This document shows, piece by piece, positions 1-64,000 of a stretch of DNA of 64,000 bases; positions within the stretch are counted from its first letter, which is position 1; every line of letters begins with the position of its first letter. The translations under genes and the position numbers were made by a program. The notes under the pieces are model-generated. The model worked only from the letters and a program-made list of their open reading frames with translations. It had not been told where the DNA came from and ran no database searches. The stretch is from Microlunatus sagamiharensis (lineage in GTDB: Bacteria > Actinomycetota > Actinomycetes > Propionibacteriales > Propionibacteriaceae): assembly GCF_900105785.1 (NCBI RefSeq), contig NZ_LT629799.1, positions 186,001 through 250,000 of the forward strand, written 5' to 3'.

Positions 1-681
1 GACCTCCGGCAGGTGCTCGCGGAGGTCACCGGCGACGGGCCCGTCGTGCTCGTCGGGCACTCGATGGGCGCGATGACGATCATGCACCTGGCGCTGTCCC
101 ACCCCGAGCTGTTCGGCCCGCAGGTCAAGGGGGTCGCGCTCTTCTCCACCTCGGCGGGCGAGATGGCCGACTACTCCCCGGTGCGCGCCATCCCGGGCCG
201 GGTGTTCTCGCGCGTCGCGCCGCCGCTGCTCGCCGGGCTCAACCGCGTCCCGGACCTCGTGGAGCGGAGCCGGCGGGCCGGCACCGACCTCGGCTTCGTG
301 GTGACGAAGCGGATGGCCTTCGGCTCCGACGTGCCCGCGAACCTCGTCGAGCTCACCAGCGAGATGCTCGGCGAGACCTCGCTGGAGGTCGTGGCCGACT
401 TCTACCCGACCTTCTCCGAGCTCGACGAGTACGAGGCCTTCACGGTGATGAGCCAGGTGCCGTGCGCGGTGGTCGGCGGCCTCGACGACGTGATCACGCC
501 CATCGAGCACACCGACAAGATCATCGAGCTGATGCCGCAGGCCACCGCGCTGCGGGTGCCGGACTGCGGGCACCTCGGCCTGATGGAGCACCCCGACGTC
601 TTCGACGCCGTCCTCGACGACCTGTACGACCGGGTGCTGGAGCGCGCCGCTGGGACTGACCAGGGAGCTGACCGTGCCTGA
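1..681 (+). CDS. Alpha/beta hydrolase, 5' end cut by window edge
   Basis: The reading frame is open from base 1, so the N-terminus lies outside the window. The nucleophile elbow GHSMG is visible (Ser codon at 61-63), preceded by the strand GPVVLV. Near the C-terminus GGLDDVITP carries the likely acid residue and PDCGHLGLMEHP the catalytic His. This triad order fits an esterase or lipase-type alpha/beta hydrolase; the substrate cannot be told. It overlaps the next gene by 8 bases, so the two are probably co-transcribed. A hydrolase of this kind often sits just before tsaE in actinobacteria (family knowledge); here two unrelated genes intervene. Confidence 0.85.
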   Translation, partial: DLRQVLAEVTGDGPVVLVGHSMGAMTIMHLALSHPELFGPQVKGVALFSTSAGEMADYSPVRAIPGRVFSRVAPPLLAGLNRVPDLVERSRRAGTDLGFVVTKRMAFGSDVPANLVELTSEMLGETSLEVVADFYPTFSELDEYEAFTVMSQVPCAVVGGLDDVITPIEHTDKIIELMPQATALRVPDCGHLGLMEHPDVFDAVLDDLYDRVLERAAGTDQGADRA

Positions 682-1312
682 GACCCTCCGCGTCGCCACC
701 ACCGAGCTCGTCGAGCGGGCCGCCGGGCTCGCCGCGTCCGGTCGCCGGGTGCTGCTCGGCATCACGGGTCCGCCCGGTGCGGGCAAGACCACGCTGGCGC
801 GGACGCTCGTCGGCGCGCTCGGCCCGGAGCTGGCGGTGCTGGTGCCCATGGACGGCTTCCACCTCGCCGACACCACGCTCGTGGCCTGGGGGAGCCGGGC
901 GCGCAAGGGCGCGCTCGACACCTTCGACGTCGGCGGATACGTGTCGCTGCTCCGGCGGCTGCGCGACCAGCGGGAGCCGTACGTGCACGCGCCCGAGTTC
1001 GACCGGGCGAGCGAGACCTCGCTGGGCTCGGCCCTGCCGGTGCCGCGCGAGGTGCCGCTCGTCGTCACCGAGGGCAACTACCTCCTCAGCACCACGGGGG
1101 AGTGGGCGGAGGTGGCCCGGCTGCTCGACCAGGTGTGGTTCATCGACGTGCCCGACGACGTCCGCGTCGGCCGTCTCGTGCGCCGGCGGGAGTCCTACGG
1201 GTCCGACCACGCGGAGGCGCTCGCCTGGGCGACCGGCAGCGACCAGGTCAACGCCGACGTCGTCGCCGCGACCCGCGGGCGGGCCGACCTCGCGGTGACG
1301 CTCGCGGGCTGA
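674..1312 (+). CDS. Nucleoside/pantothenate kinase-like P-loop protein
   Basis: A 212-residue P-loop kinase with Walker A GPPGAGKTT around residues 31-39, followed by VPMDGFHLAD, the Asp-containing substrate loop typical of the PanK/uridine kinase superfamily. TEGNYLL around residues 133-139 is the usual Walker B-like strand, and RLVRRRES is a lid-type arginine cluster. The substrate is not evident; candidates are a nucleoside, pantothenate or a sugar. The GTG start overlaps the stop of the upstream hydrolase. After the stop there are 257 bases before the helicase gene. Confidence 0.8.
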   Translation: MPETLRVATTELVERAAGLAASGRRVLLGITGPPGAGKTTLARTLVGALGPELAVLVPMDGFHLADTTLVAWGSRARKGALDTFDVGGYVSLLRRLRDQREPYVHAPEFDRASETSLGSALPVPREVPLVVTEGNYLLSTTGEWAEVARLLDQVWFIDVPDDVRVGRLVRRRESYGSDHAEALAWATGSDQVNADVVAATRGRADLAVTLAG

Positions 1313-1370
1313 GCGGCGGAGGGCCGCTGACCGCCTGGCGGAGGACCGACGTGGGGTCGCAGGCCGCCGT

Positions 1371-1400
1371 TTCGACTCCGCGGGGCCAGGACTGTACACT
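1371..1400 (+). promoter_or_regulatory. Probable promoter of the DEAD-box helicase gene
   Basis: TTCGAC (1371-1376) and TACACT (1395-1400) are separated by 18 bases and fit a vegetative -35/-10 pair. Transcription from here would give a 5' leader of about 160 bases before the ATG at 1570. I see no recognised riboswitch or strong hairpin in that leader. Long leaders are common on cold-inducible DEAD-box helicase genes, so temperature control is possible but not shown. Confidence 0.45.
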
Positions 1401-1569
1401 GAGAGCAACCCGAGCGGCACATCCACCTTCGGGACGCAGCGCCCTCCACCGAGAGCGGCGCACCTGGGTTCGTCTTCCCTCTCCTGCGCACAGAGTCGTT
1501 GCAGTCGATCACGGTCGTTGACGTACCTGACCGAGATCCCCCGACCCCGGGGAGAGAAACGAGTGACGC

Positions 1570-3930
1570 ATGTCCCCGAAGTCCAACGGTGCCGACGGCA
1601 TCCCCAAGAAGCGCTGGTCCGCGGCTGAGCGCGCCTCCCGCGGTCACACCCCGCGCCGCAGCGGCGGCAAGCCCCGCGCACCCCTGCGCGGCGGTCCCGC
1701 CCGCGACGCTGGCACCTCCCGCGGCGGCGACACCGGCCGCGTCCGCGGCGAGTGGTCGACGCGCCCGCCGCGCGACGACCGCCCGCAGCGCAACGACCGT
1801 CCGTCGTACTCGCGCGACGACCGCCCCTCGTACAACCGGGACGACCGCCCCGCGTACAACCGGGACGACCGCCCCGCGTACAACCGGGACGACCGCCCCG
1901 CGTACGGGAGTGACGACCGCTCCCGCGGCGACCGTCCGGCCTTCAACCGTGACGACCGTCCCTCGTACAACCGCGACGACCGCTCGCGCGGCGACCGTCC
2001 GAGCTACAACCGCGACGACCGTCCGTCCTACGGGCGTGACGACCGCTCGCGCGGCGACCGTCCGTCGTACGGCCGGGACGAGCGTCCCTCGTACAACCGT
2101 GACGACCGTCCGCAGCGCAGCCGTGACGACCGCCCGTCGTACGGCCGCGACGAGCGTCCCTCGTACAACCGCGACGACCGTCCGCAGCGCAGCCGCGACG
2201 ACCGCCCGTCGTACGGCCGCGACGACCGTCCCGCGTACAACCGGGACGACCGTGGCTCGTACAACCGGGACGACCGCCCGCAGCGCAGCCGCGACGACCG
2301 TTCCTCCTACGGTCGCGACGACCGTCCGCGCCGCGACGACCGACCCCAGCGCGACGACCGTCCGCAGCGCACCGCGTCGGGCCGTCCGTCGTTCTTCGAC
2401 TCCTACGACGACAAGCGTCCGGCCAACCGGGCGTACGCCGAGCGCTCCGACCGCTCGCACCACGCGTCCGCGCCGCGGACGACCAAGGTCCGCCCGCCCC
2501 GCGAGCGTGACTCCGAGCGCGAGCCCGAGCTCGTCGAGGTCGAGGAGACCGCAGCCGTGACGCCCACCCCCGCCTTCGAGGGCACCTTCGCCGACCTCGG
2601 CCTGCCGGCGAACCTCGTGTCCACGCTCGAGGCCTCCGGCATCGCGACGCCCTTCCCGATCCAGGCCGCGACGATCCCGGACGCGCTGACCGGGCGCGAC
2701 GTGCTCGGCCGCGGCCAGACGGGGTCGGGCAAGACGCTCGCCTTCGGCCTGCCGATGATCACCCGCCTCACCGGCGGCCAGGCGAGCAAGCCGCCGCGCG
2801 GCCTGGTCCTGGTGCCTACGCGCGAGCTGGCCATGCAGGTCAACGAGGCGCTCGAGCCCCTGGCCCGCGTGGCCGGGCTCTCCACCGTGCTCATCGCCGG
2901 GGGCATGTCCTACGTCCCGCAGCTGCGGGCCTTCTCGCGCGGCGTCGACATCGTCATCGCGACCCCGGGTCGCCTCATCGACCTCATGGAGCAGGGCGAG
3001 CTCGACCTCAGCCGCGTCGAGGTCACCGTGCTCGACGAGGCCGACCACATGGCCGACCTCGGCTTCCTGCCGGCGGTCACCACGATCCTCGACACCGTGC
3101 CGAGCGGCGGCCAGCGGCTGCTCTTCTCGGCGACGCTCGACTCGGGCATCGGCCGCATCGTGCGGCAGTACCTGGTCGACCCGGTCACCCACGAGGTCGA
3201 CTCGGCCAAGGCCAGCGTCACGACGATGAGCCACCTCATGGTCCAGGTCGCGCCGCACGACAAGGCCCCGCTGACCGCTGAGATCGCCTCCCGCGAGGGC
3301 CGCACGATCGTCTTCGTGCGCACCCAGCGCGGTGCCGACCGCGTCGCCGAGCAGCTGCGCGAGGCCGGCGTCATGGCCGGTGCGCTGCACGGCGGCCTGA
3401 CCCAGGGCGCCCGCACCCGCATCCTCGAGGCGTTCAAGGAGGGGTCCGTCCCCGCCCTCGTCGCCACCGACGTCGCGGCCCGCGGCATCCACGTCGACGA
3501 CGTCGGCCTGGTGCTCCAGGTCGACCCGCCGGCCGGCTCCAAGGACTACCTGCACCGCGCCGGCCGCACGGCCCGCGCCGGCGGCACGGGCGTCGTCGTC
3601 AGCCTCGTGCTGCCGCACCAGCGCCGCGAGGTCACCCGCCTCCTCGGCCAGGCGGCCGTGACCGCCGACCAGATGGTCGGCACCCCCGGCGACGAGGAGC
3701 TCGACACCCTCACCGGCGGCCGCCGTCCGTCGTACGACGCGGTGTCCGAGGCCGACTTCCGCGCGATCATCGACCCGCCGGTCCGCAAGGCCGGTCGTGG
3801 GCGTCGTCCGGGTGGCCCCGGCGGCCCCCGTGGTGGCGGCCAGGGCGGCCCGCGGGGGGCCCGTCCCCCGCGTCGCGGCCCGCGGACCGACCGTCAGCCG
3901 CGCTCCGAGACCTGGGGCGCCCAGGCCTGA
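1570..3930 (+). CDS. DEAD-box RNA helicase with long RDDRPSYN-repeat N-terminus
   Basis: A 786-residue ATP-dependent RNA helicase. The first ~270 residues are a low-complexity head made of repeats such as RDDRPSYN and RDDRPQRS, rich in Arg, Asp, Tyr and Pro. The catalytic core starts near residue 338 (FADLGLPANLV, Q-motif FPIQ). It has Walker A GQTGSGKT, PTRELAMQV, TPGRLIDL, DEADHMADLGF, SATLD, and the C-terminal motifs VATDVAARGIHVDDV and HRAGRTARAG. The tail is a GGPRGG/RPPRRG basic stretch, probably RNA-binding. Both ends are likely disordered. A role in ribosome assembly or RNA turnover is typical of the family; the precise orthology (RhlE or CsdA type) is not certain. Confidence 0.93.
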   Translation: MSPKSNGADGIPKKRWSAAERASRGHTPRRSGGKPRAPLRGGPARDAGTSRGGDTGRVRGEWSTRPPRDDRPQRNDRPSYSRDDRPSYNRDDRPAYNRDDRPAYNRDDRPAYGSDDRSRGDRPAFNRDDRPSYNRDDRSRGDRPSYNRDDRPSYGRDDRSRGDRPSYGRDERPSYNRDDRPQRSRDDRPSYGRDERPSYNRDDRPQRSRDDRPSYGRDDRPAYNRDDRGSYNRDDRPQRSRDDRSSYGRDDRPRRDDRPQRDDRPQRTASGRPSFFDSYDDKRPANRAYAERSDRSHHASAPRTTKVRPPRERDSEREPELVEVEETAAVTPTPAFEGTFADLGLPANLVSTLEASGIATPFPIQAATIPDALTGRDVLGRGQTGSGKTLAFGLPMITRLTGGQASKPPRGLVLVPTRELAMQVNEALEPLARVAGLSTVLIAGGMSYVPQLRAFSRGVDIVIATPGRLIDLMEQGELDLSRVEVTVLDEADHMADLGFLPAVTTILDTVPSGGQRLLFSATLDSGIGRIVRQYLVDPVTHEVDSAKASVTTMSHLMVQVAPHDKAPLTAEIASREGRTIVFVRTQRGADRVAEQLREAGVMAGALHGGLTQGARTRILEAFKEGSVPALVATDVAARGIHVDDVGLVLQVDPPAGSKDYLHRAGRTARAGGTGVVVSLVLPHQRREVTRLLGQAAVTADQMVGTPGDEELDTLTGGRRPSYDAVSEADFRAIIDPPVRKAGRGRRPGGPGGPRGGGQGGPRGARPPRRGPRTDRQPRSETWGAQA
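1771..2370 (+). repeat. Coding tandem repeat (RDDRPxYx units)
   Basis: This stretch inside the helicase gene encodes about twenty degenerate units of 7-10 residues with the core RDDRP or RDERP, followed by SYN, AYN, SYG or QRS. The codons vary between units but the amino acids are kept, so selection acts on the protein. The repetition leaves long open frames in the other frames and on the other strand, which are not genes. Confidence 0.9.
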
Positions 3931-3947
3931 CCTCGAGGCTGCAGCAC

Positions 3948-3985
3948 CGAGCGGCACCCACCTCCACGGGGGCGGGTGCCGCTCG
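3948..3985 (+). terminator. Hairpin terminator after the helicase gene
   Basis: A perfect 12-bp stem (CGAGCGGCACCC at 3948-3959 with GGGTGCCGCTCG at 3974-3985) encloses a 14-base loop. It has no T-tract, as is usual in such GC-rich genomes. An in-frame GTG at 3976 for the next gene lies inside this stem, which argues against starting that gene there. Confidence 0.7.
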
Positions 3986-4031
3986 TGCGTTCACCCCCTG
4001 TTCGCCGGACGGGCGTGCTGGAGGCTGCCAG

Positions 4032-4044
4032 TAACCTCGCTGCC
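4032..4044 (+). promoter_or_regulatory. -10 box for a leaderless GNAT-TsaE mRNA
   Basis: TAACCT at 4032-4037 ends 7 bases before the GTG at 4045, with no Shine-Dalgarno sequence between them. This is the expected spacing when transcription begins at the start codon. Confidence 0.6.
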
Positions 4045-5001
4045 GTGAATCCGCCGCAGTCCGAGCCCGTCGTGGTCGTGGCCTCGGCGGAGCACGCGGC
4101 GGCGATGGTCGAGGTCGTGCACGCCGCGTTCGGCGCCCGGCCGCCGATCGACCCGCCCTCCACGGCGGACCGGGAGACGGCCGAGAGCCTCGCCGAGGCG
4201 CTGCGCCGCGGGGGCGGCATCTACGCCTCCGTCGACGGCCGGCCCGCCGGCGCGATCCTCGTGGGCAGCACGAGGGAGGACGTGGCGACCTTCGCCCGCG
4301 TCTCCGTGCACCCCGACTTCCAGCGCCACGGCATCGCGAGCGCCATGGTCGCGGCCGCCGAGGACCTCGCCGCGCTGCAGGGCCACCGCCGCGTCGACCT
4401 CTTCGCCCGCGAGGAGTTCGCCGAGCTGATCACGTTCTGGGGGCGACGCGGGTACGCCGTCGCCCGCCTCGCGCCCCACGGCGTCGTGCTCACCAAGGCG
4501 CTGCCCCAGGTGCTGACGCTGCCCGACGCCGATGCCACCGAGGAGCTCGGACGCCGTCTCGGCGAGGTCGTGCGCGCCGGCGACCTGCTTGTCCTCTCCG
4601 GCGAGCTCGGCGCGGGCAAGACCACGCTGACCCAGGGCCTCGGGCGCGCGCTCGGCGTGACGGGCGCGGTCATCTCCCCGACGTTCGTGCTGTCGCGCGT
4701 GCACGCCACCGCGGAGGACCGGCCGACGCTGGTGCACGTGGACGCCTACCGGCTCGGCAGCGCCGCCGAGCTCGACGACCTCGACCTCGACGCGAGCGCG
4801 CCCGAGAGCGTGACGGTCGTCGAGTGGGGCCGCGGCCTGGTCGAGCAGAGCTGGGACCACCGCCTGGAGGTCGACCTCGTGCACGACCCCGAGGGCGGCC
4901 GGCTCGCCCTCCTGCGACCCTTCGGCGAGCGCTGGTCCGGCGTCGACCTCGGCGCGCTCGACCCGCGCCGTCCTGCGTACGCGGAGGTGGATCGTGGCTG
5001 A
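4045..5001 (+). CDS. tsaE: GNAT acetyltransferase-TsaE fusion (t6A ATPase)
   Basis: A 318-residue two-domain protein. Residues ~9-150 form a GNAT acetyltransferase (VSVHPDFQRHGIASAMVAAAE is the acetyl-CoA-binding region). Residues ~155-318 are TsaE, the ATPase of the t6A37 tRNA-modification complex, with P-loop GELGAGKTT near residue 187 and downstream SPTFVLSR and HVDAYRLG motifs. TsaE works with TsaB and TsaD, whose genes follow. The GTG at 4045 is chosen over one at 3976 because the latter lies in a terminator hairpin and a -10 box stands just ahead of 4045. The next gene overlaps by 8 bases. The GNAT substrate is unknown. Confidence 0.9.
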   Translation: MNPPQSEPVVVVASAEHAAAMVEVVHAAFGARPPIDPPSTADRETAESLAEALRRGGGIYASVDGRPAGAILVGSTREDVATFARVSVHPDFQRHGIASAMVAAAEDLAALQGHRRVDLFAREEFAELITFWGRRGYAVARLAPHGVVLTKALPQVLTLPDADATEELGRRLGEVVRAGDLLVLSGELGAGKTTLTQGLGRALGVTGAVISPTFVLSRVHATAEDRPTLVHVDAYRLGSAAELDDLDLDASAPESVTVVEWGRGLVEQSWDHRLEVDLVHDPEGGRLALLRPFGERWSGVDLGALDPRRPAYAEVDRG

Positions 5002-5668
5002 GCCCGGAACGGGCCTGACGCTCGCTCTCGACACGTCGACCGACGTCACGGTCGGGGTGGCCCGGGGGAGCGAGGTCCTCGCCTCGGAGCGCGTGACCGA
5101 CCGGATGGCGCACGTGGAGCAGCTCGTGCCCCTCGTGCACCGCACCCTCGGTGCGGTGGGGGCCACGCTCGGCGACGTCGACCGGGTCGTCGTCGGCCTC
5201 GGGCCGGGCCCCTTCACCGGCCTGCGGGTCGGGATCGTCAGCGCCCAGGTGCTGGCCCACGTCCGCGGCGCCACCCTGCACGGGGTGTGCAGCCTGGACG
5301 TGATCGCGCTCGCGCACGCAGGGGGGTCCGGCCACCCCGAGTTCGTGGTGGCCACGGACGCGAGGCGGCGCGAGGTCTACTGGGCGCGCTACGCCGGCGA
5401 CGGCACCCGGCTGCAAGGGCCTGAGGTGAGCAGCCCCGACGACGTCCCGCGGCTGCCGACGGTGGGTCCGGGGGCCGACCTCTACGCCGACCGGCTCGAC
5501 GTCGTCGACGGCCCGCGCACGCTCGACGCCGGTCTGCTCGCCGCGCGCGGCCCCGCGCTGCCGGACGCCGGCAGCGAACCGCTGTACCTGCGCCGCCCGG
5601 ACGCCGCCGAGCCCAGCCGCCGCAAGTCGGTGCTGCGGCTCCCGCCGGACCAGGCGGTGCGCCGGTGA
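4994..5668 (+). CDS. tsaB: TsaB, t6A complex dimerisation subunit
   Basis: A 224-residue protein of the ASKHA fold, beginning [18 protein letters not shown] and carrying [16 protein letters not shown], the diagnostic TsaB motif. It bridges TsaD and TsaE in forming N6-threonylcarbamoyladenosine at position 37 of ANN-decoding tRNAs. A GGAGGTGG ribosome-binding site at 4984-4991 precedes the GTG start, which overlaps the tsaE stop. The stop overlaps the rimI GTG start by 4 bases, so translation is coupled. Confidence 0.93.
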
Positions 5669-6273
5669 GCGCCGAGGGCGCGGCGGCCGGGCTCGAGCCC
5701 TCCGTGGCCTCGCTGCAGCTCAGCCTCCTCCCCGCGCGGCGCGACGACCTGCCCGCGATCCTGCGCCTCGAGGAGGAGGGCTTCGCCCCCGACGAGCGCT
5801 GGAGCGAGCGGAGCTGGGCGGGCGAGCTGCTCGGGCAGGGCCGGACGGTCCTGCTCGCGCGCGGCGCGCAGCCTGCGGGCGTCGTCGCGCTGTCGACGGT
5901 CGGCGAGCTGGCCGACCTGCACCGGGTCGTCGTCGCGCCGACCCACCGCCGGCAGGGCGTCGGGCTCCGGCTGGTGCGCGCCGGGCTCCTCGCGGTGCGG
6001 CACGCGGGCGCCCGGGCCGTCATGCTCGAGGTCGAGTGGACCAACGAGGCGGCGACCGCCCTCTACGCGCGGCTCGGCTTCGAGCAGCTGCACGTGCGCC
6101 GCGACTACTACGGCCCCGGCCGCCACGCGCTGATCATGAAGCTCTACGACCTCGAGACCTGGCCGGGCCGCTTCGCCGAGGCCGTCCGCGACACCGAGAC
6201 CGACCTCGCGGCCGAGCGCACCGGGTTCGAGCCGTCGGCGGAGCCCGCACCCGAGCCCGAGGAGGCACCGTGA
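5665..6273 (+). CDS. rimI: RimI-type ribosomal protein N-acetyltransferase
   Basis: A 202-residue GNAT enzyme. The acetyl-CoA-binding segment [16 protein letters not shown] is followed by [39 protein letters not shown], which matches the conserved RimI end (N-E-A-A-LY...GF...R..YY). RimI acetylates the N-terminus of ribosomal protein S18 in E. coli; actinobacterial homologues may be broader. The 40-residue acidic tail (EPAPEPEE) is extra. It is coupled by 4-base overlaps to tsaB upstream and tsaD downstream. Confidence 0.9.
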
Positions 6274-7337
6274 CCGGCCCGCTCGTCCTGGGCATCGAGA
6301 GCTCCTGCGACGAGACCGGCGTGGGGATCGTGCGGGGCCACGAGCTGCTCGCCAACGAGGTCGCCTCGAGCGTCGAGCTGCACGCGCGCTTCGGCGGCGT
6401 GGTGCCCGAGATCGCCAGCCGCGCCCACCTCGAGGCGATGCTGCCGACGCTGGAACGTGCCTGCGCCGAGGCCGACGTCGACCTCACCGAGATCGACGCG
6501 GTCGCCGTGACCGCCGGTCCCGGGCTGATGGGCGCCCTGGTCGTCGGCGTCGCGGCGGCGAAGGCGCTCGCGTACGCGCTGGGCAAGCCGCTCTACGGGG
6601 TCAACCACCTCGCCGGCCACGTGGCGGTGGACCTGCTGGAGCACGGTCCGCTGCCGACGCCCAGCGTCGCCCTGCTCGTCTCGGGCGGCCACACCTCGCT
6701 GCTGCTCGTCGACGACATCGCGGGGAACGCCAGCCGCAAGGAGGGCGGGCGCGGGATCGTCGAGCTCGGCGCGACGATCGACGACGCGGCGGGGGAGGCG
6801 TACGACAAGGTCGCCCGACTGCTCGGCCTGCCCTACCCCGGCGGGCCCGTGATCGACCGGGCGGCGACGGGCGACCCCCGCGCGATCGCCTTCCCGCGCG
6901 GGCTCACCTCCGCCCGCGACCTCGAGCGGCACCGCTTCGACTTCTCCTTCTCCGGCCTCAAGACCGCCGTGGCGCGCTGGGTCGAGACCCGCGAGCGCGA
7001 CGGCCTCGACGTCCCGCTGGCCGACGTCGCGGCGAGCTTCCAGGAGGCGGTCTGCGACGTGCTGAGCGCCAAGGCCCTCGACGCCTGCGCCGCGACCGAC
7101 GCACGGGACCTGCTGATCGGCGGCGGGGTCGCCGCCAACGGCCGGCTGCGCGCCCTGCTCGCGGAGCGGGCTGCCGAGGCCGGGGTCGCGCTGCGCACGC
7201 CCCGCCCGGGGCTGTGCACCGACAACGGCGCGATGATCGCCGTCCTCGGCACCGAGGTGATCCTCGCCGGGGGCCGCCCCTCCGGCCCCGAGCTCGGGGC
7301 GGACTCGTCGCTGCCCGTCAGCCGCGTCCTGGTCTGA
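6270..7337 (+). CDS. tsaD: TsaD, tRNA threonylcarbamoyladenosine transferase
   Basis: A 355-residue protein starting at GTG 6270, which overlaps the rimI stop. It shows [16 protein letters not shown] at the N-terminus and NHLAGH around residues 112-117, whose two His bind the metal. It also has [30 protein letters not shown] and the C-terminal [10 protein letters not shown] with a metal-binding Asp. TsaD transfers the threonylcarbamoyl group to A37. A larger open frame begins at 6036, but it runs inside rimI in another frame. With TsaE and TsaB nearby, only TsaC (threonylcarbamoyl-AMP synthase) is missing from this cluster. Confidence 0.96.
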
Positions 7338-7344
7338 GCGGCTC

Positions 7345-8547
7345 GTGACCGCGCTCCCGCTCGGGCTCACGGTCGAGGCGCTGGCCGCGGCCGAGGCCGA
7401 GGCGGACCCGGGCTCCCTGGGTGCAGGCACCCGCCTGCGGAACCGCTTCGGTCCCGACCTCGCCGCCGCGGCCCTCACCCAGGTGGTCCTGCGCCGGCGG
7501 GCGCGGTCCAAGTTCGGGGACGCGGCGCTGGGGCTCTGGCTCACCCGGGACGGGCTGGAGCAGGCCACCCGTCCCGACGTCGCGGCGCTGCACGCCCGGC
7601 GCTTCGTCGACGCGGGCGTACGGCGGGTGGTCGACCTGGGCTGCGGGATCGGCGCCGACGCCGTCGCCTTCGTCCGGGCCGGGCTGGACGTCGTGGCCGT
7701 CGAGCGCGACCCCGCGACGGCCGACGTCGCCCGGGCGAACCTCGCCGGTGCGGTCGAGGCGGCCCGGGCGGGCGGGGGCCACGCGAAGGCCGAGGTCGTC
7801 GTCGCCGACGTCGCCGACGTGCTGGGCGCCGGGCTCGAGCCCGGGGACGGCGTGTTCGCCGACCCGGCCCGCCGGGACGCCCGCGGCCGGGTCTGGCGCG
7901 CGCAGGACTTCAGCCCGGACCTCTCGACGCTGCTGGCGCTCGCGTCGCCCGAGCGCGTGCTCGGTGTCAAGCTCGGCCCGGCGCTGCCGCACGCCCTGGT
8001 GCCACGGGAGTCCGAGGCGGAGTGGGTCAGCCACGGCGGCGACGTCGTCGAGGTCGGGGTGTGGAGCGGCCCGGGGAGCGTCGCCGGCCGCCGGAGCGCG
8101 CTGCTGTGGCCGGCGGAGCGTCTCGTCGCCACCGACGCGCGGCTCGAGGTGCGTCCCGTCGGGACCTACGTCCACGAGCCGGACGGCGCGGTCATCCGCG
8201 CCGGCGCCGTCGCGGCGCTGGGGGAGCGGCTCGGCGCGGGCCTGCTCGACGCCCAGATCGCCTACCTCACGTCGGACACGCTGGTGAGCGTCCCGGGAGC
8301 GACCGCGTTCGAGGTGGAGGAGGTGCTCCCGTACGACCTCAAGCGGCTCCGTCGCTGGGTCCGGGAGCGGGGGATCGGCACTCTCGAGATCAAGCGGAGG
8401 GGTCTCGACGTCGACCCCGTCGACCTGCGCCGATCCCTGCGTCCGCAGGGATCCGCCTCCGCGACCCTGATCCTGAGCCGCACCCCCGACGGCGCGGTGG
8501 CCCTGGTCGTGCACCGCTGCCACAGTCCGGGTGATCGTGTTACATGA
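7345..8547 (+). CDS. Class I SAM-dependent methyltransferase with THUMP-like C-terminal domain
   Basis: A 400-residue protein. VVDLGCGIGADAVAFVRAGLDVVAVERDP around residues 95-123 is the SAM-binding motif I region, and DGVFADPARRDARGRVW carries the motif IV-like DPAR. The C-terminal part (DLKRLRRWVRERGIGTLEIKRRG) resembles the THUMP-like domain of actinobacterial methyltransferases. The substrate is unknown, possibly RNA because of that domain. It starts at GTG 7345, seven bases after the tsaD stop, so it is likely the last gene of the t6A operon. Confidence 0.85.
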   Translation: MTALPLGLTVEALAAAEAEADPGSLGAGTRLRNRFGPDLAAAALTQVVLRRRARSKFGDAALGLWLTRDGLEQATRPDVAALHARRFVDAGVRRVVDLGCGIGADAVAFVRAGLDVVAVERDPATADVARANLAGAVEAARAGGGHAKAEVVVADVADVLGAGLEPGDGVFADPARRDARGRVWRAQDFSPDLSTLLALASPERVLGVKLGPALPHALVPRESEAEWVSHGGDVVEVGVWSGPGSVAGRRSALLWPAERLVATDARLEVRPVGTYVHEPDGAVIRAGAVAALGERLGAGLLDAQIAYLTSDTLVSVPGATAFEVEEVLPYDLKRLRRWVRERGIGTLEIKRRGLDVDPVDLRRSLRPQGSASATLILSRTPDGAVALVVHRCHSPGDRVT

Positions 8548-8570
8548 TCATTATCTCGTTACCGAAAGTT

Positions 8571-8576
8571 TATAAT
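8571..8576 (+). promoter_or_regulatory. Consensus TATAAT -10 box before the metallophosphoesterase gene
   Basis: A perfect TATAAT lies in a conspicuous AT-rich patch (about 8540-8582), rare in this sequence. No good -35 is visible at 16-18 bases. The start ATG is 64 bases downstream of the box. The patch also contains GTTACC (8558-8563). Confidence 0.6.
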
Positions 8577-8639
8577 TGAATGGGAACTCGGCTATGGTCG
8601 GCCGCGACGTCCGGGGGACGAACACGAGGAGACCTGAGA

Positions 8640-10106
8640 ATGCCTACTGCCCGCGCACGACGACTGTGGACGGTGGCGCTCGCCACCGCCGTGGCGAGCG
8701 CCGCGTTCGCGCCCAGCGCATCCGCTGCACCCGCCGCCTCCGCGACCGGGGCCTGCGCCCCGCTCGACGACTCGATCTACCAGACGGTCAAGCCCAAGAA
8801 CGGCGCCTCGCTGCTGACCAACTGGACCACCGAGGTCCTGAGCGCGGTGCTGCTCGGCTTCACCGACGACGAGGGCGAGCTGTTCACTGCCTCGCGCAGC
8901 AACGAGGACGGCCTGGTCGGCGTGCACCGCATGTACGACAAGTCCGCCAACGACTTCCTCTTCACGGCGAAGTCGGGCGAGGTCTCCTCCTTCGTCGACG
9001 AGGGCTACGAGGACCAGGGCGTCCGCTTCTACGTCCTCCCCGAGGCCGACGACTGCGCCGTGCCGGTCTACCGCTACGCCAAGGGCGACAAGCACCGCAT
9101 GGCGGTGTCGTCGAGCGACCGCAGCGCGCTGGCCGACGACGGCTGGAGCTCCCAGGGCGTCTCGTTCTACGCCGCCGGCGACGCGGGTGACCCCGCGCCC
9201 ACCGAGCCGACGCCGACGCCGGAGCCGGACGGCAGCGCGTTCAGCTTCGCCGTCATCCCCGACAGCCAGATGGAGGTCGTCAGCCCGACCGACCCGCGGA
9301 TGAAGAACCGGACCACCTGGCTCGCCAAGCAGCCCGGGCTGGCCTTCGTCGACCACACCGGTGACGTCGTCAACTGGGACACCGACGACCACGGCCAGAT
9401 GAAGGTCGCCAAGGCGGCCATGGACGTGCTCCACGACGCGGACATCCCGTACTCGCTGAGCATCGGCAACCACGACACCGAGGCGACCGGTGTCGGCGGC
9501 AGCGCCCGTGACCCCAAGAACACCTACAAGCTCCAGCGCGACACGTCGACCTTCAACAGCTTCTTCGACGCCGCCGACTACGGCGACGTGGGCGGGGCGT
9601 ACGAGGCCGGCAAGATCGACAACACCTACTCGCTCTACACCGCGGGCGGGCTCAAGTGGATGGTCCTCAACCTCGAGTTCTGCGCGCGGCCGGGCGTGGT
9701 GACCTGGGCCAAGCAGGTCGTCGCCTCGCACCCCGACTACAACGTCATCGTCTCGACGCACAGCTACCTCAACGGCGGCGGCGACATCGACTCGTCCAAC
9801 CAGGGCTACGGCGACACGAGCGGGCAGAAGCTCTTCGACCAGCTCGTCAGCCAGTACCCGAACATCAAGATGGTCTTCTCCGGCCACGTCGGCTACGCGG
9901 AGAAGGCCCGGGTCGACACCGGCAAGAACGGCAACAAGATCTACTCGTTCCTGACCACCATGCACGACGCCAAGACGAACCCGGTCCGCATGCTGAAGGT
10001 CGACCCGACCAACGACAGCCTGTCGACGTACATCTACGCGCCGTACACGAACCAGACCTGGGGCGAGTACTCGCAGACGATCTCGGGACTAGACTTCGTC
10101 CGCTGA
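8640..10106 (+). CDS. Secreted metallophosphoesterase
   Basis: A 488-residue exported enzyme. It has a Sec signal peptide (MPTARARRLWTVALATAVAS..., cleavage likely after ASA near residue 30). Residues ~40-180 resemble DUF5648-type repeats (VYRYAKGDKHRMAVSS...GWSSQGVSFY), then a TEPTPTPEP linker. The calcineurin-like phosphoesterase domain shows VIPDSQ, HTGDVVNWD, SIGNHDTE, VSTHSYLNGG and FSGHVGYAE. Motif I is D-S-Q rather than D-x-H. The ATG at 8640 has a GAGGAGA site 7 bases upstream; an upstream in-frame ATG at 8580 has neither a binding site nor the right place for the signal peptide. The substrate is unknown. Confidence 0.88.
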   Translation: MPTARARRLWTVALATAVASAAFAPSASAAPAASATGACAPLDDSIYQTVKPKNGASLLTNWTTEVLSAVLLGFTDDEGELFTASRSNEDGLVGVHRMYDKSANDFLFTAKSGEVSSFVDEGYEDQGVRFYVLPEADDCAVPVYRYAKGDKHRMAVSSSDRSALADDGWSSQGVSFYAAGDAGDPAPTEPTPTPEPDGSAFSFAVIPDSQMEVVSPTDPRMKNRTTWLAKQPGLAFVDHTGDVVNWDTDDHGQMKVAKAAMDVLHDADIPYSLSIGNHDTEATGVGGSARDPKNTYKLQRDTSTFNSFFDAADYGDVGGAYEAGKIDNTYSLYTAGGLKWMVLNLEFCARPGVVTWAKQVVASHPDYNVIVSTHSYLNGGGDIDSSNQGYGDTSGQKLFDQLVSQYPNIKMVFSGHVGYAEKARVDTGKNGNKIYSFLTTMHDAKTNPVRMLKVDPTNDSLSTYIYAPYTNQTWGEYSQTISGLDFVR

Positions 10107-10165
10107 CGCGAGCAGCACCAGACGCGGCGTGCGGCCCTCCCCCCCCTTGGGCCGGGCGCCGGCGG

Positions 10166-10225
10166 CACGGCCCCGGACCCTCAGGTCCGGGGCCGTGTGC
10201 CGTTCCGGGGCTCGCTGAGCCCCGG
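10166..10225 (+). terminator. Double-hairpin terminator after the phosphoesterase
   Basis: First hairpin: a perfect 13-bp stem, CACGGCCCCGGAC (10166-10178) with GTCCGGGGCCGTG (10185-10197), loop of 6. Second: CCGGGGCTC (10205-10213) with GAGCCCCGG (10217-10225), loop of 3. Neither has a T-tract. Confidence 0.75.
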
Positions 10226-10258
10226 ACGGTGCCCCTCCTCCTCGGGGCCCGGGGCCTT

Positions 10259-10317
10259 CTGGCACTCGGTCAGGGCGAGTGCTAATGTCGAGTTAGCACT
10301 CCGACGAGGAGTGTGCC
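10259..10317 (+). promoter_or_regulatory. CIRCE (HrcA) operator region with promoter of groES-groEL
   Basis: CTGGCACTC (10259-10267), nine bases, then GAGTGCTAA (10277-10285) matches the CIRCE pattern TTAGCACTC-N9-GAGTGCTAA bound by the HrcA repressor. A second perfect arm, TTAGCACTC (10293-10301), follows after 7 bases, and a degraded arm GAGTGTGCC lies at 10309-10317. The likely promoter (TGGCAC 10260-10265, TAATGT 10283-10288, 17-base spacer) is overlapped by the first CIRCE, so HrcA would block it. Confidence 0.88.
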
Positions 10318-10432
10318 AGCGCGGACCCCGGTCCGCGTCGGCGGACGGGACGGCACCCGCGACGACGCCCCGGCCACCCAGACATCACAGACACCGCGGA
10401 ACGATCCGCACACACCCGTGAAAGGGGCCTGA

Positions 10433-12382
<1,950 letters not shown>

Positions 12383-12431
12383 GGCTCCCGCCCCGGGCGC
12401 GAGCACCGAGGCGTAGCAGCACCAGCACCAC

Positions 12432-12469
12432 CACGAGGCCGCCCCGCCACCCGGCGGGGCGGCCTCGTG
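12432..12469 (+). terminator. Strong hairpin terminator after groEL
   Basis: A perfect 17-bp stem (12432-12448 with 12453-12469; outer bases CACGAGGCC/GGCCTCGTG) closes a 4-base loop ACCC. No T-tract follows. Confidence 0.8.
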
Positions 12470-12788
12470 CCGTCCGGGGACGGGACGGCGGTCGTGGGAC
12501 CACGACGTGGCTCACGGGCTCGCCTGCTGCCCGATGAAGTAGCGCAACAGTCGAGCGATCACGATCCGGTAACGATGAACCGGCTTCAAGCGGTTGCAGG
12601 CAAGGGTCCGTGAGACTGGTGCCCGAGTCGTTCGGGGGATCGCTCACAGGGGATGCGAGGGCTTCGAGGTCGTCACCACGGCCTCGGCACCACCAGAGCA
12701 AGAGGTGGTCCCACCGCGGCGCCAGCCGCCGGCAGGGCCGCTCCAGATCGTGCTGTCCATCCGCTCGGGGAGTTGATGGAGTCCGCCG
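12470..12788 (+). other. Gene-free stretch before the sigma factor gene
   Basis: No credible reading frame. Two possible sites are visible: ATCACG-ATCCG-GTAACG at 12558-12574 (half-sites 11 bases apart) and an imperfect palindrome at 12578-12595 (AACCGGCTT-C-AAGCGGTT). Either could serve regulation of the sigma factor gene; neither is proved. I find no clear -35/-10 pair. Confidence 0.4.
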
Positions 12789-13406
12789 GTGACCAACACC
12801 GACCTCGGCCAGGCCTTGTCCGACCCCGAGCTCCTGGCGCGTGCCCGCGCCGGCGAGGTCGTGGCCGTGAACCTGCTGATCACGGCCGTGCGCAGCGCCG
12901 TGCAGCGCTACTGCCGGGCCCGCCTGGCCACCTACAGCGGTGGCTCCGAGGCGGCCGAGGACGCGACGCAGGAGATCTGCCTCGCCGTCGTCGACGTGCT
13001 GCCGCGCTACCAGGACCAGGGCGCGCCCTTCGCGGCCCTCGTCTACGCCATCGCCTCCAACAAGGTGGCCGACGCCCAGCGGCGCTACGCCCGCACCCCG
13101 TTCCAGCTCGTCGACGAGCTGCCCGAGCAGGTCGAGGACGCCCTCGGCCCCGAGCAGCAGGCCATCGCCCGCTCCGACGTGTCGGCGGCCCTCGCCCTGC
13201 TCGAGCGGCTCCCGCCGCGGATGGCGCAGGTCGTGCGGCTGCGCGCCGAGGGGCTGAGCGCCGAGGACGTCGGGGAGATCGTCGGGCTCACCGCCAACGC
13301 GGTCCGCGTCACACAGCACCGGGCGCTGGCCCGGCTGCGCCGGCTGGTCACCGAGTCCGCCGACCACCGGGAGCGCTTCGCCGAGCGCTGGCCCGCCGCG
13401 GCCTGA
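12789..13406 (+). CDS. Sigma-70 family factor, ShbA/SigD type
   Basis: A 205-residue two-domain sigma factor. Region 2 includes ATQEICLAVVDVLPRYQDQGAPFAALVYAIASNKVADAQRR (residues ~59-98). After a short linker, region 4 has PPRMAQVVRLRAEGLSAEDVGEIVGLTANAVRVTQHRALARLR (~143-185) with the DNA-binding helix-turn-helix. The length and the position just before guaB match ShbA of Streptomyces and SigD of mycobacteria. ShbA is known to drive hrdB transcription; that role here is inferred. No anti-sigma gene is adjacent. The start GTG at 12789 is the best in-frame choice. Confidence 0.85.
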   Translation: MTNTDLGQALSDPELLARARAGEVVAVNLLITAVRSAVQRYCRARLATYSGGSEAAEDATQEICLAVVDVLPRYQDQGAPFAALVYAIASNKVADAQRRYARTPFQLVDELPEQVEDALGPEQQAIARSDVSAALALLERLPPRMAQVVRLRAEGLSAEDVGEIVGLTANAVRVTQHRALARLRRLVTESADHRERFAERWPAAA

Positions 13407-15092
<1,686 letters not shown>

Positions 15093-15114
15093 CCCGAGCC
15101 CGACGGTCCCGCCC

Positions 15115-15996
15115 GTGCCCGGCGTCCGCACCTTCCTCGAGACCTGGTCGTTCGACCCGGTGGCGGCCCTGCTCGTGGTGGCCGTCCTGGTCGCCTACCT
15201 GATCGGGGTGCGCCGGGCCGGCCGGGCCGGGACCCGCTGGCCGCCGGGCCGGACCGTGGCCTTCCTGCTCACGGGCGCGGGGTCGTACGCGGTAGTCTCG
15301 TTCGGCTTCCTCGGCGCGGAGAGCCGCGAGCTGCGCTGGGCGTTCGTCACCCGCGTGGCCGCGCTCCTGCTGGTGGTGCCGCTGCTGGGCCTGCTCGGGC
15401 GCCCGCTCGACCTCGCGCAGGCCGCGCTGCCGCCCGGTGGTGCCCGGGTCCTCCGGCGGGTCGTCGGGTCCCGGCCGGCGCAGCTGCTCGGCAACGCGGT
15501 GGTGGCGCCCCTGGTGGCCTGCGCGGTGTTCTGCGTGTTCCTGACCCCGCTGGCCGGGGCCTGGCGGACCAGCCCGGCGGGGGAGGAGGCCACCTCGCTC
15601 CTGCTGCCGCTGCTCGGGCTGCTGCTCGTCCTGCCCGCCGCGGCCCAGACGGGCCTGCGCAGCGAGGTCTTCGTGGTCGCGGAGTTCGGCTTCGCCTTCC
15701 TCGAGCTCGTCCTCGACGCGGTCCCCGGCCTGGTCCTGCGCCTCACCGGGCACGTCCTCGACGGCGTGGGCGCGGTGGTCGGCGCCGTGCCGCACTGGTT
15801 CCCGGGGCCGCTCACCGACCAGCACTGGGCGGGCGACCTGCTGTGGTCGGTCGCCGAGGTCGCCGACCTGCCCGTGCTGACGCTGCTCTTCGTGCGCTGG
15901 GTGCGCTCGGACCGCCACCGCGCCCGCCAGGTCGACGGGCTGAGCGAGGCGGAGCTGGACGCCCTCGTGCGGGACCACCTGGGCCGGGGTCGCTGA
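15115..15996 (+). CDS. CtaG-like cytochrome c oxidase assembly membrane protein, probably degenerate
   Basis: A 293-residue integral membrane protein with about six to seven hydrophobic segments. The opening (WSFDPVAALLVVAVLVAYLIGVRR...WPPGRTVAFLLTGAGSYAVVS) and the end (DQHWAGDLLWSVAEVADLPVLTLLFVRWVRSDRHRARQVD) resemble the caa3_CtaG family. The His-rich signature (HMVQHML-like) usually found after the third segment is replaced by WAFVTRVAALLLVVPLLG, so a copper role is doubtful. It lies between guaB and guaB3 on the same strand. Treat the family call as likely and the function as unknown. Confidence 0.6.
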   Translation: MPGVRTFLETWSFDPVAALLVVAVLVAYLIGVRRAGRAGTRWPPGRTVAFLLTGAGSYAVVSFGFLGAESRELRWAFVTRVAALLLVVPLLGLLGRPLDLAQAALPPGGARVLRRVVGSRPAQLLGNAVVAPLVACAVFCVFLTPLAGAWRTSPAGEEATSLLLPLLGLLLVLPAAAQTGLRSEVFVVAEFGFAFLELVLDAVPGLVLRLTGHVLDGVGAVVGAVPHWFPGPLTDQHWAGDLLWSVAEVADLPVLTLLFVRWVRSDRHRARQVDGLSEAELDALVRDHLGRGR

Positions 15997-16039
15997 GCGC
16001 GGCGCGAGGCACGGGTGCGGATGCGGGAGGATGGCGCCC

Positions 16040-17146
16040 ATGGTGGTCGAGATCGGGCGGAACAAGCGGGCCGAGCGGGCGTACGCGTTCGACGACGTGT
16101 CGATCGTGCCCTCGCGGCGCACGCGCGGCGACGACGAGGTCTCGCTGACCTGGCGCATCGACGCCGGGACCTTCGCCTTCCCGCTGCTCGCCGCGCCGAT
16201 GGACTCGGTGATGTCGCCGCAGACCGCGATCCTGCTCGGGCGCCTCGGCGGCCTCGGCGTGCTCAACCTCGAGGGCCTGTGGACGCGCTACGAGGACCCC
16301 GAGCCGCTGCTGGAGACGATCGCCGCCGAGCCCGACGCGGCCGTGGCGACGCGCACCATGCAGGAGATCTACGCCGAGCCGATCAAGCCCGAGCTGATCG
16401 GCGCCCGGATCGCCGAGATCCGCGCGGCGGGCGTGGTCGCCGCGGGCGCGCTCTCGCCGCAGAACACCCAGGCGTACGCCAAGGCGGTCGTCGACTCCGG
16501 CGTGGACTTCTTCGTCATCCGCGGCACGACGGTCTCCGCCGAGCACGTCTCCCGGACGGCCGAGCCGCTGAACCTCAAGCAGTTCATCTACGACCTCGAT
16601 GTGCCGGTCATCGTCGGCGGCTGCGCCACCTACCAGGCCGCGCTGCACCTGATGCGCACCGGCGCGGCTGGCGTGCTCGTCGGCTTCGGCGGGGGAGCGG
16701 CGGACACCACCCGCTCCGTCCTCGGCGTCGCCGTGCCGATGGCCTCGGCCACCTCCGACGTCGCCGCGGCGCGCCGCGACTACCTCGACGAGTCGGGTGG
16801 GCGCTACGTCCACGTGATCGCCGACGGTTCCGTGGGCCGCTCGGGCGACATCGCCAAGGCGATCGCCTGCGGCGCGGACGCCGTGATGGTCGGCTCGCCG
16901 CTGGCCAAGGCAGAGGAGGCCCCGGGTCGCGGGTTCCACTGGGGCCCCGAGGCGTGGCACGAGACGCTGCCGCGCGGCGAGCGGGCCCACTACGGCACGG
17001 TCGGCACGCTCGAGCAGATCCTGCTCGGCCCCTCGACCGTGGCCGACGGCACCATGAACCTCGTCGGCGGGCTCCGGAAGGCGATGGCGACGACCGGCTA
17101 CTCCGACGTCAAGGAGTTCCAGCGCGTCGAGGTCGTCCTGGGCTGA
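16040..17146 (+). CDS. guaB3: GuaB3-family IMP dehydrogenase-related protein
   Basis: A 368-residue TIM-barrel protein without CBS domains. It begins MVVEIGRNKRAERAYAFDDVSIVPSRRTR, the usual GuaB3 start, with AAPMDSVMSPQTAILLGRLGGLGVLNLEGL next. Where true IMP dehydrogenases have the GPGSICTTR Cys loop, it has LVGFGGGAADTTRSVLGVAVP. The catalytic Cys is therefore missing, and classical IMP oxidation is doubtful. Paralogues of this type stand next to guaB in mycobacteria. The ATG at 16040 is preferred to 16031 because GGGAGG ends at 16030, which is too close for 16031 but 9 bases from 16040. Confidence 0.88.
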   Translation: MVVEIGRNKRAERAYAFDDVSIVPSRRTRGDDEVSLTWRIDAGTFAFPLLAAPMDSVMSPQTAILLGRLGGLGVLNLEGLWTRYEDPEPLLETIAAEPDAAVATRTMQEIYAEPIKPELIGARIAEIRAAGVVAAGALSPQNTQAYAKAVVDSGVDFFVIRGTTVSAEHVSRTAEPLNLKQFIYDLDVPVIVGGCATYQAALHLMRTGAAGVLVGFGGGAADTTRSVLGVAVPMASATSDVAAARRDYLDESGGRYVHVIADGSVGRSGDIAKAIACGADAVMVGSPLAKAEEAPGRGFHWGPEAWHETLPRGERAHYGTVGTLEQILLGPSTVADGTMNLVGGLRKAMATTGYSDVKEFQRVEVVLG

Positions 17147-17176
17147 GGCTCGAGCCCGCCCCGGCGCCGGCAGGGC

Positions 17177-17626
17177 TCAGGTGCCGGACGGCGGCAGGAG
17201 GGCCGCCAGCGCGTCCCAGCGCGCGATCTGGCAGCCGTCGGTGCGCGAGAAGGTCGCGAGCACGCTGCGTCCCCGCCAGGTCCCGCTGAGGGTCGCCACC
17301 TCGGGCCCGCCGTAGACCTGCGGGCACACGCGGCCCTTGTCGACCGGCGGCAGGGCGGTCGCCCCGCGCTCGTCCAGGGCCGCGCAGGCGGCGGCCGGGT
17401 CCGGGTGGTCGCCGCCGGGCGGGTCGCAGGTCAGGGTCCACGTCGTCCTCGCCCCGGTCGCGTCCGACCCGGTGACCGTGAGCCGCGTCCCGGCGGCGGG
17501 CGCGGTCGACGGTGCCTCCACGGGTGCCTCGTCCCCGCAACCCCAGCCGGCCGCGAGCAGCAGGCCCGCCACGAGGCCGAGGCGGACGGCGCGGACCGCG
17601 GGGAGGCCCGTCGTCGGCACGATCAT
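17177..17626 (-). CDS. SSI-family (subtilisin inhibitor-like) exported protein
   Basis: A 149-residue protein with an N-terminal hydrophobic signal (AVRLGLVAGLLLAAGWGC), possibly a lipoprotein though the lipobox is weak. The mature part shows the Streptomyces subtilisin inhibitor pattern: LTVTGSD...TLTCDPPGGDHPDPAAACAALDERG...CPQVYGGPEVATLSGTWRGRSVLATFSRTDGCQIARWD. The four conserved Cys needed for two disulfides are there. It would bind and block serine proteases outside the cell. The ATG at 17626 has AGAAGGG about 9 bases upstream. It is transcribed away from the subtilase gene starting at 17754. Confidence 0.85.
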   Translation of the reverse strand: MIVPTTGLPAVRAVRLGLVAGLLLAAGWGCGDEAPVEAPSTAPAAGTRLTVTGSDATGARTTWTLTCDPPGGDHPDPAAACAALDERGATALPPVDKGRVCPQVYGGPEVATLSGTWRGRSVLATFSRTDGCQIARWDALAALLPPSGT

Positions 17627-17753
17627 CGCAGCGACCCTTCTCGAGGTGGCCCCCAGGAGGGGGTTGTGGCGGCCGGGCCTGGTCGTGCAGACTCCGCACC
17701 ACCCCCGAGCCCCGCCGAATCTACGCGGTGCTCCGTCCCCCACGGAGTCCTTC

Positions 17754-20753
17754 TTGCCTCGTTCCCCCCTGTCCCGGCTCGCCGCCGGGGCGCTCGCCCT
17801 CACCACGTGCGCGGCGCTGTCGCTCACCGCCCTCCCGGCGCTCGCCGCGCCGGGCGGGCCCGGTACGCCCGCCCTGCCCACGCCCGCCGCCACCGGCCGC
17901 TACGTCGTCACGCTCAGCGACAAGCCGCTGGCGTCCTACCGCGGCGGCGTCGCCGGGTTCGCCGCGACCAGGCCGACGGCCGGCCGCAAGGTCGACGTCG
18001 GCAGCCGGGCGGCCGCGCGCTACGGCGACTACCTGCGCCGCTCGCAGGAGCGCGTCGCCGACGCCGTCGGCGCCTCGGTCGACCGCAGCTACTCCGTCGC
18101 CCTCAACGGCTTCGTCGCCGACCTGAACCCCTCCCAGGTCGCCCGCCTGCAGCGCACCCGCGGCGTGCTGGGCGTCAGCAAGGACACCCTGCGCAAGGCG
18201 CTCGACGACACCGACAACGTCGACTTCCTCGACCTGTCGGGGAGCAAGGGCGTGTGGAAGAAGCTCGGCGGCACGTCCAAGGCCGGCCGCGGCGTCGTCG
18301 TCGGCGTGGTCGACACCGGCGTCTGGCCGGAGTCGGCGTCCTTCGCCGGCGACGCGCTGGGCACCGCGGGCCCGCCGAGCAAGGACCCGTACCGCCCCTA
18401 CCGGGCGGGCAACCAGGTGCGGATGGTGAAGTCCGACGGCAGCGTCTTCGTCGGGGCCTGCCAGACGGGCGAGAAGTTCACCGCGGACGCCTGCAACACC
18501 AAGCTGGTCAGCGCCCGCTACTTCGGCGACGCCTGGCTGGCCAGCAACACCCCCGGTACCGACGAGTACGTGTCGCCGCGCGACGGCGACGAGCACGGCA
18601 CCCACACCGCCTCCACGGCCGCCGGCAACACCGGCGTCGAGGCCAGGATCGGCTCGCGCTCGTACGGCAAGATCTCCGGCGTCGCCCCCGCGGCCAAGGT
18701 CGCGGTCTACAAGGCGCTGTGGACCGCCGAGAAGGAGGAGGACGACGGCGGCTTCACCAGCGACCTCGTCGCCGCCATCGACCAGGCCGTCGAGGACGGC
18801 GTCGACGTCATCAACTACTCCGTGGGCTCGAGCAGCGAGAGCGAGCTCGTGGACCCGGTCCAGATCGCCTTCCTGCAGGCGGCCTCGGCCGGCATCTTCG
18901 TGGCCGCCTCGGCCGGCAACTCCGGGCCCGGCGCCTCGACCCTGGACAACACGTCCCCGTGGGTGACCACCGTCGCCGCGAGCTCGATCAAGCCCCGGTA
19001 CGGGACCGTCGCCCTCGGCGCGGGCGGCAAGAGCCAGCGCTACCCGGGCGTGACCAACACGGTCGACGCCGCGGTCGGTCGGGCGCCGTTCGTCACCGCG
19101 GTCGCCGTCAAGGCGGCCGCCGCCACCGACGCCGACGCCACGCTGTGCCAGGCGGGATCGCTCGACCCCGCGAAGGTGGCGGGCAAGGTCGTCGCCTGCG
19201 ACCGCGGGGGCAACGCCCGTGTCGACAAGTCGGCGGAGGTCAAGCGGGCCGGTGGCGTGGGGGTCGTGCTGCTCAACCTGACGCCCAACTCGCTCGACGG
19301 GGACCTGCACACGCTACCGACCGTCATCGTGAACCCGCCGTACTCGACCGCGATCAAGACCTACGCGGCGACCGCGGGGGCGACCGTCACGCTCACCAAG
19401 GGCAACTCCTCGACGAGGACGATCGACTACCCGCAGGTCGCGGGCTTCTCCTCCCGCGGCCCGTCCCTGGTCAACGGCGGCGACCTGCTCAAGCCGGACG
19501 TCGCGGCCCCCGGCGTCGACATCCTCGCCGCCTCGGCCCCGAACACGGCCAACCACCAGGTGCCCTTCAACTTCCTCTCCGGCACGTCGATGGCCGCCCC
19601 GCAGGTGGCCGGGCTGGCGGCGCTCTACCTCGGCCGTGAGCCGCGCTGGAGCCCGATGGCGGTCAAGTCCGCGCTGATGACCACCGCGGCCGCGACCCTC
19701 GACGAGGACGGCGACAAGAGCGACGACGCGTTCGCGCAGGGCGCGGGCAACGTCGTGCCGTCGAAGATGCTCTCGCCGGGCGTCGTCATCGACTCCTCCG
19801 ACGAGGACTGGCTCGCCTACCTCGAGGGCCAGGGCATCGACACCGGGAGCGGGGTCCGCGAGATCGACCCGAGCGACTTCAACACCCCGTCGGTGGCCGT
19901 CGGGCAGCTCGTGGGCACCCAGACGGTGACCCGCGAGGTGACCGCGGTGAGGTCGGGCAGCTACAAGGTGTCGGCCAAGGTCGGCGGCTTCAGCGCCAAG
20001 GCCAGCCCCTCGACCCTGAAGTTCTCGAAGGCCGGCCAGACCAGGACGGTCGCCCTGACCTTCCGCCGCACCTCGGCCGCCCTCGGGAAGTATGCCTTCG
20101 GCGCCGTCACCATCAAGAGCTCGAAGGCCTCGGCCCGGCTGCCGGTCGCCCTCCAGCCGGCCCTCGTCGGCGCGCCCGACGAGGTCAGCGGCACCGGCAC
20201 GTCGGGGTCGGCCACGATCCGCCTGACCGCCGGGGAGTCGGGGTCCTTCGCGACGACCACCGCCGGTCTGGTCCCCGCGACCACCCAGCGCGACGAGGTG
20301 GCGAAGGGCGGCCAGCCCGACCAGTTCGGCGTGACCGTCGCCGAGGGCACGACGCTCGCCCGGTTCGCCGTCGACGCCGACTCCGCGGAGTCCGACATCG
20401 ACCTGTACGTGTTCCGGGTCGAGGACGGCGCAGCCACGTTGGTCGGTCAGTCGGCGACGGGCAGCGGGGACGAGGAGGTCACCCTCGTCGGGCCCGAGGC
20501 GGGCTCGTACGTCGTGCAGGTCCTGCCGTACGCCGACCCGGCGGGTGCGTCCAGCAGCCCGTACACCTTCAGCCGCTGGCTCGTGGCGGGCGCCGTCGGC
20601 AACCTCACGGTGGACCCGGCGAGCACCACGGTCACCGCGGCGGAGCCCTTCACGCTCACCGCGTCGTGGAAGGACCTGGCGGCGGACCAGCGCTTTCTCG
20701 GCTGGGTCGGCTACCCGGACGGTTCCGTCACGGTCGTCTCCGTGGACGCCTGA
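17754..20753 (+). CDS. Large secreted subtilase (S8 serine peptidase)
   Basis: A 999-residue secreted protease. In order: Sec signal peptide (RLAAGALALTTCAALSLTALPALAAPG), I9-type propeptide (~48-150, GRYVVTLSDKPLASYRGG), and the S8 catalytic domain with Asp187 (GVVDTGVWPE), His281 (DEHGTHTAS) and Ser612 (SGTSMAAPQ). A PA-like insert (~440-550) interrupts the catalytic domain. C-terminal beta-sandwich regions (Fn3-like, then a prepeptidase-type domain near 850-990) follow. The start is a TTG with GGAG 6 bases upstream; there is no ATG or GTG near the signal peptide. Cucumisin-like architecture. The SSI-type gene lies divergently 127 bases away. Confidence 0.92.
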   Translation: MPRSPLSRLAAGALALTTCAALSLTALPALAAPGGPGTPALPTPAATGRYVVTLSDKPLASYRGGVAGFAATRPTAGRKVDVGSRAAARYGDYLRRSQERVADAVGASVDRSYSVALNGFVADLNPSQVARLQRTRGVLGVSKDTLRKALDDTDNVDFLDLSGSKGVWKKLGGTSKAGRGVVVGVVDTGVWPESASFAGDALGTAGPPSKDPYRPYRAGNQVRMVKSDGSVFVGACQTGEKFTADACNTKLVSARYFGDAWLASNTPGTDEYVSPRDGDEHGTHTASTAAGNTGVEARIGSRSYGKISGVAPAAKVAVYKALWTAEKEEDDGGFTSDLVAAIDQAVEDGVDVINYSVGSSSESELVDPVQIAFLQAASAGIFVAASAGNSGPGASTLDNTSPWVTTVAASSIKPRYGTVALGAGGKSQRYPGVTNTVDAAVGRAPFVTAVAVKAAAATDADATLCQAGSLDPAKVAGKVVACDRGGNARVDKSAEVKRAGGVGVVLLNLTPNSLDGDLHTLPTVIVNPPYSTAIKTYAATAGATVTLTKGNSSTRTIDYPQVAGFSSRGPSLVNGGDLLKPDVAAPGVDILAASAPNTANHQVPFNFLSGTSMAAPQVAGLAALYLGREPRWSPMAVKSALMTTAAATLDEDGDKSDDAFAQGAGNVVPSKMLSPGVVIDSSDEDWLAYLEGQGIDTGSGVREIDPSDFNTPSVAVGQLVGTQTVTREVTAVRSGSYKVSAKVGGFSAKASPSTLKFSKAGQTRTVALTFRRTSAALGKYAFGAVTIKSSKASARLPVALQPALVGAPDEVSGTGTSGSATIRLTAGESGSFATTTAGLVPATTQRDEVAKGGQPDQFGVTVAEGTTLARFAVDADSAESDIDLYVFRVEDGAATLVGQSATGSGDEEVTLVGPEAGSYVVQVLPYADPAGASSSPYTFSRWLVAGAVGNLTVDPASTTVTAAEPFTLTASWKDLAADQRFLGWVGYPDGSVTVVSVDA

Positions 20754-20758
20754 GCGCT

Positions 20759-20778
20759 GGACCGCCCTCGGGCGGTCC
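20759..20778 (+). terminator. Short hairpin terminator after the subtilase
   Basis: GGACCGCC and GGCGGTCC form a perfect 8-bp stem around CTCG, six bases after the stop codon. Confidence 0.6.
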
Positions 20779-20835
20779 GCCCTGCGCCCCGTGGCGCCCG
20801 GTGATCGTGCCGGGTGCCACGGGGGCCGGGACCCG

Positions 20836-20847
20836 TACGATGCTGCC
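20836..20847 (+). promoter_or_regulatory. -10 box for leaderless chorismate mutase mRNA
   Basis: TACGAT (20836-20841) ends 6 bases before the GTG start at 20848, with no ribosome-binding site between. Confidence 0.55.
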
Positions 20848-21150
20848 GTGGAACCGGACGTGGCGGCCCAGCTGGCGCGGTTGCGGCACAGCATCGACAA
20901 CATGGACGCGGCGCTGGTGCACCTGCTCGCGGAGCGCTTCGCGATCACCCAGCAGGTCGGGGTCCTGAAGGCCGAGCACGGCCTCCCGCCCGCCGACCCG
21001 GACCGCGAGGCGCAGCAGATCGCCCGCCTCCGGGCCCTGGCCGTGGACGCCCGGCTCGACCCGGAGTTCGCGGAGAAGGTGCTCGGCTTCATCGTCGCCG
21101 AGGTGGTGCGGCACCACGAGGCGGTGCTGCGCGGCTCGACCCGACCGTGA
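20848..21150 (+). CDS. Chorismate mutase, AroQ type
   Basis: A 100-residue all-helical protein: RLRHSIDNMDAALVHLLAERFAITQQVGVLKAEHGLPPADPDREAQQIARLRALA matches the AroQ (CM_2) family, with the R...D...L..R....VG..K......DP.RE spacing of active-site residues. It converts chorismate to prephenate for Phe and Tyr synthesis and is cytoplasmic. The start is set by the -10 box. The stop overlaps the next gene (GTGA), so the two are translationally coupled although no functional link is obvious. Confidence 0.9.
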   Translation: MEPDVAAQLARLRHSIDNMDAALVHLLAERFAITQQVGVLKAEHGLPPADPDREAQQIARLRALAVDARLDPEFAEKVLGFIVAEVVRHHEAVLRGSTRP

Positions 21151-22670
21151 CGACGACCGCGGTCGCCCCGGCGCCGGCCGCGGCACCCCTGCCGGTGCCC
21201 GGCCGCCGCGCCTTCGCGCTCGTCCTCGTCGCGGTCGCGGCGGCGGCGTTCGCCTCGCGCCTGGTGCCCGTCCTGCACGGCGGCGGCCTCTTCGGGCTCA
21301 TCGGCTACGACGGCGGCGTCTACTACGCCGCCGGCGCCGGCCTCGCGCACGGGCTGTGGCCCTACCTCGACTTCCTGCTGCTGCACCCGCCGGGCATCGT
21401 GCTCGCGCTGGCCCCCTTCGGCCTGCTCGGCCGCGTCGTCGGCCACCCGGAGGCGATGGCCGCGGCCCGGCTCGCCTGGATGCTGCTGGGCACCCTCAGC
21501 GCGCTGCTCGTCGCCGCGACCCTGCGCCGGCTGGGGCTGGTCGCCGCCCTGGTCGGCGGCCTCGTGTACGCGGTGTGGGTGCCGGCGATCTTCGTCGAGC
21601 GGACCACGACGCTCGAGGCGGTGACGGGCGTGCTCACGCTCGGCGCCGTGTGGCTCGTCTCCCGCGCCGCGCGCGGCGACCTCACGACCCGGGCGGCGGT
21701 GCTCGCCGGGCTGCTGCTGGGGGCGTCCTGCGCGACCAAGATCTGGGGCGTCGCGCCGCTGCTGGCCGTCGTGGCGTGGTGCGCCCTCGAGCACGGGCGT
21801 CGCCGGGCGGTCGCGCTCGCCCTCGGCGGGGCGGCGGCGACCGTCGCGATCTGCCTGCCGTTCTTCCTCCGCGCACCGCGCCTGATGTGGGACATGGTCG
21901 TCGGCGCGCAGCTGGGCCGCCCCCAGGTCGACGTCAGCTGGTACACCCGCGCGGTCGACACCGCCGGGCTCAGCCAGGTGGCCGGAGGGGTCACGCCGCT
22001 GCTCGTCCTCGTCACCGCCCTGGTCCTCGTCTCGGTCGTGGTCGCGCTCCGCAGCGCGGCCGGCCGGCTGGCGGTCGCCCTGCTGGTCGTCGGGCTGGTG
22101 CTGCTCGCGGTCAGCCCCGCCTGGACGGTCGACTACGCGAGCCTGGTCGCGGCCCCCGTGGCCCTGCTCGGCGGCCGTGCGGCCGGGGCCGTGAGCCGGG
22201 CCGTGTCGCAGCTCGCCCCGCTGCGTGTCGTCGTGGTCCTGGCCGTGGTGGGCGCGCTCGCCGCGTACACCGCGCTCTCCGCGCCCCGCACCGTCTTCGG
22301 CACGCCCTTCGCCGGACGGACCATGGCCCGCCTCGTCGCCGGGACCCCGGGGTGCGTGACCTCCGACGAGCCCACCGTGCTCGTCGAGTCGGGCGCCCTC
22401 ACGCGCAACCTGGAGCGCGGCTGCCCGCTGGTGGTCGACCTGGGTGGCTACTCCTACTACCTCCGCCCGGGCGCCGACCTGCAGGTGGGCCGCGCCCGCA
22501 ACGAGCAGTGGCAGGCCTTCGCGCTGGACTACCTGGCCAGCGGCGGCGCGGCCGTGGTCGTGCGGTTCGACACCCTCACCGGGCTCAGCCCGTCGACGAG
22601 GGCGACGATCGAGCGCTGGCCGGCGCTCGGGGACGCCGGGCGCTACGTCGTCCGCCGCCCCTCGCGCTGA
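21147..22670 (+). CDS. GT-C-type membrane glycosyltransferase
   Basis: A 507-residue protein with about ten membrane segments. The first external loop [30 protein letters not shown] carries the acidic residue and PPG pattern of polyprenyl-phosphate-sugar-dependent GT-C enzymes (PMT/GT39 or GT87 relatives). The C-terminal ~100 residues after the last segment ([22 protein letters not shown]...) form a soluble domain, probably extracytoplasmic. The sugar and acceptor are unknown. The GTG start overlaps the chorismate mutase stop. Confidence 0.75.
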
Positions 22671-22725
22671 CCGGCCCGCCCGCCCGCCACTCCTAGACTG
22701 CCTCTCGCCCGAGGGAAGGACCCCC

Positions 22726-24351
<1,626 letters not shown>

Positions 24352-24376
24352 CCGGCGACGCTCGGCGAGCATCGCG

Positions 24377-25087
24377 TCAGGCGGCGCCCGCGTAGCGGGC
24401 GTCGGAGCGGCGGGCGCGGAGCAGCAGGAGCGTGCCGACGGCCATCAGGAGGCCGGCGAGCAGCAGGGCGTAGGCGCCGCCGAGGTGGCGGATGACCAGC
24501 GCCGCGGCGAGCGCACCGAGACCCATCGTCACGATGGCGCCCACGCGACGGAACCACGCCGCGCCCGCGCCGCCGGCCAGCCGGCTGTCGGCGGCGAGGT
24601 TGACCATCGTCATCGTGACGACGACGGTCGAGAGGTCGCGGATCTGGGTGTGGCGCACCCCGGCGGCCTGGGCGCCGAGCAGCAGCGCGAGCACCCCGGT
24701 GATCACCACCATCTCGGTGGTGCCGAGCCGGCCCAGCCCGAGCCAGACGCCGGCCAGCGCGAACGTCCCGAGCACGACCACGAGCTGCACGACCATGGAC
24801 GAGCGGGGCAGCCTCACCGGCCCGCCGGCCCCGCGGCGGGTCAGGCGCGAGCCGAGTGCCGCCCCCAGCACGAAGGTCAGCAGGGCGACGAGGTTGTTGA
24901 GCACCGGGATGTCGTCGACGCCCGCGAGGCCGAAGCCGACGAAGAGCACGTTGCCGGTCATGTTGCCGGTGAAGACCCGGTCGAGGGCCAGGTAGCTGAC
25001 CCCGTCCACGGCTCCCGTCGCCGCGGTCAGCACGAGCAGGGCGAGGCCGTACTCACGCTCCGCCCAGGTCTGCGTGCTCGCTGCCAT
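24377..25087 (-). CDS. YoaK/DUF1275 family membrane protein
   Basis: A 236-residue protein with six or so membrane segments: LLVLTAATGAVDGVSYLALDRVFTGNMTGNVLFVGFGLAG is the family signature (GxVDxxxYL...FxxxxTGN). Function is not established for the family. The ATG at 25087 has GGAGG 8 bases upstream; a longer open frame to 25339 has no support. It is divergent from the ABC operon, with 133 bases between the start codons, and convergent with guaA with only 25 bases between stops. Confidence 0.88.
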   Translation of the reverse strand: MAASTQTWAEREYGLALLVLTAATGAVDGVSYLALDRVFTGNMTGNVLFVGFGLAGVDDIPVLNNLVALLTFVLGAALGSRLTRRGAGGPVRLPRSSMVVQLVVVLGTFALAGVWLGLGRLGTTEMVVITGVLALLLGAQAAGVRHTQIRDLSTVVVTMTMVNLAADSRLAGGAGAAWFRRVGAIVTMGLGALAAALVIRHLGGAYALLLAGLLMAVGTLLLLRARRSDARYAGAA

Positions 25088-25220
25088 CGTCGTGCCTCCG
25101 AGGGTCGGGATGCCTACGGCGGCGGACGTTACCGGGCTCGCCGAGGCCTGCTCGGCGGGCGCAGGACGACGGACATTGCCCAAGGAAAGCGTGAGAACTC
25201 TTCCCACCGACGGGTAGGAC

Positions 25221-26969
25221 GTGGTTGGTTTCGTTGAACGATCCGCCGAACGCCCCGCAGCACGTCGCACGAGGACGACCCGTCCGCACGCCACCCGAGG
25301 AGCCGTCCTGCCGAACCGTCGAGGCCCCGCCACCGCCACCCGCTCGCGCCGCGTCCGCGGCCCGCTGCTCGCGCTCGCCGCGGCCGTCCTGCTCCTGCCC
25401 GGCTGCTACGCCGTGCAGGTCCCCGGGCCCGCGCCCGAGCGACCCGACCAGCCCTCCGACGCGCTGGGGGACCGGGCGGTGCGCGAGGGCGGCGAGCTGG
25501 TGATGGGCCTGTCGGCGGAGCCGGACAAGCTCGACCCTACGACGTCGTCGTCGCTCTACACGCGCTACGTGATGAACACGATCTGCGAGAAGCTCTACGA
25601 CATCGACGCCTCGGGCGAGGTCGTGCCGCAGCTCGCGAGCGCGCTGCCCACGATCTCCGACGGCGGGCGGACGGTGACCATCCCGGTGCGCGACGGCATC
25701 CGCTTCGCCGACGGCACCGACCTCGACGCCCAGGCCGTGCGGACGACCTTCGAGCGCAACCTGACTCTCAAGACCTCGGCGCGGCGCAGCGAGCTGGGCC
25801 CCATCAGCTCGGTCGAGGCGAAGGACGCCCGGACCGTGGTCGTGCGCTACGAGACCCCGTTCGCCCCGCTCACCGCGGCCCTGGCCGACCGCGCCGGCAT
25901 GATCATGTCGCCGAAGGCCCTGGACGAGCTCGGCGACTCCTTCGCCACCCGGCCGACCTGCGTGGGGCCGTTCAGCTTCGTCTCCCGCGTCCCGCAGACC
26001 TCCATCACGGTCAAGCGCGACCCGCTCTACTACGCCGCCGACCAGGTGCACCTCGACTCGATCACCTACCGGATCATGGCCGACGCCAACATCCGCGCGG
26101 CCAACCTGCGCTCCGGCGACATCCAGGTCGCCGACACGATCTCGACCCAGGACGTCGACGCGCTGGCGAAGGAGCGCGACCTCGGCGTCCTGCAGACCAG
26201 CTCGCTCGGCTACCAGGCGATGACGATCAACCTCGGCAACGTGGACGGGGCGGGGGAGCCGCCCAAGCAGATCGACACCCCGCTGGCGAAGGACCCCCGC
26301 GTGCGCCTTGCCCTCGCGTACGCGGTCGACCGCGACGCGCTGGTCAACTCGGTCTTCAACAACTGGTACCAACCGGCCTGCTCGCCGATCCCGCCGACGT
26401 CGCCGTACGCGAGCCCGGCCGGCGAGGCGTGCGTGCCGCACGACCCGGCCAAGGCGCGCGAGCTGCTGCAGCAGGCGGGGGTCGAGATCCCCTTCCCGAT
26501 CACGGTGAAGACCTCGAACACCGCGGAGTCGCTGCGCTTCGCCCAGGCCCTGCAGGCGTCGCTCGAGCCCGGCGGCTTCGCGCTGCAGATCGAGCCGGTG
26601 GAGTACTCGACGCTGCTCGACCAGCAGACGGCCGGGGACTTCGACGCCATCCTGCTGGGCTGGTCGGGTCGCATCGACCCGCACGGCAACATGAACGCCT
26701 TCCTCACCACCGGCGGCGGCAACAACTACGCCGGCTACAGCAACGAGGTCGTCGACGACGGGATGGCCGAGGCCGCCCGCTCGACCGACACCGCGGAGCG
26801 GGCCGAGATCTACGGCAAGGTGATGACGCAGGTGCGCGAGGACAACCCGATCATCTACCTCTACCGCGTGCGCAACATCGCCGCGTACACCCGTGACGTG
26901 GGCGGCGTCGAGATCTTCCCCGACGCCGTCGTCCGGCTCGGCCGGGCCGCGTTCCTGCAGGAGGGGTGA
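25221..26969 (+). CDS. Peptide-type ABC transporter substrate-binding lipoprotein
   Basis: A family 5 extracellular binding protein (DppA/OppA/GsiB type). The lipobox LLLPGC follows a hydrophobic run (LLALAAAVLLLPGC), so it is a lipoprotein. Mature part: GELVMGLSAEPDKLDPTTSSSLYTRYVMNTICEKLYDID..., then PVRDGIRFADGTDLDAQAVRTTFER. From GTG 25221 the protein has 582 residues, but the Arg-rich n-region is oddly long (about 50 residues). A CTG at 25308, with GAGGAG 5 bases upstream, would give a normal-length signal peptide. The true start is open. First gene of a five-gene operon. Confidence 0.88.
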   Translation: MVGFVERSAERPAARRTRTTRPHATRGAVLPNRRGPATATRSRRVRGPLLALAAAVLLLPGCYAVQVPGPAPERPDQPSDALGDRAVREGGELVMGLSAEPDKLDPTTSSSLYTRYVMNTICEKLYDIDASGEVVPQLASALPTISDGGRTVTIPVRDGIRFADGTDLDAQAVRTTFERNLTLKTSARRSELGPISSVEAKDARTVVVRYETPFAPLTAALADRAGMIMSPKALDELGDSFATRPTCVGPFSFVSRVPQTSITVKRDPLYYAADQVHLDSITYRIMADANIRAANLRSGDIQVADTISTQDVDALAKERDLGVLQTSSLGYQAMTINLGNVDGAGEPPKQIDTPLAKDPRVRLALAYAVDRDALVNSVFNNWYQPACSPIPPTSPYASPAGEACVPHDPAKARELLQQAGVEIPFPITVKTSNTAESLRFAQALQASLEPGGFALQIEPVEYSTLLDQQTAGDFDAILLGWSGRIDPHGNMNAFLTTGGGNNYAGYSNEVVDDGMAEAARSTDTAERAEIYGKVMTQVREDNPIIYLYRVRNIAAYTRDVGGVEIFPDAVVRLGRAAFLQEG

Positions 26970-26979
26970 GGAGCCGCTG

Positions 26980-27933
26980 ATGACCCGGTACCTGCTCAAC
27001 AAGCTCTGGCAGGCGGCGATCACGCTGCTGCTCTCCGCGCTGGTCGTCTTCGTCGGCGTCCGGCTGCTGCCCGGCGACCCGGCGCTCGCGCTGGCCGGGG
27101 AGGAGGCCGACCCGGCGACGCTCGCCCAGGTGCGCAGCGACCTCGGCCTCGACCAGCCCGTGATCGTGCAGTTCTGGCGCTTCCTCACCAACCTGGCGCA
27201 GGGCGACCTCGGCACCTCCATCCGCACCGGCACGCCGGTCACCGACCTGATCGCGGCGACGCTGCCGGTCACGCTCTGGCTCGCCCTGTACGCGACCGTG
27301 CTCGCGGTGGTCATCGGCGTGGCCGGGGGCGCGCTCGCCGCCGTCTACCGCGGCCGGTGGCCCGAGTGGGTGGCCAACGGCTTCTCCCTCGCCGGGCTGA
27401 GCGTCCCGCACTTCTGGCTCGGGCTGCTCGCGATCCTCTACCTCTCGGTCTCGCTCGGGCTGTTCCCGGCGTCGGGCTACGTGCCCGTGACCGAGGACCC
27501 GCTCCGCGCGCTGTACTACCTGACGCTGCCCGCGATCATCCTCGGCACCGCCCTGGCCGCGGTGGTCATGCGTCAGACGCGCTCGTCGATGCTGGAGACG
27601 CTGTCCACCGACTACGTCCGCACGGCGCGGGCCAAGGGCCTGCCGCGCGCCAAGGTGCTGCGCGACTACGCGCTGCGCAACTCCTTGATCGTCGTGGTGA
27701 CGATCATCGGCCTGCAGCTCGGCGGGCTGATCTCGGGCGCGGTCGTCACGGAGCGCATCTTCGGCTTGCCGGGTTTCGGCAAGCTGACGCTCGACTCGGT
27801 CTTCACCCGCGACTACCCGGTGATCCAGGCCGTCGTCATCGTGGTGACCGCGGCGTACATCGTGATCAACCTCGCGGTGGACGTCCTCTACTCGGTGATC
27901 AACCCACGCATCCGCGTGGGAGGGGAGGCGTAG
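26980..27933 (+). CDS. ABC transporter permease, DppB type
   Basis: A 317-residue permease with six membrane segments. It begins MTRYLLNKLWQAAITLLLSALVVFVGVRLLPGDPA, the usual DppB/GsiC start. The cytoplasmic EAA-type loop RTARAKGLPRAKVLRDYALRNS is near residue 210. GAGGAG stands just ahead of the ATG. Its TAG stop overlaps the GTG of the next permease by one base. Confidence 0.94.
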   Translation: MTRYLLNKLWQAAITLLLSALVVFVGVRLLPGDPALALAGEEADPATLAQVRSDLGLDQPVIVQFWRFLTNLAQGDLGTSIRTGTPVTDLIAATLPVTLWLALYATVLAVVIGVAGGALAAVYRGRWPEWVANGFSLAGLSVPHFWLGLLAILYLSVSLGLFPASGYVPVTEDPLRALYYLTLPAIILGTALAAVVMRQTRSSMLETLSTDYVRTARAKGLPRAKVLRDYALRNSLIVVVTIIGLQLGGLISGAVVTERIFGLPGFGKLTLDSVFTRDYPVIQAVVIVVTAAYIVINLAVDVLYSVINPRIRVGGEA

Positions 27934-28847
27934 TGGCGATCCAGGTGGTGCCGGCCGAGAGCATGGCGGCGTCGAGCACGCCCGGGGACGCGGGCGACGG
28001 TCTCGGCAGCGGGCGGGGCCGGGCGCTGCGCAGCCTGCTGCGCAACCCCCTCGGTCTCGTCGGCGCGGGCCTGCTGCTGCTCGTCGCGCTCGTGGCCGTG
28101 CTCGCGCCGGTCATCGCGCCCTACCCGCCGACGCAGGTGCACTTCGAGACCCCCTTCCAGCGCGTCGGGACGGAGGGCTTCTGGCTCGGCACCGACGACC
28201 TGGGCCGCGACATCATGTCGCGCGTCTTCTACGGCACCCGTGCCTCGCTCGAGGTCGGGATCCTCTCGGTCGCGCTGGCCGTCGTGATCGGGGTGCCGCT
28301 CGGGCTGGTCTCGGGCTGGTGGCGCCTGCTCGACGCGTTCGTGTCCCGGCTCACCGACCTGCTGCTGGCCTTCCCGTTCCTCATCCTGGCCGTCGGCCTG
28401 GCGGCGGTGCGCGGCCCGAGCCTGACCAACGCGGCCCTGGCCCTCGGCATCGCCCAGGTGCCGACCATGATCAGGGTCGTCCGCGCGGAGACGCTGCGCT
28501 GGCGTGGCGCAGACTTCGTCACGTCGGCGCGGGCGATGGACGCGGGCAGCGGCTGGATCCTCGGGCGCCACGTCCTGCCCAACGCGGCCTCGGCGGTCAT
28601 CGTGCAGGCGACGGTGATCATGCCCGTGGCGATCATCGGCGAGGCGACGCTGTCGTTCCTGGGGCTCGGCATCCGCCCGCCCGCGCCCAGCCTGGGGATC
28701 ATGCTCTCCGACGCGCAGCAGTACATCTTCCGTGCGCCCGCCGCCGCGGTCATCCCCGGCGTGACGATCGCGGTCATCTGCCTGGGCTTCAACTTCTTCG
28801 GCGACGCCCTGCGCGACGCCCTGGACCCGACGACCTCGAGCCGCTGA
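27933..28847 (+). CDS. ABC transporter permease, DppC type
   Basis: A 304-residue permease with a short cytoplasmic head and six membrane segments. FWLGTDDLGRDIMSRVFYGTRASLEVG is the OppC/DppC-type signature, and the EAA loop is VRAETLRWRGADFVTSARAMDAG. It forms the membrane channel with the DppB-type protein. The GTG start is in the TAGTG junction with the upstream gene. Confidence 0.94.
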   Translation: MAIQVVPAESMAASSTPGDAGDGLGSGRGRALRSLLRNPLGLVGAGLLLLVALVAVLAPVIAPYPPTQVHFETPFQRVGTEGFWLGTDDLGRDIMSRVFYGTRASLEVGILSVALAVVIGVPLGLVSGWWRLLDAFVSRLTDLLLAFPFLILAVGLAAVRGPSLTNAALALGIAQVPTMIRVVRAETLRWRGADFVTSARAMDAGSGWILGRHVLPNAASAVIVQATVIMPVAIIGEATLSFLGLGIRPPAPSLGIMLSDAQQYIFRAPAAAVIPGVTIAVICLGFNFFGDALRDALDPTTSSR

Positions 28848-28860
28848 GGCCCGGGGACCC

Positions 28861-30678
28861 ATGACCGAATCGAGCTCCGTGTTCCCGAACCCTCCCGCCC
28901 CGCTCACCCGGCCCGACCTGCGCGGGTCGTTCGGCATGTGCGCCACCACGCACTGGCTGGCCAGCTCCTGCGGCCAGGCCGTGCTCGAGCGCGGCGGCAA
29001 CGCCTTCGACGCCGCGGTGGCCGCCGGCTTCGTCCTGCACCTGGTCGAGCCCCACCTCAACGGCCCGGGCGGCGACCTTTGCGGCCTCGTCGCCGTCGCC
29101 GGTGCCGGGTCGGCCGAGGTCCTCGTCGGCCAGGGACCGGCCCCGGCCGGGGCGAGCATCGCGCACTACCGCGGCGAGGGTCTGGACCTGGTGCCCGGCG
29201 CCGGAGGGCTCGCCGCCGCCGTGCCGGCCGCGGTCGACGCGTGGCTGCTGATGCTGCGCGACCACGGCACGCTCGAGCTCGCCGACGTGTGGGCGTACGT
29301 CCTCGACTACGCCGAGCACGGCTACCCGCTGGTCGATCGCGTCGGCGCGACGGTGGGCTCGGTGCGCGAGCTCTTCGAGCGGCACTGGACGACCTCGGCC
29401 GACTTCTGGCTCGTCGACGGCCGCCCGCGCACCGGCACCATGACCAACCCGGCGTACGCGGCCGTCCTGCGCGGGCTGCTGGAGGCCGGCGCTGGCGCGT
29501 CGAGCCGTGAGGAGCGCATCGACGCCGCGCGCGAGTCCTGGGCGACCGGGGTCGTACCCCGGGCCGCGTGCGCGCTGCTCGCCACCCCGCACCGCCACTC
29601 CGACGGCCGCGACCACGCGGGCGTGATCACCCCCGCCGACTTCGCGGCCAGCCGGGCGCGCTGGGAGCCGGCGACGACGGCGACGTTCCGCGGCTGGACC
29701 GTGGCCAAGACCGGCCCGTGGGGCTCGGGCCCGGTGCTGCTGCAGGCGCTGAAGGTCCTGGAGGGCTTCGACGACGACGAGCTCGACCCGCAGACCGAGC
29801 TCGGCGCCCACCACCTCGTGGAGGCGCTCAAGCTCGCGCTCGCCGACCGCGACGCCTGGTATGGCGACCCGGACCCCGACGGCGACGAGCCGGGGGTGCC
29901 GATGGAGCTGCTGCTCTCCGAGGCGTACGCGACGCAGCGCCGTGCCCTCGTCGGGGAGCGGGCCTCGGACGGGCCGCAGCCCGGCGAGGTCCCGGGCCGC
30001 GAGCCCTACCTCGCCCCGCTGCGCGAGGAGTCGCCCGACCCGGCCGCGGAGGGGGTGGGTGAGCCGACCGTCTCCACCGCCGGCGAGACGAAGGGCGACA
30101 CCTGCCACGTCGACGTCGTCGACCGGTGGGGCAACCTCGTCTCGGTCACCCCCAGCGGCGGCTGGCTGCAGTCGTCGCCGCACGTCCCCGAGCTCGGCTT
30201 CTGCCTGGGCAGCCGCCTGCAGATGACCTGGCTCGACGAGGCGTCGCCGTCCGCGCTGCGTCCCGGGCGCCGCCCGCGGACGACGCTGAGCCCGACCCTG
30301 CTGCTGCGCGACGGCGTCGGGGTCTCCGCGCTCGGCACGCCCGGCGGCGACCAGCAGGACCAGTGGCAGCTGTCGTACCTGCTCCGCGTGCTCGTCGGCG
30401 GCTGGACCCCGCAGCAGGCGATCGACGCGCCGACCCTGCACACGACGGCCATGGCCGGCTCCTTCTGGCCGCGGACCTGGACGCCCCGCGGGGTCGTCGC
30501 CGAGGACCGCCTGCCGGCCGAAGTGCTCGACGGGCTCGCCGCCCGTGGACACGCGGTGAGCGTGGTCGGCGGCTGGACGCTCGGCCGGTTGTCCTCGGTG
30601 ACGCGGGACCCGGGCAGCGGGGCGCTCTCGGCCGCCGCGAACCCCCGGGGCGAGCAGGGCTACGCGGTGGGCCGATGA
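28861..30678 (+). CDS. Gamma-glutamyltransferase family protein
   Basis: A 605-residue Ntn-hydrolase. GGNAFDAAVAAGFVLHLVEPHLNGPGGD is the family start region. GDTCHVDVVDRWGNLVSVTPSGG carries the expected autoprocessing and nucleophile Thr (residue ~412), and RPRTTLSPTLLLRDG with GTPGGDQQDQ follows. No signal peptide is visible, so it seems cytoplasmic, unlike most periplasmic enzymes of the family. Such enzymes cut gamma-glutamyl bonds in glutathione or gamma-glutamyl peptides. It sits between the permease and ATPase genes of a peptide importer and overlaps the ATPase gene by 4 bases. Confidence 0.9.
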   Translation: MTESSSVFPNPPAPLTRPDLRGSFGMCATTHWLASSCGQAVLERGGNAFDAAVAAGFVLHLVEPHLNGPGGDLCGLVAVAGAGSAEVLVGQGPAPAGASIAHYRGEGLDLVPGAGGLAAAVPAAVDAWLLMLRDHGTLELADVWAYVLDYAEHGYPLVDRVGATVGSVRELFERHWTTSADFWLVDGRPRTGTMTNPAYAAVLRGLLEAGAGASSREERIDAARESWATGVVPRAACALLATPHRHSDGRDHAGVITPADFAASRARWEPATTATFRGWTVAKTGPWGSGPVLLQALKVLEGFDDDELDPQTELGAHHLVEALKLALADRDAWYGDPDPDGDEPGVPMELLLSEAYATQRRALVGERASDGPQPGEVPGREPYLAPLREESPDPAAEGVGEPTVSTAGETKGDTCHVDVVDRWGNLVSVTPSGGWLQSSPHVPELGFCLGSRLQMTWLDEASPSALRPGRRPRTTLSPTLLLRDGVGVSALGTPGGDQQDQWQLSYLLRVLVGGWTPQQAIDAPTLHTTAMAGSFWPRTWTPRGVVAEDRLPAEVLDGLAARGHAVSVVGGWTLGRLSSVTRDPGSGALSAAANPRGEQGYAVGR

Positions 30679-32378
30679 GCACCGCGACGACCCCCGGGCC
30701 GCGCACCGCGCCGGAGCCGGAGGACGGCACCCCCGTCCTCGAGGTCCGCGACCTCGAGGTCGCCTACCGCACCGAGGGCAGCCTGAAGACCGTCCTGCAC
30801 GGGATCTCGTTCTCGATAGCCCGCGGCGAGCGCGTGGCCGTCGTGGGGGAGTCGGGCTCGGGCAAGTCGACGACGGCCGCCGCGCTGCTGGGCCTGCTGC
30901 CCGGCTCGGGCCAGGTCACCGGCGGATCGATCTCGTTCCAGGGCGAGGACATCACCCGGGCCTCGCGCGACCGGCTGCTGCGGCTGCGCGGGCGCGAGGT
31001 CGGCCTCGTCCCGCAGGACCCCATGTCGAACCTCAACCCGGTGCTCCGCGTCGGCCGCCAGATCAGCGAGACCCTGGTCGCGCACGGGGTGGCCACCGGC
31101 CGGGACGCCACCCGGCGGGCCGTCGAGCTGATGGAGGAGGCCGGCATCCCCGACGCCGGTCGTCGCGCCAAGCAGTACCCGCACGAGTTCTCCGGCGGCA
31201 TGCGCCAGCGCGTGCTCATCGCCATCGGGCTGGCCTGCGCGCCGGAGCTGCTGGTGGCCGACGAGCCCACGTCGGCGCTCGACGTCACCGTGCAGCGCCA
31301 GATCCTCGACCACCTGGAGTCGCTGCGCGCCGCGCGCGGCACCTCGCTGATGCTGATCACCCACGACCTCGGCCTCGCCGCGGACCGCGCCGACACCGTC
31401 GTGGTGATGTCCAAGGGCGAGATCGTCGAGGCCGGCCCGACGGCCGACATCCTGCGCCGGCCCCAGCACCCGTACACCCGTCGCCTCGTGGAGGCCGCAC
31501 CCTCGGTGTCGAGCGCCCGGGCCCGGGTGAGCGCCCGGACCGACGGCCCCGAGGTCCCGGCGGCGGAGGGCGACAAGCCCTCGGACGTCCTCCTCGAGGC
31601 GGTCGGCCTGACGAAGCGCTACCGGCTGCGGGGCCAGCGCGGCCAGGAGGTCGTGGCCGTCGACGACGTCTCGTTCAGCGTGGGCCGCGGCCGCACGACG
31701 GCGGTGGTCGGGGAGTCCGGCTCGGGCAAGACGACGCTCTCGCAGCTGGTGCTCGGGCTGGTCGCCCCGACCGCCGGCGAGGTGCGCATCGAGGGCGAGG
31801 TCGTCGAGACGGCCCGTGGCGCCCGCCGCCGGGCGATGCGGCGCGCGATGCAGCCGGTCTTCCAGGACCCGTACGCCTCGCTCGACCCGACGTACTCGAT
31901 CGAGCACATCGTCGACGAGCCGCTGCGGGTCGCGCGGGTCGGTGACCGCGCCTCCCGGCGTATGCGGGTGGCCGAGCTCCTCGACCAGGTCGCGCTGCCG
32001 GGTTCGCTGGCCCAGCGCCGGCCCAACGAGCTGTCCGGCGGTCAGCGCCAGCGCGTCGCGATCGCGCGCGCCCTGGCCCTGGAGCCCCGGCTGGTGGTCT
32101 GCGACGAGGCGGTGTCGGCGCTCGACGTGCTGGTGCAGGAGCAGACCCTCGACCTGCTCGCCGACCTGCAGGACCGGCTCGGGCTGACCTACCTCTTCAT
32201 CACCCACGACCTCGCCGTGGTGCGCCAGCTCGCCGACGACGTGCTCGTCATGCAGGGCGGGAAGGTCGTGGAGGAGGGTTCCGTGGACGCGGTGTACGCG
32301 GCCCCTCAGACCGCGTACACCCGCGACCTGCTCGACGCGATCCCCGGCGCGGAGTTCTTCGCCGAGCAGGCCCGCTGA
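30675..32378 (+). CDS. Peptide ABC transporter ATPase, fused DppD-DppF
   Basis: A 567-residue protein with two ABC domains. Domain 1 (~20-270): Walker A GESGSGKSTT, signature FSGGMRQR, Walker B LLVADEPTSALD. Domain 2 (~300-555): GESGSGKTTL, LSGGQRQR, LVVCDEAVSALD. The second Walker B has EAVSALD, a common variant. The oligopeptide-type C-terminal region (PQHPYTRRLVEA) follows domain 1. Such fused ATPases occur in glutathione and dipeptide importers (GsiA). The ATG overlaps the GGT stop. Last gene of the operon. Confidence 0.94.
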   Translation: MSTATTPGPRTAPEPEDGTPVLEVRDLEVAYRTEGSLKTVLHGISFSIARGERVAVVGESGSGKSTTAAALLGLLPGSGQVTGGSISFQGEDITRASRDRLLRLRGREVGLVPQDPMSNLNPVLRVGRQISETLVAHGVATGRDATRRAVELMEEAGIPDAGRRAKQYPHEFSGGMRQRVLIAIGLACAPELLVADEPTSALDVTVQRQILDHLESLRAARGTSLMLITHDLGLAADRADTVVVMSKGEIVEAGPTADILRRPQHPYTRRLVEAAPSVSSARARVSARTDGPEVPAAEGDKPSDVLLEAVGLTKRYRLRGQRGQEVVAVDDVSFSVGRGRTTAVVGESGSGKTTLSQLVLGLVAPTAGEVRIEGEVVETARGARRRAMRRAMQPVFQDPYASLDPTYSIEHIVDEPLRVARVGDRASRRMRVAELLDQVALPGSLAQRRPNELSGGQRQRVAIARALALEPRLVVCDEAVSALDVLVQEQTLDLLADLQDRLGLTYLFITHDLAVVRQLADDVLVMQGGKVVEEGSVDAVYAAPQTAYTRDLLDAIPGAEFFAEQAR

Positions 32379-32414
32379 GCCACCCGCGCCCCCGAGGTCG
32401 CCCCACCCCTCAGA

Positions 32415-32479
32415 CCGCCGAGCGGTAGCTTGCCGCGCCCTTCCGGACGAGAAAGGCGCCGCAACCTACCGCTCGGCGG
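32415..32479. repeat. Palindromic element, copy 1 of 2
   Basis: Two 25-base arms (32415-32439 and 32455-32479) are inverted copies with 23 of 25 matches; the outer core is CCGCCGAGCGGTAG. The loop is 15 bases. A nearly identical element lies at 62681-62747. This copy sits between convergent genes (ABC ATPase and PspC protein) and would also act as a bidirectional terminator. Confidence 0.9.
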
Positions 32480-32506
32480 GACGGGGAGGCGAGGAGGACG
32501 GGTCGG

Positions 32507-32866
32507 TCAGAAGGTGTCGCCCTCGCGACGGGGCGGGTCGGACGGGGCTGCGGTCGTGGTGGTGCGGTCCTGGGCCCACGGCGGGCCGGCCGGGCCCCAG
32601 ACCGGGTCGCCCGCCTGCTCGACGCGTCCGTACGGCGCCGTCGGGGCGACGTCCTCCTCGGGCATGAGGAACAGGGCCACGAGGTAGAGGACCACCGGCA
32701 CCCCGGTGAAGACCGTCGCGACCACGGTGAGGATCCGCACGAGCGTGGCGTCCATGTTCAGGTACGCGGCGACGCCCCCGCAGACCCCGCCGAGGTAGCG
32801 GTCGGTGCGGCTGCGGCGCAGCTGCTTGGGCCCGGAGGTGCCGGGGCCCGGGTGGTACTGGCTCAT
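32507..32866 (-). CDS. Small PspC-domain membrane protein
   Basis: A 119-residue protein. Residues ~17-75 are a PspC domain: LRRSRTDRYLGGVCGGVAAYLNMDATLVRILTVVATVFTGVPVVLYLVALFLMPEE, with two membrane segments. The Pro/Gly-rich ends are probably cytoplasmic and disordered. GGAGAGGAAA precedes the ATG at 32866. PspC proteins belong to the phage-shock envelope-stress response; here three of them cluster with a sensor kinase. Confidence 0.88.
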   Translation of the reverse strand: MSQYHPGPGTSGPKQLRRSRTDRYLGGVCGGVAAYLNMDATLVRILTVVATVFTGVPVVLYLVALFLMPEEDVAPTAPYGRVEQAGDPVWGPAGPPWAQDRTTTTAAPSDPPRREGDTF

Positions 32867-32879
32867 GAGGTTTCCTCTC

Positions 32880-33056
32880 CTAGGAACGGCGGGACAGAGC
32901 GAGGCCGACGACGCCGACCGCGACGAGCACGAGGGGGGCGACGACCTTGACGACCGCCCAGCTGAGCGGGGCGAGGAGGGCGTCGGACAGGACGGCGAGC
33001 GCCAGGCAGGCGAAGCAGACCCCGGCGATCAGGGCGACGACGTCGAAGCGCTTCAC
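32880..33056 (-). CDS. 58-residue membrane protein in the PspC island
   Basis: A short protein made almost wholly of two hydrophobic segments (VVALIAGVCFACLALAVLS and WAVVKVVAPLVLVAVGVVGLAL) and ending SRRS. The GTG start at 33056 overlaps the stop of the upstream PspC gene as GTGA, so it is translated with it. I do not recognise a family; such small helpers commonly follow PspC/LiaF-like genes. Confidence 0.75.
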   Translation of the reverse strand: MKRFDVVALIAGVCFACLALAVLSDALLAPLSWAVVKVVAPLVLVAVGVVGLALSRRS

Positions 33057-34462
33057 GCGCGCACCTCGATCGCGCCGGTGTCGACGGTGAGGTCGAGCGT
33101 GAGGGTGCGTTGACCGGTCGCCGTCGGGACGAGCACCCGGCGCCCGTCGCCGGGCGTCCCGTCGGCCACCCGCCCGCCGTAGGCGTCGACGCTGCCGGTG
33201 TCGACGGCGTAGTCGAGGACGACGCCGACGCCCGGCGGGGTGCGGACCACGACGCGTCCGGTGTCGACCACGGCGGTGTAGGTCGCGTCGCCGGTGAGGG
33301 TCAGGCCGGTCAGGTCGACGTCGAGGTCGCCGACGTCGAGCCGGTCGCCGGTCGCCGGGAAGTCGGCGACCGAGGTGTACGCGACCGGGTGGTCGATGAG
33401 GCGGCTCGCCTCCCGGGCGGGCTCGGCGAGCGTCGGGCCGAGCAGCCCGGAGGTGATCACGGCCGCGAGGGCGAGCAGCACGCCGATCGGCAGGAGGCCC
33501 CGGGCCCGGCCGAGGCGCGTCGCGGCCACCAGGCCGAGCGCCACGACGAGCAGGCCGGAGGCGGCGTACACCGCCGGGCCGACGGCCACGCCGAGGGCGT
33601 CGGCGACGCCGAGCCCCAGCCAGGTGAGCCCGAGGGCGGTCACGGTCGCGAGCCGGAGCCGGCGGGCGGCGAGGGTGGTGCCGGGACGCACGAGCGGGGC
33701 CGGCTCGGGCTCGGCGTAGAGGCCGACCGGGTCGGGCTGGGCGAGGAAGGCCGCGCGGGCGAGCTCCTCGGGGTCGGGCTGCGCGGAGGTCGGCACCGGG
33801 CCGGGCAGCGGGGCCGAGACGTGCACCGGTGTGGAGGCGGTGGGCGGCGCGGCGGGGATGGGGTTCCAGGTGCTGTCGTCCGGCGGCGCCTGACCGGGGC
33901 CGGGGGTCCAGGCCCCCTGCCGGACCTGGGTCACGCGGGCCTGCCACGCGGTGGCGGCCTGGGTGAACGGGGTGGGGGGACCGGTGAAGGGCAGCGGCGG
34001 CGGGGCGACGGGGTAGGGGGCGCCCGGACCCGCAGGGCCGGTGGAGGACGCCGACCGGGCGGCGTCCTGACGGGCGCGGCGGGCTCGGGGACGGTGGAAG
34101 CCGAACCACCACACGGCCGCGAGCGCGAGGGCCGGGGCGACGCCGAAGGGGCTGACCGCGCCGAAGGTGGCGAAGGCGAGGATCGAGGCCACCACCACGA
34201 GGGTGACCCACAGCTCGCGGGGCCAGCGGGCGGCGGCACCGCCGAACAGGTCGTCCACCGCCGCGCGGCCCGTGCCCTCGACCTGGAGGAGCAGCCAGCC
34301 CGCGAGGTAGAGCACGACACCGATCCCGCCGGTGAGCGCGAGGAGGACCGCGCCGACGCGGACCAGGACGGGGTCGACGCCCCAGCGGGCGGCGACGCCG
34401 CCGCAGACGCCGGCCAGCTTGGCGTCGGAGGCCGAGCGCTGGAAGCCCCAGGTGGATGACAT
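33053..34462 (-). CDS. PspC-domain protein with LiaF-like C-terminal domain
   Basis: A 469-residue membrane protein. Residues ~5-62 are PspC (FQRSASDAKLAGVCGGVAARWGVDPVLVRVGAVLLALTGGIGVVLYLAGWLLL). A Pro-rich cytoplasmic linker runs ~130-245, and two to three further membrane segments (~260-335) follow. The C-terminal ~110 residues (LDVGDLDVDLTGLTLTGDATYTAVVDTGRVVVRTPPGVGVVLDY) look like the beta-helical LiaF/DUF2154-type domain. The ATG at 34462 fits the family start better than the frame end at 34498. LiaF-like proteins restrain their partner sensor kinases; the kinase gene is divergent. Confidence 0.82.
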   Translation of the reverse strand: MSSTWGFQRSASDAKLAGVCGGVAARWGVDPVLVRVGAVLLALTGGIGVVLYLAGWLLLQVEGTGRAAVDDLFGGAAARWPRELWVTLVVVASILAFATFGAVSPFGVAPALALAAVWWFGFHRPRARRARQDAARSASSTGPAGPGAPYPVAPPPLPFTGPPTPFTQAATAWQARVTQVRQGAWTPGPGQAPPDDSTWNPIPAAPPTASTPVHVSAPLPGPVPTSAQPDPEELARAAFLAQPDPVGLYAEPEPAPLVRPGTTLAARRLRLATVTALGLTWLGLGVADALGVAVGPAVYAASGLLVVALGLVAATRLGRARGLLPIGVLLALAAVITSGLLGPTLAEPAREASRLIDHPVAYTSVADFPATGDRLDVGDLDVDLTGLTLTGDATYTAVVDTGRVVVRTPPGVGVVLDYAVDTGSVDAYGGRVADGTPGDGRRVLVPTATGQRTLTLDLTVDTGAIEVRA

Positions 34463-34572
34463 GGGTCCATCGTGCCGAGTCGGCGGCGCGAGGGGCATCG
34501 GGGACGACCCCCGTCCGTCCCGCAGGGACGCACCCGGGGCGGGTGCCGCGGACCACTCTCCGGGGCCGCTCG

Positions 34573-34582
34573 GGGACGTCCC
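34573..34582. promoter_or_regulatory. Possible operator in the PspC/kinase divergent region
   Basis: GGGACGTCCC is a perfect 10-bp palindrome, 42 bases before the kinase start. A related inverted repeat, CGTCCC-GCA-GGGACG, lies at 34516-34530. Both could be bound by the LuxR-type regulator encoded downstream (inference). Confidence 0.35.
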
Positions 34583-34623
34583 TGCTGGCTGCGTGACCGG
34601 ACGGGTGGGACCCTGGAGAGGTC

Positions 34624-36009
34624 ATGACGACTCTCGAGCCCGGTCGCGCGCCCGGGGTGACCCCTCCTGGGGCACCCGTCGGTCCGCGGGGCGGCGAGCC
34701 GGTCCGGGCGGGCCTGCCCGCCCTCCCGCCGGCGACCGCGCCGGGCGCGGGCGGACCCGTCGACCGCGCCGGCCCGCCCCGGCGTCGCGCGGTCCGGGTG
34801 AGCGAGGGCGCCGTCCTCGGGGGCGTGTGCACCGGGCTCGCGCAGTACTTCGGCTGGCCGGTCCTCGTCGTGCGGATCGTGTTCGTCGGCCTGGCCATCG
34901 CCCAGCTGTTCGGCGTCCTCGCGTACGGCGCGCTGTGGCTGCTGATGCCCGCGGCCAGCACGGTCGACGCCCCCGGCCTCGAGGCCGCGACCCGCACCGG
35001 GATGCGGACGGGCGGTCGACCGCGGCGTCGTTCGGTGGACTGGGGCGCGGTCCTCGCGCTCGCCGCGCTCGGCACCGGGATGCTCTGGCTGGTGCAGACC
35101 AGCGGCCTGGGGGTGTCGCAGCGCCTCTTCTGGCCCGTCGCCTTCGCCTGCGTCGGCGCCGCGCTCGTCTGGCGCCAGGCCGACTCGTCGGCCCAGCAGC
35201 GCTGGCGGGCCGAAGCCGGCGGCCGGGTCTGGCTCGCCCCGCTGGTCGCCCGCGGCGGCTGGCCCGCCCTCGTCCGGGTGATCGTCGGCCTCGGCCTGGT
35301 CGGCGCGTCGTTCGGCCTCGTCGTCGCCCAGTACAACCAGCTCGCCCAGCTGCCGCAGGTCCTGGCCATGACCCTGCTCGCGCTGGCCGGCATCGCGGTG
35401 GTCATCGCGCCCTGGCTGCACCGCTCGCGCGCCGCCCTCAACGAGGCCCGGGCCGAGAAGGTCCGCGCCGACGCCCGCGCCGACATGGCCGCGCACCTGC
35501 ACGACTCGGTCCTGCAGACCCTCGCGATGATCCAGAAGCAGTCCGAGGACCCCCGGGCGGTGGCCCAGCTGGCGCGGCGCCAGGAGCGCGAGCTGCGCGG
35601 CTGGCTCTACGCCGACGACGTGCCCGAGGCCAGCCTGAAGGCCGCCCTCACTGCGGCGGCCGCCGAGGTGGAGGACGAGCGCGGCGTGCCCGTCGAGCTC
35701 GTGGTCGTCGGCGACTGCGACACCTCCGACGCCGTGCAGGCGCTCGTGAGGGCCGCGCGCGAGGCCATGGTCAACGCCGCCAAGCACTCCGGCGCCGACA
35801 AGATCGACGTCTACGCGGAGGTCACCGAGACCCTCGTCGAGGTCTTCGTCCGCGACCGGGGGGCGGGCTTCGACCTCGACGCCGTCGCCGACGACCGGCA
35901 CGGCGTGCGTGGCAGCATCCTGAACCGCATGGCCCGGCACGGTGGCCGGGCGAGCGTCCGTTCCCAGCCCGGGGACGGCACCGAGGTACGACTGGAGGTC
36001 ACCCGATGA
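34624..36009 (+). CDS. PspC-domain sensor histidine kinase
   Basis: A 461-residue protein. After a Pro-rich head, residues ~58-115 are a PspC domain (RVSEGAVLGGVCTGLAQYFGWPVLVVRIVFVGLAIAQLFGVLAYGALWLLMP). Four more membrane segments follow (~140-270). The kinase part has the dimerisation His in HLHDSVLQTLAMIQKQSEDP (HisKA_3-like) near residue 298 and the N-box REAMVNAAKHSGA. DRGAGFD and HGVRGSILNRMARHGGRASV are the ATP-binding loops. It phosphorylates the response regulator encoded next, with which it overlaps by 4 bases. PspC-fused kinases of this type monitor the cell envelope. Confidence 0.92.
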   Translation: MTTLEPGRAPGVTPPGAPVGPRGGEPVRAGLPALPPATAPGAGGPVDRAGPPRRRAVRVSEGAVLGGVCTGLAQYFGWPVLVVRIVFVGLAIAQLFGVLAYGALWLLMPAASTVDAPGLEAATRTGMRTGGRPRRRSVDWGAVLALAALGTGMLWLVQTSGLGVSQRLFWPVAFACVGAALVWRQADSSAQQRWRAEAGGRVWLAPLVARGGWPALVRVIVGLGLVGASFGLVVAQYNQLAQLPQVLAMTLLALAGIAVVIAPWLHRSRAALNEARAEKVRADARADMAAHLHDSVLQTLAMIQKQSEDPRAVAQLARRQERELRGWLYADDVPEASLKAALTAAAAEVEDERGVPVELVVVGDCDTSDAVQALVRAAREAMVNAAKHSGADKIDVYAEVTETLVEVFVRDRGAGFDLDAVADDRHGVRGSILNRMARHGGRASVRSQPGDGTEVRLEVTR

Positions 36010-36722
36010 CGACGAGCCCGGAGCCGAGCGGACTGGGCGGGGGGAGCGCGGCCCAGCGCCCCGGGCCGGCCGACGGGACCCAGCGCCCGCTGCGCGTGGT
36101 CGTCGTCGACGACCACGCCATGTTCCGTACGGGCGTCAAGGCCGAGATCGGCCGCTCCCTGGCCGTCGTCGGCGAGGCCGAGGACGTCGAGCGTGCCGTG
36201 CGCGTCGTGCTCGAGCAGCGTCCCGACGTCGTCCTGCTCGACGTGCACCTGCCCGGTGGCGGCGGGGTCGAGGTGCTGCGCCGCGTCCACGAGCGCGAGC
36301 CCGAGCAGCGCTTCCTCGCCCTGTCGGTCTCCGACGCGGCGGAGGACGTCATCGGGGTCATCCGCGGCGGGGCCCGGGGCTACGTGACCAAGTCGATCAG
36401 CGGCCCCGAGCTGGTGGACGCGGTGCGCCGCGTGGCCGAGGGCGACGCGGTCTTCTCCCCGCGGCTGGCCGGCTTCGTGCTCGACGCCTTCTCCGGCGCG
36501 ATCGACGTGGCCGCGGTCGACGAGGACCTCGACCGGCTCTCGGCGCGCGAGCGCGAGGTGATGCGGCTGATCGCGCGCGGCTACGCGTACAAGGAGGTGG
36601 CCAAGGAGCTGTTCATCTCGATCAAGACCGTCGAGACCCACGTCAGCAGCGTGCTGCGCAAGCTGCAGCTCTCGAACCGCCACCAGCTCACCCGCTGGGC
36701 CACCGACCGCCGCCTGGTCTGA
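36006..36722 (+). CDS. LuxR-family (NarL-type) response regulator
   Basis: A 238-residue regulator. The receiver domain (~30-150) begins LRVVVVDDHAMFRTGVKAEI, with the phospho-acceptor Asp in VVLLDVHLPGG and the Lys in GYVTKSISG. The LuxR helix-turn-helix (~175-235) reads LSAREREVMRLIARGYAYKEVAKELFISIKTVETHVSSVLRKLQLSNRHQL. It is partnered with the PspC-domain kinase just upstream. Confidence 0.95.
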   Translation: MTTSPEPSGLGGGSAAQRPGPADGTQRPLRVVVVDDHAMFRTGVKAEIGRSLAVVGEAEDVERAVRVVLEQRPDVVLLDVHLPGGGGVEVLRRVHEREPEQRFLALSVSDAAEDVIGVIRGGARGYVTKSISGPELVDAVRRVAEGDAVFSPRLAGFVLDAFSGAIDVAAVDEDLDRLSAREREVMRLIARGYAYKEVAKELFISIKTVETHVSSVLRKLQLSNRHQLTRWATDRRLV

Positions 36723-36736
36723 GCCTCGCACGGGTC

Positions 36737-36802
36737 GTGCGCCCGGGGGCTCGAGGCCCCCGGACGCACGGAACCCCGGTGGTCCGAGGACCACCGGGGT
36801 TC
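36737..36802. terminator. Two tandem hairpins, bidirectional terminator
   Basis: Hairpin 1: CCGGGGGC (36743-36750) with GCCCCCGG (36756-36763), extended outward by GTGCG/CGCAC. Hairpin 2: a perfect 14-bp stem, GAACCCCGGTGGTC (36771-36784) with 36789-36802, loop CGAG. It lies between convergent genes. Confidence 0.8.
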
Positions 36803-36821
36803 TGCGTTCGTGCGTGGAGCG

Positions 36822-37091
36822 TCAGGCGCGGGCGCCCCGGGCGCGGACGCGGGTGTAGATGAGCAGCACGATGATCGCGCCGATGATCGAGCCGATGATG
36901 CCGGCGGGCTGGAAGAAGCCGTTGCCGCTGTGGAAGATCAGGTAGCCGATGAAGCCACCGACGAACGAGCCGATGATGCCGAGCAGGATGGTCATCGGGA
37001 TCGACATGGACTGCTTGCCGGGGACGATGAGCCGAGCCAGCGCACCGGCGATGAGTCCGATGACGATGAGACTGATGATGAGTCCGAGCAT
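36822..37091 (-). CDS. GlsB/YeaQ/YmgE-family stress membrane protein
   Basis: An 89-residue protein of three hydrophobic segments: LGLIISLIVIGLIAGALARLIVPGKQ, then IPMTILLGIIGSFVGGFIGYLI and IIGSIIGAIIVLLIYTR. The G-rich pattern GxxxGxxAR...PG is typical of the transglycosylase-associated/YeaQ family. These are linked with general and acid stress. GGAGG lies 6 bases before the ATG. Confidence 0.9.
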   Translation of the reverse strand: MLGLIISLIVIGLIAGALARLIVPGKQSMSIPMTILLGIIGSFVGGFIGYLIFHSGNGFFQPAGIIGSIIGAIIVLLIYTRVRARGARA

Positions 37092-37233
37092 GGGTGCCTC
37101 CTGGGGAAGTGGCGTCGGGGGGTGTGCAGCCCGGCGCCGGTTGACGGACCAACGCTAGCGGTCCCGACGCCTCCGGTACGGGATGCTCAGGGGTGGGTCC
37201 ATGTCGCAGCCAGGGTCGAGCCGGTCTTTCCCG

Positions 37234-37246
37234 TAGGGTCCCGCCC
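37234..37246 (+). promoter_or_regulatory. -10 box for a leaderless mRNA
   Basis: TAGGGT (37234-37239) ends 7 bases before the ATG at 37247, with no binding site between. Confidence 0.6.
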
Positions 37247-37588
37247 ATGGACGTGGCGCAGCACCTGCTGGTGCTGCTGCACCTCGTGGCCTTCGCCGCG
37301 CTCCTCGGCGGCTCGCTCGTGCAGCTGCGGACCCCCGAGCCCGAGGTCAACGCCGCGATGCTGCACGGCGCCTGGGCCTCCCTCGTCACCGGGGTGGCGC
37401 TCTGGGTGCTGGCGGGCGCGGCCGACCTCGACGTCTCGACCGGGGCCATGGTCGTCAAGACCGTCGTCGGGGTCGTGCTCACGGTGCTGGCGGTGCTCAA
37501 CCGCCGCTTCTTCTCCATCCCGCGGGGGCTCCTGGTCCTGATCACGGTCCTCGCCCTCGCCGAGGCCGCGGTCGCGGTGCTGTGGTGA
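37247..37588 (+). CDS. Small integral membrane protein
   Basis: A 113-residue protein with four predicted membrane segments (LLVLLHLVAFAALLGGSLVQL; LVTGVALWVLAG; AMVVKTVVGVVLTVLAVLN; LLVLITVLALAEAAVAVLW). The HLVAFAALLGG...K pattern recalls small CopD/DUF-type membrane proteins of actinobacteria, but I cannot name a family. The leaderless start is supported by the TAGGGT box; an open frame from 37193 has no such support. Confidence 0.72.
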   Translation: MDVAQHLLVLLHLVAFAALLGGSLVQLRTPEPEVNAAMLHGAWASLVTGVALWVLAGAADLDVSTGAMVVKTVVGVVLTVLAVLNRRFFSIPRGLLVLITVLALAEAAVAVLW

Positions 37589-37648
37589 GTCGTGGGGTGA
37601 TGCCCGGGCTGATCAGTGGGGTGGGTCGTGGGGTGGTCCCCGGGTTGA
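37589..37648 (+). repeat. Direct repeat upstream of the Rrf2 gene
   Basis: Two 24-base copies, 37589-37612 and 37625-37648, match at 21 positions (core GTCGTGGGGTG and CCCGGG). Their starts are 36 bases apart, about 3.4 helical turns. They lie 58 bases before the regulator start. Confidence 0.7.
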
Positions 37649-37706
37649 CCGCGCAGGAGAGGATGGGGCCCGTGCTGGTGCTGGCGGGGGCGGAGGTGGA
37701 CGGCCG

Positions 37707-38153
37707 GTGAGGCTCTCCGCCCGGGTGGACTACGCGCTGCGCGCCATGAGCGAGCTGGCCGCGGCCGAGGCGCCGCGCACGGTCGACCAGCTCTCAGCCG
37801 CCCAGCACATCCCGAACAAGTACCTCGAGAGCATCCTGGGCGAGCTGCGCCGCGGCGGCCTGCTGCGCAGCCAGCGCGGTCCGGAGGGCGGCTACCGGCT
37901 GGCGCGTCCGGCCGACGCCATCAGCATCGCCGACGTGATCCGCGCCCTCGACGGCGAGCTCGCCAACGTGCGGGGCAGCCGCCCGGAGAACCTCGAGTAC
38001 ACCGGCGCCGCCGAGTCGCTGCAGCAGGTCTGGATCGCGCTGCGCGCCTCCGAGCGCCAGATCCTCGAGGGCGTCTCGCTGGCCCACGTGGCCCGCAAGG
38101 ACATGCCCTCGCTGGTCGGCGACCTGACCGCGGACCCCGCCGCCTGGAGCTGA
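37707..38153 (+). CDS. Rrf2-family transcriptional regulator without cysteines
   Basis: A 148-residue winged-helix protein: MRLSARVDYALRAMSELA...TVDQLSAAQHIPNKYLESILGELRRGGLLRSQRGPEGGYRLARPADAISIADVIRALDGEL is a clear Rrf2 pattern. It has no Cys at all, so it cannot hold an iron-sulfur cluster like IscR or NsrR; this is more like CymR, the cysteine-metabolism repressor. The neighbouring TauE/SafE gene also points to sulfur compounds. A GGAGG site lies ahead of the GTG. Confidence 0.92.
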   Translation: MRLSARVDYALRAMSELAAAEAPRTVDQLSAAQHIPNKYLESILGELRRGGLLRSQRGPEGGYRLARPADAISIADVIRALDGELANVRGSRPENLEYTGAAESLQQVWIALRASERQILEGVSLAHVARKDMPSLVGDLTADPAAWS

Positions 38154-38181
38154 GGCGTTCCTCCGGGGACGGCCGGACGCC

Positions 38182-39087
38182 TCAGACGGCGGCCGGGACC
38201 TCGGTCCGCGTGCTCTCCTCCTGCTGGGCGGCGGCCTTCGCCCGGCGGTGGCGCTGCGCGGCGACGTAGAGGCCGGCGAGGGTGAGCAGCAGGACCACGG
38301 CGTAGACGGCGAAGCGGCCCGGGGTCGCGACGTCGGCGCTCTTGAGCAGGGTGCGGCCGTTGCTCAGCAGGATCATCCCGCCGACAGCCACACCGAGCAG
38401 GTGGGTCGGGGCGACCCGCACCAGGTGCGCGGCGAGCGGCGCCGCCACGAGGCCCCCGGCGAGCAGGGCCAGCGCGAAGTACCAGTTGATGCCCGCGGCG
38501 CCGAGGCCGAAGAGGAAGCCGAGGCTGGCGGCGGCGCTGACCGCGAACTCGGAGGTGTCGACCGACCCGATGACCTTGCGCGGCTGCAGCCGGCCGTCGG
38601 TGAGCAGCGCCGGCGTGGCGACCGGCCCCCAGCCGCCGCCCCCGGTGGCGTCGACGAACCCGGCGACCAGCCCGAGCGGCGCGAGCAGCTTCATGCCCGG
38701 GCGCCCGGCGATCCGCGGGCGGATGCCCAGCACGAACCGCACCAGGATGTACGCCCCGAGCGCGGCGAGGATGGCGGCCATGACCGGCGCCGCGGCCTCG
38801 GTCGAGAGGCTCGACAGCACGGTGGCGCCGAGGAACGCCCCGACCGCGCCCGGCCCGGCGATCCGCCCGACCACGCGCCAGTCGACGTTCTTCAGCCGCC
38901 AGTGCGAGACGCCCGAGGCCAGGTTGGTCCCGAGCTCGGAGAAGTGCACCGAGGCCGACGCGGCCGCGGGCGTGAGCCCGGCCAGGACGAGCAGGGTCGA
39001 GGACGTGACGCCGTACCCCATGCCGAGGCTGCCGTCGACGAGCTGGGCGAGGAGGCCGACGACGGCCAGGACGATCAGCTTGCGCAT
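38182..39087 (-). CDS. TauE/SafE-family sulfite/anion exporter
   Basis: A 301-residue protein with eight or so membrane segments. It begins MRKLIVLAVVGLLAQLVDGSLGMGYGVTSSTLLVLAGLTPAAASASVHFSELGTNLASGVSHW; the second half repeats the pattern (LVAGFVDATGGGGWGPVATPALL). The family exports sulfite or related sulfonates. Its start region carries an inverted repeat that may be an operator. It converges with the Rrf2 gene, leaving only 28 bases between the stops. The ATG at 39087 is the natural family start; the frame is open upstream to 39180. Confidence 0.9.
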   Translation of the reverse strand: MRKLIVLAVVGLLAQLVDGSLGMGYGVTSSTLLVLAGLTPAAASASVHFSELGTNLASGVSHWRLKNVDWRVVGRIAGPGAVGAFLGATVLSSLSTEAAAPVMAAILAALGAYILVRFVLGIRPRIAGRPGMKLLAPLGLVAGFVDATGGGGWGPVATPALLTDGRLQPRKVIGSVDTSEFAVSAAASLGFLFGLGAAGINWYFALALLAGGLVAAPLAAHLVRVAPTHLLGVAVGGMILLSNGRTLLKSADVATPGRFAVYAVVLLLTLAGLYVAAQRHRRAKAAAQQEESTRTEVPAAV

Positions 39088-39109
39088 GGGAGGCTTCCGC
39101 TCGGCAGCA

Positions 39110-39126
39110 CCTAGTGGACTACTAGG
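39110..39126. promoter_or_regulatory. Perfect inverted repeat before the TauE/SafE gene
   Basis: CCTAGT (39110-39115), five bases, then ACTAGG (39121-39126). It lies 23 bases before the start codon of the exporter, where a -10 box (TAGTAG on the minus strand) would be. The Rrf2 protein encoded nearby is the obvious candidate to bind (inference). Confidence 0.6.
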
Positions 39127-39420
39127 GAATGCGGACGACCCTAAGCCAGAGGAAGGGCATCTGCCGAGCCGGCGTCTCAATCACTGGGAACGCGTCTCGC
39201 GGAGCGGAAGGACCGAGGAAGAGAACGGCCACCTGGCCGCCCAGCTCGAGGGGCAGGCGGCGGACCTGAGGGTCGGGCCGGAGCGCAGGTCGGGGAGCGG
39301 CCTGCCCTGGACGACGAGCGAGGACGACGACGCCAAGGTCCGGCAGGGGCCGGAGCCCCCGTCGTCCGGAGCGAGGAGGAAGGGCAGGTCCGAGCGAGCC
39401 GACCGGAGCGGCCCGACCCT
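39127..39420. other. Gene-free stretch between TauE/SafE and the phospholipase-D gene
   Basis: About 290 bases with no convincing gene on either strand. Open frames here are low-complexity (Arg/Pro/Gly) and lack ribosome-binding sites. No strong terminator hairpin was found. Confidence 0.4.
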
Positions 39421-40653
39421 CTAGAGGAGGGGCCGGAACGGGGACAGCACCGCCTCGCTCACCTTCGCGAGCGGGTGGCGGGCGCGCCAGCGCTCCCAGG
39501 TGAGCTCGACGGTGTTGCTGGAGTCGACCTCGAAGATCGTCTCCATCTGCCGCGCCACCGCCTCGTTGTAGATCTCGGCGTTGATCTCGTAGTTGCCGTG
39601 CAGGCTCAGCCGGTCGAGGTTGGCCGTGCCGATCGTGGACCACTGCCCGTCGACGGTCGCGGTCTTCGCGTGGACCATGGCGTTCTGGTAGAGGAAGAGC
39701 CGGACGCCGCCGCGCAGCAGCACGCCGTAGAAGCCGCGCGAGACCCAGTCGGCGACGACGTGGTTGGACTCGGCCGGGATGATGATCCGCACGTCGACCC
39801 CGCGCCGCGCCGCGCGGATGAGGGCGCGGAGCATGTCGGCGTCGGGGATCAGGTAGGCGTGGGTCAGGTAGATGTGGTGCGAGGCTCGGTCGATCGCCTC
39901 CAGGTACATCGCCCGGATGGGGTAGACGAGGTTGCGCGGGATGTTGCGGTGCACGCGCAGGTCGGCGTGCCAGCTGTGGCCGCCGAGGTCGGGCAGCGAG
40001 GCGCGGCGCGCGGAGGCGTACAGGTTCCAGTAGTCGGTGAAGGCGTTCTGCAGGTCCCAGACCGCGTCGCCGGTCAGCCTCGCGTGGGTGTCGCGCCAGT
40101 CGGTGGCGTAGAGGCTGCCGATGTTGTAGCCGCCGACGAAGCCGACCGCGTCGTCGACGACGAGGATCTTGCGGTGGTCGCGGCCGCTGTTGCGCAGCGG
40201 CCGGAACGGCGAGGCGATGAGCGGGTGCCGGCGCACGGCGACGTTGCGGGGCAGCCGGTAGAAGCTGGGCCGGACCACGAGGTTGGCGAAGTGGTCGTAG
40301 GTCACGTAGACCTTCACGCCGCGGTCGGCGGCCGCGACGAGCGCGTCCTTGAACGCCTGCCCGATGGCGTCGCCCTTCCAGATGAACGTCTCGAAGAAGA
40401 CCCGCGAGCGCGCCTGGGAGATGGCGTCGAGCATGTCGCGGTAGAGGTCCTCGCCGTAGGTGTAGACCGTCACCTCCGAGCCGCCCGAGGTGATGGAGCG
40501 TGGCGGCACCCGGGGGAAGTGGACGGGCGGGCGGCCGCGCTTGCGGTACTGGTCCACGGCGACGAGCGTGAGCATCGTGGCGCCCTGCACGGCGGCCACG
40601 GCGAGGGCCGCGCGACGCACCACGGAACCGACCGTGGGACGTCTGAACCGCAT
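39421..40653 (-). CDS. Phospholipase D-like/cardiolipin synthase family protein
   Basis: A 410-residue protein with one N-terminal membrane segment (RAALAVAAVQGATMLTLVAVDQYRKRG). Two HKD motifs are present: DHRKILVVDDAVGFVGGYNIG near residue 160 and HAKTATVDGQWSTIGTANLD near residue 330. Both follow HxKxxxxD and form the phosphatidyl-transfer site. Cardiolipin synthase of the bacterial Cls type is the most likely role. The ATG at 40653 follows a TACCCT box at 7 bases (leaderless). It is divergent from pcrA with 60 bases between starts. Confidence 0.9.
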   Translation of the reverse strand: MRFRRPTVGSVVRRAALAVAAVQGATMLTLVAVDQYRKRGRPPVHFPRVPPRSITSGGSEVTVYTYGEDLYRDMLDAISQARSRVFFETFIWKGDAIGQAFKDALVAAADRGVKVYVTYDHFANLVVRPSFYRLPRNVAVRRHPLIASPFRPLRNSGRDHRKILVVDDAVGFVGGYNIGSLYATDWRDTHARLTGDAVWDLQNAFTDYWNLYASARRASLPDLGGHSWHADLRVHRNIPRNLVYPIRAMYLEAIDRASHHIYLTHAYLIPDADMLRALIRAARRGVDVRIIIPAESNHVVADWVSRGFYGVLLRGGVRLFLYQNAMVHAKTATVDGQWSTIGTANLDRLSLHGNYEINAEIYNEAVARQMETIFEVDSSNTVELTWERWRARHPLAKVSEAVLSPFRPLL

Positions 40654-40713
40654 GGGGTTCAGGGTACGCAGCACGCGGGTTCCGTCGGTCCTCACGTCTA
40701 GGGTGGAACCCTC
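40654..40713. promoter_or_regulatory. Divergent promoters of the phospholipase-D gene and pcrA
   Basis: On the minus strand TACCCT (40661-40666) is 7 bases before the ATG at 40653. On the plus strand TAGGGT (40699-40704) is 9 bases before the ATG at 40714. Neither gene has a clear ribosome-binding site. Confidence 0.55.
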
Positions 40714-43257
40714 ATGAGCACTCCCTCCGCCGTCCGGTCCGCCCTCGTCAAGAAGGGGGCGCAGGCCTTCGCCGGCGGCGGCGAGGACGCGGCGCGACGT
40801 CACCGGAGGGCGGCGGACGAGCTGCTCCGGGGGCTCAACCCGCCCCAGCGCGAGGCCGTGCTGCACGAGGGCGGTCCCGTCCTCGTCGTCGCCGGTGCCG
40901 GGTCGGGCAAGACGCGGGTGCTGACCCGCCGCATCGCCTACCTGGTGGGGGAGCGGCACGCCCACCCGGCGTCGGTCCTGGCCATCACGTTCACCAACAA
41001 GGCGGCCGCCGAGATGCGCGGGCGGGTCATGGACCTGGTCGGCAACCGCGCCAAGCTGATGTGGGTCTCGACCTTCCACTCCGCGTGCGTCCGGATCTTG
41101 CGCTCGGAGATCTCGCGCTTCGGGCTGTCGCGGTCCTTCTCGATCTACGACGACGCCGACAGCAAGCGGCTGATGCAGCTGGTGGCCAACGACCTCGACC
41201 TGGACTCCAAGCAGTTCCCGGTCCGGGCGATCATGAGCTGGGTCTCCAACAACAAGAACGAGCTGGTCGACCACGAGACCGCCACGAGCCGGGCGGAGAC
41301 GCCGCAGGACATCATCAACGCGAGCGCGTACGCGGAGTACCAGCGCCGCCTCACCGCGGCGAACGCGCTCGACTTCGACGACCTGATCATGACGACGGTG
41401 CACCTGATCCAGGCGTTCCCGGACCTGCGGGAGACGCTGCGGCGTCGGTTCCGTCACGTGCTCGTCGACGAGTACCAGGACACCAACCACGCGCAGTACG
41501 TCCTCGTGCGCGAGCTGTGCGGCGAGGACGACCCTGCCGAGTCTGACACCGACGCGGGCGGCGCCGACGGGATGGCGATCGAGGCCCCCGAGCTGATGGT
41601 CGTCGGCGACTCCGACCAGTCGATCTACGCCTTCCGCGGCGCGACGATCCGCAACATCAACGACTTCGAGACCGACTTCCCCGGCGCCCGGGTGATCATG
41701 CTCGAGCAGAACTACCGCTCGACGCAGACCATCCTCTCGGCGGCCAACGCCGTGATCCGGCTCAACTCCGGCCGCAAGCCCAAGAACCTGTGGTCCGACG
41801 CCGGCGACGGCGCGCTCATCGAGGGCTACGTCGCCGACACCGAGCACGACGAGGCGCAGTTCGTCGCCGGCGAGGTCGCGCGGCTGCGCGACGCGGGCGA
41901 GGCCCGCCTCGGCGACGCGGCGGTCTTCTACCGCACCAACGCCCAGTCGCGGACGTTCGAGGAGGTGTTCATCCGCTTGGGCCTGGCCTACAAGGTCGTC
42001 GGCGGCACGCGCTTCTACGAGCGCCGCGAGGTGCGCGACGCGATCGCGTACCTCCGTGCGGTGAGCAACCGCAGCGACGACGTCTCGGTGCGCCGCATCC
42101 TCAACGTGCCCAAGCGGGGCATCGGCGACCGGGCGGAGGGCGCGGTGTCGGAGCTGGCGGCGCGGGAGCGGATCAGCTTCGGCGAGGCCCTGCGCCGGGT
42201 GGACGACATCCCGGGGCTCGCGACGCGCTCGGCCAACCAGATCCGCACCTTCGCCGCGTTCCTCGACCAGCACGAGGCGATGGTCACCGAGGGCGCGGCG
42301 GCCGACGCCGTGCTGACCAGCGTGCTCGAGCACTCCGGCCTGCTCGCCTCGCTCCAGGACTCGTCCGACCCGCAGGACCAGAGCCGCCTGGAGAACCTCG
42401 TCGAGCTGGTCAACGTCGCGCGCGAGTTCGTCGACGGCGTCGCCGCCCTGGCGGCGGGCGAGCTCGACGAGCTCGAGGCGCTCGAGGCGGCAGAGCTCGC
42501 GGGTCTCCCCGGTGCCCCTGCGGGCGAGGGCGAGGGCGACCAGCCTCCGGCCCAGGCCAGCGCGGAGCTCGACCCCGAGGCCGACCTCGCCGCCGGCGCG
42601 GCCGAGCCCGACGCGTCGCTGGGCGCGTTCCTCGAGCGCGTGGCCCTCGTCGCGGACAGCGACCAGATCCCCTCCGACGAGGCCGGCCGCGGGCAGGGCG
42701 TCGTCACCCTCATGACCCTGCACACGGCCAAGGGCCTGGAGTTCGACCAGGTCTTCCTCACCGGGCTGGAGGAGGGCGTGTTCCCGCACCAGCGGGCGCT
42801 GCAGGACGCCTCCGAGCAGGCCGAGGAGCGCCGGCTCGCCTACGTCGGCATCACCCGCGCCCGCAAGCGGCTCTACGTCTCGCGCGCGATCGTGCGGGCG
42901 GCGTGGGGGAGCCCCCAGCACAACCCGCCGAGCCGCTTCCTCGACGAGATCCCCGCTCACCTCGTGCACTGGCGGCGTACGGAGCGCGCGGTGACGAGCT
43001 GGCGCAACACGTCGGCCACGGCCTCGCGCCGCGACGACGGCGCGTGGCGCGACCGGACCGGCTACGCCTCGCCCAAGCCCAAGGTGCGGGTGGTGCCGGT
43101 GGTCGACGCGGGCGACCGGGTGCTGCACGCGACCTTCGGTATGGGCAAGGTGCTGAGCACCTCCGGCAGCGGCGACGACGTGAAGGCCGACGTCGACTTC
43201 GGCTCCAGCGGGGTCAAGCGCCTCGCGCTGAAGTTCGCGCCGCTCGAGAAGCTCTAG
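40714..43257 (+). CDS. pcrA: ATP-dependent DNA helicase PcrA/UvrD
   Basis: An 847-residue superfamily 1 helicase. The first residues are a 40-residue head, then LRGLNPPQREAVLHEGGPVLVVAGAGSGKTRVLTRRIAYLV (Q-motif and Walker A). ITFTNKAAAEMRGRV, VDEYQDTNHAQYVL, VVGDSDQSIYAFRGATIRNI, LEQNYRST, VTLMTLHTAKGLEFDQVFLTG and EERRLAYVGITRARKRLYVS follow in order. The acidic insert at about residues 580-640 is variable. The C-terminal ~50 residues (GDRVLHATFGMGKVLSTSG) form the Tudor-like RNA-polymerase-binding domain seen in PcrA. Repair and replication. Confidence 0.96.
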   Translation: MSTPSAVRSALVKKGAQAFAGGGEDAARRHRRAADELLRGLNPPQREAVLHEGGPVLVVAGAGSGKTRVLTRRIAYLVGERHAHPASVLAITFTNKAAAEMRGRVMDLVGNRAKLMWVSTFHSACVRILRSEISRFGLSRSFSIYDDADSKRLMQLVANDLDLDSKQFPVRAIMSWVSNNKNELVDHETATSRAETPQDIINASAYAEYQRRLTAANALDFDDLIMTTVHLIQAFPDLRETLRRRFRHVLVDEYQDTNHAQYVLVRELCGEDDPAESDTDAGGADGMAIEAPELMVVGDSDQSIYAFRGATIRNINDFETDFPGARVIMLEQNYRSTQTILSAANAVIRLNSGRKPKNLWSDAGDGALIEGYVADTEHDEAQFVAGEVARLRDAGEARLGDAAVFYRTNAQSRTFEEVFIRLGLAYKVVGGTRFYERREVRDAIAYLRAVSNRSDDVSVRRILNVPKRGIGDRAEGAVSELAARERISFGEALRRVDDIPGLATRSANQIRTFAAFLDQHEAMVTEGAAADAVLTSVLEHSGLLASLQDSSDPQDQSRLENLVELVNVAREFVDGVAALAAGELDELEALEAAELAGLPGAPAGEGEGDQPPAQASAELDPEADLAAGAAEPDASLGAFLERVALVADSDQIPSDEAGRGQGVVTLMTLHTAKGLEFDQVFLTGLEEGVFPHQRALQDASEQAEERRLAYVGITRARKRLYVSRAIVRAAWGSPQHNPPSRFLDEIPAHLVHWRRTERAVTSWRNTSATASRRDDGAWRDRTGYASPKPKVRVVPVVDAGDRVLHATFGMGKVLSTSGSGDDVKADVDFGSSGVKRLALKFAPLEKL

Positions 43258-43311
43258 CCGCGACCGGGTCCGGACACGACCCTCGGTCGGGCCTGGACGG
43301 ACGAGAACGGG

Positions 43312-43342
43312 ACGCCCCGCCCCTCGTGGAGGGACGGGGCGT
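43312..43342 (+). terminator. Hairpin terminator after pcrA
   Basis: ACGCCCCG and CGGGGCGT pair outside, CCCTC and GAGGG inside, with one mismatch and a GTG loop. Confidence 0.6.
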
Positions 43343-43475
43343 GGTGCCGACCGTCAGACGCCTCTCGGCGAGTGGCCGCTCGTGGCGGCGAAGGGTGAGG
43401 CCCGGGGTCATGATCCGGCCGACGAGAGCATCAACCGGCGGCGGGCCCGGGTTGTTCCCGCCCGACGGGGGAGAC

Positions 43476-44411
43476 CTACGGGTTGAGCCCGTGCGCCTTC
43501 AGCCAGCCCAGCGGGTTGACCGCGCGGTAGACGTCGCCCGGGGTGATGCCGGCCGGGTAGATCTCGAAGTGCACGTGCGGGCCGAACGTCCGGCCGGTCA
43601 TCCCGACCGCGCCCACGGTCTGGCAGCCGCTCACGCTCTGACCGACCTGCACGGACACCGTGGACATGTGGGCCATCAGGCTCTGGGTCCCGTCCGGGTA
43701 CTTGATCGCCACGTAGTTGCCGGCCCAGCCGCTGGCCGGACCACGGCCCGCGTTGGTCACGACGCCCGAGGACGGCGCGCGCAGCGTCGTGCCGATCGGC
43801 GCCGAGAAGTCGAAGCCGGTGTGGTAGCGCGCCCAGCTGCCGACCTGGCCGAAGGTGGCCGCGACGCGGTAGTGGGCGGCCGGCAGGCAGCTCTTGCCGT
43901 TCGCGTCGCCGTCGCCGGTCGTGGCGGCGGGCTTGTCGGCGGGGGCGGGGTCGTCGCTCTTCTGACCCGAGGCGATCTTCTTGGCCTGCTCCTGGGCGGC
44001 GTCGGAGGTCTCGGCGAGTTCCTGCTCACGCTGGTCGACCTGCTTGCCGGCCGCCGCGGCGGTGATTTTGTCGTCGGTCTTGGCCAGCTCCTCGGCCCGC
44101 TGGTCGGCGAGGCTCTTGACCTTCGCCGGGTCGAGCGCGGTGCGGGCGCTGCTGCGGCTGGTCTGGGCGGCGGCGCCGTCGCGGGCCGCACCCCCCTCGA
44201 CGGCGGCGGCGGTCGCGGCCTGCGTGCGGGCGGCGGCGCCGGCGTCCGGCGTGCCCCCGGTCAGCGCCAGGGACCCGGCGACACCGAGGCCGACGGCGGA
44301 CACGGCGAGCGCGGCGACGCCGTGCTGCAGCCAGCCGCGCCGGTTGACGCGGACGTCGTCGATGAGCGCGCGTCGGGCCTGGTGGCGCTGCGTCGGGGAC
44401 GTACTCGGCAC
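43476..44411 (-). CDS. M23 metallopeptidase (LytM type), first copy
   Basis: A 311-residue exported protein. A signal/anchor segment lies at ~30-52 (HGVAALAVSAVGLGVAGSLALTGG), then an Ala-rich coiled-coil-like part with many DQRAEELAKTDDKITAAA-like repeats. The M23 domain shows YHTGFDFSAPIGTTLRAPSSGVV (first HxxxD Zn ligands), MAHMSTVSV and GPHVHFEIYP (third His), so it looks active. It would cut peptidoglycan cross-bridges. The GTG start has GAGGTGA 3-5 bases upstream. A second, related gene lies just upstream on the same strand. Confidence 0.92.
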   Translation of the reverse strand: MPSTSPTQRHQARRALIDDVRVNRRGWLQHGVAALAVSAVGLGVAGSLALTGGTPDAGAAARTQAATAAAVEGGAARDGAAAQTSRSSARTALDPAKVKSLADQRAEELAKTDDKITAAAAGKQVDQREQELAETSDAAQEQAKKIASGQKSDDPAPADKPAATTGDGDANGKSCLPAAHYRVAATFGQVGSWARYHTGFDFSAPIGTTLRAPSSGVVTNAGRGPASGWAGNYVAIKYPDGTQSLMAHMSTVSVQVGQSVSGCQTVGAVGMTGRTFGPHVHFEIYPAGITPGDVYRAVNPLGWLKAHGLNP

Positions 44412-44426
44412 TGATCACCTCGTGCA

Positions 44427-44460
44427 GCGGGCGTGACCGTCGTACATGACGGTCTCCCGC
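44427..44460 (-). ncRNA. Leader hairpin next to the ribosome-binding site of the M23 gene
   Basis: GACCGTC (44435-44441) and GACGGTC (44448-44454) pair perfectly; outside them GCGGG (44427-44431) pairs with CCCGC (44456-44460). It ends six bases from the GAGGTG binding site. This could affect translation. A larger hairpin (44494-44526, 12 bp) precedes it. I could not match either to a known riboswitch by eye. Confidence 0.4.
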
Positions 44461-44493
44461 CGCGGCTCGTGGGGGGTTCGCGGACGGAGTAAG

Positions 44494-44526
44494 GCCCGTC
44501 GCCACCAGGGGGGTGCGGCAACGGGC
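44494..44526 (-). ncRNA. First leader hairpin of the M23 mRNA
   Basis: A 12-bp stem with two G-U pairs (GCCCGTTGCCGC with GGTGGCGACGGGC on the minus strand) at the predicted 5' end of the transcript. Confidence 0.4.
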
Positions 44527-44532
44527 GCTCCA

Positions 44533-44562
44533 GAACCATAACGGAACCGTAACGAGAGGCAA
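44533..44562 (-). promoter_or_regulatory. Promoter of the M23 gene with a tandem 11-bp repeat
   Basis: On the minus strand TTGCCT (44557-44562) and TATGGT (44535-44540) are 16 bases apart. Between and over them lie two direct copies of an 11-mer, GAACCATAACG (44533-44543) and GAACCGTAACG (44544-44554), differing at one base. The pattern (R)TAACG twice, 11 bases apart, is the kind bound by OmpR-family regulators such as MtrA. Confidence 0.6.
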
Positions 44563-44570
44563 AACTTCTC

Positions 44571-44594
44571 AGTACCACTGTTGAAAGTGGTACT
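44571..44594. promoter_or_regulatory. Perfect 9-bp inverted repeat upstream of the M23 promoter
   Basis: AGTACCACT (44571-44579), six bases, then AGTGGTACT (44586-44594). AT-richer than its surroundings, it is placed just upstream of the -35 box. Either an operator or, read on the minus strand, a terminator of the upstream gene. Confidence 0.55.
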
Positions 44595-44700
44595 ATCCCT
44601 CCGCCTGCGACCTAGATTCGTGCGGATCACGACCTGTGCGCAGGCTGTGCCGTCCCTGAGGGGCGCCGTCCGCGGCAGCCTCGTGGAGCCGCGGCGAGGG

Positions 44701-45666
44701 TCAGCGGGTGGTGACGCCGACGCTGCGGAGGAACGGGGTGGGGTCGACGGCCTTGTAGACGTCGCCGAAGCGGACGCCCTGCGGGTAGAGCTCGAAGTGC
44801 AGGTGCGCGCCGAACGCCCGGCCGGTCTGCCCGACGTAGCCGATCACCTGGCCGGTCTGCACGGTGTCGCCGGTCGAGACACCCATGCGCGACATGTGCG
44901 AGTACATCGTGGTGCGCCCGTCCGCGTGACGCACGGCCACGTGGTTGCCGGCCCAGTCGCCGGAGTTGCCGGCGTAGACGACGACGCCCGCGAGCACGGA
45001 GTGGATCGGGGTCCCGTACGCGGCCCGGAAGTCCAGGCCTGTATGGTAGGTCGCCCAGGAGCCGACCGCGCCGAACTTGGCGCCGACGACCCCGGTGCTA
45101 ATCGGGAGCGTGCCGCGGGTGCCGACCGGCAGCGAGCCGGACGTGCCGGTCACGGGCTGCAGGGCGGAGCCGGACAGGGTCGGGTCGACCGTGGGGTCGG
45201 GGGTCGCCCCCGTGACCAGGCCGGCGTCGACCGCGGCCTGCCGGGCGGCCACGGCCGCCTCCAGCCGCTGCTGCGCGATCTTCGCGGCCTCCGCCTGGAC
45301 GGCGGCCTGGGCGCTGGTGAGCTGCTGCTGGCGCGCGGTGCCGGCGTCGCTGAGGGACGCGCGGGCCACCTTCTGCGCGTCGCGGGCCAGCGCGTCGCCA
45401 CGCTGCGCGGCGACCTCGGCGAGCAGGGCCGCCTGGAGGTCGGCGCTGCGCCGGGCGACGGTGGCGTAGTCGGGCGCCGCGGCCTGCGGCTGGGCCTGGG
45501 CAGGGCGGGCGGTGCCCGCGTCGGCCCGGACGGCGAGGGGCGACGACCCGGCGGCGACGAGCCCGGCCACGGCGATGAGCAGGGCCAGGATCGTGTTCGT
45601 CACCAGCGTGCGCTGCTCGCTCGCAGACCGCGCGGGCGCGCGGTGCAGGACGGCGGTGGAGGACAC
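44701..45666 (-). CDS. M23 metallopeptidase (LytM type), second copy
   Basis: A 321-residue exported peptidase. The signal peptide is LVTNTILALLIAVAGLVAAGSSPLAVRADA. An Ala/Gln-rich coiled coil (~70-150) follows, then the M23 domain with YHTGLDFRAAYGTPIHSVLAGVV, MYSHMSRMGV and GAHLHFELYP. It resembles the downstream gene and probably arose with it by duplication. The start is GTG 45666, with AGGAG 5-6 bases upstream; the open frame runs to 45789 but lacks support. A leader of about 88 bases with a hairpin (45723-45743) precedes it. Confidence 0.9.
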   Translation of the reverse strand: MSSTAVLHRAPARSASEQRTLVTNTILALLIAVAGLVAAGSSPLAVRADAGTARPAQAQPQAAAPDYATVARRSADLQAALLAEVAAQRGDALARDAQKVARASLSDAGTARQQQLTSAQAAVQAEAAKIAQQRLEAAVAARQAAVDAGLVTGATPDPTVDPTLSGSALQPVTGTSGSLPVGTRGTLPISTGVVGAKFGAVGSWATYHTGLDFRAAYGTPIHSVLAGVVVYAGNSGDWAGNHVAVRHADGRTTMYSHMSRMGVSTGDTVQTGQVIGYVGQTGRAFGAHLHFELYPQGVRFGDVYKAVDPTPFLRSVGVTTR

Positions 45667-45748
45667 GGGGCTCCTGGGTCTCGTGGCGTCGCCGGTGCGG
45701 CCGGCGCCCTGCCGGCAGGGGCGGTGCGCCCCTCGGGCGCACCTTCTT

Positions 45749-45774
45749 CCGGCACCTGAAATTCTACGTGCCGG
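45749..45774 (-). promoter_or_regulatory. Inverted repeat around the -10 box of the second M23 gene
   Basis: CCGGCAC (45749-45755) and GTGCCGG (45768-45774) flank a 12-base spacer holding TAGAAT (minus strand, 45761-45766), a good -10 box. The stop codon of the upstream lipase gene is the TAG of this box (45764-45766). A perfect 9-bp hairpin, GGTGCGCCC-CTC-GGGCGCACC (45723-45743), follows in the leader. Confidence 0.6.
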
Positions 45775-46660
45775 AGGGTCCTCGCGCACGGTCCGCCGCC
45801 GATTCGGTGCGGGTGTCCGCCCGCTCCTGCCGGGAGCGCGAGAGCAGGTCGGCGATCTCGTGCGCCAGCGCGCGGTGGTGCGGCATGGAGAGGTGCCCGA
45901 CCCCGTGGACGTCGACGTTGGTGGCGTCGAGGTCGGGGTGCTCCAGCCGGGCCCGGCGCGCCGGCACGACCAGGTGGTCGATGTCGCTTGCGTACGCCAC
46001 GAAGCGCGTGCGGCAGCCGGGCGCGGGCTCCGCGAGCGCCCGGACGACCGCGCTGCCCGGGGCGAGCTGGCGGGCCATCGGCAGCACCGGGACGAGCGGG
46101 GCGAGGCGGGCCAGCTCCGTGCCGCCGTGCGGAGTGCCGAGCGTCACCAGGGTGTCGACGACCTCGTCGCCGCCCTGCTTCTGCACGAACCAGCGGGCGA
46201 GCAGGCCGCCGAGGCTGTGCCCCACCACCTGCACGCGCTCGTGGCCGGTCTCGCGGACCAGGCGGTGGACCACCTCGCCGAGCGCGGCGGACGCGCGGGC
46301 GACGTCGCTGGTCAGCAGCCCGTAGTCGTGGGCGGCGACGGTCGCGAAGCCGCGGGCCCGCAGCAGCCGGTCGAGGCGGGCGAAGACCGAGTGGTTGTCC
46401 ACGATCCCGTGCACCAGCAGGATCGGTGTCGTCGCGGCGCGCGGGTCGAGGTTCACCAGCCCGCGCTGGCCGGGACCGGCGGCGTCGCCCCGCCGGCGCA
46501 GCGTCCGGGCGGCCGACCCGGGCAGCGCGCCCAACGGGTAGCGGGCCAGGTGGGCGGCGATCCAGCCGGCCTCGCGGGCGAGCCCCGGCACCGCGGCCAG
46601 GGCCCTCGGCGGCACGGCCCGCGAGCGCCACGACGGCGCACCGTCCCGCGCGACGACCAC
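45764..46660 (-). CDS. Lipase-like alpha/beta hydrolase
   Basis: A 298-residue protein. PILLVHGIVDNHSVFARLDRLLRARGF is the oxyanion strand (HG). VQVVGHSLGGLLARWFVQ has the nucleophile Ser, LVTLGTPHGGTELARLAP is typical of bacterial triacylglycerol lipases, and GVGHLSMPHHRALAHEI has the His. An N-terminal hydrophobic stretch is weak, so export is uncertain. The GTG at 46660 follows TAGGTT by 6 bases (leaderless). Divergent from the cobalamin-binding protein gene. Confidence 0.85.
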   Translation of the reverse strand: MVVARDGAPSWRSRAVPPRALAAVPGLAREAGWIAAHLARYPLGALPGSAARTLRRRGDAAGPGQRGLVNLDPRAATTPILLVHGIVDNHSVFARLDRLLRARGFATVAAHDYGLLTSDVARASAALGEVVHRLVRETGHERVQVVGHSLGGLLARWFVQKQGGDEVVDTLVTLGTPHGGTELARLAPLVPVLPMARQLAPGSAVVRALAEPAPGCRTRFVAYASDIDHLVVPARRARLEHPDLDATNVDVHGVGHLSMPHHRALAHEIADLLSRSRQERADTRTESAADRARGPSGT

Positions 46661-46714
46661 CGCCCCAACCTACCGGCGCCGCCGTGCGCAGGGGTGCTCA
46701 CTAGGGTGGACGGC
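46661..46714. promoter_or_regulatory. Divergent leaderless promoters (lipase / cobalamin protein)
   Basis: Only 54 bases separate the two start codons. On the minus strand TAGGTT (46667-46672) lies 6 bases before GTG 46660. On the plus strand TAGGGT (46702-46707) lies 7 bases before ATG 46715. Confidence 0.65.
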
Positions 46715-47155
46715 ATGGTTCCGGGACCGGGCGAGGCGGGTCGCGCGACGGCCGTGCCGCGCCGCGTCGTCGTGGCCAAGCCCGGCCTGGACGGGCACGA
46801 CCGGGGGGCCAAGGTGGTCGCCCGCGCGCTGCGCGACGCGGGCATGGAGGTCATCTACACCGGCCTGCACCAGACCCCGGAGCAGATCGTCGCCACCGCG
46901 CTGGCCGAGGACGCCGACGCGATCGGGCTGTCGGTCCTGTCGGGTGCCCACCTCACCCTCTTCACCCGGGTCATCGACCTGCTGGCGGCGGAGGACGCCT
47001 CCGACATCGTGGTCTTCGGCGGCGGCATCATCCCCGAGGCCGACCGGGCCCAGCTCCTCGAGCGCGGGGTCGCGGGGGTCTTCGGGCCGGGCGCGACGAT
47101 GGCGTCGATCGTGGAGTGGGTGCGCGAGCACGTGCCCGAGCGCGAGGCCGGCTAG
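46715..47155 (+). CDS. Free-standing cobalamin-binding (B12) domain protein
   Basis: A 146-residue protein. VVVAKPGLDGHDRGAKVVARALRDAGMEVIYTGLHQTPEQIVATALAEDADAIGLSVLSGAH is the B12-binding domain of methylmalonyl-CoA mutase, with the DxHxxG motif (DGHDRG) for base-off B12 binding, then FGGGIIPEAD. No mutase catalytic subunit is next to it. Stand-alone domains of this size can be the small subunit of acyl-CoA mutases. It is followed after 126 bases by sucC, which handles the succinyl-CoA such a mutase would make. Confidence 0.9.
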   Translation: MVPGPGEAGRATAVPRRVVVAKPGLDGHDRGAKVVARALRDAGMEVIYTGLHQTPEQIVATALAEDADAIGLSVLSGAHLTLFTRVIDLLAAEDASDIVVFGGGIIPEADRAQLLERGVAGVFGPGATMASIVEWVREHVPEREAG

Positions 47156-47281
47156 CCCTGGTTCCCGCGGTCGACGGCCCGTACGACCGCCCGGTCGCCA
47201 CGGACTAGGCTCGTCCACCGACCACGACCCAGCAGAGAGGGTGTGCGGCGCACGCCGCCGGACGCCTCAGGAGGATCACGG

Positions 47282-48469
47282 ATGGACCTGTTCGAGTACC
47301 AGGCGCGCGACATCTTCGAGGCCCACGGGGTCCCGGTGCTGCGCGGCATCACCGCCACGACCCCCGAGCAGGCGGTCGAGGCGGCGCGCCAGCTCGGCAC
47401 CCCCGTCGTGGTCGTCAAGGCGCAGGTGAAGACGGGCGGTCGAGGCAAGGCGGGCGGCGTCAAGCTCGCGAAGAGCCCGGAGGAGGCCGGCGAGCGCGCC
47501 GCCGAGATCCTGGGCATGGACATCAAGGGCCTGACCGTCGAGACCGTCATGGTCACCGAGGGCGCCGACATCGGCGAGGAGTACTACTTCTCCCTGCTGC
47601 TCGACCGGGCCAACCGCCGCTACCTCGCCATGGCGTCCAAGGAGGGCGGCATGGAGATCGAGCAGCTCGCCGTCGAGCGCCCCGACGCGCTGGCCCGCGT
47701 GGCCGTCGACCCGCAGGTCGGCATCGACGCGGCGAAGGCCGACGAGATCGTGCGCGAGGCCGGCTTCGACGCGGAGGTCGCGCCCAAGGTCGCCGCGGTG
47801 CTGCAGCAGCTCGGCAAGGTCTACGAGGCCGAGGACGCCACCCTGGTCGAGGTGAACCCGCTGATCCTCACCGGCTCCGGCGACATCGTCGCCCTCGACG
47901 GCAAGGTCTCCCTCGACGAGAACGCGGCCTTCCGCCACGCCGACCACGCCTCGCTCTCCGACACCTCCGCGGAGGACCCGCTGGAGGCGGCGGCCAAGGC
48001 CAAGGGCCTCAACTACGTCAAGCTCGACGGCTCCGTGGGCATCATCGGCAACGGCGCGGGTCTCGTGATGAGCACGCTGGACGTCGTCGCGTACGCCGGC
48101 GAGGGGCTGCCCGGCACGCCGAAGCCCGCGAACTTCCTCGACATCGGCGGCGGCGCGAGCGCCGAGGTCATGGCCAACGGCCTCGAGATCATCCTCGGCG
48201 ACACCCAGGTGAAGAGCGTCTTCGTCAACGTCTTCGGCGGCATCACCGCCTGCGACGCGGTGGCCAACGGCATCGTGCAGGCCTTCTCGCTGCTCGAGGG
48301 CCGCGGCGAGCCGGTGACCAAGCCGGTCGTCGTCCGCCTCGACGGCAACAACGCCGAGCTCGGCCGGCGGATCCTCACCGACGCCGGCCTGCCCGGCCTC
48401 GAGCAGGTCGACACGATGGACGGCGCCGCCGCCCGGGCCGCCGAGCTCGCAGCCCAGCCGGCCGCCTGA
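47282..48469 (+). CDS. sucC: Succinyl-CoA synthetase beta subunit
   Basis: A 395-residue ATP-grasp protein: [48 protein letters not shown] and [18 protein letters not shown]...[11 protein letters not shown]. It joins succinate and CoA with ATP or GTP and forms an alpha-beta complex with SucD. AGGAGG lies 7 bases before the ATG. sucD follows after 36 bases. Confidence 0.97.
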
Positions 48470-48505
48470 GCCCCGGACGAGACGAACACAGGAGCACACG
48501 AACAG

Positions 48506-49387
48506 ATGTCGATCTTCCTCACCAAGGACAGCAAGGTCATCGTCCAGGGCATGACCGGCTCGGAGGGGCGCAAGCACACCGCGCGCATGCTCGCCTCCGG
48601 CACCAACATCGTCGGCGGCGTCACGCCGGGCAAGGGCGGCCAGAGCGTCGACTTCGACGACAGGTCGGTCCCGGTCTTCGGCTCGGTCGGCGAGGCCATC
48701 GAGGCCACGGGCGCGGACGTCACCGTGATCTTCGTCCCGGCGAAGTTCACCAAGGGCGCGGTGGTCGAGGCCATCGAGGCCGAGATCCCCCTGGCCGTCG
48801 TCATCACCGAGGGCGTCCCGGTCAAGGACAGCGCCGAGTTCTTCGCGCTGTCGCAGGGCTCCAAGACCCGCCTCATCGGCCCGAACTGCCCCGGGCTCAT
48901 CTCGCCCGGGCAGTCCAACGCCGGCATCATCCCGGCCGACATCACGCCGCCCGGGCGGATCGGCCTGGTCAGCAAGTCGGGCACGCTGACCTACCAGATG
49001 ATGTACGAGCTGCGCGACATCGGCTTCTCCTCCGCCGTCGGCATCGGCGGCGACCCGGTCATCGGGACGACGCACATCGACGCGCTCGCCGCCTTCCAGG
49101 CCGACCCCGACACCGACGCGATCGTCATGATCGGCGAGATCGGCGGCGACGCCGAGGAGCGCGCGGCCGAGTTCATCCTCGCCAACGTCACCAAGCCGGT
49201 CGTCGGCTACGTCGCCGGCTTCACCGCGCCCGAGGGCAAGACCATGGGCCACGCCGGGGCGATCGTGTCCGGCGGCGCCGGCACCGCGGCCGGCAAGCAG
49301 GAGGCCCTCGAGGCCGCCGGCGTGAAGGTCGGCAAGACGCCGAGCGAGACCGCACGGCTGATGCGGGAGATCGTCAAGGGCCTCTAG
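48506..49387 (+). CDS. sucD: Succinyl-CoA synthetase alpha subunit
   Basis: A 293-residue protein: [56 protein letters not shown] and [28 protein letters not shown], whose His is phosphorylated in the reaction. It binds CoA and works with SucC in the TCA cycle. It ends 36 bases before a 27-bp hairpin. Confidence 0.97.
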
Positions 49388-49423
49388 CCCTCCCGGGCCC
49401 CAGGGCCCGTTCCAGCACGCCGC

Positions 49424-49482
49424 GAGACGCCGGCGGACGACAGCCCCGGACCAGCTCCGGGGCTGTCGTCCGCCGGCGTCTC
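49424..49482. terminator. Perfect 27-bp hairpin after sucD
   Basis: The two 27-base arms (49424-49450 and 49456-49482; outer bases GAGACGCCGG/CCGGCGTCTC) pair without a mismatch around a five-base loop CCAGC. It is the longest perfect stem in the window. There is no T-tract, and it lies 66 bases before the next start. Confidence 0.85.
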
Positions 49483-49548
49483 CTGCGTCCGGGGCAGGGC
49501 GGGGCAGCACGGGGCATCCTGTCGGAGGTCCCGGGTAGAAGTTCTGCC

Positions 49549-50781
49549 GTGCCTCTTCTCCCCGCGCCCCCGTCCACCGTCGACGGCGCGAGCCTGGGCG
49601 ACGTCGAGGCCTGGGTCGCGCAGCACCTCGGCGACCTGACGCTGGAGGGGCCCGACGGTGTCCGGGCGGGCGGGTTCGACGGCGGGCAGTCGGCGGCCGA
49701 CGCCGCGCTCGCCACGCTGGACATCAGCGGCTACGCGAACACCCGCAGCACCGTGCTCCCGGAGGAGCGGCGGGGAGCCAGCCGGCTGTCGCCGTACATC
49801 CGCCACGGGCTGCTCCTGCTGCCGCAGGTGTCGGCCGCGGTCGCCGACGCCCCCTCCTTCGACCGCAAGCGCTTCCGCGACGAGCTGCTCTGGCAGGAGT
49901 ACGCCCGGCACGTGTACGCCCGTCTCGGGCGGCGGTTCCGCCGGGCGCTGCGCAACGAGTCGCCGGCCGAGGGGCGGGCCACGTGGCACCGGCCGGGGTG
50001 GGACCCAGAGATGGCGTGCATGGACTTCGTCACCGACGAGCTCCACGGGCAGGGCTGGGTGGTCAACCAGACGCGCATGTGGCTCGCCTCGCAGTGGGCG
50101 GTCCGCGCGGGGCTCGACTGGCGCGAGGGCGAGCAGGCGATGTTCGTCCACCTGCTCGACGGCTCGCGCGCGGCCAACGGCCTCGGCTGGCAGTGGACGG
50201 TCGGCGCCGGCAGCACCAAGGCGTACGGGTTCAGCCGCTGGCAGGTGCAGAAGCGGGCCCCGCAGCTCTGCCGCCGCTGCCCGCTGCGCGACGCCTGCCC
50301 GATCCAGGAGTGGCCCGACGTCCGCCTCCAGCGCGTCGACGACCGGGCCGACCTGGCGCGCGGGCCGATCCCGGCCGGGCCGGAGGAGGTCGAGGGTGAG
50401 GGCGGCGACGCCGTCTGGCTGACCGCCGAGTCGCTCGGTGACGCCGACCCGGCGCTGGCCGCCGACGACGACCGGCCCGCCGTGTTCGTCTTCGACGAGC
50501 CGCTGCTGGCCACGCTGCGGCTCTCGGGCAAGCGGCTGGTCTTCCTGGCCCAGACCCTCGGCGAGCTCGCCGCCCGCCGTCCGCTCGAGGTGCGCCGCGG
50601 CGAGGTCGTCACCGAGCTCGAGGGGCGTCGCCTGGCCGCGACCTGGACGCCCGTGCCCGGCTGGCAGCAGCGTGCCGCCCGCCTGCAGCCCGTCGAGGTC
50701 CACCCGTGGCCGTGGCTCGTCCGGCCCCGCCCGGCGGGGATCGGCAGCTACTCCGCCTGGCGGCGGGACCTCAAGGTCTGA
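49549..50781 (+). CDS. Photolyase/cryptochrome-like FAD protein with swapped domain order
   Basis: A 410-residue protein. Residues ~40-235 are a photolyase FAD-binding domain: GASRLSPYIRHGLL, LLWQEYARHVYARLG, VTDELHGQGWVVNQTRMWLAS and GLGWQWTVGAGSTKAYGF. CRRCPLRDACPIQEW (Cys241, 244, 250) resembles the CxxC...CPfNxlYW motif of iron-sulfur photolyases, and Cys157 could be the fourth ligand. The alpha/beta domain normally at the N-terminus is missing there. A similar piece follows at ~288-360 (VWLTAESLGDADPALAA, AVFVFDEPLLATL, FLAQTLGELAARRPLEVRRG). Possibly repair or light sensing. The start GTG lies 7 bases after a TAGAAG box. Confidence 0.72.
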   Translation: MPLLPAPPSTVDGASLGDVEAWVAQHLGDLTLEGPDGVRAGGFDGGQSAADAALATLDISGYANTRSTVLPEERRGASRLSPYIRHGLLLLPQVSAAVADAPSFDRKRFRDELLWQEYARHVYARLGRRFRRALRNESPAEGRATWHRPGWDPEMACMDFVTDELHGQGWVVNQTRMWLASQWAVRAGLDWREGEQAMFVHLLDGSRAANGLGWQWTVGAGSTKAYGFSRWQVQKRAPQLCRRCPLRDACPIQEWPDVRLQRVDDRADLARGPIPAGPEEVEGEGGDAVWLTAESLGDADPALAADDDRPAVFVFDEPLLATLRLSGKRLVFLAQTLGELAARRPLEVRRGEVVTELEGRRLAATWTPVPGWQQRAARLQPVEVHPWPWLVRPRPAGIGSYSAWRRDLKV

Positions 50782-50823
50782 CGCCGCGCCTGCCGACCCG
50801 GGGCGACGACGCGGGAGCTGGCC

Positions 50824-52680
50824 TCAGCCCTGCTGCGTCAGACGCTGCACCCCGCGCACCGTGACCGTGTTCCACTCCTCGGAGCTGATGTCGAGGCCCT
50901 TCTGGGGGTTGAGGAACACGAAGGCCACCTTCGTGCCCGAGGAGGCGATGCCGACGCGGAAGCGGGTCGTGGTGCTGCCGGCCTTCTGCTCGACCTCGGT
51001 GGTCCAGCCGGCCACCGACGCACCGCCCTCGGCCACCCCGGTGACCTTGGTCGCCTTGTCGACGGTCGCGGTGAGCTTGCGCTCCTTGCAGCTGGCCCAG
51101 TCGTCCTTGATCTTCTCGACGAGCTTGGTCGCTGTCGCCTCGTCCTTGGCGGTCAGCACGATCTCGTTGAGCCCGAAGATGCCGGGCACGTCCTGGAGCA
51201 GGTAGACCCGTGAGCTCTTCTCGACCGCGGCCGTGGTGGACCAGTTCACCGACTCGCACTGCGAGCCCGTGAAGTCCTCGCTCGGCGCCTCGACGGGCGT
51301 GCCCACCCAGGGGGCCGGGCTCGAGCTGGCGGGCGGCAGGTCGCCGGTGGCGAAGAAGCCCGGCTCGTCCCCGCCGACGGGCGGCGGGGCGTCGGAGGTG
51401 CTCGGGCTGTCGGCGCAGGCGCCGCCGGCCGTCGCGCACTGCGCGCCGACGACCGAGGCGAGGCTGGCGGTCACGTTGTTGACGTTCAGGGCGTCCTTGC
51501 CCGGGGTCGAGGCGTCGACGACGTCGATCGCACGGCCGGTGCGGCTCACGACGACCCAGTGCTGGGTGGTCTGCCCGTCGGCGGCGGAGCGGACGGCGAC
51601 CGCGGTCGCCTCGTCCCCGACGCCCTGGAGGGCCCGGCCGGTGAAGATCCAGTCGCCGGTGACCGCGCAGGTGCCCATCGCCCTGGACGTGACGGAGAAG
51701 GCCTGCGTCGCGTCCTCGACGGTCGCGTACGCCTGCGCCACGTGCAGCACGGACGGTGCGTCGGACCCGTCCGCGGTGACGGTGCGGCTGAGGGTCTGCT
51801 GCGCGGTCGGGGCGCCCTCGAGCGGGTCGCTGCCGAGGCAGCTCGGACCCGTGCCGGCGGGCAACGGGCCACGGACGACCTCGCCGACCGTCCAGGTGCG
51901 CTTCGGCAGGATCGAGGTGGCCCCCTGCGCGGTGAGCATCGAGGAGTCGTCGAGCAGCGCGGCGGCGCTGGGCGTCGCGGCCGCGGAGCTGCTGGTGGTG
52001 CCGCCGGGGACGCCGTCGGCGCCGGGCTGCTGGTCGCTCACGCCGACCACGGCGTAGCCGACGCCCAGGCCGACCACCACGACGGCGGCCACGGCGCTGA
52101 CCAGCAGGGCCAGGCGGCCGCGGCGCCCGAGGCGGCGCGGGCGCTCGTCGAGGTCGTCGAGGTCGGGGTCGGTCACGGCGGCTCCCGCCCGGCCGTCGCG
52201 GCCCGTGGTGCGGGGGAGCAGGGTCGTCGCGTCCTCGTCGTCGGCCGGACGGGCGCGCGGGGTGAAGTTCAGCCGGCGGCTGCCGGTCGTGGGTCCCGAC
52301 GCGGGGTCGGCGGCCGGCGCGTCCGCGGCGCCCGGCTCGGTCGACGCCCCCGCGGGCTCGCCCTCGGAGGAAGCACCCTTCGGTGCGCTCGTCGCGGCCG
52401 GGGCGTCGGAGCCACCCGTCGGCGTACGCACGGTCGCGGCGTCCGCGTCGGCGGCGGCCTCGCGGAAGATCGGTCGGGCCTCGTCCTCGGTGAAGCGCCC
52501 CGGCGCCCCCGGGGCGGTGCTGCCGGCGCCCTCCGCGGCACCGTTCCCGGAGCCGGGCGTGCCGTCGCCGGAGCCTGTCCGCCCCGGCTCGGAGCCGCGC
52601 GGTGCCGAGGGTCCGGCGGGAGCCGGGTCCTCCCCGGGAGCGGCTCGGCGGGGGCTGTGCGGACTTCGGTCGTCGGCCAT
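50824..52680 (-). CDS. Membrane protein with two PknH-type sensor domains
   Basis: A 618-residue protein. A long disordered head of ~190 residues rich in Ala, Pro, Gly and Ser ends with a membrane segment near residue 200 (LALLVSAVAAVVVVGLGVGYAVVG). Outside are two similar parts: ~245-410 (LLDDSSMLTAQGATSILPKRTWTVGEVV...SCLGSD...TCAVTGDWIFTGRALQGVG) and ~440-618 (SEDFTGSQCESVNWSTTAAVEKSSRVYLLQDVPG...). Paired Cys in each suggest disulfides. They resemble the PknH extracellular sensor domain. There is no kinase domain, so the role is unknown. The ATG at 52680 is the natural start. Confidence 0.72.
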   Translation of the reverse strand: MADDRSPHSPRRAAPGEDPAPAGPSAPRGSEPGRTGSGDGTPGSGNGAAEGAGSTAPGAPGRFTEDEARPIFREAAADADAATVRTPTGGSDAPAATSAPKGASSEGEPAGASTEPGAADAPAADPASGPTTGSRRLNFTPRARPADDEDATTLLPRTTGRDGRAGAAVTDPDLDDLDERPRRLGRRGRLALLVSAVAAVVVVGLGVGYAVVGVSDQQPGADGVPGGTTSSSAAATPSAAALLDDSSMLTAQGATSILPKRTWTVGEVVRGPLPAGTGPSCLGSDPLEGAPTAQQTLSRTVTADGSDAPSVLHVAQAYATVEDATQAFSVTSRAMGTCAVTGDWIFTGRALQGVGDEATAVAVRSAADGQTTQHWVVVSRTGRAIDVVDASTPGKDALNVNNVTASLASVVGAQCATAGGACADSPSTSDAPPPVGGDEPGFFATGDLPPASSSPAPWVGTPVEAPSEDFTGSQCESVNWSTTAAVEKSSRVYLLQDVPGIFGLNEIVLTAKDEATATKLVEKIKDDWASCKERKLTATVDKATKVTGVAEGGASVAGWTTEVEQKAGSTTTRFRVGIASSGTKVAFVFLNPQKGLDISSEEWNTVTVRGVQRLTQQG

Positions 52681-52849
52681 GGGCGGGAACGTGCTCCTCG
52701 TGGCTCGTCGCGGGCACACCGCGTCGCCACGTCTCGACGGTGCTGGGCCCGGGCGTCGGTGGCCGCGGGCGGGGACCACCAAACTTTACCCCTGGTCGCG
52801 CGTGTCCCGCCCTCCTCGATGCGGGCCCGTGGGAAACGATGGGCCGGAC

Positions 52850-54187
52850 ATGGCTCAGCTCACCTCACCCCGTCGTCCGGACTCGCCCGAGCGGCACCGG
52901 CTCGTCCTGAAGGCGTCCGAGGCCGCCACGCCGGACGAGCGGGCCGAGGTCGACCCCGTCAGCTGGCCGGTGGCCGCGGTCGTCGGGGGTCTGACCACCG
53001 CCGCGGTCGGCTGGGTGCTCGTCACCGGCCTGGTGGTCTGCGGGTGGCTGATGGGCGACGACACCCGGCTGTCGGGCGCGATCGAGCTCGGCACCCGCCT
53101 GTGGCTGCTCGCCTGCGGCGTCCCGGTGCCGGTCGCCGGGCTGGACGTCACCCTCGTGCCCTGGGGCGTCACCGCGCTGAGCGCCGCCCTGCTGTGGCGC
53201 TTCGGCGGCTACGCCGTGCGCCGGGCGACCGACGAGCGCACCGGCCCGCTGGCCGTCGGGCTCGTCGTGGCGCTGGCGCACACGCTCCCCGTCCTCGCCG
53301 TCGCGGTCTTCCTCGGCGAGCCGTGGCGTGCCCCGGGCCGCTGGGCCGCCGTCGTCCTCCTCCTGCTGGTGGCGGCCTGGAGCGGTGCGGCGCACCGGTC
53401 GGGCCGCCCGGTCGGCTCGTCCTGGCCGGGCCCGCTCCGGTCCCTGCCCCGGGCGGTCGTCGGCGCCCAGCTCGTGCTCCTGATCGCGGGCGCCGGGGTC
53501 CTGGCCCTCGGCCTGGTGACCGGCTGGGACCGGGTCGTCGCGCTGACCTCCTCGCTCCAGGCCGGCACGTTCGGCACCATCCTGCTGGTGCTGCTGCAGC
53601 TCGCGCTGCTGCCGAACGCGCTCGTCTGGTCCGGCTCGTACGCCCTGGGCGCCGGCTTCAGCCTCGGCTCCGGCTCGGTGGTGGCTCCTGCCGCCACGTC
53701 CCTCGGCGTGCTCCCGGGCCTGCCCGTGCTGGGCGCCCTGCCGGCGGCGGGCCCAGGCAGCACGCTGCAGCTGTGGTGGCTCGTCTCCGGCGCCGTGGCC
53801 GGGGCCCTCGCCGCCTGGCTCGCCCTGCGCTCGGGCGCGCCCCGCCGCTTCGACGCGACGACGCTGGTCGGCGGGCTGGCCGGCGTCGCGGCGGCCCTCG
53901 TCTTCACCGGCGTCGCCTGGACCACCAGCGGCGACCTCGGCACCCTCCGCCTCACCGGTCTCGGCCCGCGCCTGCTGCCCCTGCTGGTCATGAGCACCAC
54001 CACGCTCGGGCTGTCGGGCATGGTCACCGGCGCCGTCGTCGGGGTCGTGCGCCACCTGCGTCGCGGGGACCGGCACGGGACCGAGGGGTCCGACGCGGAG
54101 CCGACCGTCCTCGTCGGCGGCACGCACCCCGGCGACCAGGACGGACCGGACGACGCCGAGGCGACCGAGGTGATCGAGGCGCGGTGA
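52850..54187 (+). CDS. perM: PerM-like cell division membrane protein (DUF6350)
   Basis: A 445-residue protein with about ten membrane segments (VAAVVGGLTTAAVGWVLVTGLVVCGWLMGDDTRLSGAIELGTRLWLLACGVPVPVAGLDVTLVPWG...). The GxxxW...HG-type pattern and the place just before purN match PerM (Rv0955) of mycobacteria, a divisome-stabilising protein. Its acidic C-terminal tail (DGPDDAEATEV) is cytoplasmic. ATG 52850 is preferred; a longer open frame starts far upstream in the antisense of the sensor-domain gene. Confidence 0.8.
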   Translation: MAQLTSPRRPDSPERHRLVLKASEAATPDERAEVDPVSWPVAAVVGGLTTAAVGWVLVTGLVVCGWLMGDDTRLSGAIELGTRLWLLACGVPVPVAGLDVTLVPWGVTALSAALLWRFGGYAVRRATDERTGPLAVGLVVALAHTLPVLAVAVFLGEPWRAPGRWAAVVLLLLVAAWSGAAHRSGRPVGSSWPGPLRSLPRAVVGAQLVLLIAGAGVLALGLVTGWDRVVALTSSLQAGTFGTILLVLLQLALLPNALVWSGSYALGAGFSLGSGSVVAPAATSLGVLPGLPVLGALPAAGPGSTLQLWWLVSGAVAGALAAWLALRSGAPRRFDATTLVGGLAGVAAALVFTGVAWTTSGDLGTLRLTGLGPRLLPLLVMSTTTLGLSGMVTGAVVGVVRHLRRGDRHGTEGSDAEPTVLVGGTHPGDQDGPDDAEATEVIEAR

Positions 54188-54213
54188 CCGGCGGCGCCCC
54201 CGGCGCCGCTCGG

Positions 54214-54226
54214 TAGGGTGGCGGCC
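54214..54226 (+). promoter_or_regulatory. -10 box for leaderless purN
   Basis: TAGGGT (54214-54219) ends 7 bases before GTG 54227. An upstream in-frame GTG at 54218 overlaps the box itself and so cannot be the start. Confidence 0.65.
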
Positions 54227-54886
54227 GTGCCGATGCCCGAGCCCGACCTCAGAGGTGGCTCGTCGGACCGACCGCCCAAGCGCCTCGTCGTCCTCCTGTC
54301 GGGTACCGGGACGCTGCTCCAGGCGCTGCTCGACGCCTGCGCCGACCCCGGCTACGGCGCCACCGTCGTCGCGGTCGGCTCCGACCGCGAGGGCGTCCTC
54401 GGCCTGGAGCGGGCGAGCGCGGCCGGGGCGGAGACGTTCGTCCACCCGCTCGTCGACCGGGAGCAGCGGGCCGCGTGGGACGCCGGGCTGGCCGACCTCG
54501 TGGCCGCGTACGAGCCTGACCTCGTCATCAGCGCCGGCTTCATGAAGCTCCTGGGGCCGGCCTTCCTCGAGCGGTTCGGCGGGCGCACGATCAACACCCA
54601 CCCGGCGCTGCTCCCAGCCTTCCCCGGGATGCACGGTCCCCGCGACGCGCTCGCGTACGGGGTGAGGTACACGGGGGCGACCGTCTTCCTCGTCGACGCC
54701 GGCGTCGACACCGGCGTCGTGCTCGACCAGGCCGTGGTGCCCGTCGAGGACGACGACACCGTCGAGACCCTGCACGAACGGATCAAGACCGCCGAGCGCG
54801 ACCTGCTCGTCACCACCACCCACACGCTGGTCACCCGCCCCTGGCGCGTGGTCGGCAGGAAGGTCCACCGGGACCCCCATGACTGA
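54227..54886 (+). CDS. purN: Phosphoribosylglycinamide formyltransferase
   Basis: A 219-residue folate-dependent formyltransferase: [100 protein letters not shown]. The catalytic Asn-His-Asp set ([12 protein letters not shown]) is present. It adds the formyl group to GAR in purine synthesis. The start is set by the TAGGGT box. It overlaps purH by 8 bases. Confidence 0.97.
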
Positions 54887-56492
54887 CACCTCCGACACCC
54901 CCACCTCCGGCGCGGTCGCCGAGCGCATCCCCGTCCGGCGCGCGCTCGTCTCCGTCTACGACAAGACCGGCCTGGTCGACCTCGCCCGGGCGCTCGTCGA
55001 CGCGGGCGTGGAGATCGTCTCGACCGGCTCGACCGCGAAGACGATCGCCGGCGCCGGGCTGCCCGTGACCGCGGTGGAGGACGTGACCGGCTTCCCCGAG
55101 TGCCTCGACGGCCGGGTCAAGACGCTGCACCCCAAGGTCCACGCGGGCCTGCTCGCCGACCTCCGGCTCGAGACGCACCGCCGCCAGCTCGACGAGCTGG
55201 GCATCGCGCCCTTCCAGCTGCTGGTCAGCAACCTCTACCCGTTCACCCAGACCGTCGCCTCCGGCGCCTCGCCCGACGAGTGCGTCGAGCAGATCGACAT
55301 CGGCGGGCCGGCGATGGTGCGGGCGAGCGCCAAGAACCACCCGAGCGTCGCGGTCCTGACCTCCCCCGAGCAGTACGCCGAGCTGACGGCCGCGCTCGCC
55401 GACGGCGGGACCACCCTCGAGCAGCGCAAGCGCCTGGCCGCGGCGGCCTTCGTGCACACCGCGACCTACGACGTCGCGGTCGCGAGCTGGATGGGTTCGG
55501 TGCTCACCGGCTCCTCCGCCGGCGAGGACGGCGCCGCGGCCGACACGTTCCCGGCGTGGCTCGGGGCGACCTGGGACCTCGCGGCGTCGCTGCGCTACGG
55601 GGAGAACCCGCACCAGGCCGCCGCGCTCTACCTCGCCCCGGGCTCGGCCGGCACGCTCGCCGGCGCGCATCAGCTGCACGGCAAGGAGATGTCCTACAAC
55701 AACTACGTCGACGCCGACGCGGCCCGCCGGGCGGCGTACGACTTCGACTCCCCGGCCGTCGCGATCATCAAGCACGCCAACCCCTGCGGCATCGCCGTGG
55801 GCGCCGACGTGGCCGAGGCGCACCGCCGCGCGCACGCCTGCGACCCGGTGTCGGCCTTCGGCGGCGTCATCGCCACCAACGTCGAGGTCAGCGTGGCCAT
55901 GGCCGAGCAGGTGGCCGAGGTCTTCACCGAGGTGATCCTGGCCCCCGGCTACGAGGACGGCGCCGTCGAGGTGCTGGCCCGCAAGAAGAACATCCGCATC
56001 CTCGTCACCGACGCCCTCGCCGACGGCGGGACGGAGTTCCGTCGCATCGACGGCGGCCTGCTGCTGCAGGAGCGCGACACCGTCGACGCCGAGCACGACG
56101 GGCCGGCCGGCTGGACGCTGGCCTGCGGCGAGCCGGCCGACGAGGCCACGCTCGCCGACCTCGAGTTCGCCTGGAAGGCGTGCCGCTCGGTCAAGTCGAA
56201 CGCGATCCTGCTCGCCGCCGACGGCGCCTCGGTGGGCATCGGCATGGGCCAGGTCAACCGGGTGGACTCCAGCAGGCTCGCGGTCAGCCGCGCCGGGGAG
56301 CGCGCCGCGGGTTCCGTCGCGGCGTCCGACGCCTTCTTCCCCTTCCCCGACGGTCTGGAGATCCTGCTCGAGGCCGGGGTCCGGGCGGTCGTGCAGCCGG
56401 GCGGGTCGATGCGCGACGACGCCGTCGTCGAGGCCGCCCGCAAGGCCGGGGCGACGCTCTACCTGACCGGCGCCCGGCACTTCTACCATTGA
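54879..56492 (+). CDS. purH: AICAR formyltransferase/IMP cyclohydrolase
   Basis: A 537-residue bifunctional enzyme that makes IMP, the precursor that guaB uses. The N-terminal part [37 protein letters not shown]...[16 protein letters not shown] is the cyclohydrolase; [20 protein letters not shown] follows. The formyltransferase part shows [23 protein letters not shown] and [32 protein letters not shown]. The ATG overlaps the end of purN. Confidence 0.97.
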
Positions 56493-56559
56493 GCCCGCAC
56501 CGCTGAACCGCAGCCGTACGGCTCCCGCAGCAGACACCTCGTCGAGGAAGGCACGACCC

Positions 56560-57411
56560 ATGACCGCAGAGACGCTGGACGGCAAGGCGCTGGCCGCCAC
56601 CATCAAGGCCGAGCTCAAGGAGCGCGTGGCCGCCCTCGCCGAGCGCGGGATCGTGCCCGGGCTCGGCACGGTGCTGGTCGGCGACGACCCGGGCTCGCAC
56701 TCCTACGTGCGCGGCAAGCACCGCGACTGCGCGGAGGTGGGCATCGCCTCGATCCAGGTCGAGCTGCCGGCCTCGACGAGCGCCGCGGAGCTGGAGGGCC
56801 GGATCCGCGAGCTCAACGAGGACCCGGCCTGCACCGGCTTCATCGTGCAGCTCCCGCTGCCCGGCGCGCTCGACGACGCGTGGGCCCTGGAGCTCGTCGA
56901 CCCCGGCAAGGACGCCGACGGCCTCCACCCGGCCAACCTGGGCCGCCTGGTCCTCGGTGAGCCCGGCCCGCTGCCCTGCACGCCGCGGGGGATCGTCGAG
57001 CTGCTGCGCCGCAACGGCGTCGGCCTCAGCGGGGCCGAGGTCTGCGTGATCGGCCGCGGCACCACGGTGGGCCGTCCCCTCGGGCTGCTGCTCACCCGCA
57101 AGAGCGAGAACGCCACGGTCACGCTCTGCCACACCGGCACCGTCGACGTGGCCGAGCACACCCGACGCGCCGACATCGTCGTCGCGGCCGCCGGACGGCC
57201 GAGGATCGTCACCGCCGACATGGTCAAGCCGGGCGCGGTCTGCGTCGACGTGGGCATCACGCGCACCGAGGCCGGGCTGGTCGGCGACATCGACCCCAGC
57301 GTGCGCGAGGTGGCCTCGTGGATCGCCCCGGTCCCCGGCGGCGTGGGTCCGATGACCCGGGCAATGCTCCTGACGAACGTCGTCGAGCGCGCCGAGGCGC
57401 TCGCGGGGTGA
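56560..57411 (+). CDS. folD: Methylenetetrahydrofolate dehydrogenase/cyclohydrolase
   Basis: A 283-residue enzyme. [24 protein letters not shown] has the catalytic Lys region (usually YVxxKxK; here YVRGKHRDC), and [44 protein letters not shown] and [19 protein letters not shown] are typical FolD blocks. It makes 10-formyl-THF, which purN and purH consume. Upstream GAGGAAGG binding site. It overlaps the next gene as GTGA. Confidence 0.96.
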
Positions 57412-57725
57412 GCGGGCCCGGCACGCGTCCGCGCGACCCGGCCGGGGGAGGTCTCGTCCGGCCCCGGCGGCAGTGGCCGCTGCTGCTCGTCTCCGCGCTC
57501 GTGCTCGGCGGGGTCGTCGCGGCGCTGCTCGGGCCCGAGACCTGGCGGGCCGGCTGCATGGTCGTCGGCGGTGCGCTCGTCCTCGGTGCGCTGCTGCGGC
57601 TCGTGCTGAGCACCCGGCGCGCCGGGCTGCTGCGCGTGCGCAGCAAGGCCTTCGACGTCGGCGTCATGCTGCTCGCCGGCGGGGCCGTGCTGGTCCTGAG
57701 CGTGGTCGTGCCCGCCGGTCGGTGA
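57408..57725 (+). CDS. DUF3017 small membrane protein
   Basis: A 105-residue protein with three membrane segments ([59 protein letters not shown]) and the conserved [14 protein letters not shown], which marks DUF3017. The family nearly always follows folD in actinobacteria. Function unknown. Confidence 0.88.
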
Positions 57726-57749
57726 CCGGCGGGCACCACGGGTTCGGGT

Positions 57750-58544
57750 CTAGCTGCTGCTGGCGACCGCGGCGGCGATCGCGATCCCGTAGATCAGGAT
57801 ACCGAGTCCCTGGAGCACGACGCCGATGATGCCGAGGATGCGCCCCGTGACGATCGTGGAGCGGTTGTTGTAGGCGGCCGGGTTGGCGTCGATCTCGCGG
57901 AGCGCCTTGTTGCCAGTCGTGATGGCGAAGATGCCGCAGATGAAGCAGACGACCAGGCCGAGGATGCCGAGCACCAGGACGGTCGTCCCGGACTGGTGGG
58001 CGACGGGGGCGCCGCCGTAGCCGCCCTGGTAGCCGCCGTAGGCCGGCTGGCCGTAGGGGACGGGCTGCCCGTAGCCGGCGTCGGGCTGGCCGTAGCCGCC
58101 CTGCTGCCCGTACGCACCCGGCTGGCCGTACTCGCCCTGCTGCTGGCCGTACTCGCCGCCGGGCTGCCCGAGCTCGCCCTGCTGCTGGCCGTACTCAGCC
58201 TGCTGGCCGTAGTCGCCCTGCTGCCCGTACGGCGCCTGCTGCTGGCCGTACTGCCCGGCCTGGTCGCCGTACTGGCCCTGCGGGGAGCTCTGGTCGCCCC
58301 CCTGCTGCTGCCCGTAGGGGGAGGAGTAGCCCTGGTCGCCCTGCTGGCCGTAGCCGCCGGCGGCCTGGTCCGAGCCCGAGCCGTACGACGACCCGTAGGA
58401 GGACGAGCCGTACGAGGACGGGTCGACGGCCGACGAACCGGCGCTGTCGGACCCGCTGCGGCCCGCCTCGTCGGAGGACGGGGGCTGGTAGGGGTTGGTG
58501 TCGCCGCCGCTGGGCTCGTTGCGGGGCTCGTTCGGCTCGCTCAT
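57750..58544 (-). CDS. DUF4190 membrane protein with QYGQ-rich head
   Basis: A 264-residue protein. Residues ~10-165 are low-complexity Gly/Gln/Tyr/Ser (repeats such as [10 protein letters not shown]), probably disordered. The last ~80 are a DUF4190-like pair of membrane segments: [67 protein letters not shown]. The ATG at 58544 (MSEPNEPRN) is the most likely of three close Met codons. Function unknown. Confidence 0.82.
58060..58440 (-). repeat. Coding repeat of GQQG/GEYGQ units
   Basis: Short imperfect units encode QQ, YGQ, EYG and QQGQ blocks in the DUF4190 protein. They give a disordered head of about 120 residues. Confidence 0.7.
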
Positions 58545-58626
58545 GGCCGACATCATCGCGCATCAGCGGGTCGCACGCGGTCAGGTGCGCGCGCGACCCG
58601 CGCCGGCGGGGCTCAGGGCACAGGGC

Positions 58627-59640
58627 TCAGGGAACGAGGCCCAGGGAGCGCACCGCCTCGCGCTCCTCGGAGAGCTCGGCGACCGTGGCGTCGATCTTGG
58701 CCTGCGAGAACTCGTTGACCTCGAGGCCCGGGACGATCGTCCAGTCGCCGCCGCTGGTCGTGCAGGCGAATGAGCTCACGATGCCCTCGGGGACGCCGTA
58801 CGAGCCGTCGGACGGGACGGCCATGGAGACCCAGTCGCCCTCCGGCGTGCCCAGCACCCAGTCGTGCATGTGGTCGATGGTCGCCTTGGCCGCGCTGGCC
58901 GCCGAGCTGGCGCCACGCGCCTCGATGATCGCCGCCCAGCGCTTCTGCACGGTCGGCAGGAAGTCGCTCTCCAGCCAGGCCTTGTCGTCGACGACCTCGG
59001 CGGCGCTGCGGCCGCCGATGCGCGCGTTGAAGATGTCGGGGTACTGCGTGGCGGAGTGGTTGCCCCAGATCGTCACCTGGCTCACCTCGGCGACCGGCAC
59101 ACCGGCCTTGATCGCCAGCTGGCCGGCGGCGCGGTTGTGGTCGAGGCGGGTGAGCGCGTTGAAGCGCTCCTTCGGGATGTCGGGGGCGTTGCTCAGCGCG
59201 ATCAGGGCGTTGGTGTTGGCCGGGTTGCCCGTGATCAGCACCCGGACGTCGTCAGCGGCGTGGTCGTTCAGCGCGCGGCCCTGCGGCTTGAAGATCGCCC
59301 CGTTGGCCTCGAGCAGGTCGCCGCGCTCCATGCCCTTGCTGCGCGGGCGCGCGCCCACGAGGAAGGCCAGGTTGACCCCGTCGAAGACCTGGTTGGGGTC
59401 GTCGCCGATCACGACCGACTCCAGCAGCGGGTAGGCGCAGTCGTCGAGCTCCATGACCACGCCCTCGAGCGCCTTGAGCGCCGGGGTGATCTCCAGGAGC
59501 CGCAGCTGCACGGGCTGGTCGGGGCCGAGCAGCTCGCCGCTCGCGATCCGGAAGAGCAGGCTGTAGCAGATCTGCCCGGCGGCTCCGGTGACGGCGACCT
59601 TCACAGGCTGCTTCGCGGTCGCTCCAGCGGTGGTGCTCAC
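58627..59640 (-). CDS. mdh: Malate dehydrogenase
   Basis: A 337-residue NAD-dependent enzyme: [96 protein letters not shown] and [23 protein letters not shown]. The catalytic His is in [12 protein letters not shown]. It belongs to the dimeric cytosolic-type MDH found in actinobacteria. GAGGAGA precedes the GTG at 59640. It oxidises malate in the TCA cycle; icd lies about 0.7 kb further downstream on the same strand side. Confidence 0.96.
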
Positions 59641-59734
59641 GGGTCTCCTCGTTCTCTCGTCGGTCTCGGGGTCGTGCTGAGGGTGGTGCGGTGGGACCTC
59701 CGTGCGGAGGGTCCGGCACCCCGACGCTAGTCCG

Positions 59735-59746
59735 TACGGTGGTGCG
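59735..59746 (+). promoter_or_regulatory. -10 box for leaderless kinase mRNA
   Basis: TACGGT (59735-59740) ends 6 bases before the GTG at 59747. Confidence 0.55.
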
Positions 59747-60322
59747 GTGACGGTCCGGGTCGGGATGGCGCAGGCACCGGGCTTCGTCCGCGAGCGCCTG
59801 GCCGGGCTCGGCGGCACCCGCTGGGTCGGCCTCGACGGCAAGGGGGCGTCGGGCAAGACGACGCTCGCCGCCGCCGTGGCCGCGGCGCTCGGTGCCGCCG
59901 CGGTCGTCCACGTCGACGACTTCGCCCGGCGCTCGGTGGAGACCTGGGAGCGCGACCGGTTCGTCGCGCAGGTCCTGGCGCCGCTGCGGGCCGGGCGGCC
60001 GGCGCGCTACGAGCGCTGGGACTGGGACGCCGACACCTCGCTCGGCTGGGCCGAGGTGCCCGTCGGTGTGCCGGTGGTCGTCGAGGGGGTCTCGAGCACC
60101 GACGTGCGGCTCGGCGTCCCGTGGGACGTCACGCTCTGGCTGGACGTCGCGCCGGAGGTGCGGCTCGCCCGGGCCCTGGCCCGCGACGGCGAGGCGATGC
60201 GCGAGCAGTGGGTGGAGCGGTGGATGCCGGCCGAGGACGCGTACGAGGCCGCCCAGCGGCCGCAGGAGCGTGTCGACGCGGTGGTGGTCGGCGACGCCGC
60301 GCCGGTTTCCTTACCGCAGTGA
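59747..60322 (+). CDS. Uridine kinase-like P-loop protein
   Basis: A 191-residue protein with Walker [16 protein letters not shown], then [10 protein letters not shown] (the substrate Asp pair), RYERWDWD and [10 protein letters not shown]. The family is small uridine kinase/adenylylsulfate kinase-like ATPases of actinobacteria; the substrate is not known. The start is set by the TACGGT box. The gene is divergent from mdh and convergent with icd. Confidence 0.78.
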
Positions 60323-60330
60323 GCGCCCGA

Positions 60331-60345
60331 GGCCCCTCGGGGGCC
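60331..60345. terminator. Weak hairpin between convergent kinase and icd genes
   Basis: GGCCCC (60331-60336) pairs with GGGGCC (60340-60345) around TCG. It lies in the 61-base gap between the two stop codons. Confidence 0.4.
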
Positions 60346-60383
60346 AGCAGGACGCGACCGGGCAAGAAAACCGGCGCGCGAGG

Positions 60384-62603
60384 TCAGCCGAGCTGAGCCA
60401 GGACCTCGTTCAGCGTCGCCGAGGGGCGCATGACCTCGCCGGCCTTGGCGTCGTCGGGACGGTAGTAGCCGCCGATGTCGACCGGGTGGCCCTGCACGGC
60501 GAGCAGCTCGTCCACGATCGTCTGCTCCTGCTCGGCCAGCCGCTGGGCGACCGGGCCGAACGTCGACGCCAGGTCCGCGTCGTCGGACTGCGCCGCCAGC
60601 TCCTGCGCCCAGTAGAGGGCGAGGTAGAAGTGGCTGCCGCGGTTGTCGATCGTGCCCAGCCGGCGCCCGGGCGAGCGGTTCTCGTTGAGGAAGGTCCCCG
60701 TCGCCCGGTCCAGGGTGTCGGCCAGGACCTGCGCGCGCGGGTTGCTGGTGGACTGGGCCAGGTGCTCGAGGCTGACCGCGAGCGCGAGGAACTCGCCCAG
60801 GCTGTCCCAGCGCAGGTAGTCCTCGCGGACGAGCTGCTGCACGTGCTTGGGCGCGGAGCCGCCGGCACCGGTCTCGAAGAGCCCGCCGCCGTTGATGAGC
60901 GGGACGACGGAGAGCATCTTGGCCGACGTCCCCAGCTCGAGGATCGGGAAGAGGTCGGTGAGGTAGTCGCGCAGCACGTTGCCGGTCACCGAGATGGTGT
61001 CCTCGCCGCGGCGGATCCGCTCGAGCGAGAACGCCGTCGCCTCGACCGGCGCCAGGACGCGGATGTCGAGGCCCTCGGTGTCGTGCTCGGGCAGGTACTG
61101 CTCGACCTTGGCGATCAGGCGCGCGTCGTGGGCGCGGTCGGCGTCGAGCCAGAAGACGGCCGGCGAGCCGGTCGCGCGGGCGCGGCTCACGGCGAGCTTG
61201 ACCCAGTCGCGGATGGCGACGTCCTTGGTCTGGCACATGCGCCAGATGTCCCCGGCCTCGACCTCCGTGGTCAGGACGACCTCGTCGCCGCTGCCGACGA
61301 CGCGGACGGTCCCGGCGGCCGGCACCTCGAAGGTCTTGTCGTGGCTGCCGTACTCCTCCGCGGCCTGCGCCATCAGCCCGACGTTCGGGACCGAGCCCAT
61401 CGTCGTGGGGTCGTACGCGCCGTGGGCCCGGCAGTCGTCGAGGACGACCTGGTAGACGTCGGCGTACGAGGAGTCCGGGATCACCGCGAGGGTGTCGGCC
61501 TCGGCGCCGTCGGGGCCCCACATGTGGCCGCCGATGCGGATCATCGCCGGCATCGAGGCGTCGACGATGACGTCGCTCGGGACGTGCAGGTTCGTGATGC
61601 CGCGGTCGGAGTCGACCATGGCGAGCGGCGGGCCGGCCTTCAGCCCGTCCTCGATCGCGGTCCGGATCTCGTCGCCCTGCTCGAGGGAGTCGAGGCCCGA
61701 GAGGATCGCGCCGAGGCCGTTGTTGCCGTTCAGGCCGGCGGGCAGCAGCACGTCGCCGTAGCGCTCGAACACCTCGGGCAGGAAGGCCCGGACGACGTGG
61801 CCGAAGATGATCGGGTCCGAGACCTTCATCATCGTGGCCTTGAGGTGCACCGAGAACAGCACGCCCTCGGCCCTGGCCCGCTGCACCTGCTCGGCGATGA
61901 ACGCGTCGAGCGCGGCGACGTGCATGACGGTCGCGTCGACGACCTCGCCGTCGAGGACCTTGACGCCGTCCTTGAGGACGGTGACCGTGCCGTCCTGGGC
62001 GACGTGCTCGATGCGCAGGGTCGCGTCGGCGTGCGCCACGGCGGAGGTCTCGTTGGAGCGGAAGTCGTCGGCGGTCATGTGCGCGACGTTCGTCCTGCTG
62101 TCGGCCGACCAGGCGCCCATGGAGTGCGGGTGGTTGCGCGCGTACTGCTTGACCGATGCGGGCGCCCGGCGGTCGCTGTTGCCCTCGCGCAGGACGGGGT
62201 TCACCGCGCTGCCCATGGCCCGGCCGTAGCGGGCGCGGACGTCACGCTCCTCGTCGGTCGAGGGGGAGTCGGGGTACGCCGGCAGCGCGAAGCCCTGGCC
62301 CTGCAGCTCGGTGATCGCGGCCTTGAGCTGGGGGACCGAGGCCGAGATGTTCGGGAGCTTGATGATGTTGGCCTGCGGCGTCTTGGCCAGCTCGCCGAGC
62401 TCGGCGAGGGAGTCGGGCACCTGCTGGTCGGCGGGCAGGAGGTCGGCGAACTGCGCCAGGATCCGGCCGGCCAGGGAGATGTCCCGGGTCTCGACCTCCA
62501 CGCCGGCCTGGCCGGTGAAGGCCTGGATGATCGGCAGGAAGGAGTAGGTCGCCAGCATCGGCGCCTCGTCGGTGTGGGTGTAGATGATCGTCGAGTCGCT
62601 CAC
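60384..62603 (-). CDS. icd: NADP-dependent isocitrate dehydrogenase, monomeric type
   Basis: A 739-residue enzyme of the monomeric IDH family: [64 protein letters not shown] and [33 protein letters not shown]. It converts isocitrate to 2-oxoglutarate with NADP. This type is common in actinobacteria. The GTG at 62603 follows TAAGTT by 6 bases (leaderless). The upstream gap holds the second palindromic element. Confidence 0.97.
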
Positions 62604-62615
62604 CCCACGAACTTA
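62604..62615 (-). promoter_or_regulatory. -10 box for leaderless icd
   Basis: On the minus strand TAAGTT (62610-62615) lies 6 bases before the GTG at 62603. Confidence 0.6.
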
Positions 62616-62680
62616 TCGTGCGCCCGGCGCGGCCCCCGTGGGCGCTCGGCGCGACCGGCCTCCGTGCGACCTCTCCCGAG

Positions 62681-62747
62681 ACCGCCGAGCGGTAGGTTGC
62701 AGCGCCTTCCCGGGCCCAGATCGCGCCGCAACCTACCGCTCGGCGGT
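62681..62747. repeat. Palindromic element, copy 2 of 2
   Basis: Two arms (62681-62705 and 62723-62747) match at 24 of 25 positions after inversion; the loop is 17 bases. The arms differ from those at 32415-32479 by only a few bases: CCGCCGAGCGGTAGGTTGC here, CCGCCGAGCGGTAGCTTGC there. It lies between a dehydrogenase gene end and the icd start, so it may end transcription. Confidence 0.9.
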
Positions 62748-62774
62748 GGTTCGGGAGCGCGCTCGCCCCGGCGG

Positions 62775-62836
62775 GACCACTGGTCAGCAGTGGTCCGCAG
62801 CGGCGTCCGATTCGACTCAGAAGTGACCAGTGGTCA
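62775..62836. promoter_or_regulatory. Two copies of a GACCA-N-TGGTC palindrome
   Basis: GACCACTGGTC (62775-62785) is followed by CAGTGGTC (62788-62795), giving a hairpin. TGACCAGTGGTCA (62824-62836) is a perfect palindrome around one base. The two GACCA starts are exactly 50 bases apart. It could be an operator pair for icd or the dehydrogenase gene. Confidence 0.45.
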
Positions 62837-62929
62837 GCCAGGGGGGCTGGTGCCGCGTGGACCCAGCCCTCGCCAGACGGGGCGCGGCGACCCGACCCCG
62901 GTCCGCGTCCGAGCGAAGCGAGGACCACG

Positions 62930-64000
62930 TCACATCGTGGCGGCGCGGCCGATCTGCACGACCTTCCAGCCAGCGTTGCGCCAGGTGGGGGCGTGGAGCT
63001 TGAGGCGGGCGTCGATGAGGACCTTGGCCTTGACCAGGTCAGCGAACTTCTCCGGGTCGAGCTGGCGGAACTCGGGCCACTCGGTCAGGTGCAGGACGAC
63101 CTCGGCGCCGAGCATGGCCTGCTCGACGCTGGCGACCTGGGTGAACCCCTCGCGCGGCGGGAGCCGGGCCTCGGGGTCGTAGATCCGCACGTCGGCGCCC
63201 GCCGCGTGGAGCCGGTCGGCCACCGTGAGGGCGGGGGAGTTGCGGGTGTCGTCGGTCCCCGGCTTGAAGGCGGCGCCGAGGACGGCGATGCGCTTGCCGG
63301 TCACGTCGCCGCCGGCCTGCTCGATGGCGAGGTCGGCGATCTCGGTGCGCTGGCCGTCGTTGATGGCCTCGACGGCGTGGATGAAGTCGGACAGGACGTT
63401 CACGCCGAGCTCGTCGGCCCGGTAGGCCAGCGCGGCGATGTCCTTGGGCAGGCAGCCGCCGCCGAAGCCGAGGCCGGCGTTGAGGAACTCGCGGCCGATG
63501 CGGTTGTCGAAGCCGATCGCGTCGGCGAGGAGCGTGACGTCGCCGCCTGCGGCCTGGCACATCTGCGCCATCGCGTTGATGAAGCTGATCTTGGTGGCGA
63601 GGAAGGAGTTCGCCGCGACCTTGATCAGCTCGGCCGTGGCGATGTCGCAGCGCACGACCGGGGTGCGGTCGCTGATCGGCAGGGCGTACACCTCGTCGAG
63701 CACCTCGAGCGCGTGCCGGGAGTGCGTGCCGAAGACCAGGCGGTCCGGGTGCAGGGTGTCCTCGACCGCGTACGCCTCGCGCAGGAACTCCGGGTTCCAC
63801 GCGACCTCGACCGCGTCGCCGGCCGGCGCGAGCCCACGGATCCGGGCCTCGAGCGCCATCGCGGTGCCGACCGGGACCGTGGACTTGCCGACGACCAGGC
63901 ACGGCTCGGTCAGCAGCGGCGCGAGGCTCTCGACCGCGGCGTGCAGCTGGCTCAGGTCGGCCGCACCGTTGGCCTGCGACGGCGTCCCGAGCGCGAGGAA
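62930..64000 (-). CDS. UDP-glucose/GDP-mannose dehydrogenase family protein, 5' end cut off
   Basis: The frame is open to the window edge; 356 residues are visible and the Rossmann start is outside. Visible: LALGTPSQANGAADLSQLHAAVESLAP, TVPVGTA, WNPEFLREAYAVEDTLHPDRLVFG, NSFLATKISFINAMAQ, then GREFLNAGLGFGGGCLPKDI with the catalytic Cys. The C-terminal NAD-dependent half shows GAAFKPGTDDTRNSPAL. It oxidises a UDP-hexose to the uronate, probably UDP-glucose. The ATG at 63859 is internal. Confidence 0.93.
   Translation of the reverse strand, partial: FLALGTPSQANGAADLSQLHAAVESLAPLLTEPCLVVGKSTVPVGTAMALEARIRGLAPAGDAVEVAWNPEFLREAYAVEDTLHPDRLVFGTHSRHALEVLDEVYALPISDRTPVVRCDIATAELIKVAANSFLATKISFINAMAQMCQAAGGDVTLLADAIGFDNRIGREFLNAGLGFGGGCLPKDIAALAYRADELGVNVLSDFIHAVEAINDGQRTEIADLAIEQAGGDVTGKRIAVLGAAFKPGTDDTRNSPALTVADRLHAAGADVRIYDPEARLPPREGFTQVASVEQAMLGAEVVLHLTEWPEFRQLDPEKFADLVKAKVLIDARLKLHAPTWRNAGWKVVQIGRAATM

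Follow-up and report, generated by a model that had tools for sequence, protein, structure and literature searches.

A predicted CPD-type photolyase with reversed domain order and Fe-S-type cysteines in Microlunatus sagamiharensis

A gene of the actinobacterium Microlunatus sagamiharensis encodes a photolyase-like protein in which the FAD-binding helical domain comes first, raising the questions of what stands behind that domain and which lesion a protein of this layout, carrying an iron-sulfur type set of cysteines, would repair. The window analysed here is a stretch of 64,000 nucleotides (contig positions 186001–250000 of a 4.4-Mb genome), and the gene occupies its positions 49549–50781 on the forward strand, at the coordinates of the original prediction, as a 410-codon open reading frame (ORF) with a GTG start. 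The start site is common to most orthologues in a nine-row alignment (A1), which begin with MPLLP or alike. Judged from sequence and model, the product very probably belongs to the NewPHL/SPL class and acts as a light-driven CPD photolyase, in an Fe-S-bearing form with permuted domain order. The features on which this reading draws are as follows.

49549..50781, + strand: whole gene, predicted reversed-order (NewPHL/SPL-type) photolyase, 410 aa, GTG start (Pfam, orthologues)
49549..49668, + strand: residues 1–40, N-terminal helical lead-in with helix 16–30 (model, invariant residues in A1)
49669..50400, + strand: residues 41–284, FAD-binding helical domain and linker (Pfam, phmmer/hmmsearch to 1tez/1owl, Foldseek)
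50017..50019, + strand: Cys157, predicted Fe-S ligand 1 (on the first FeS-BCP Cys)
50065..50079, + strand: Asn173–Met177, CPD-type lesion-contact positions (on 1dnp N341 and M345 and the FeS-BCP His366/Leu370 positions)
50119..50121, + strand: Trp191, predicted to be the distal member of the Trp electron-transfer pair (on 1dnp W359)
50176..50196, + strand: Asn210, Trp214 and Trp216 (on 1dnp N378, W382 and W384)
50269..50298, + strand: Cys241, Cys244 and Cys250 (CxxC-x5-C), predicted Fe-S ligands 2–4 (in the FeS-BCP CxxC...C register)
50401..50778, + strand: residues 285–410, alpha/beta domain with strands 288–292, 311–316, 346–351, 362–365 and 383–385 (model, hhalign, Pfam)

The original prediction had the FAD-binding domain begin near residue 40 with almost nothing ahead of it. 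The domain does come first, but the leading forty residues are not empty: they hold a conserved and confidently modelled helix (residues 16–30) in which W22, V23, H26, L27 and G28 are invariant in A1. Pfam places FAD_binding_7 at residues 111–226 (E 2e-8) and, at E values up to 1, no other domain in the protein. Absent from it are thus both the N-terminal DNA_photolyase domain (PF00875) of class I enzymes and the N-terminal PF04244 domain of FeS-BCPs, the genome's one PF04244 place being elsewhere. An N-terminal helical domain with no alpha/beta domain ahead of it is the arrangement of NewPHL/SPL. Over the FAD domain, a profile of 25 orthologues (A2) matches the class I CPD photolyases 1tez and 1owl at E 5e-25. 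The structure prediction that had been called for, an AlphaFold2 model built from the window protein and 47 relatives, is confident (mean pLDDT 92.2, pTM 0.91) and has the helical part followed by an alpha/beta part. For the FAD domain, Foldseek ranks class I photolyases highest (2j07 at E 1.9e-6) and places the FeS-BCP PhrB (5lfa) at 3.3e-4. The motifs that had drawn attention to the protein lie at residues 81–87 (SPYIRHG), 211–221 (GLGWQWTVGAG), 289–303 (VWLTAESLGDADPAL), 311–320 (AVFVFDEPLL) and 345–351 (PLEVRRG), as described.

Orthologues with the same domain order, the existence of which had been posed as a check, were found. Of 57 related genomes, that of M. sagamiharensis included, nine hold near-full-length copies. 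Across the phylum, matches that extend into the C-terminal domain were obtained in 30 of 396 genomes (again with its own); 29 of these matches span 367 or more of the 408 model positions and one (G421) meets a contig end. Any match at all was obtained in 148 of the 396 genomes, and the remaining matches, among those listed, cover the FAD part only and are therefore ordinary photolyases. A search of genome contigs yielded 525 candidate stretches, 498 of which encode a relative; by their titles, the best 80 of these 498 are 79 Actinomycetota and one Myxococcota metagenome-assembled genome (MAG). Within that best 80, the closest named relative is Microlunatus flavus (87%), and the proteins of Rhodococcus and Rhodococcoides, the genus in which R. 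fascians is now placed, are 67–69% and 65–67% identical over the best segment. Our largest alignment has 105 rows, namely the window protein, these 80 loci and 24 loci from the genome search, with some genomes represented twice. In a FAD-domain tree made by a quick method (57 rows), 12 actinobacterial rows form one clade (support 100) and the photolyase families come apart from one another; the tree does not resolve the fork at which actinobacterial, Deinococcus, Ruegeria/Asticcacaulis and class I-type rows join, and its class II row sits on a long branch.

Plasmids hold relatives as well. There were 58 plasmid records with a match, from which six were fetched. Three Deinococcus plasmids (L145, L146 and L149) encode proteins of 456–472 aa that share this layout and all four Cys; their sole annotation is ‘FAD-binding domain-containing protein’. 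In two of the three, the C-terminal domain gives a clearer Pfam DNA_photolyase match than that of the window protein does. A Persicobacter plasmid (L150, Bacteroidota), left out of later comparisons, has a FAD-domain match in an ORF that, by eye, is without a photolyase-like N-terminal domain; judged by its sequence, the protein may be another NewPHL-like one without the Cys set. Two further loci deserve mention. The Myxococcota MAG contig (L137) has a copy at 60% identity, next to an FeS-BCP gene, either through a binning error or through transfer from an actinobacterium. Besides the nine near-full-length copies there is a broken one in G024, a genome of the same family (L010, contig 1, about 2311970–2313146): the gene is divided into two segments that overlap but differ in frame, one of them containing a stop, and is either a decayed copy or a sequencing error.

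The four cysteines lie at residues 157, 241, 244 and 250, as originally noted, and they are conserved in the orthologues, being invariant in alignments of 9, 25 and 48 rows and in 105 of 105 rows of the largest set (80 of them the best of 498 loci); L010, L040, L042, L043, L045, L047 and L058 stand outside all of these counts. Their suspected likeness to the FeS-BCP set was borne out by hhalign: residues 1–284 align with actinobacterial FeS-BCPs (18 of 19 loci, L169 being left out) at P 1.9e-11 over 239 columns, a comparison made without shuffle control, and Cys157, Cys241, Cys244 and Cys250 fall on the four FeS-BCP Cys. In PhrB, the Fe-S cysteines are residues 350, 438, 441 and 454 (extract of PMC3204975). 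Four conserved Cys are shared both with the Fe-S subgroup of SPL and with the FAD domain of FeS-BCPs; they are kept in all three Deinococcus proteins and in neither of two alphaproteobacterial ones (Ruegeria, Asticcacaulis). On this pattern, the set is predicted to hold an Fe-S cluster.

For the active site, correspondences with 1dnp (Escherichia coli) were counted along the profile alignment. In addition to the positions listed above, E112 and W115 fall on E274 and W277. By homology, Asn210 is presumably the flavin-N5 Asn, Trp214 the proximal Trp and Trp216 the lesion-stacking Trp. E112, W115, N173, R176, W191, N210, W214 and W216 are each found in 105 of 105 rows (80 from the best of 498 loci), and M177 in 100 of them (four have Leu, one Thr). 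These are CPD-type active-site residues, as in NewPHL/SPL. Ser206, next to the FAD site, is likewise invariant (105/105, including the best 80 of 498), and Asp occupies its place in 1dnp and 1tez as well as in the Deinococcus and the alphaproteobacterial proteins, a difference that counts against the preferred reading. Trp214 and Trp191 would make a pair like that of the D. shibae NewPHL, for which a mere Trp dyad is described (extract of PMC8948257). In the FeS-BCP alignment, Asn173 takes the place of the latter His in the HHI motif (His366 in PhrB) and Met177 that of Leu370; the His of FeS-BCPs is thus replaced by Asn in every one of the 105 rows. Asn stands at the His366 place in CPD I enzymes (PMC3204975, in the part consulted), and in PhrB the H366N exchange abolished (6-4) repair, the CPD counterparts being Asn and Met (extract of PMC4619345). 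As far as sequence can tell, CPD-type contact residues and Fe-S-type cysteines are therefore combined in one protein, so that such cysteines need not mean (6-4) repair.

Behind the FAD domain, by model and by profile, stands the alpha/beta domain, as in NewPHL/SPL. The model runs, with E for strand and H for helix, E288–292, H301–305, E311–316, H317–323, H327–343, E346–351, H353–357, E362–365, H370–379, E383–385 and a helix at 401–408, and we take the strand-helix order of residues 288–408 to be a short form of that of the photolyase N-terminal domain. The original prediction had recognized a photolyase-like alpha/beta stretch at residues 288–360; its kind and its C-terminal place hold, but its extent does not, since the domain reaches the protein end and has a fifth strand at 383–385. 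What is present is therefore a compacted alpha/beta domain and not residues 288–360 only.

The reversed order itself agrees with three lines of evidence: the element order of the model, hhalign and the Deinococcus relatives. Residues 285–410 (the program retained 45 of 48 rows) were aligned with class I-type N-terminal domains (10 of 21 ORFs, those with a clear N-terminal start motif) at score 32.9 and P 1.1e-4, positions 13–76 on 14–82. These 62 columns represent the first half of the C-terminal domain, about residues 297–359. In 200 column shuffles, no score exceeded 24.9 and no P was below 0.0028; reversing the profile brought the score to 9.7, and the FAD domain, as a control against the same target, gave P 0.16. 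The A2 profile also places residues 301–341 on residues 27–67 of 1owl, within its N-terminal domain, at 6.7 bits, a match not significant by itself. The Deinococcus C-terminal domains match that of the window protein at P 1.3e-15 (hhalign) and the class I-type domain at P 3e-6 over 97 columns. In two of the three proteins, PF00875 is matched behind the FAD domain from model position 2 or 3 to 110 (E 7e-4 and 0.001; 20.0 and 19.5 bits, under the curated Pfam cut-off of 26.6).

Separate searches with the two halves, by HMM and by structural alignment, had been suggested as a check, and only the FAD half reached photolyases directly in both. Pfam gave no match at E 1 for the C-terminal domain of the window protein, and PF00875 is absent at E 1 from 44 of 48 actinobacterial C-terminal domains, the other four having a best E of 0.035. 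With the isolated domain, Foldseek returned nothing at E 0.001 or better: an unrelated protein of viral origin leads by E value (0.039, at probability 0.41), and next comes a photolyase of class II (E 0.066, at probability 0.98 and TM 0.53). By hhalign, the domain is not significantly similar to FeS-BCPs (P 0.059) and does not match that of the two alphaproteobacterial proteins (P 0.12). Run on 40 genomes, with at most 109 candidates scored per genome, the domain profile recovered the family in 8 genomes and gave 12 weak matches, none at a photolyase place found earlier; canonical photolyases were not found. The domain is nevertheless likely a permuted photolyase alpha/beta domain, with support that is indirect and comes from hhalign, the model order and the Deinococcus relatives.

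The genome has three more photolyase-family genes: one of class I type (3.07 Mb), one at 4.07 Mb that by its sequence is taken for a class II photolyase and an FeS-BCP gene at 39 kb. Upstream of the reversed-order gene, on the same strand, lie two genes read as sucC and sucD. A conserved operon with these was considered and rejected because sucC and sucD both flank the gene within 6 kb (a shorter distance where a contig ends) in 1 of 80 loci (the best 80 of 498), that of the closest relative. Between sucD and the photolyase gene there is an inverted repeat whose 27-base arms match perfectly around a loop of 5 bases (49424–49450/49456–49482). It is perhaps a hairpin that separates the two transcripts, and it escapes the terminator scan, which asks for a T-run; the promoter and terminator scan gave no match. 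An FeS-BCP gene is in the flank of 4 of the same best 80 of 498 loci (L096, L099, L121 and L137), too few for a claim of linkage, and on G150 contig 25 an FeS-BCP match and a reversed-order photolyase match are ~0.9 kb apart.

Three other readings were weighed. The C-terminal domain could be an unrelated Rossmann-like fold that merely resembles the photolyase alpha/beta domain, a reading favoured by the weak matches of the isolated domain, dehydrogenases and phosphopantetheine adenylyltransferases among them, and by the failure of its profile to retrieve canonical photolyases from the 40 genomes. We regard it as unlikely: the hhalign match sets the near start of the domain on the near start of the class I-type domain, in order and above all 200 shuffles, the homologous Deinococcus domain matches Pfam DNA_photolyase directly, if under the cut-off, and photolyases have the top Foldseek probabilities among the matches listed (50 rows).

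The protein might repair a different lesion, the Fe-S cysteines marking (6-4) activity as in FeS-BCPs. The long alignment of the FAD/Cys part with FeS-BCPs fits such a reading; so does the proposal of (6-4) activity for Phr4, Phr5 and Phr6 from their Cys, together with the finding that phr4/5 are protective against UV-C and hardly against UV-B (extracts of PMC9426592). Against it stand the Asn at the place of the His essential in PhrB, where the same exchange kills (6-4) repair, the adjacent contact Met (100/105 rows, 80 from the best of 498 loci) and the FeS-BCP gene already present in the genome, and we consider it quite improbable. Hardly different, and if anything a shade less probable, is a cryptochrome-like light sensor with no repair activity. 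Repair could be covered without this protein, given the three other photolyase genes, and there is no conserved neighbourhood to argue from; however, the lesion-contact residues that were checked are retained, and CPD repair has been reported for the NewPHL of D. shibae and M. mesophilicum (retold in an extract of PMC9426592).

On the preferred reading, that of a CPD photolyase, the enzyme is probably active. FAD would be seated in the N-terminal helical domain and, when reduced, be excited by blue light; it would give up an electron that splits a cyclobutane pyrimidine dimer bound close to Trp115 and Trp216, and the flavin would be re-reduced via Trp214 and Trp191. Cys157, Cys241, Cys244 and Cys250 would bind a [4Fe-4S] cluster with a structural role where the helical domain ends. 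As for the C-terminal domain, it would be the photolyase alpha/beta domain in shortened form, moved behind the helical domain and packed on the FAD domain, probably without an antenna. Single-stranded DNA may be favoured, by analogy with NewPHL.

Photolyases of the reversed-order kind have already been described and, taking together the accounts of NewPHL/SPL, those of Phr4/5/6 and the kinship to the SPL of R. fascians, all parts of the present finding are in print. The R. fascians SPL of Xu et al. 2021 (Mol Biol Evol) reportedly binds FAD and an Fe-S cluster and repairs CPDs, and some SPL members have four Cys. Like the window protein, SPL is short and has no N-terminal alpha/beta domain, and by description there is no clear difference between the two; the Rhodococcus/Rhodococcoides relatives are 65–69% identical (among the best 80 of 498 loci). 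NewPHL and SPL (Emmerich 2020; Xu 2021) are retold in extracts of PMC13274461, PMC9649867, PMC9426592, PMC9178010 and PMC9498864. There, NewPHL/SPL photolyases are given an inverted domain order (PMC9426592), and SPL is described as short, without the N-terminal alpha/beta domain and as a CPD photolyase with an Fe-S cluster (PMC9649867).

Phr4/Phr5 and Phr6 (Synechococcus/Cyanobium) have the same order, with the FAD domain first and the DNA photolyase domain second, and Cys at 169, 254, 257 and 263, i.e. steps of 85/3/6 by published positions versus 84/3/6 in the window protein. They are often split into two ORFs, whereas the window protein is a single ORF, and their authors guess at (6-4) activity because of the Cys, whereas the residues of the window protein point to CPD (Phr data from extracts of PMC9426592). 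NewPHL (Dinoroseobacter, Methylobacterium; Prochlorococcus Phr7) shares the inverted topology, FAD domain first, and the conserved Asn at the flavin, has a C-terminal Z-domain and is reported to prefer single-stranded DNA. The Ruegeria and Asticcacaulis proteins, taken for NewPHL-type, differ in being without all four Cys and in the unmatched C-terminal domain. FeS-BCPs (PhrB, CryB; Pfam DPRP) have the four Fe-S Cys in the register of the window protein, but with an N-terminal alpha/beta domain and the (6-4) His in place of a C-terminal domain and Asn, with a third-to-fourth Cys gap of 12–15 residues against 5 (PMC3204975, in extract) and, in the quick FAD-domain tree, in a separate clade.

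Reversed-order photolyases bear on the origin of the photolyase/cryptochrome superfamily and on the purpose of its Fe-S cluster. Tentatively, and with a little more doubt than belief, we suggest that the actinobacterial and Deinococcus proteins (and probably Phr6) are true circular permutants with a five-stranded C-terminal domain and the FeS-BCP Cys cluster that act as CPD enzymes. If so, the cluster would be a shared ancestral trait of the superfamily and not a mark of (6-4) repair. The features of the window protein speak for a direct test of the published (6-4) guess for Fe-S reversed photolyases. Beside these known systems, the window protein, well conserved and confidently modelled, offers a clean actinobacterial case in which CPD-type contacts and Fe-S cysteines go with a permuted order.
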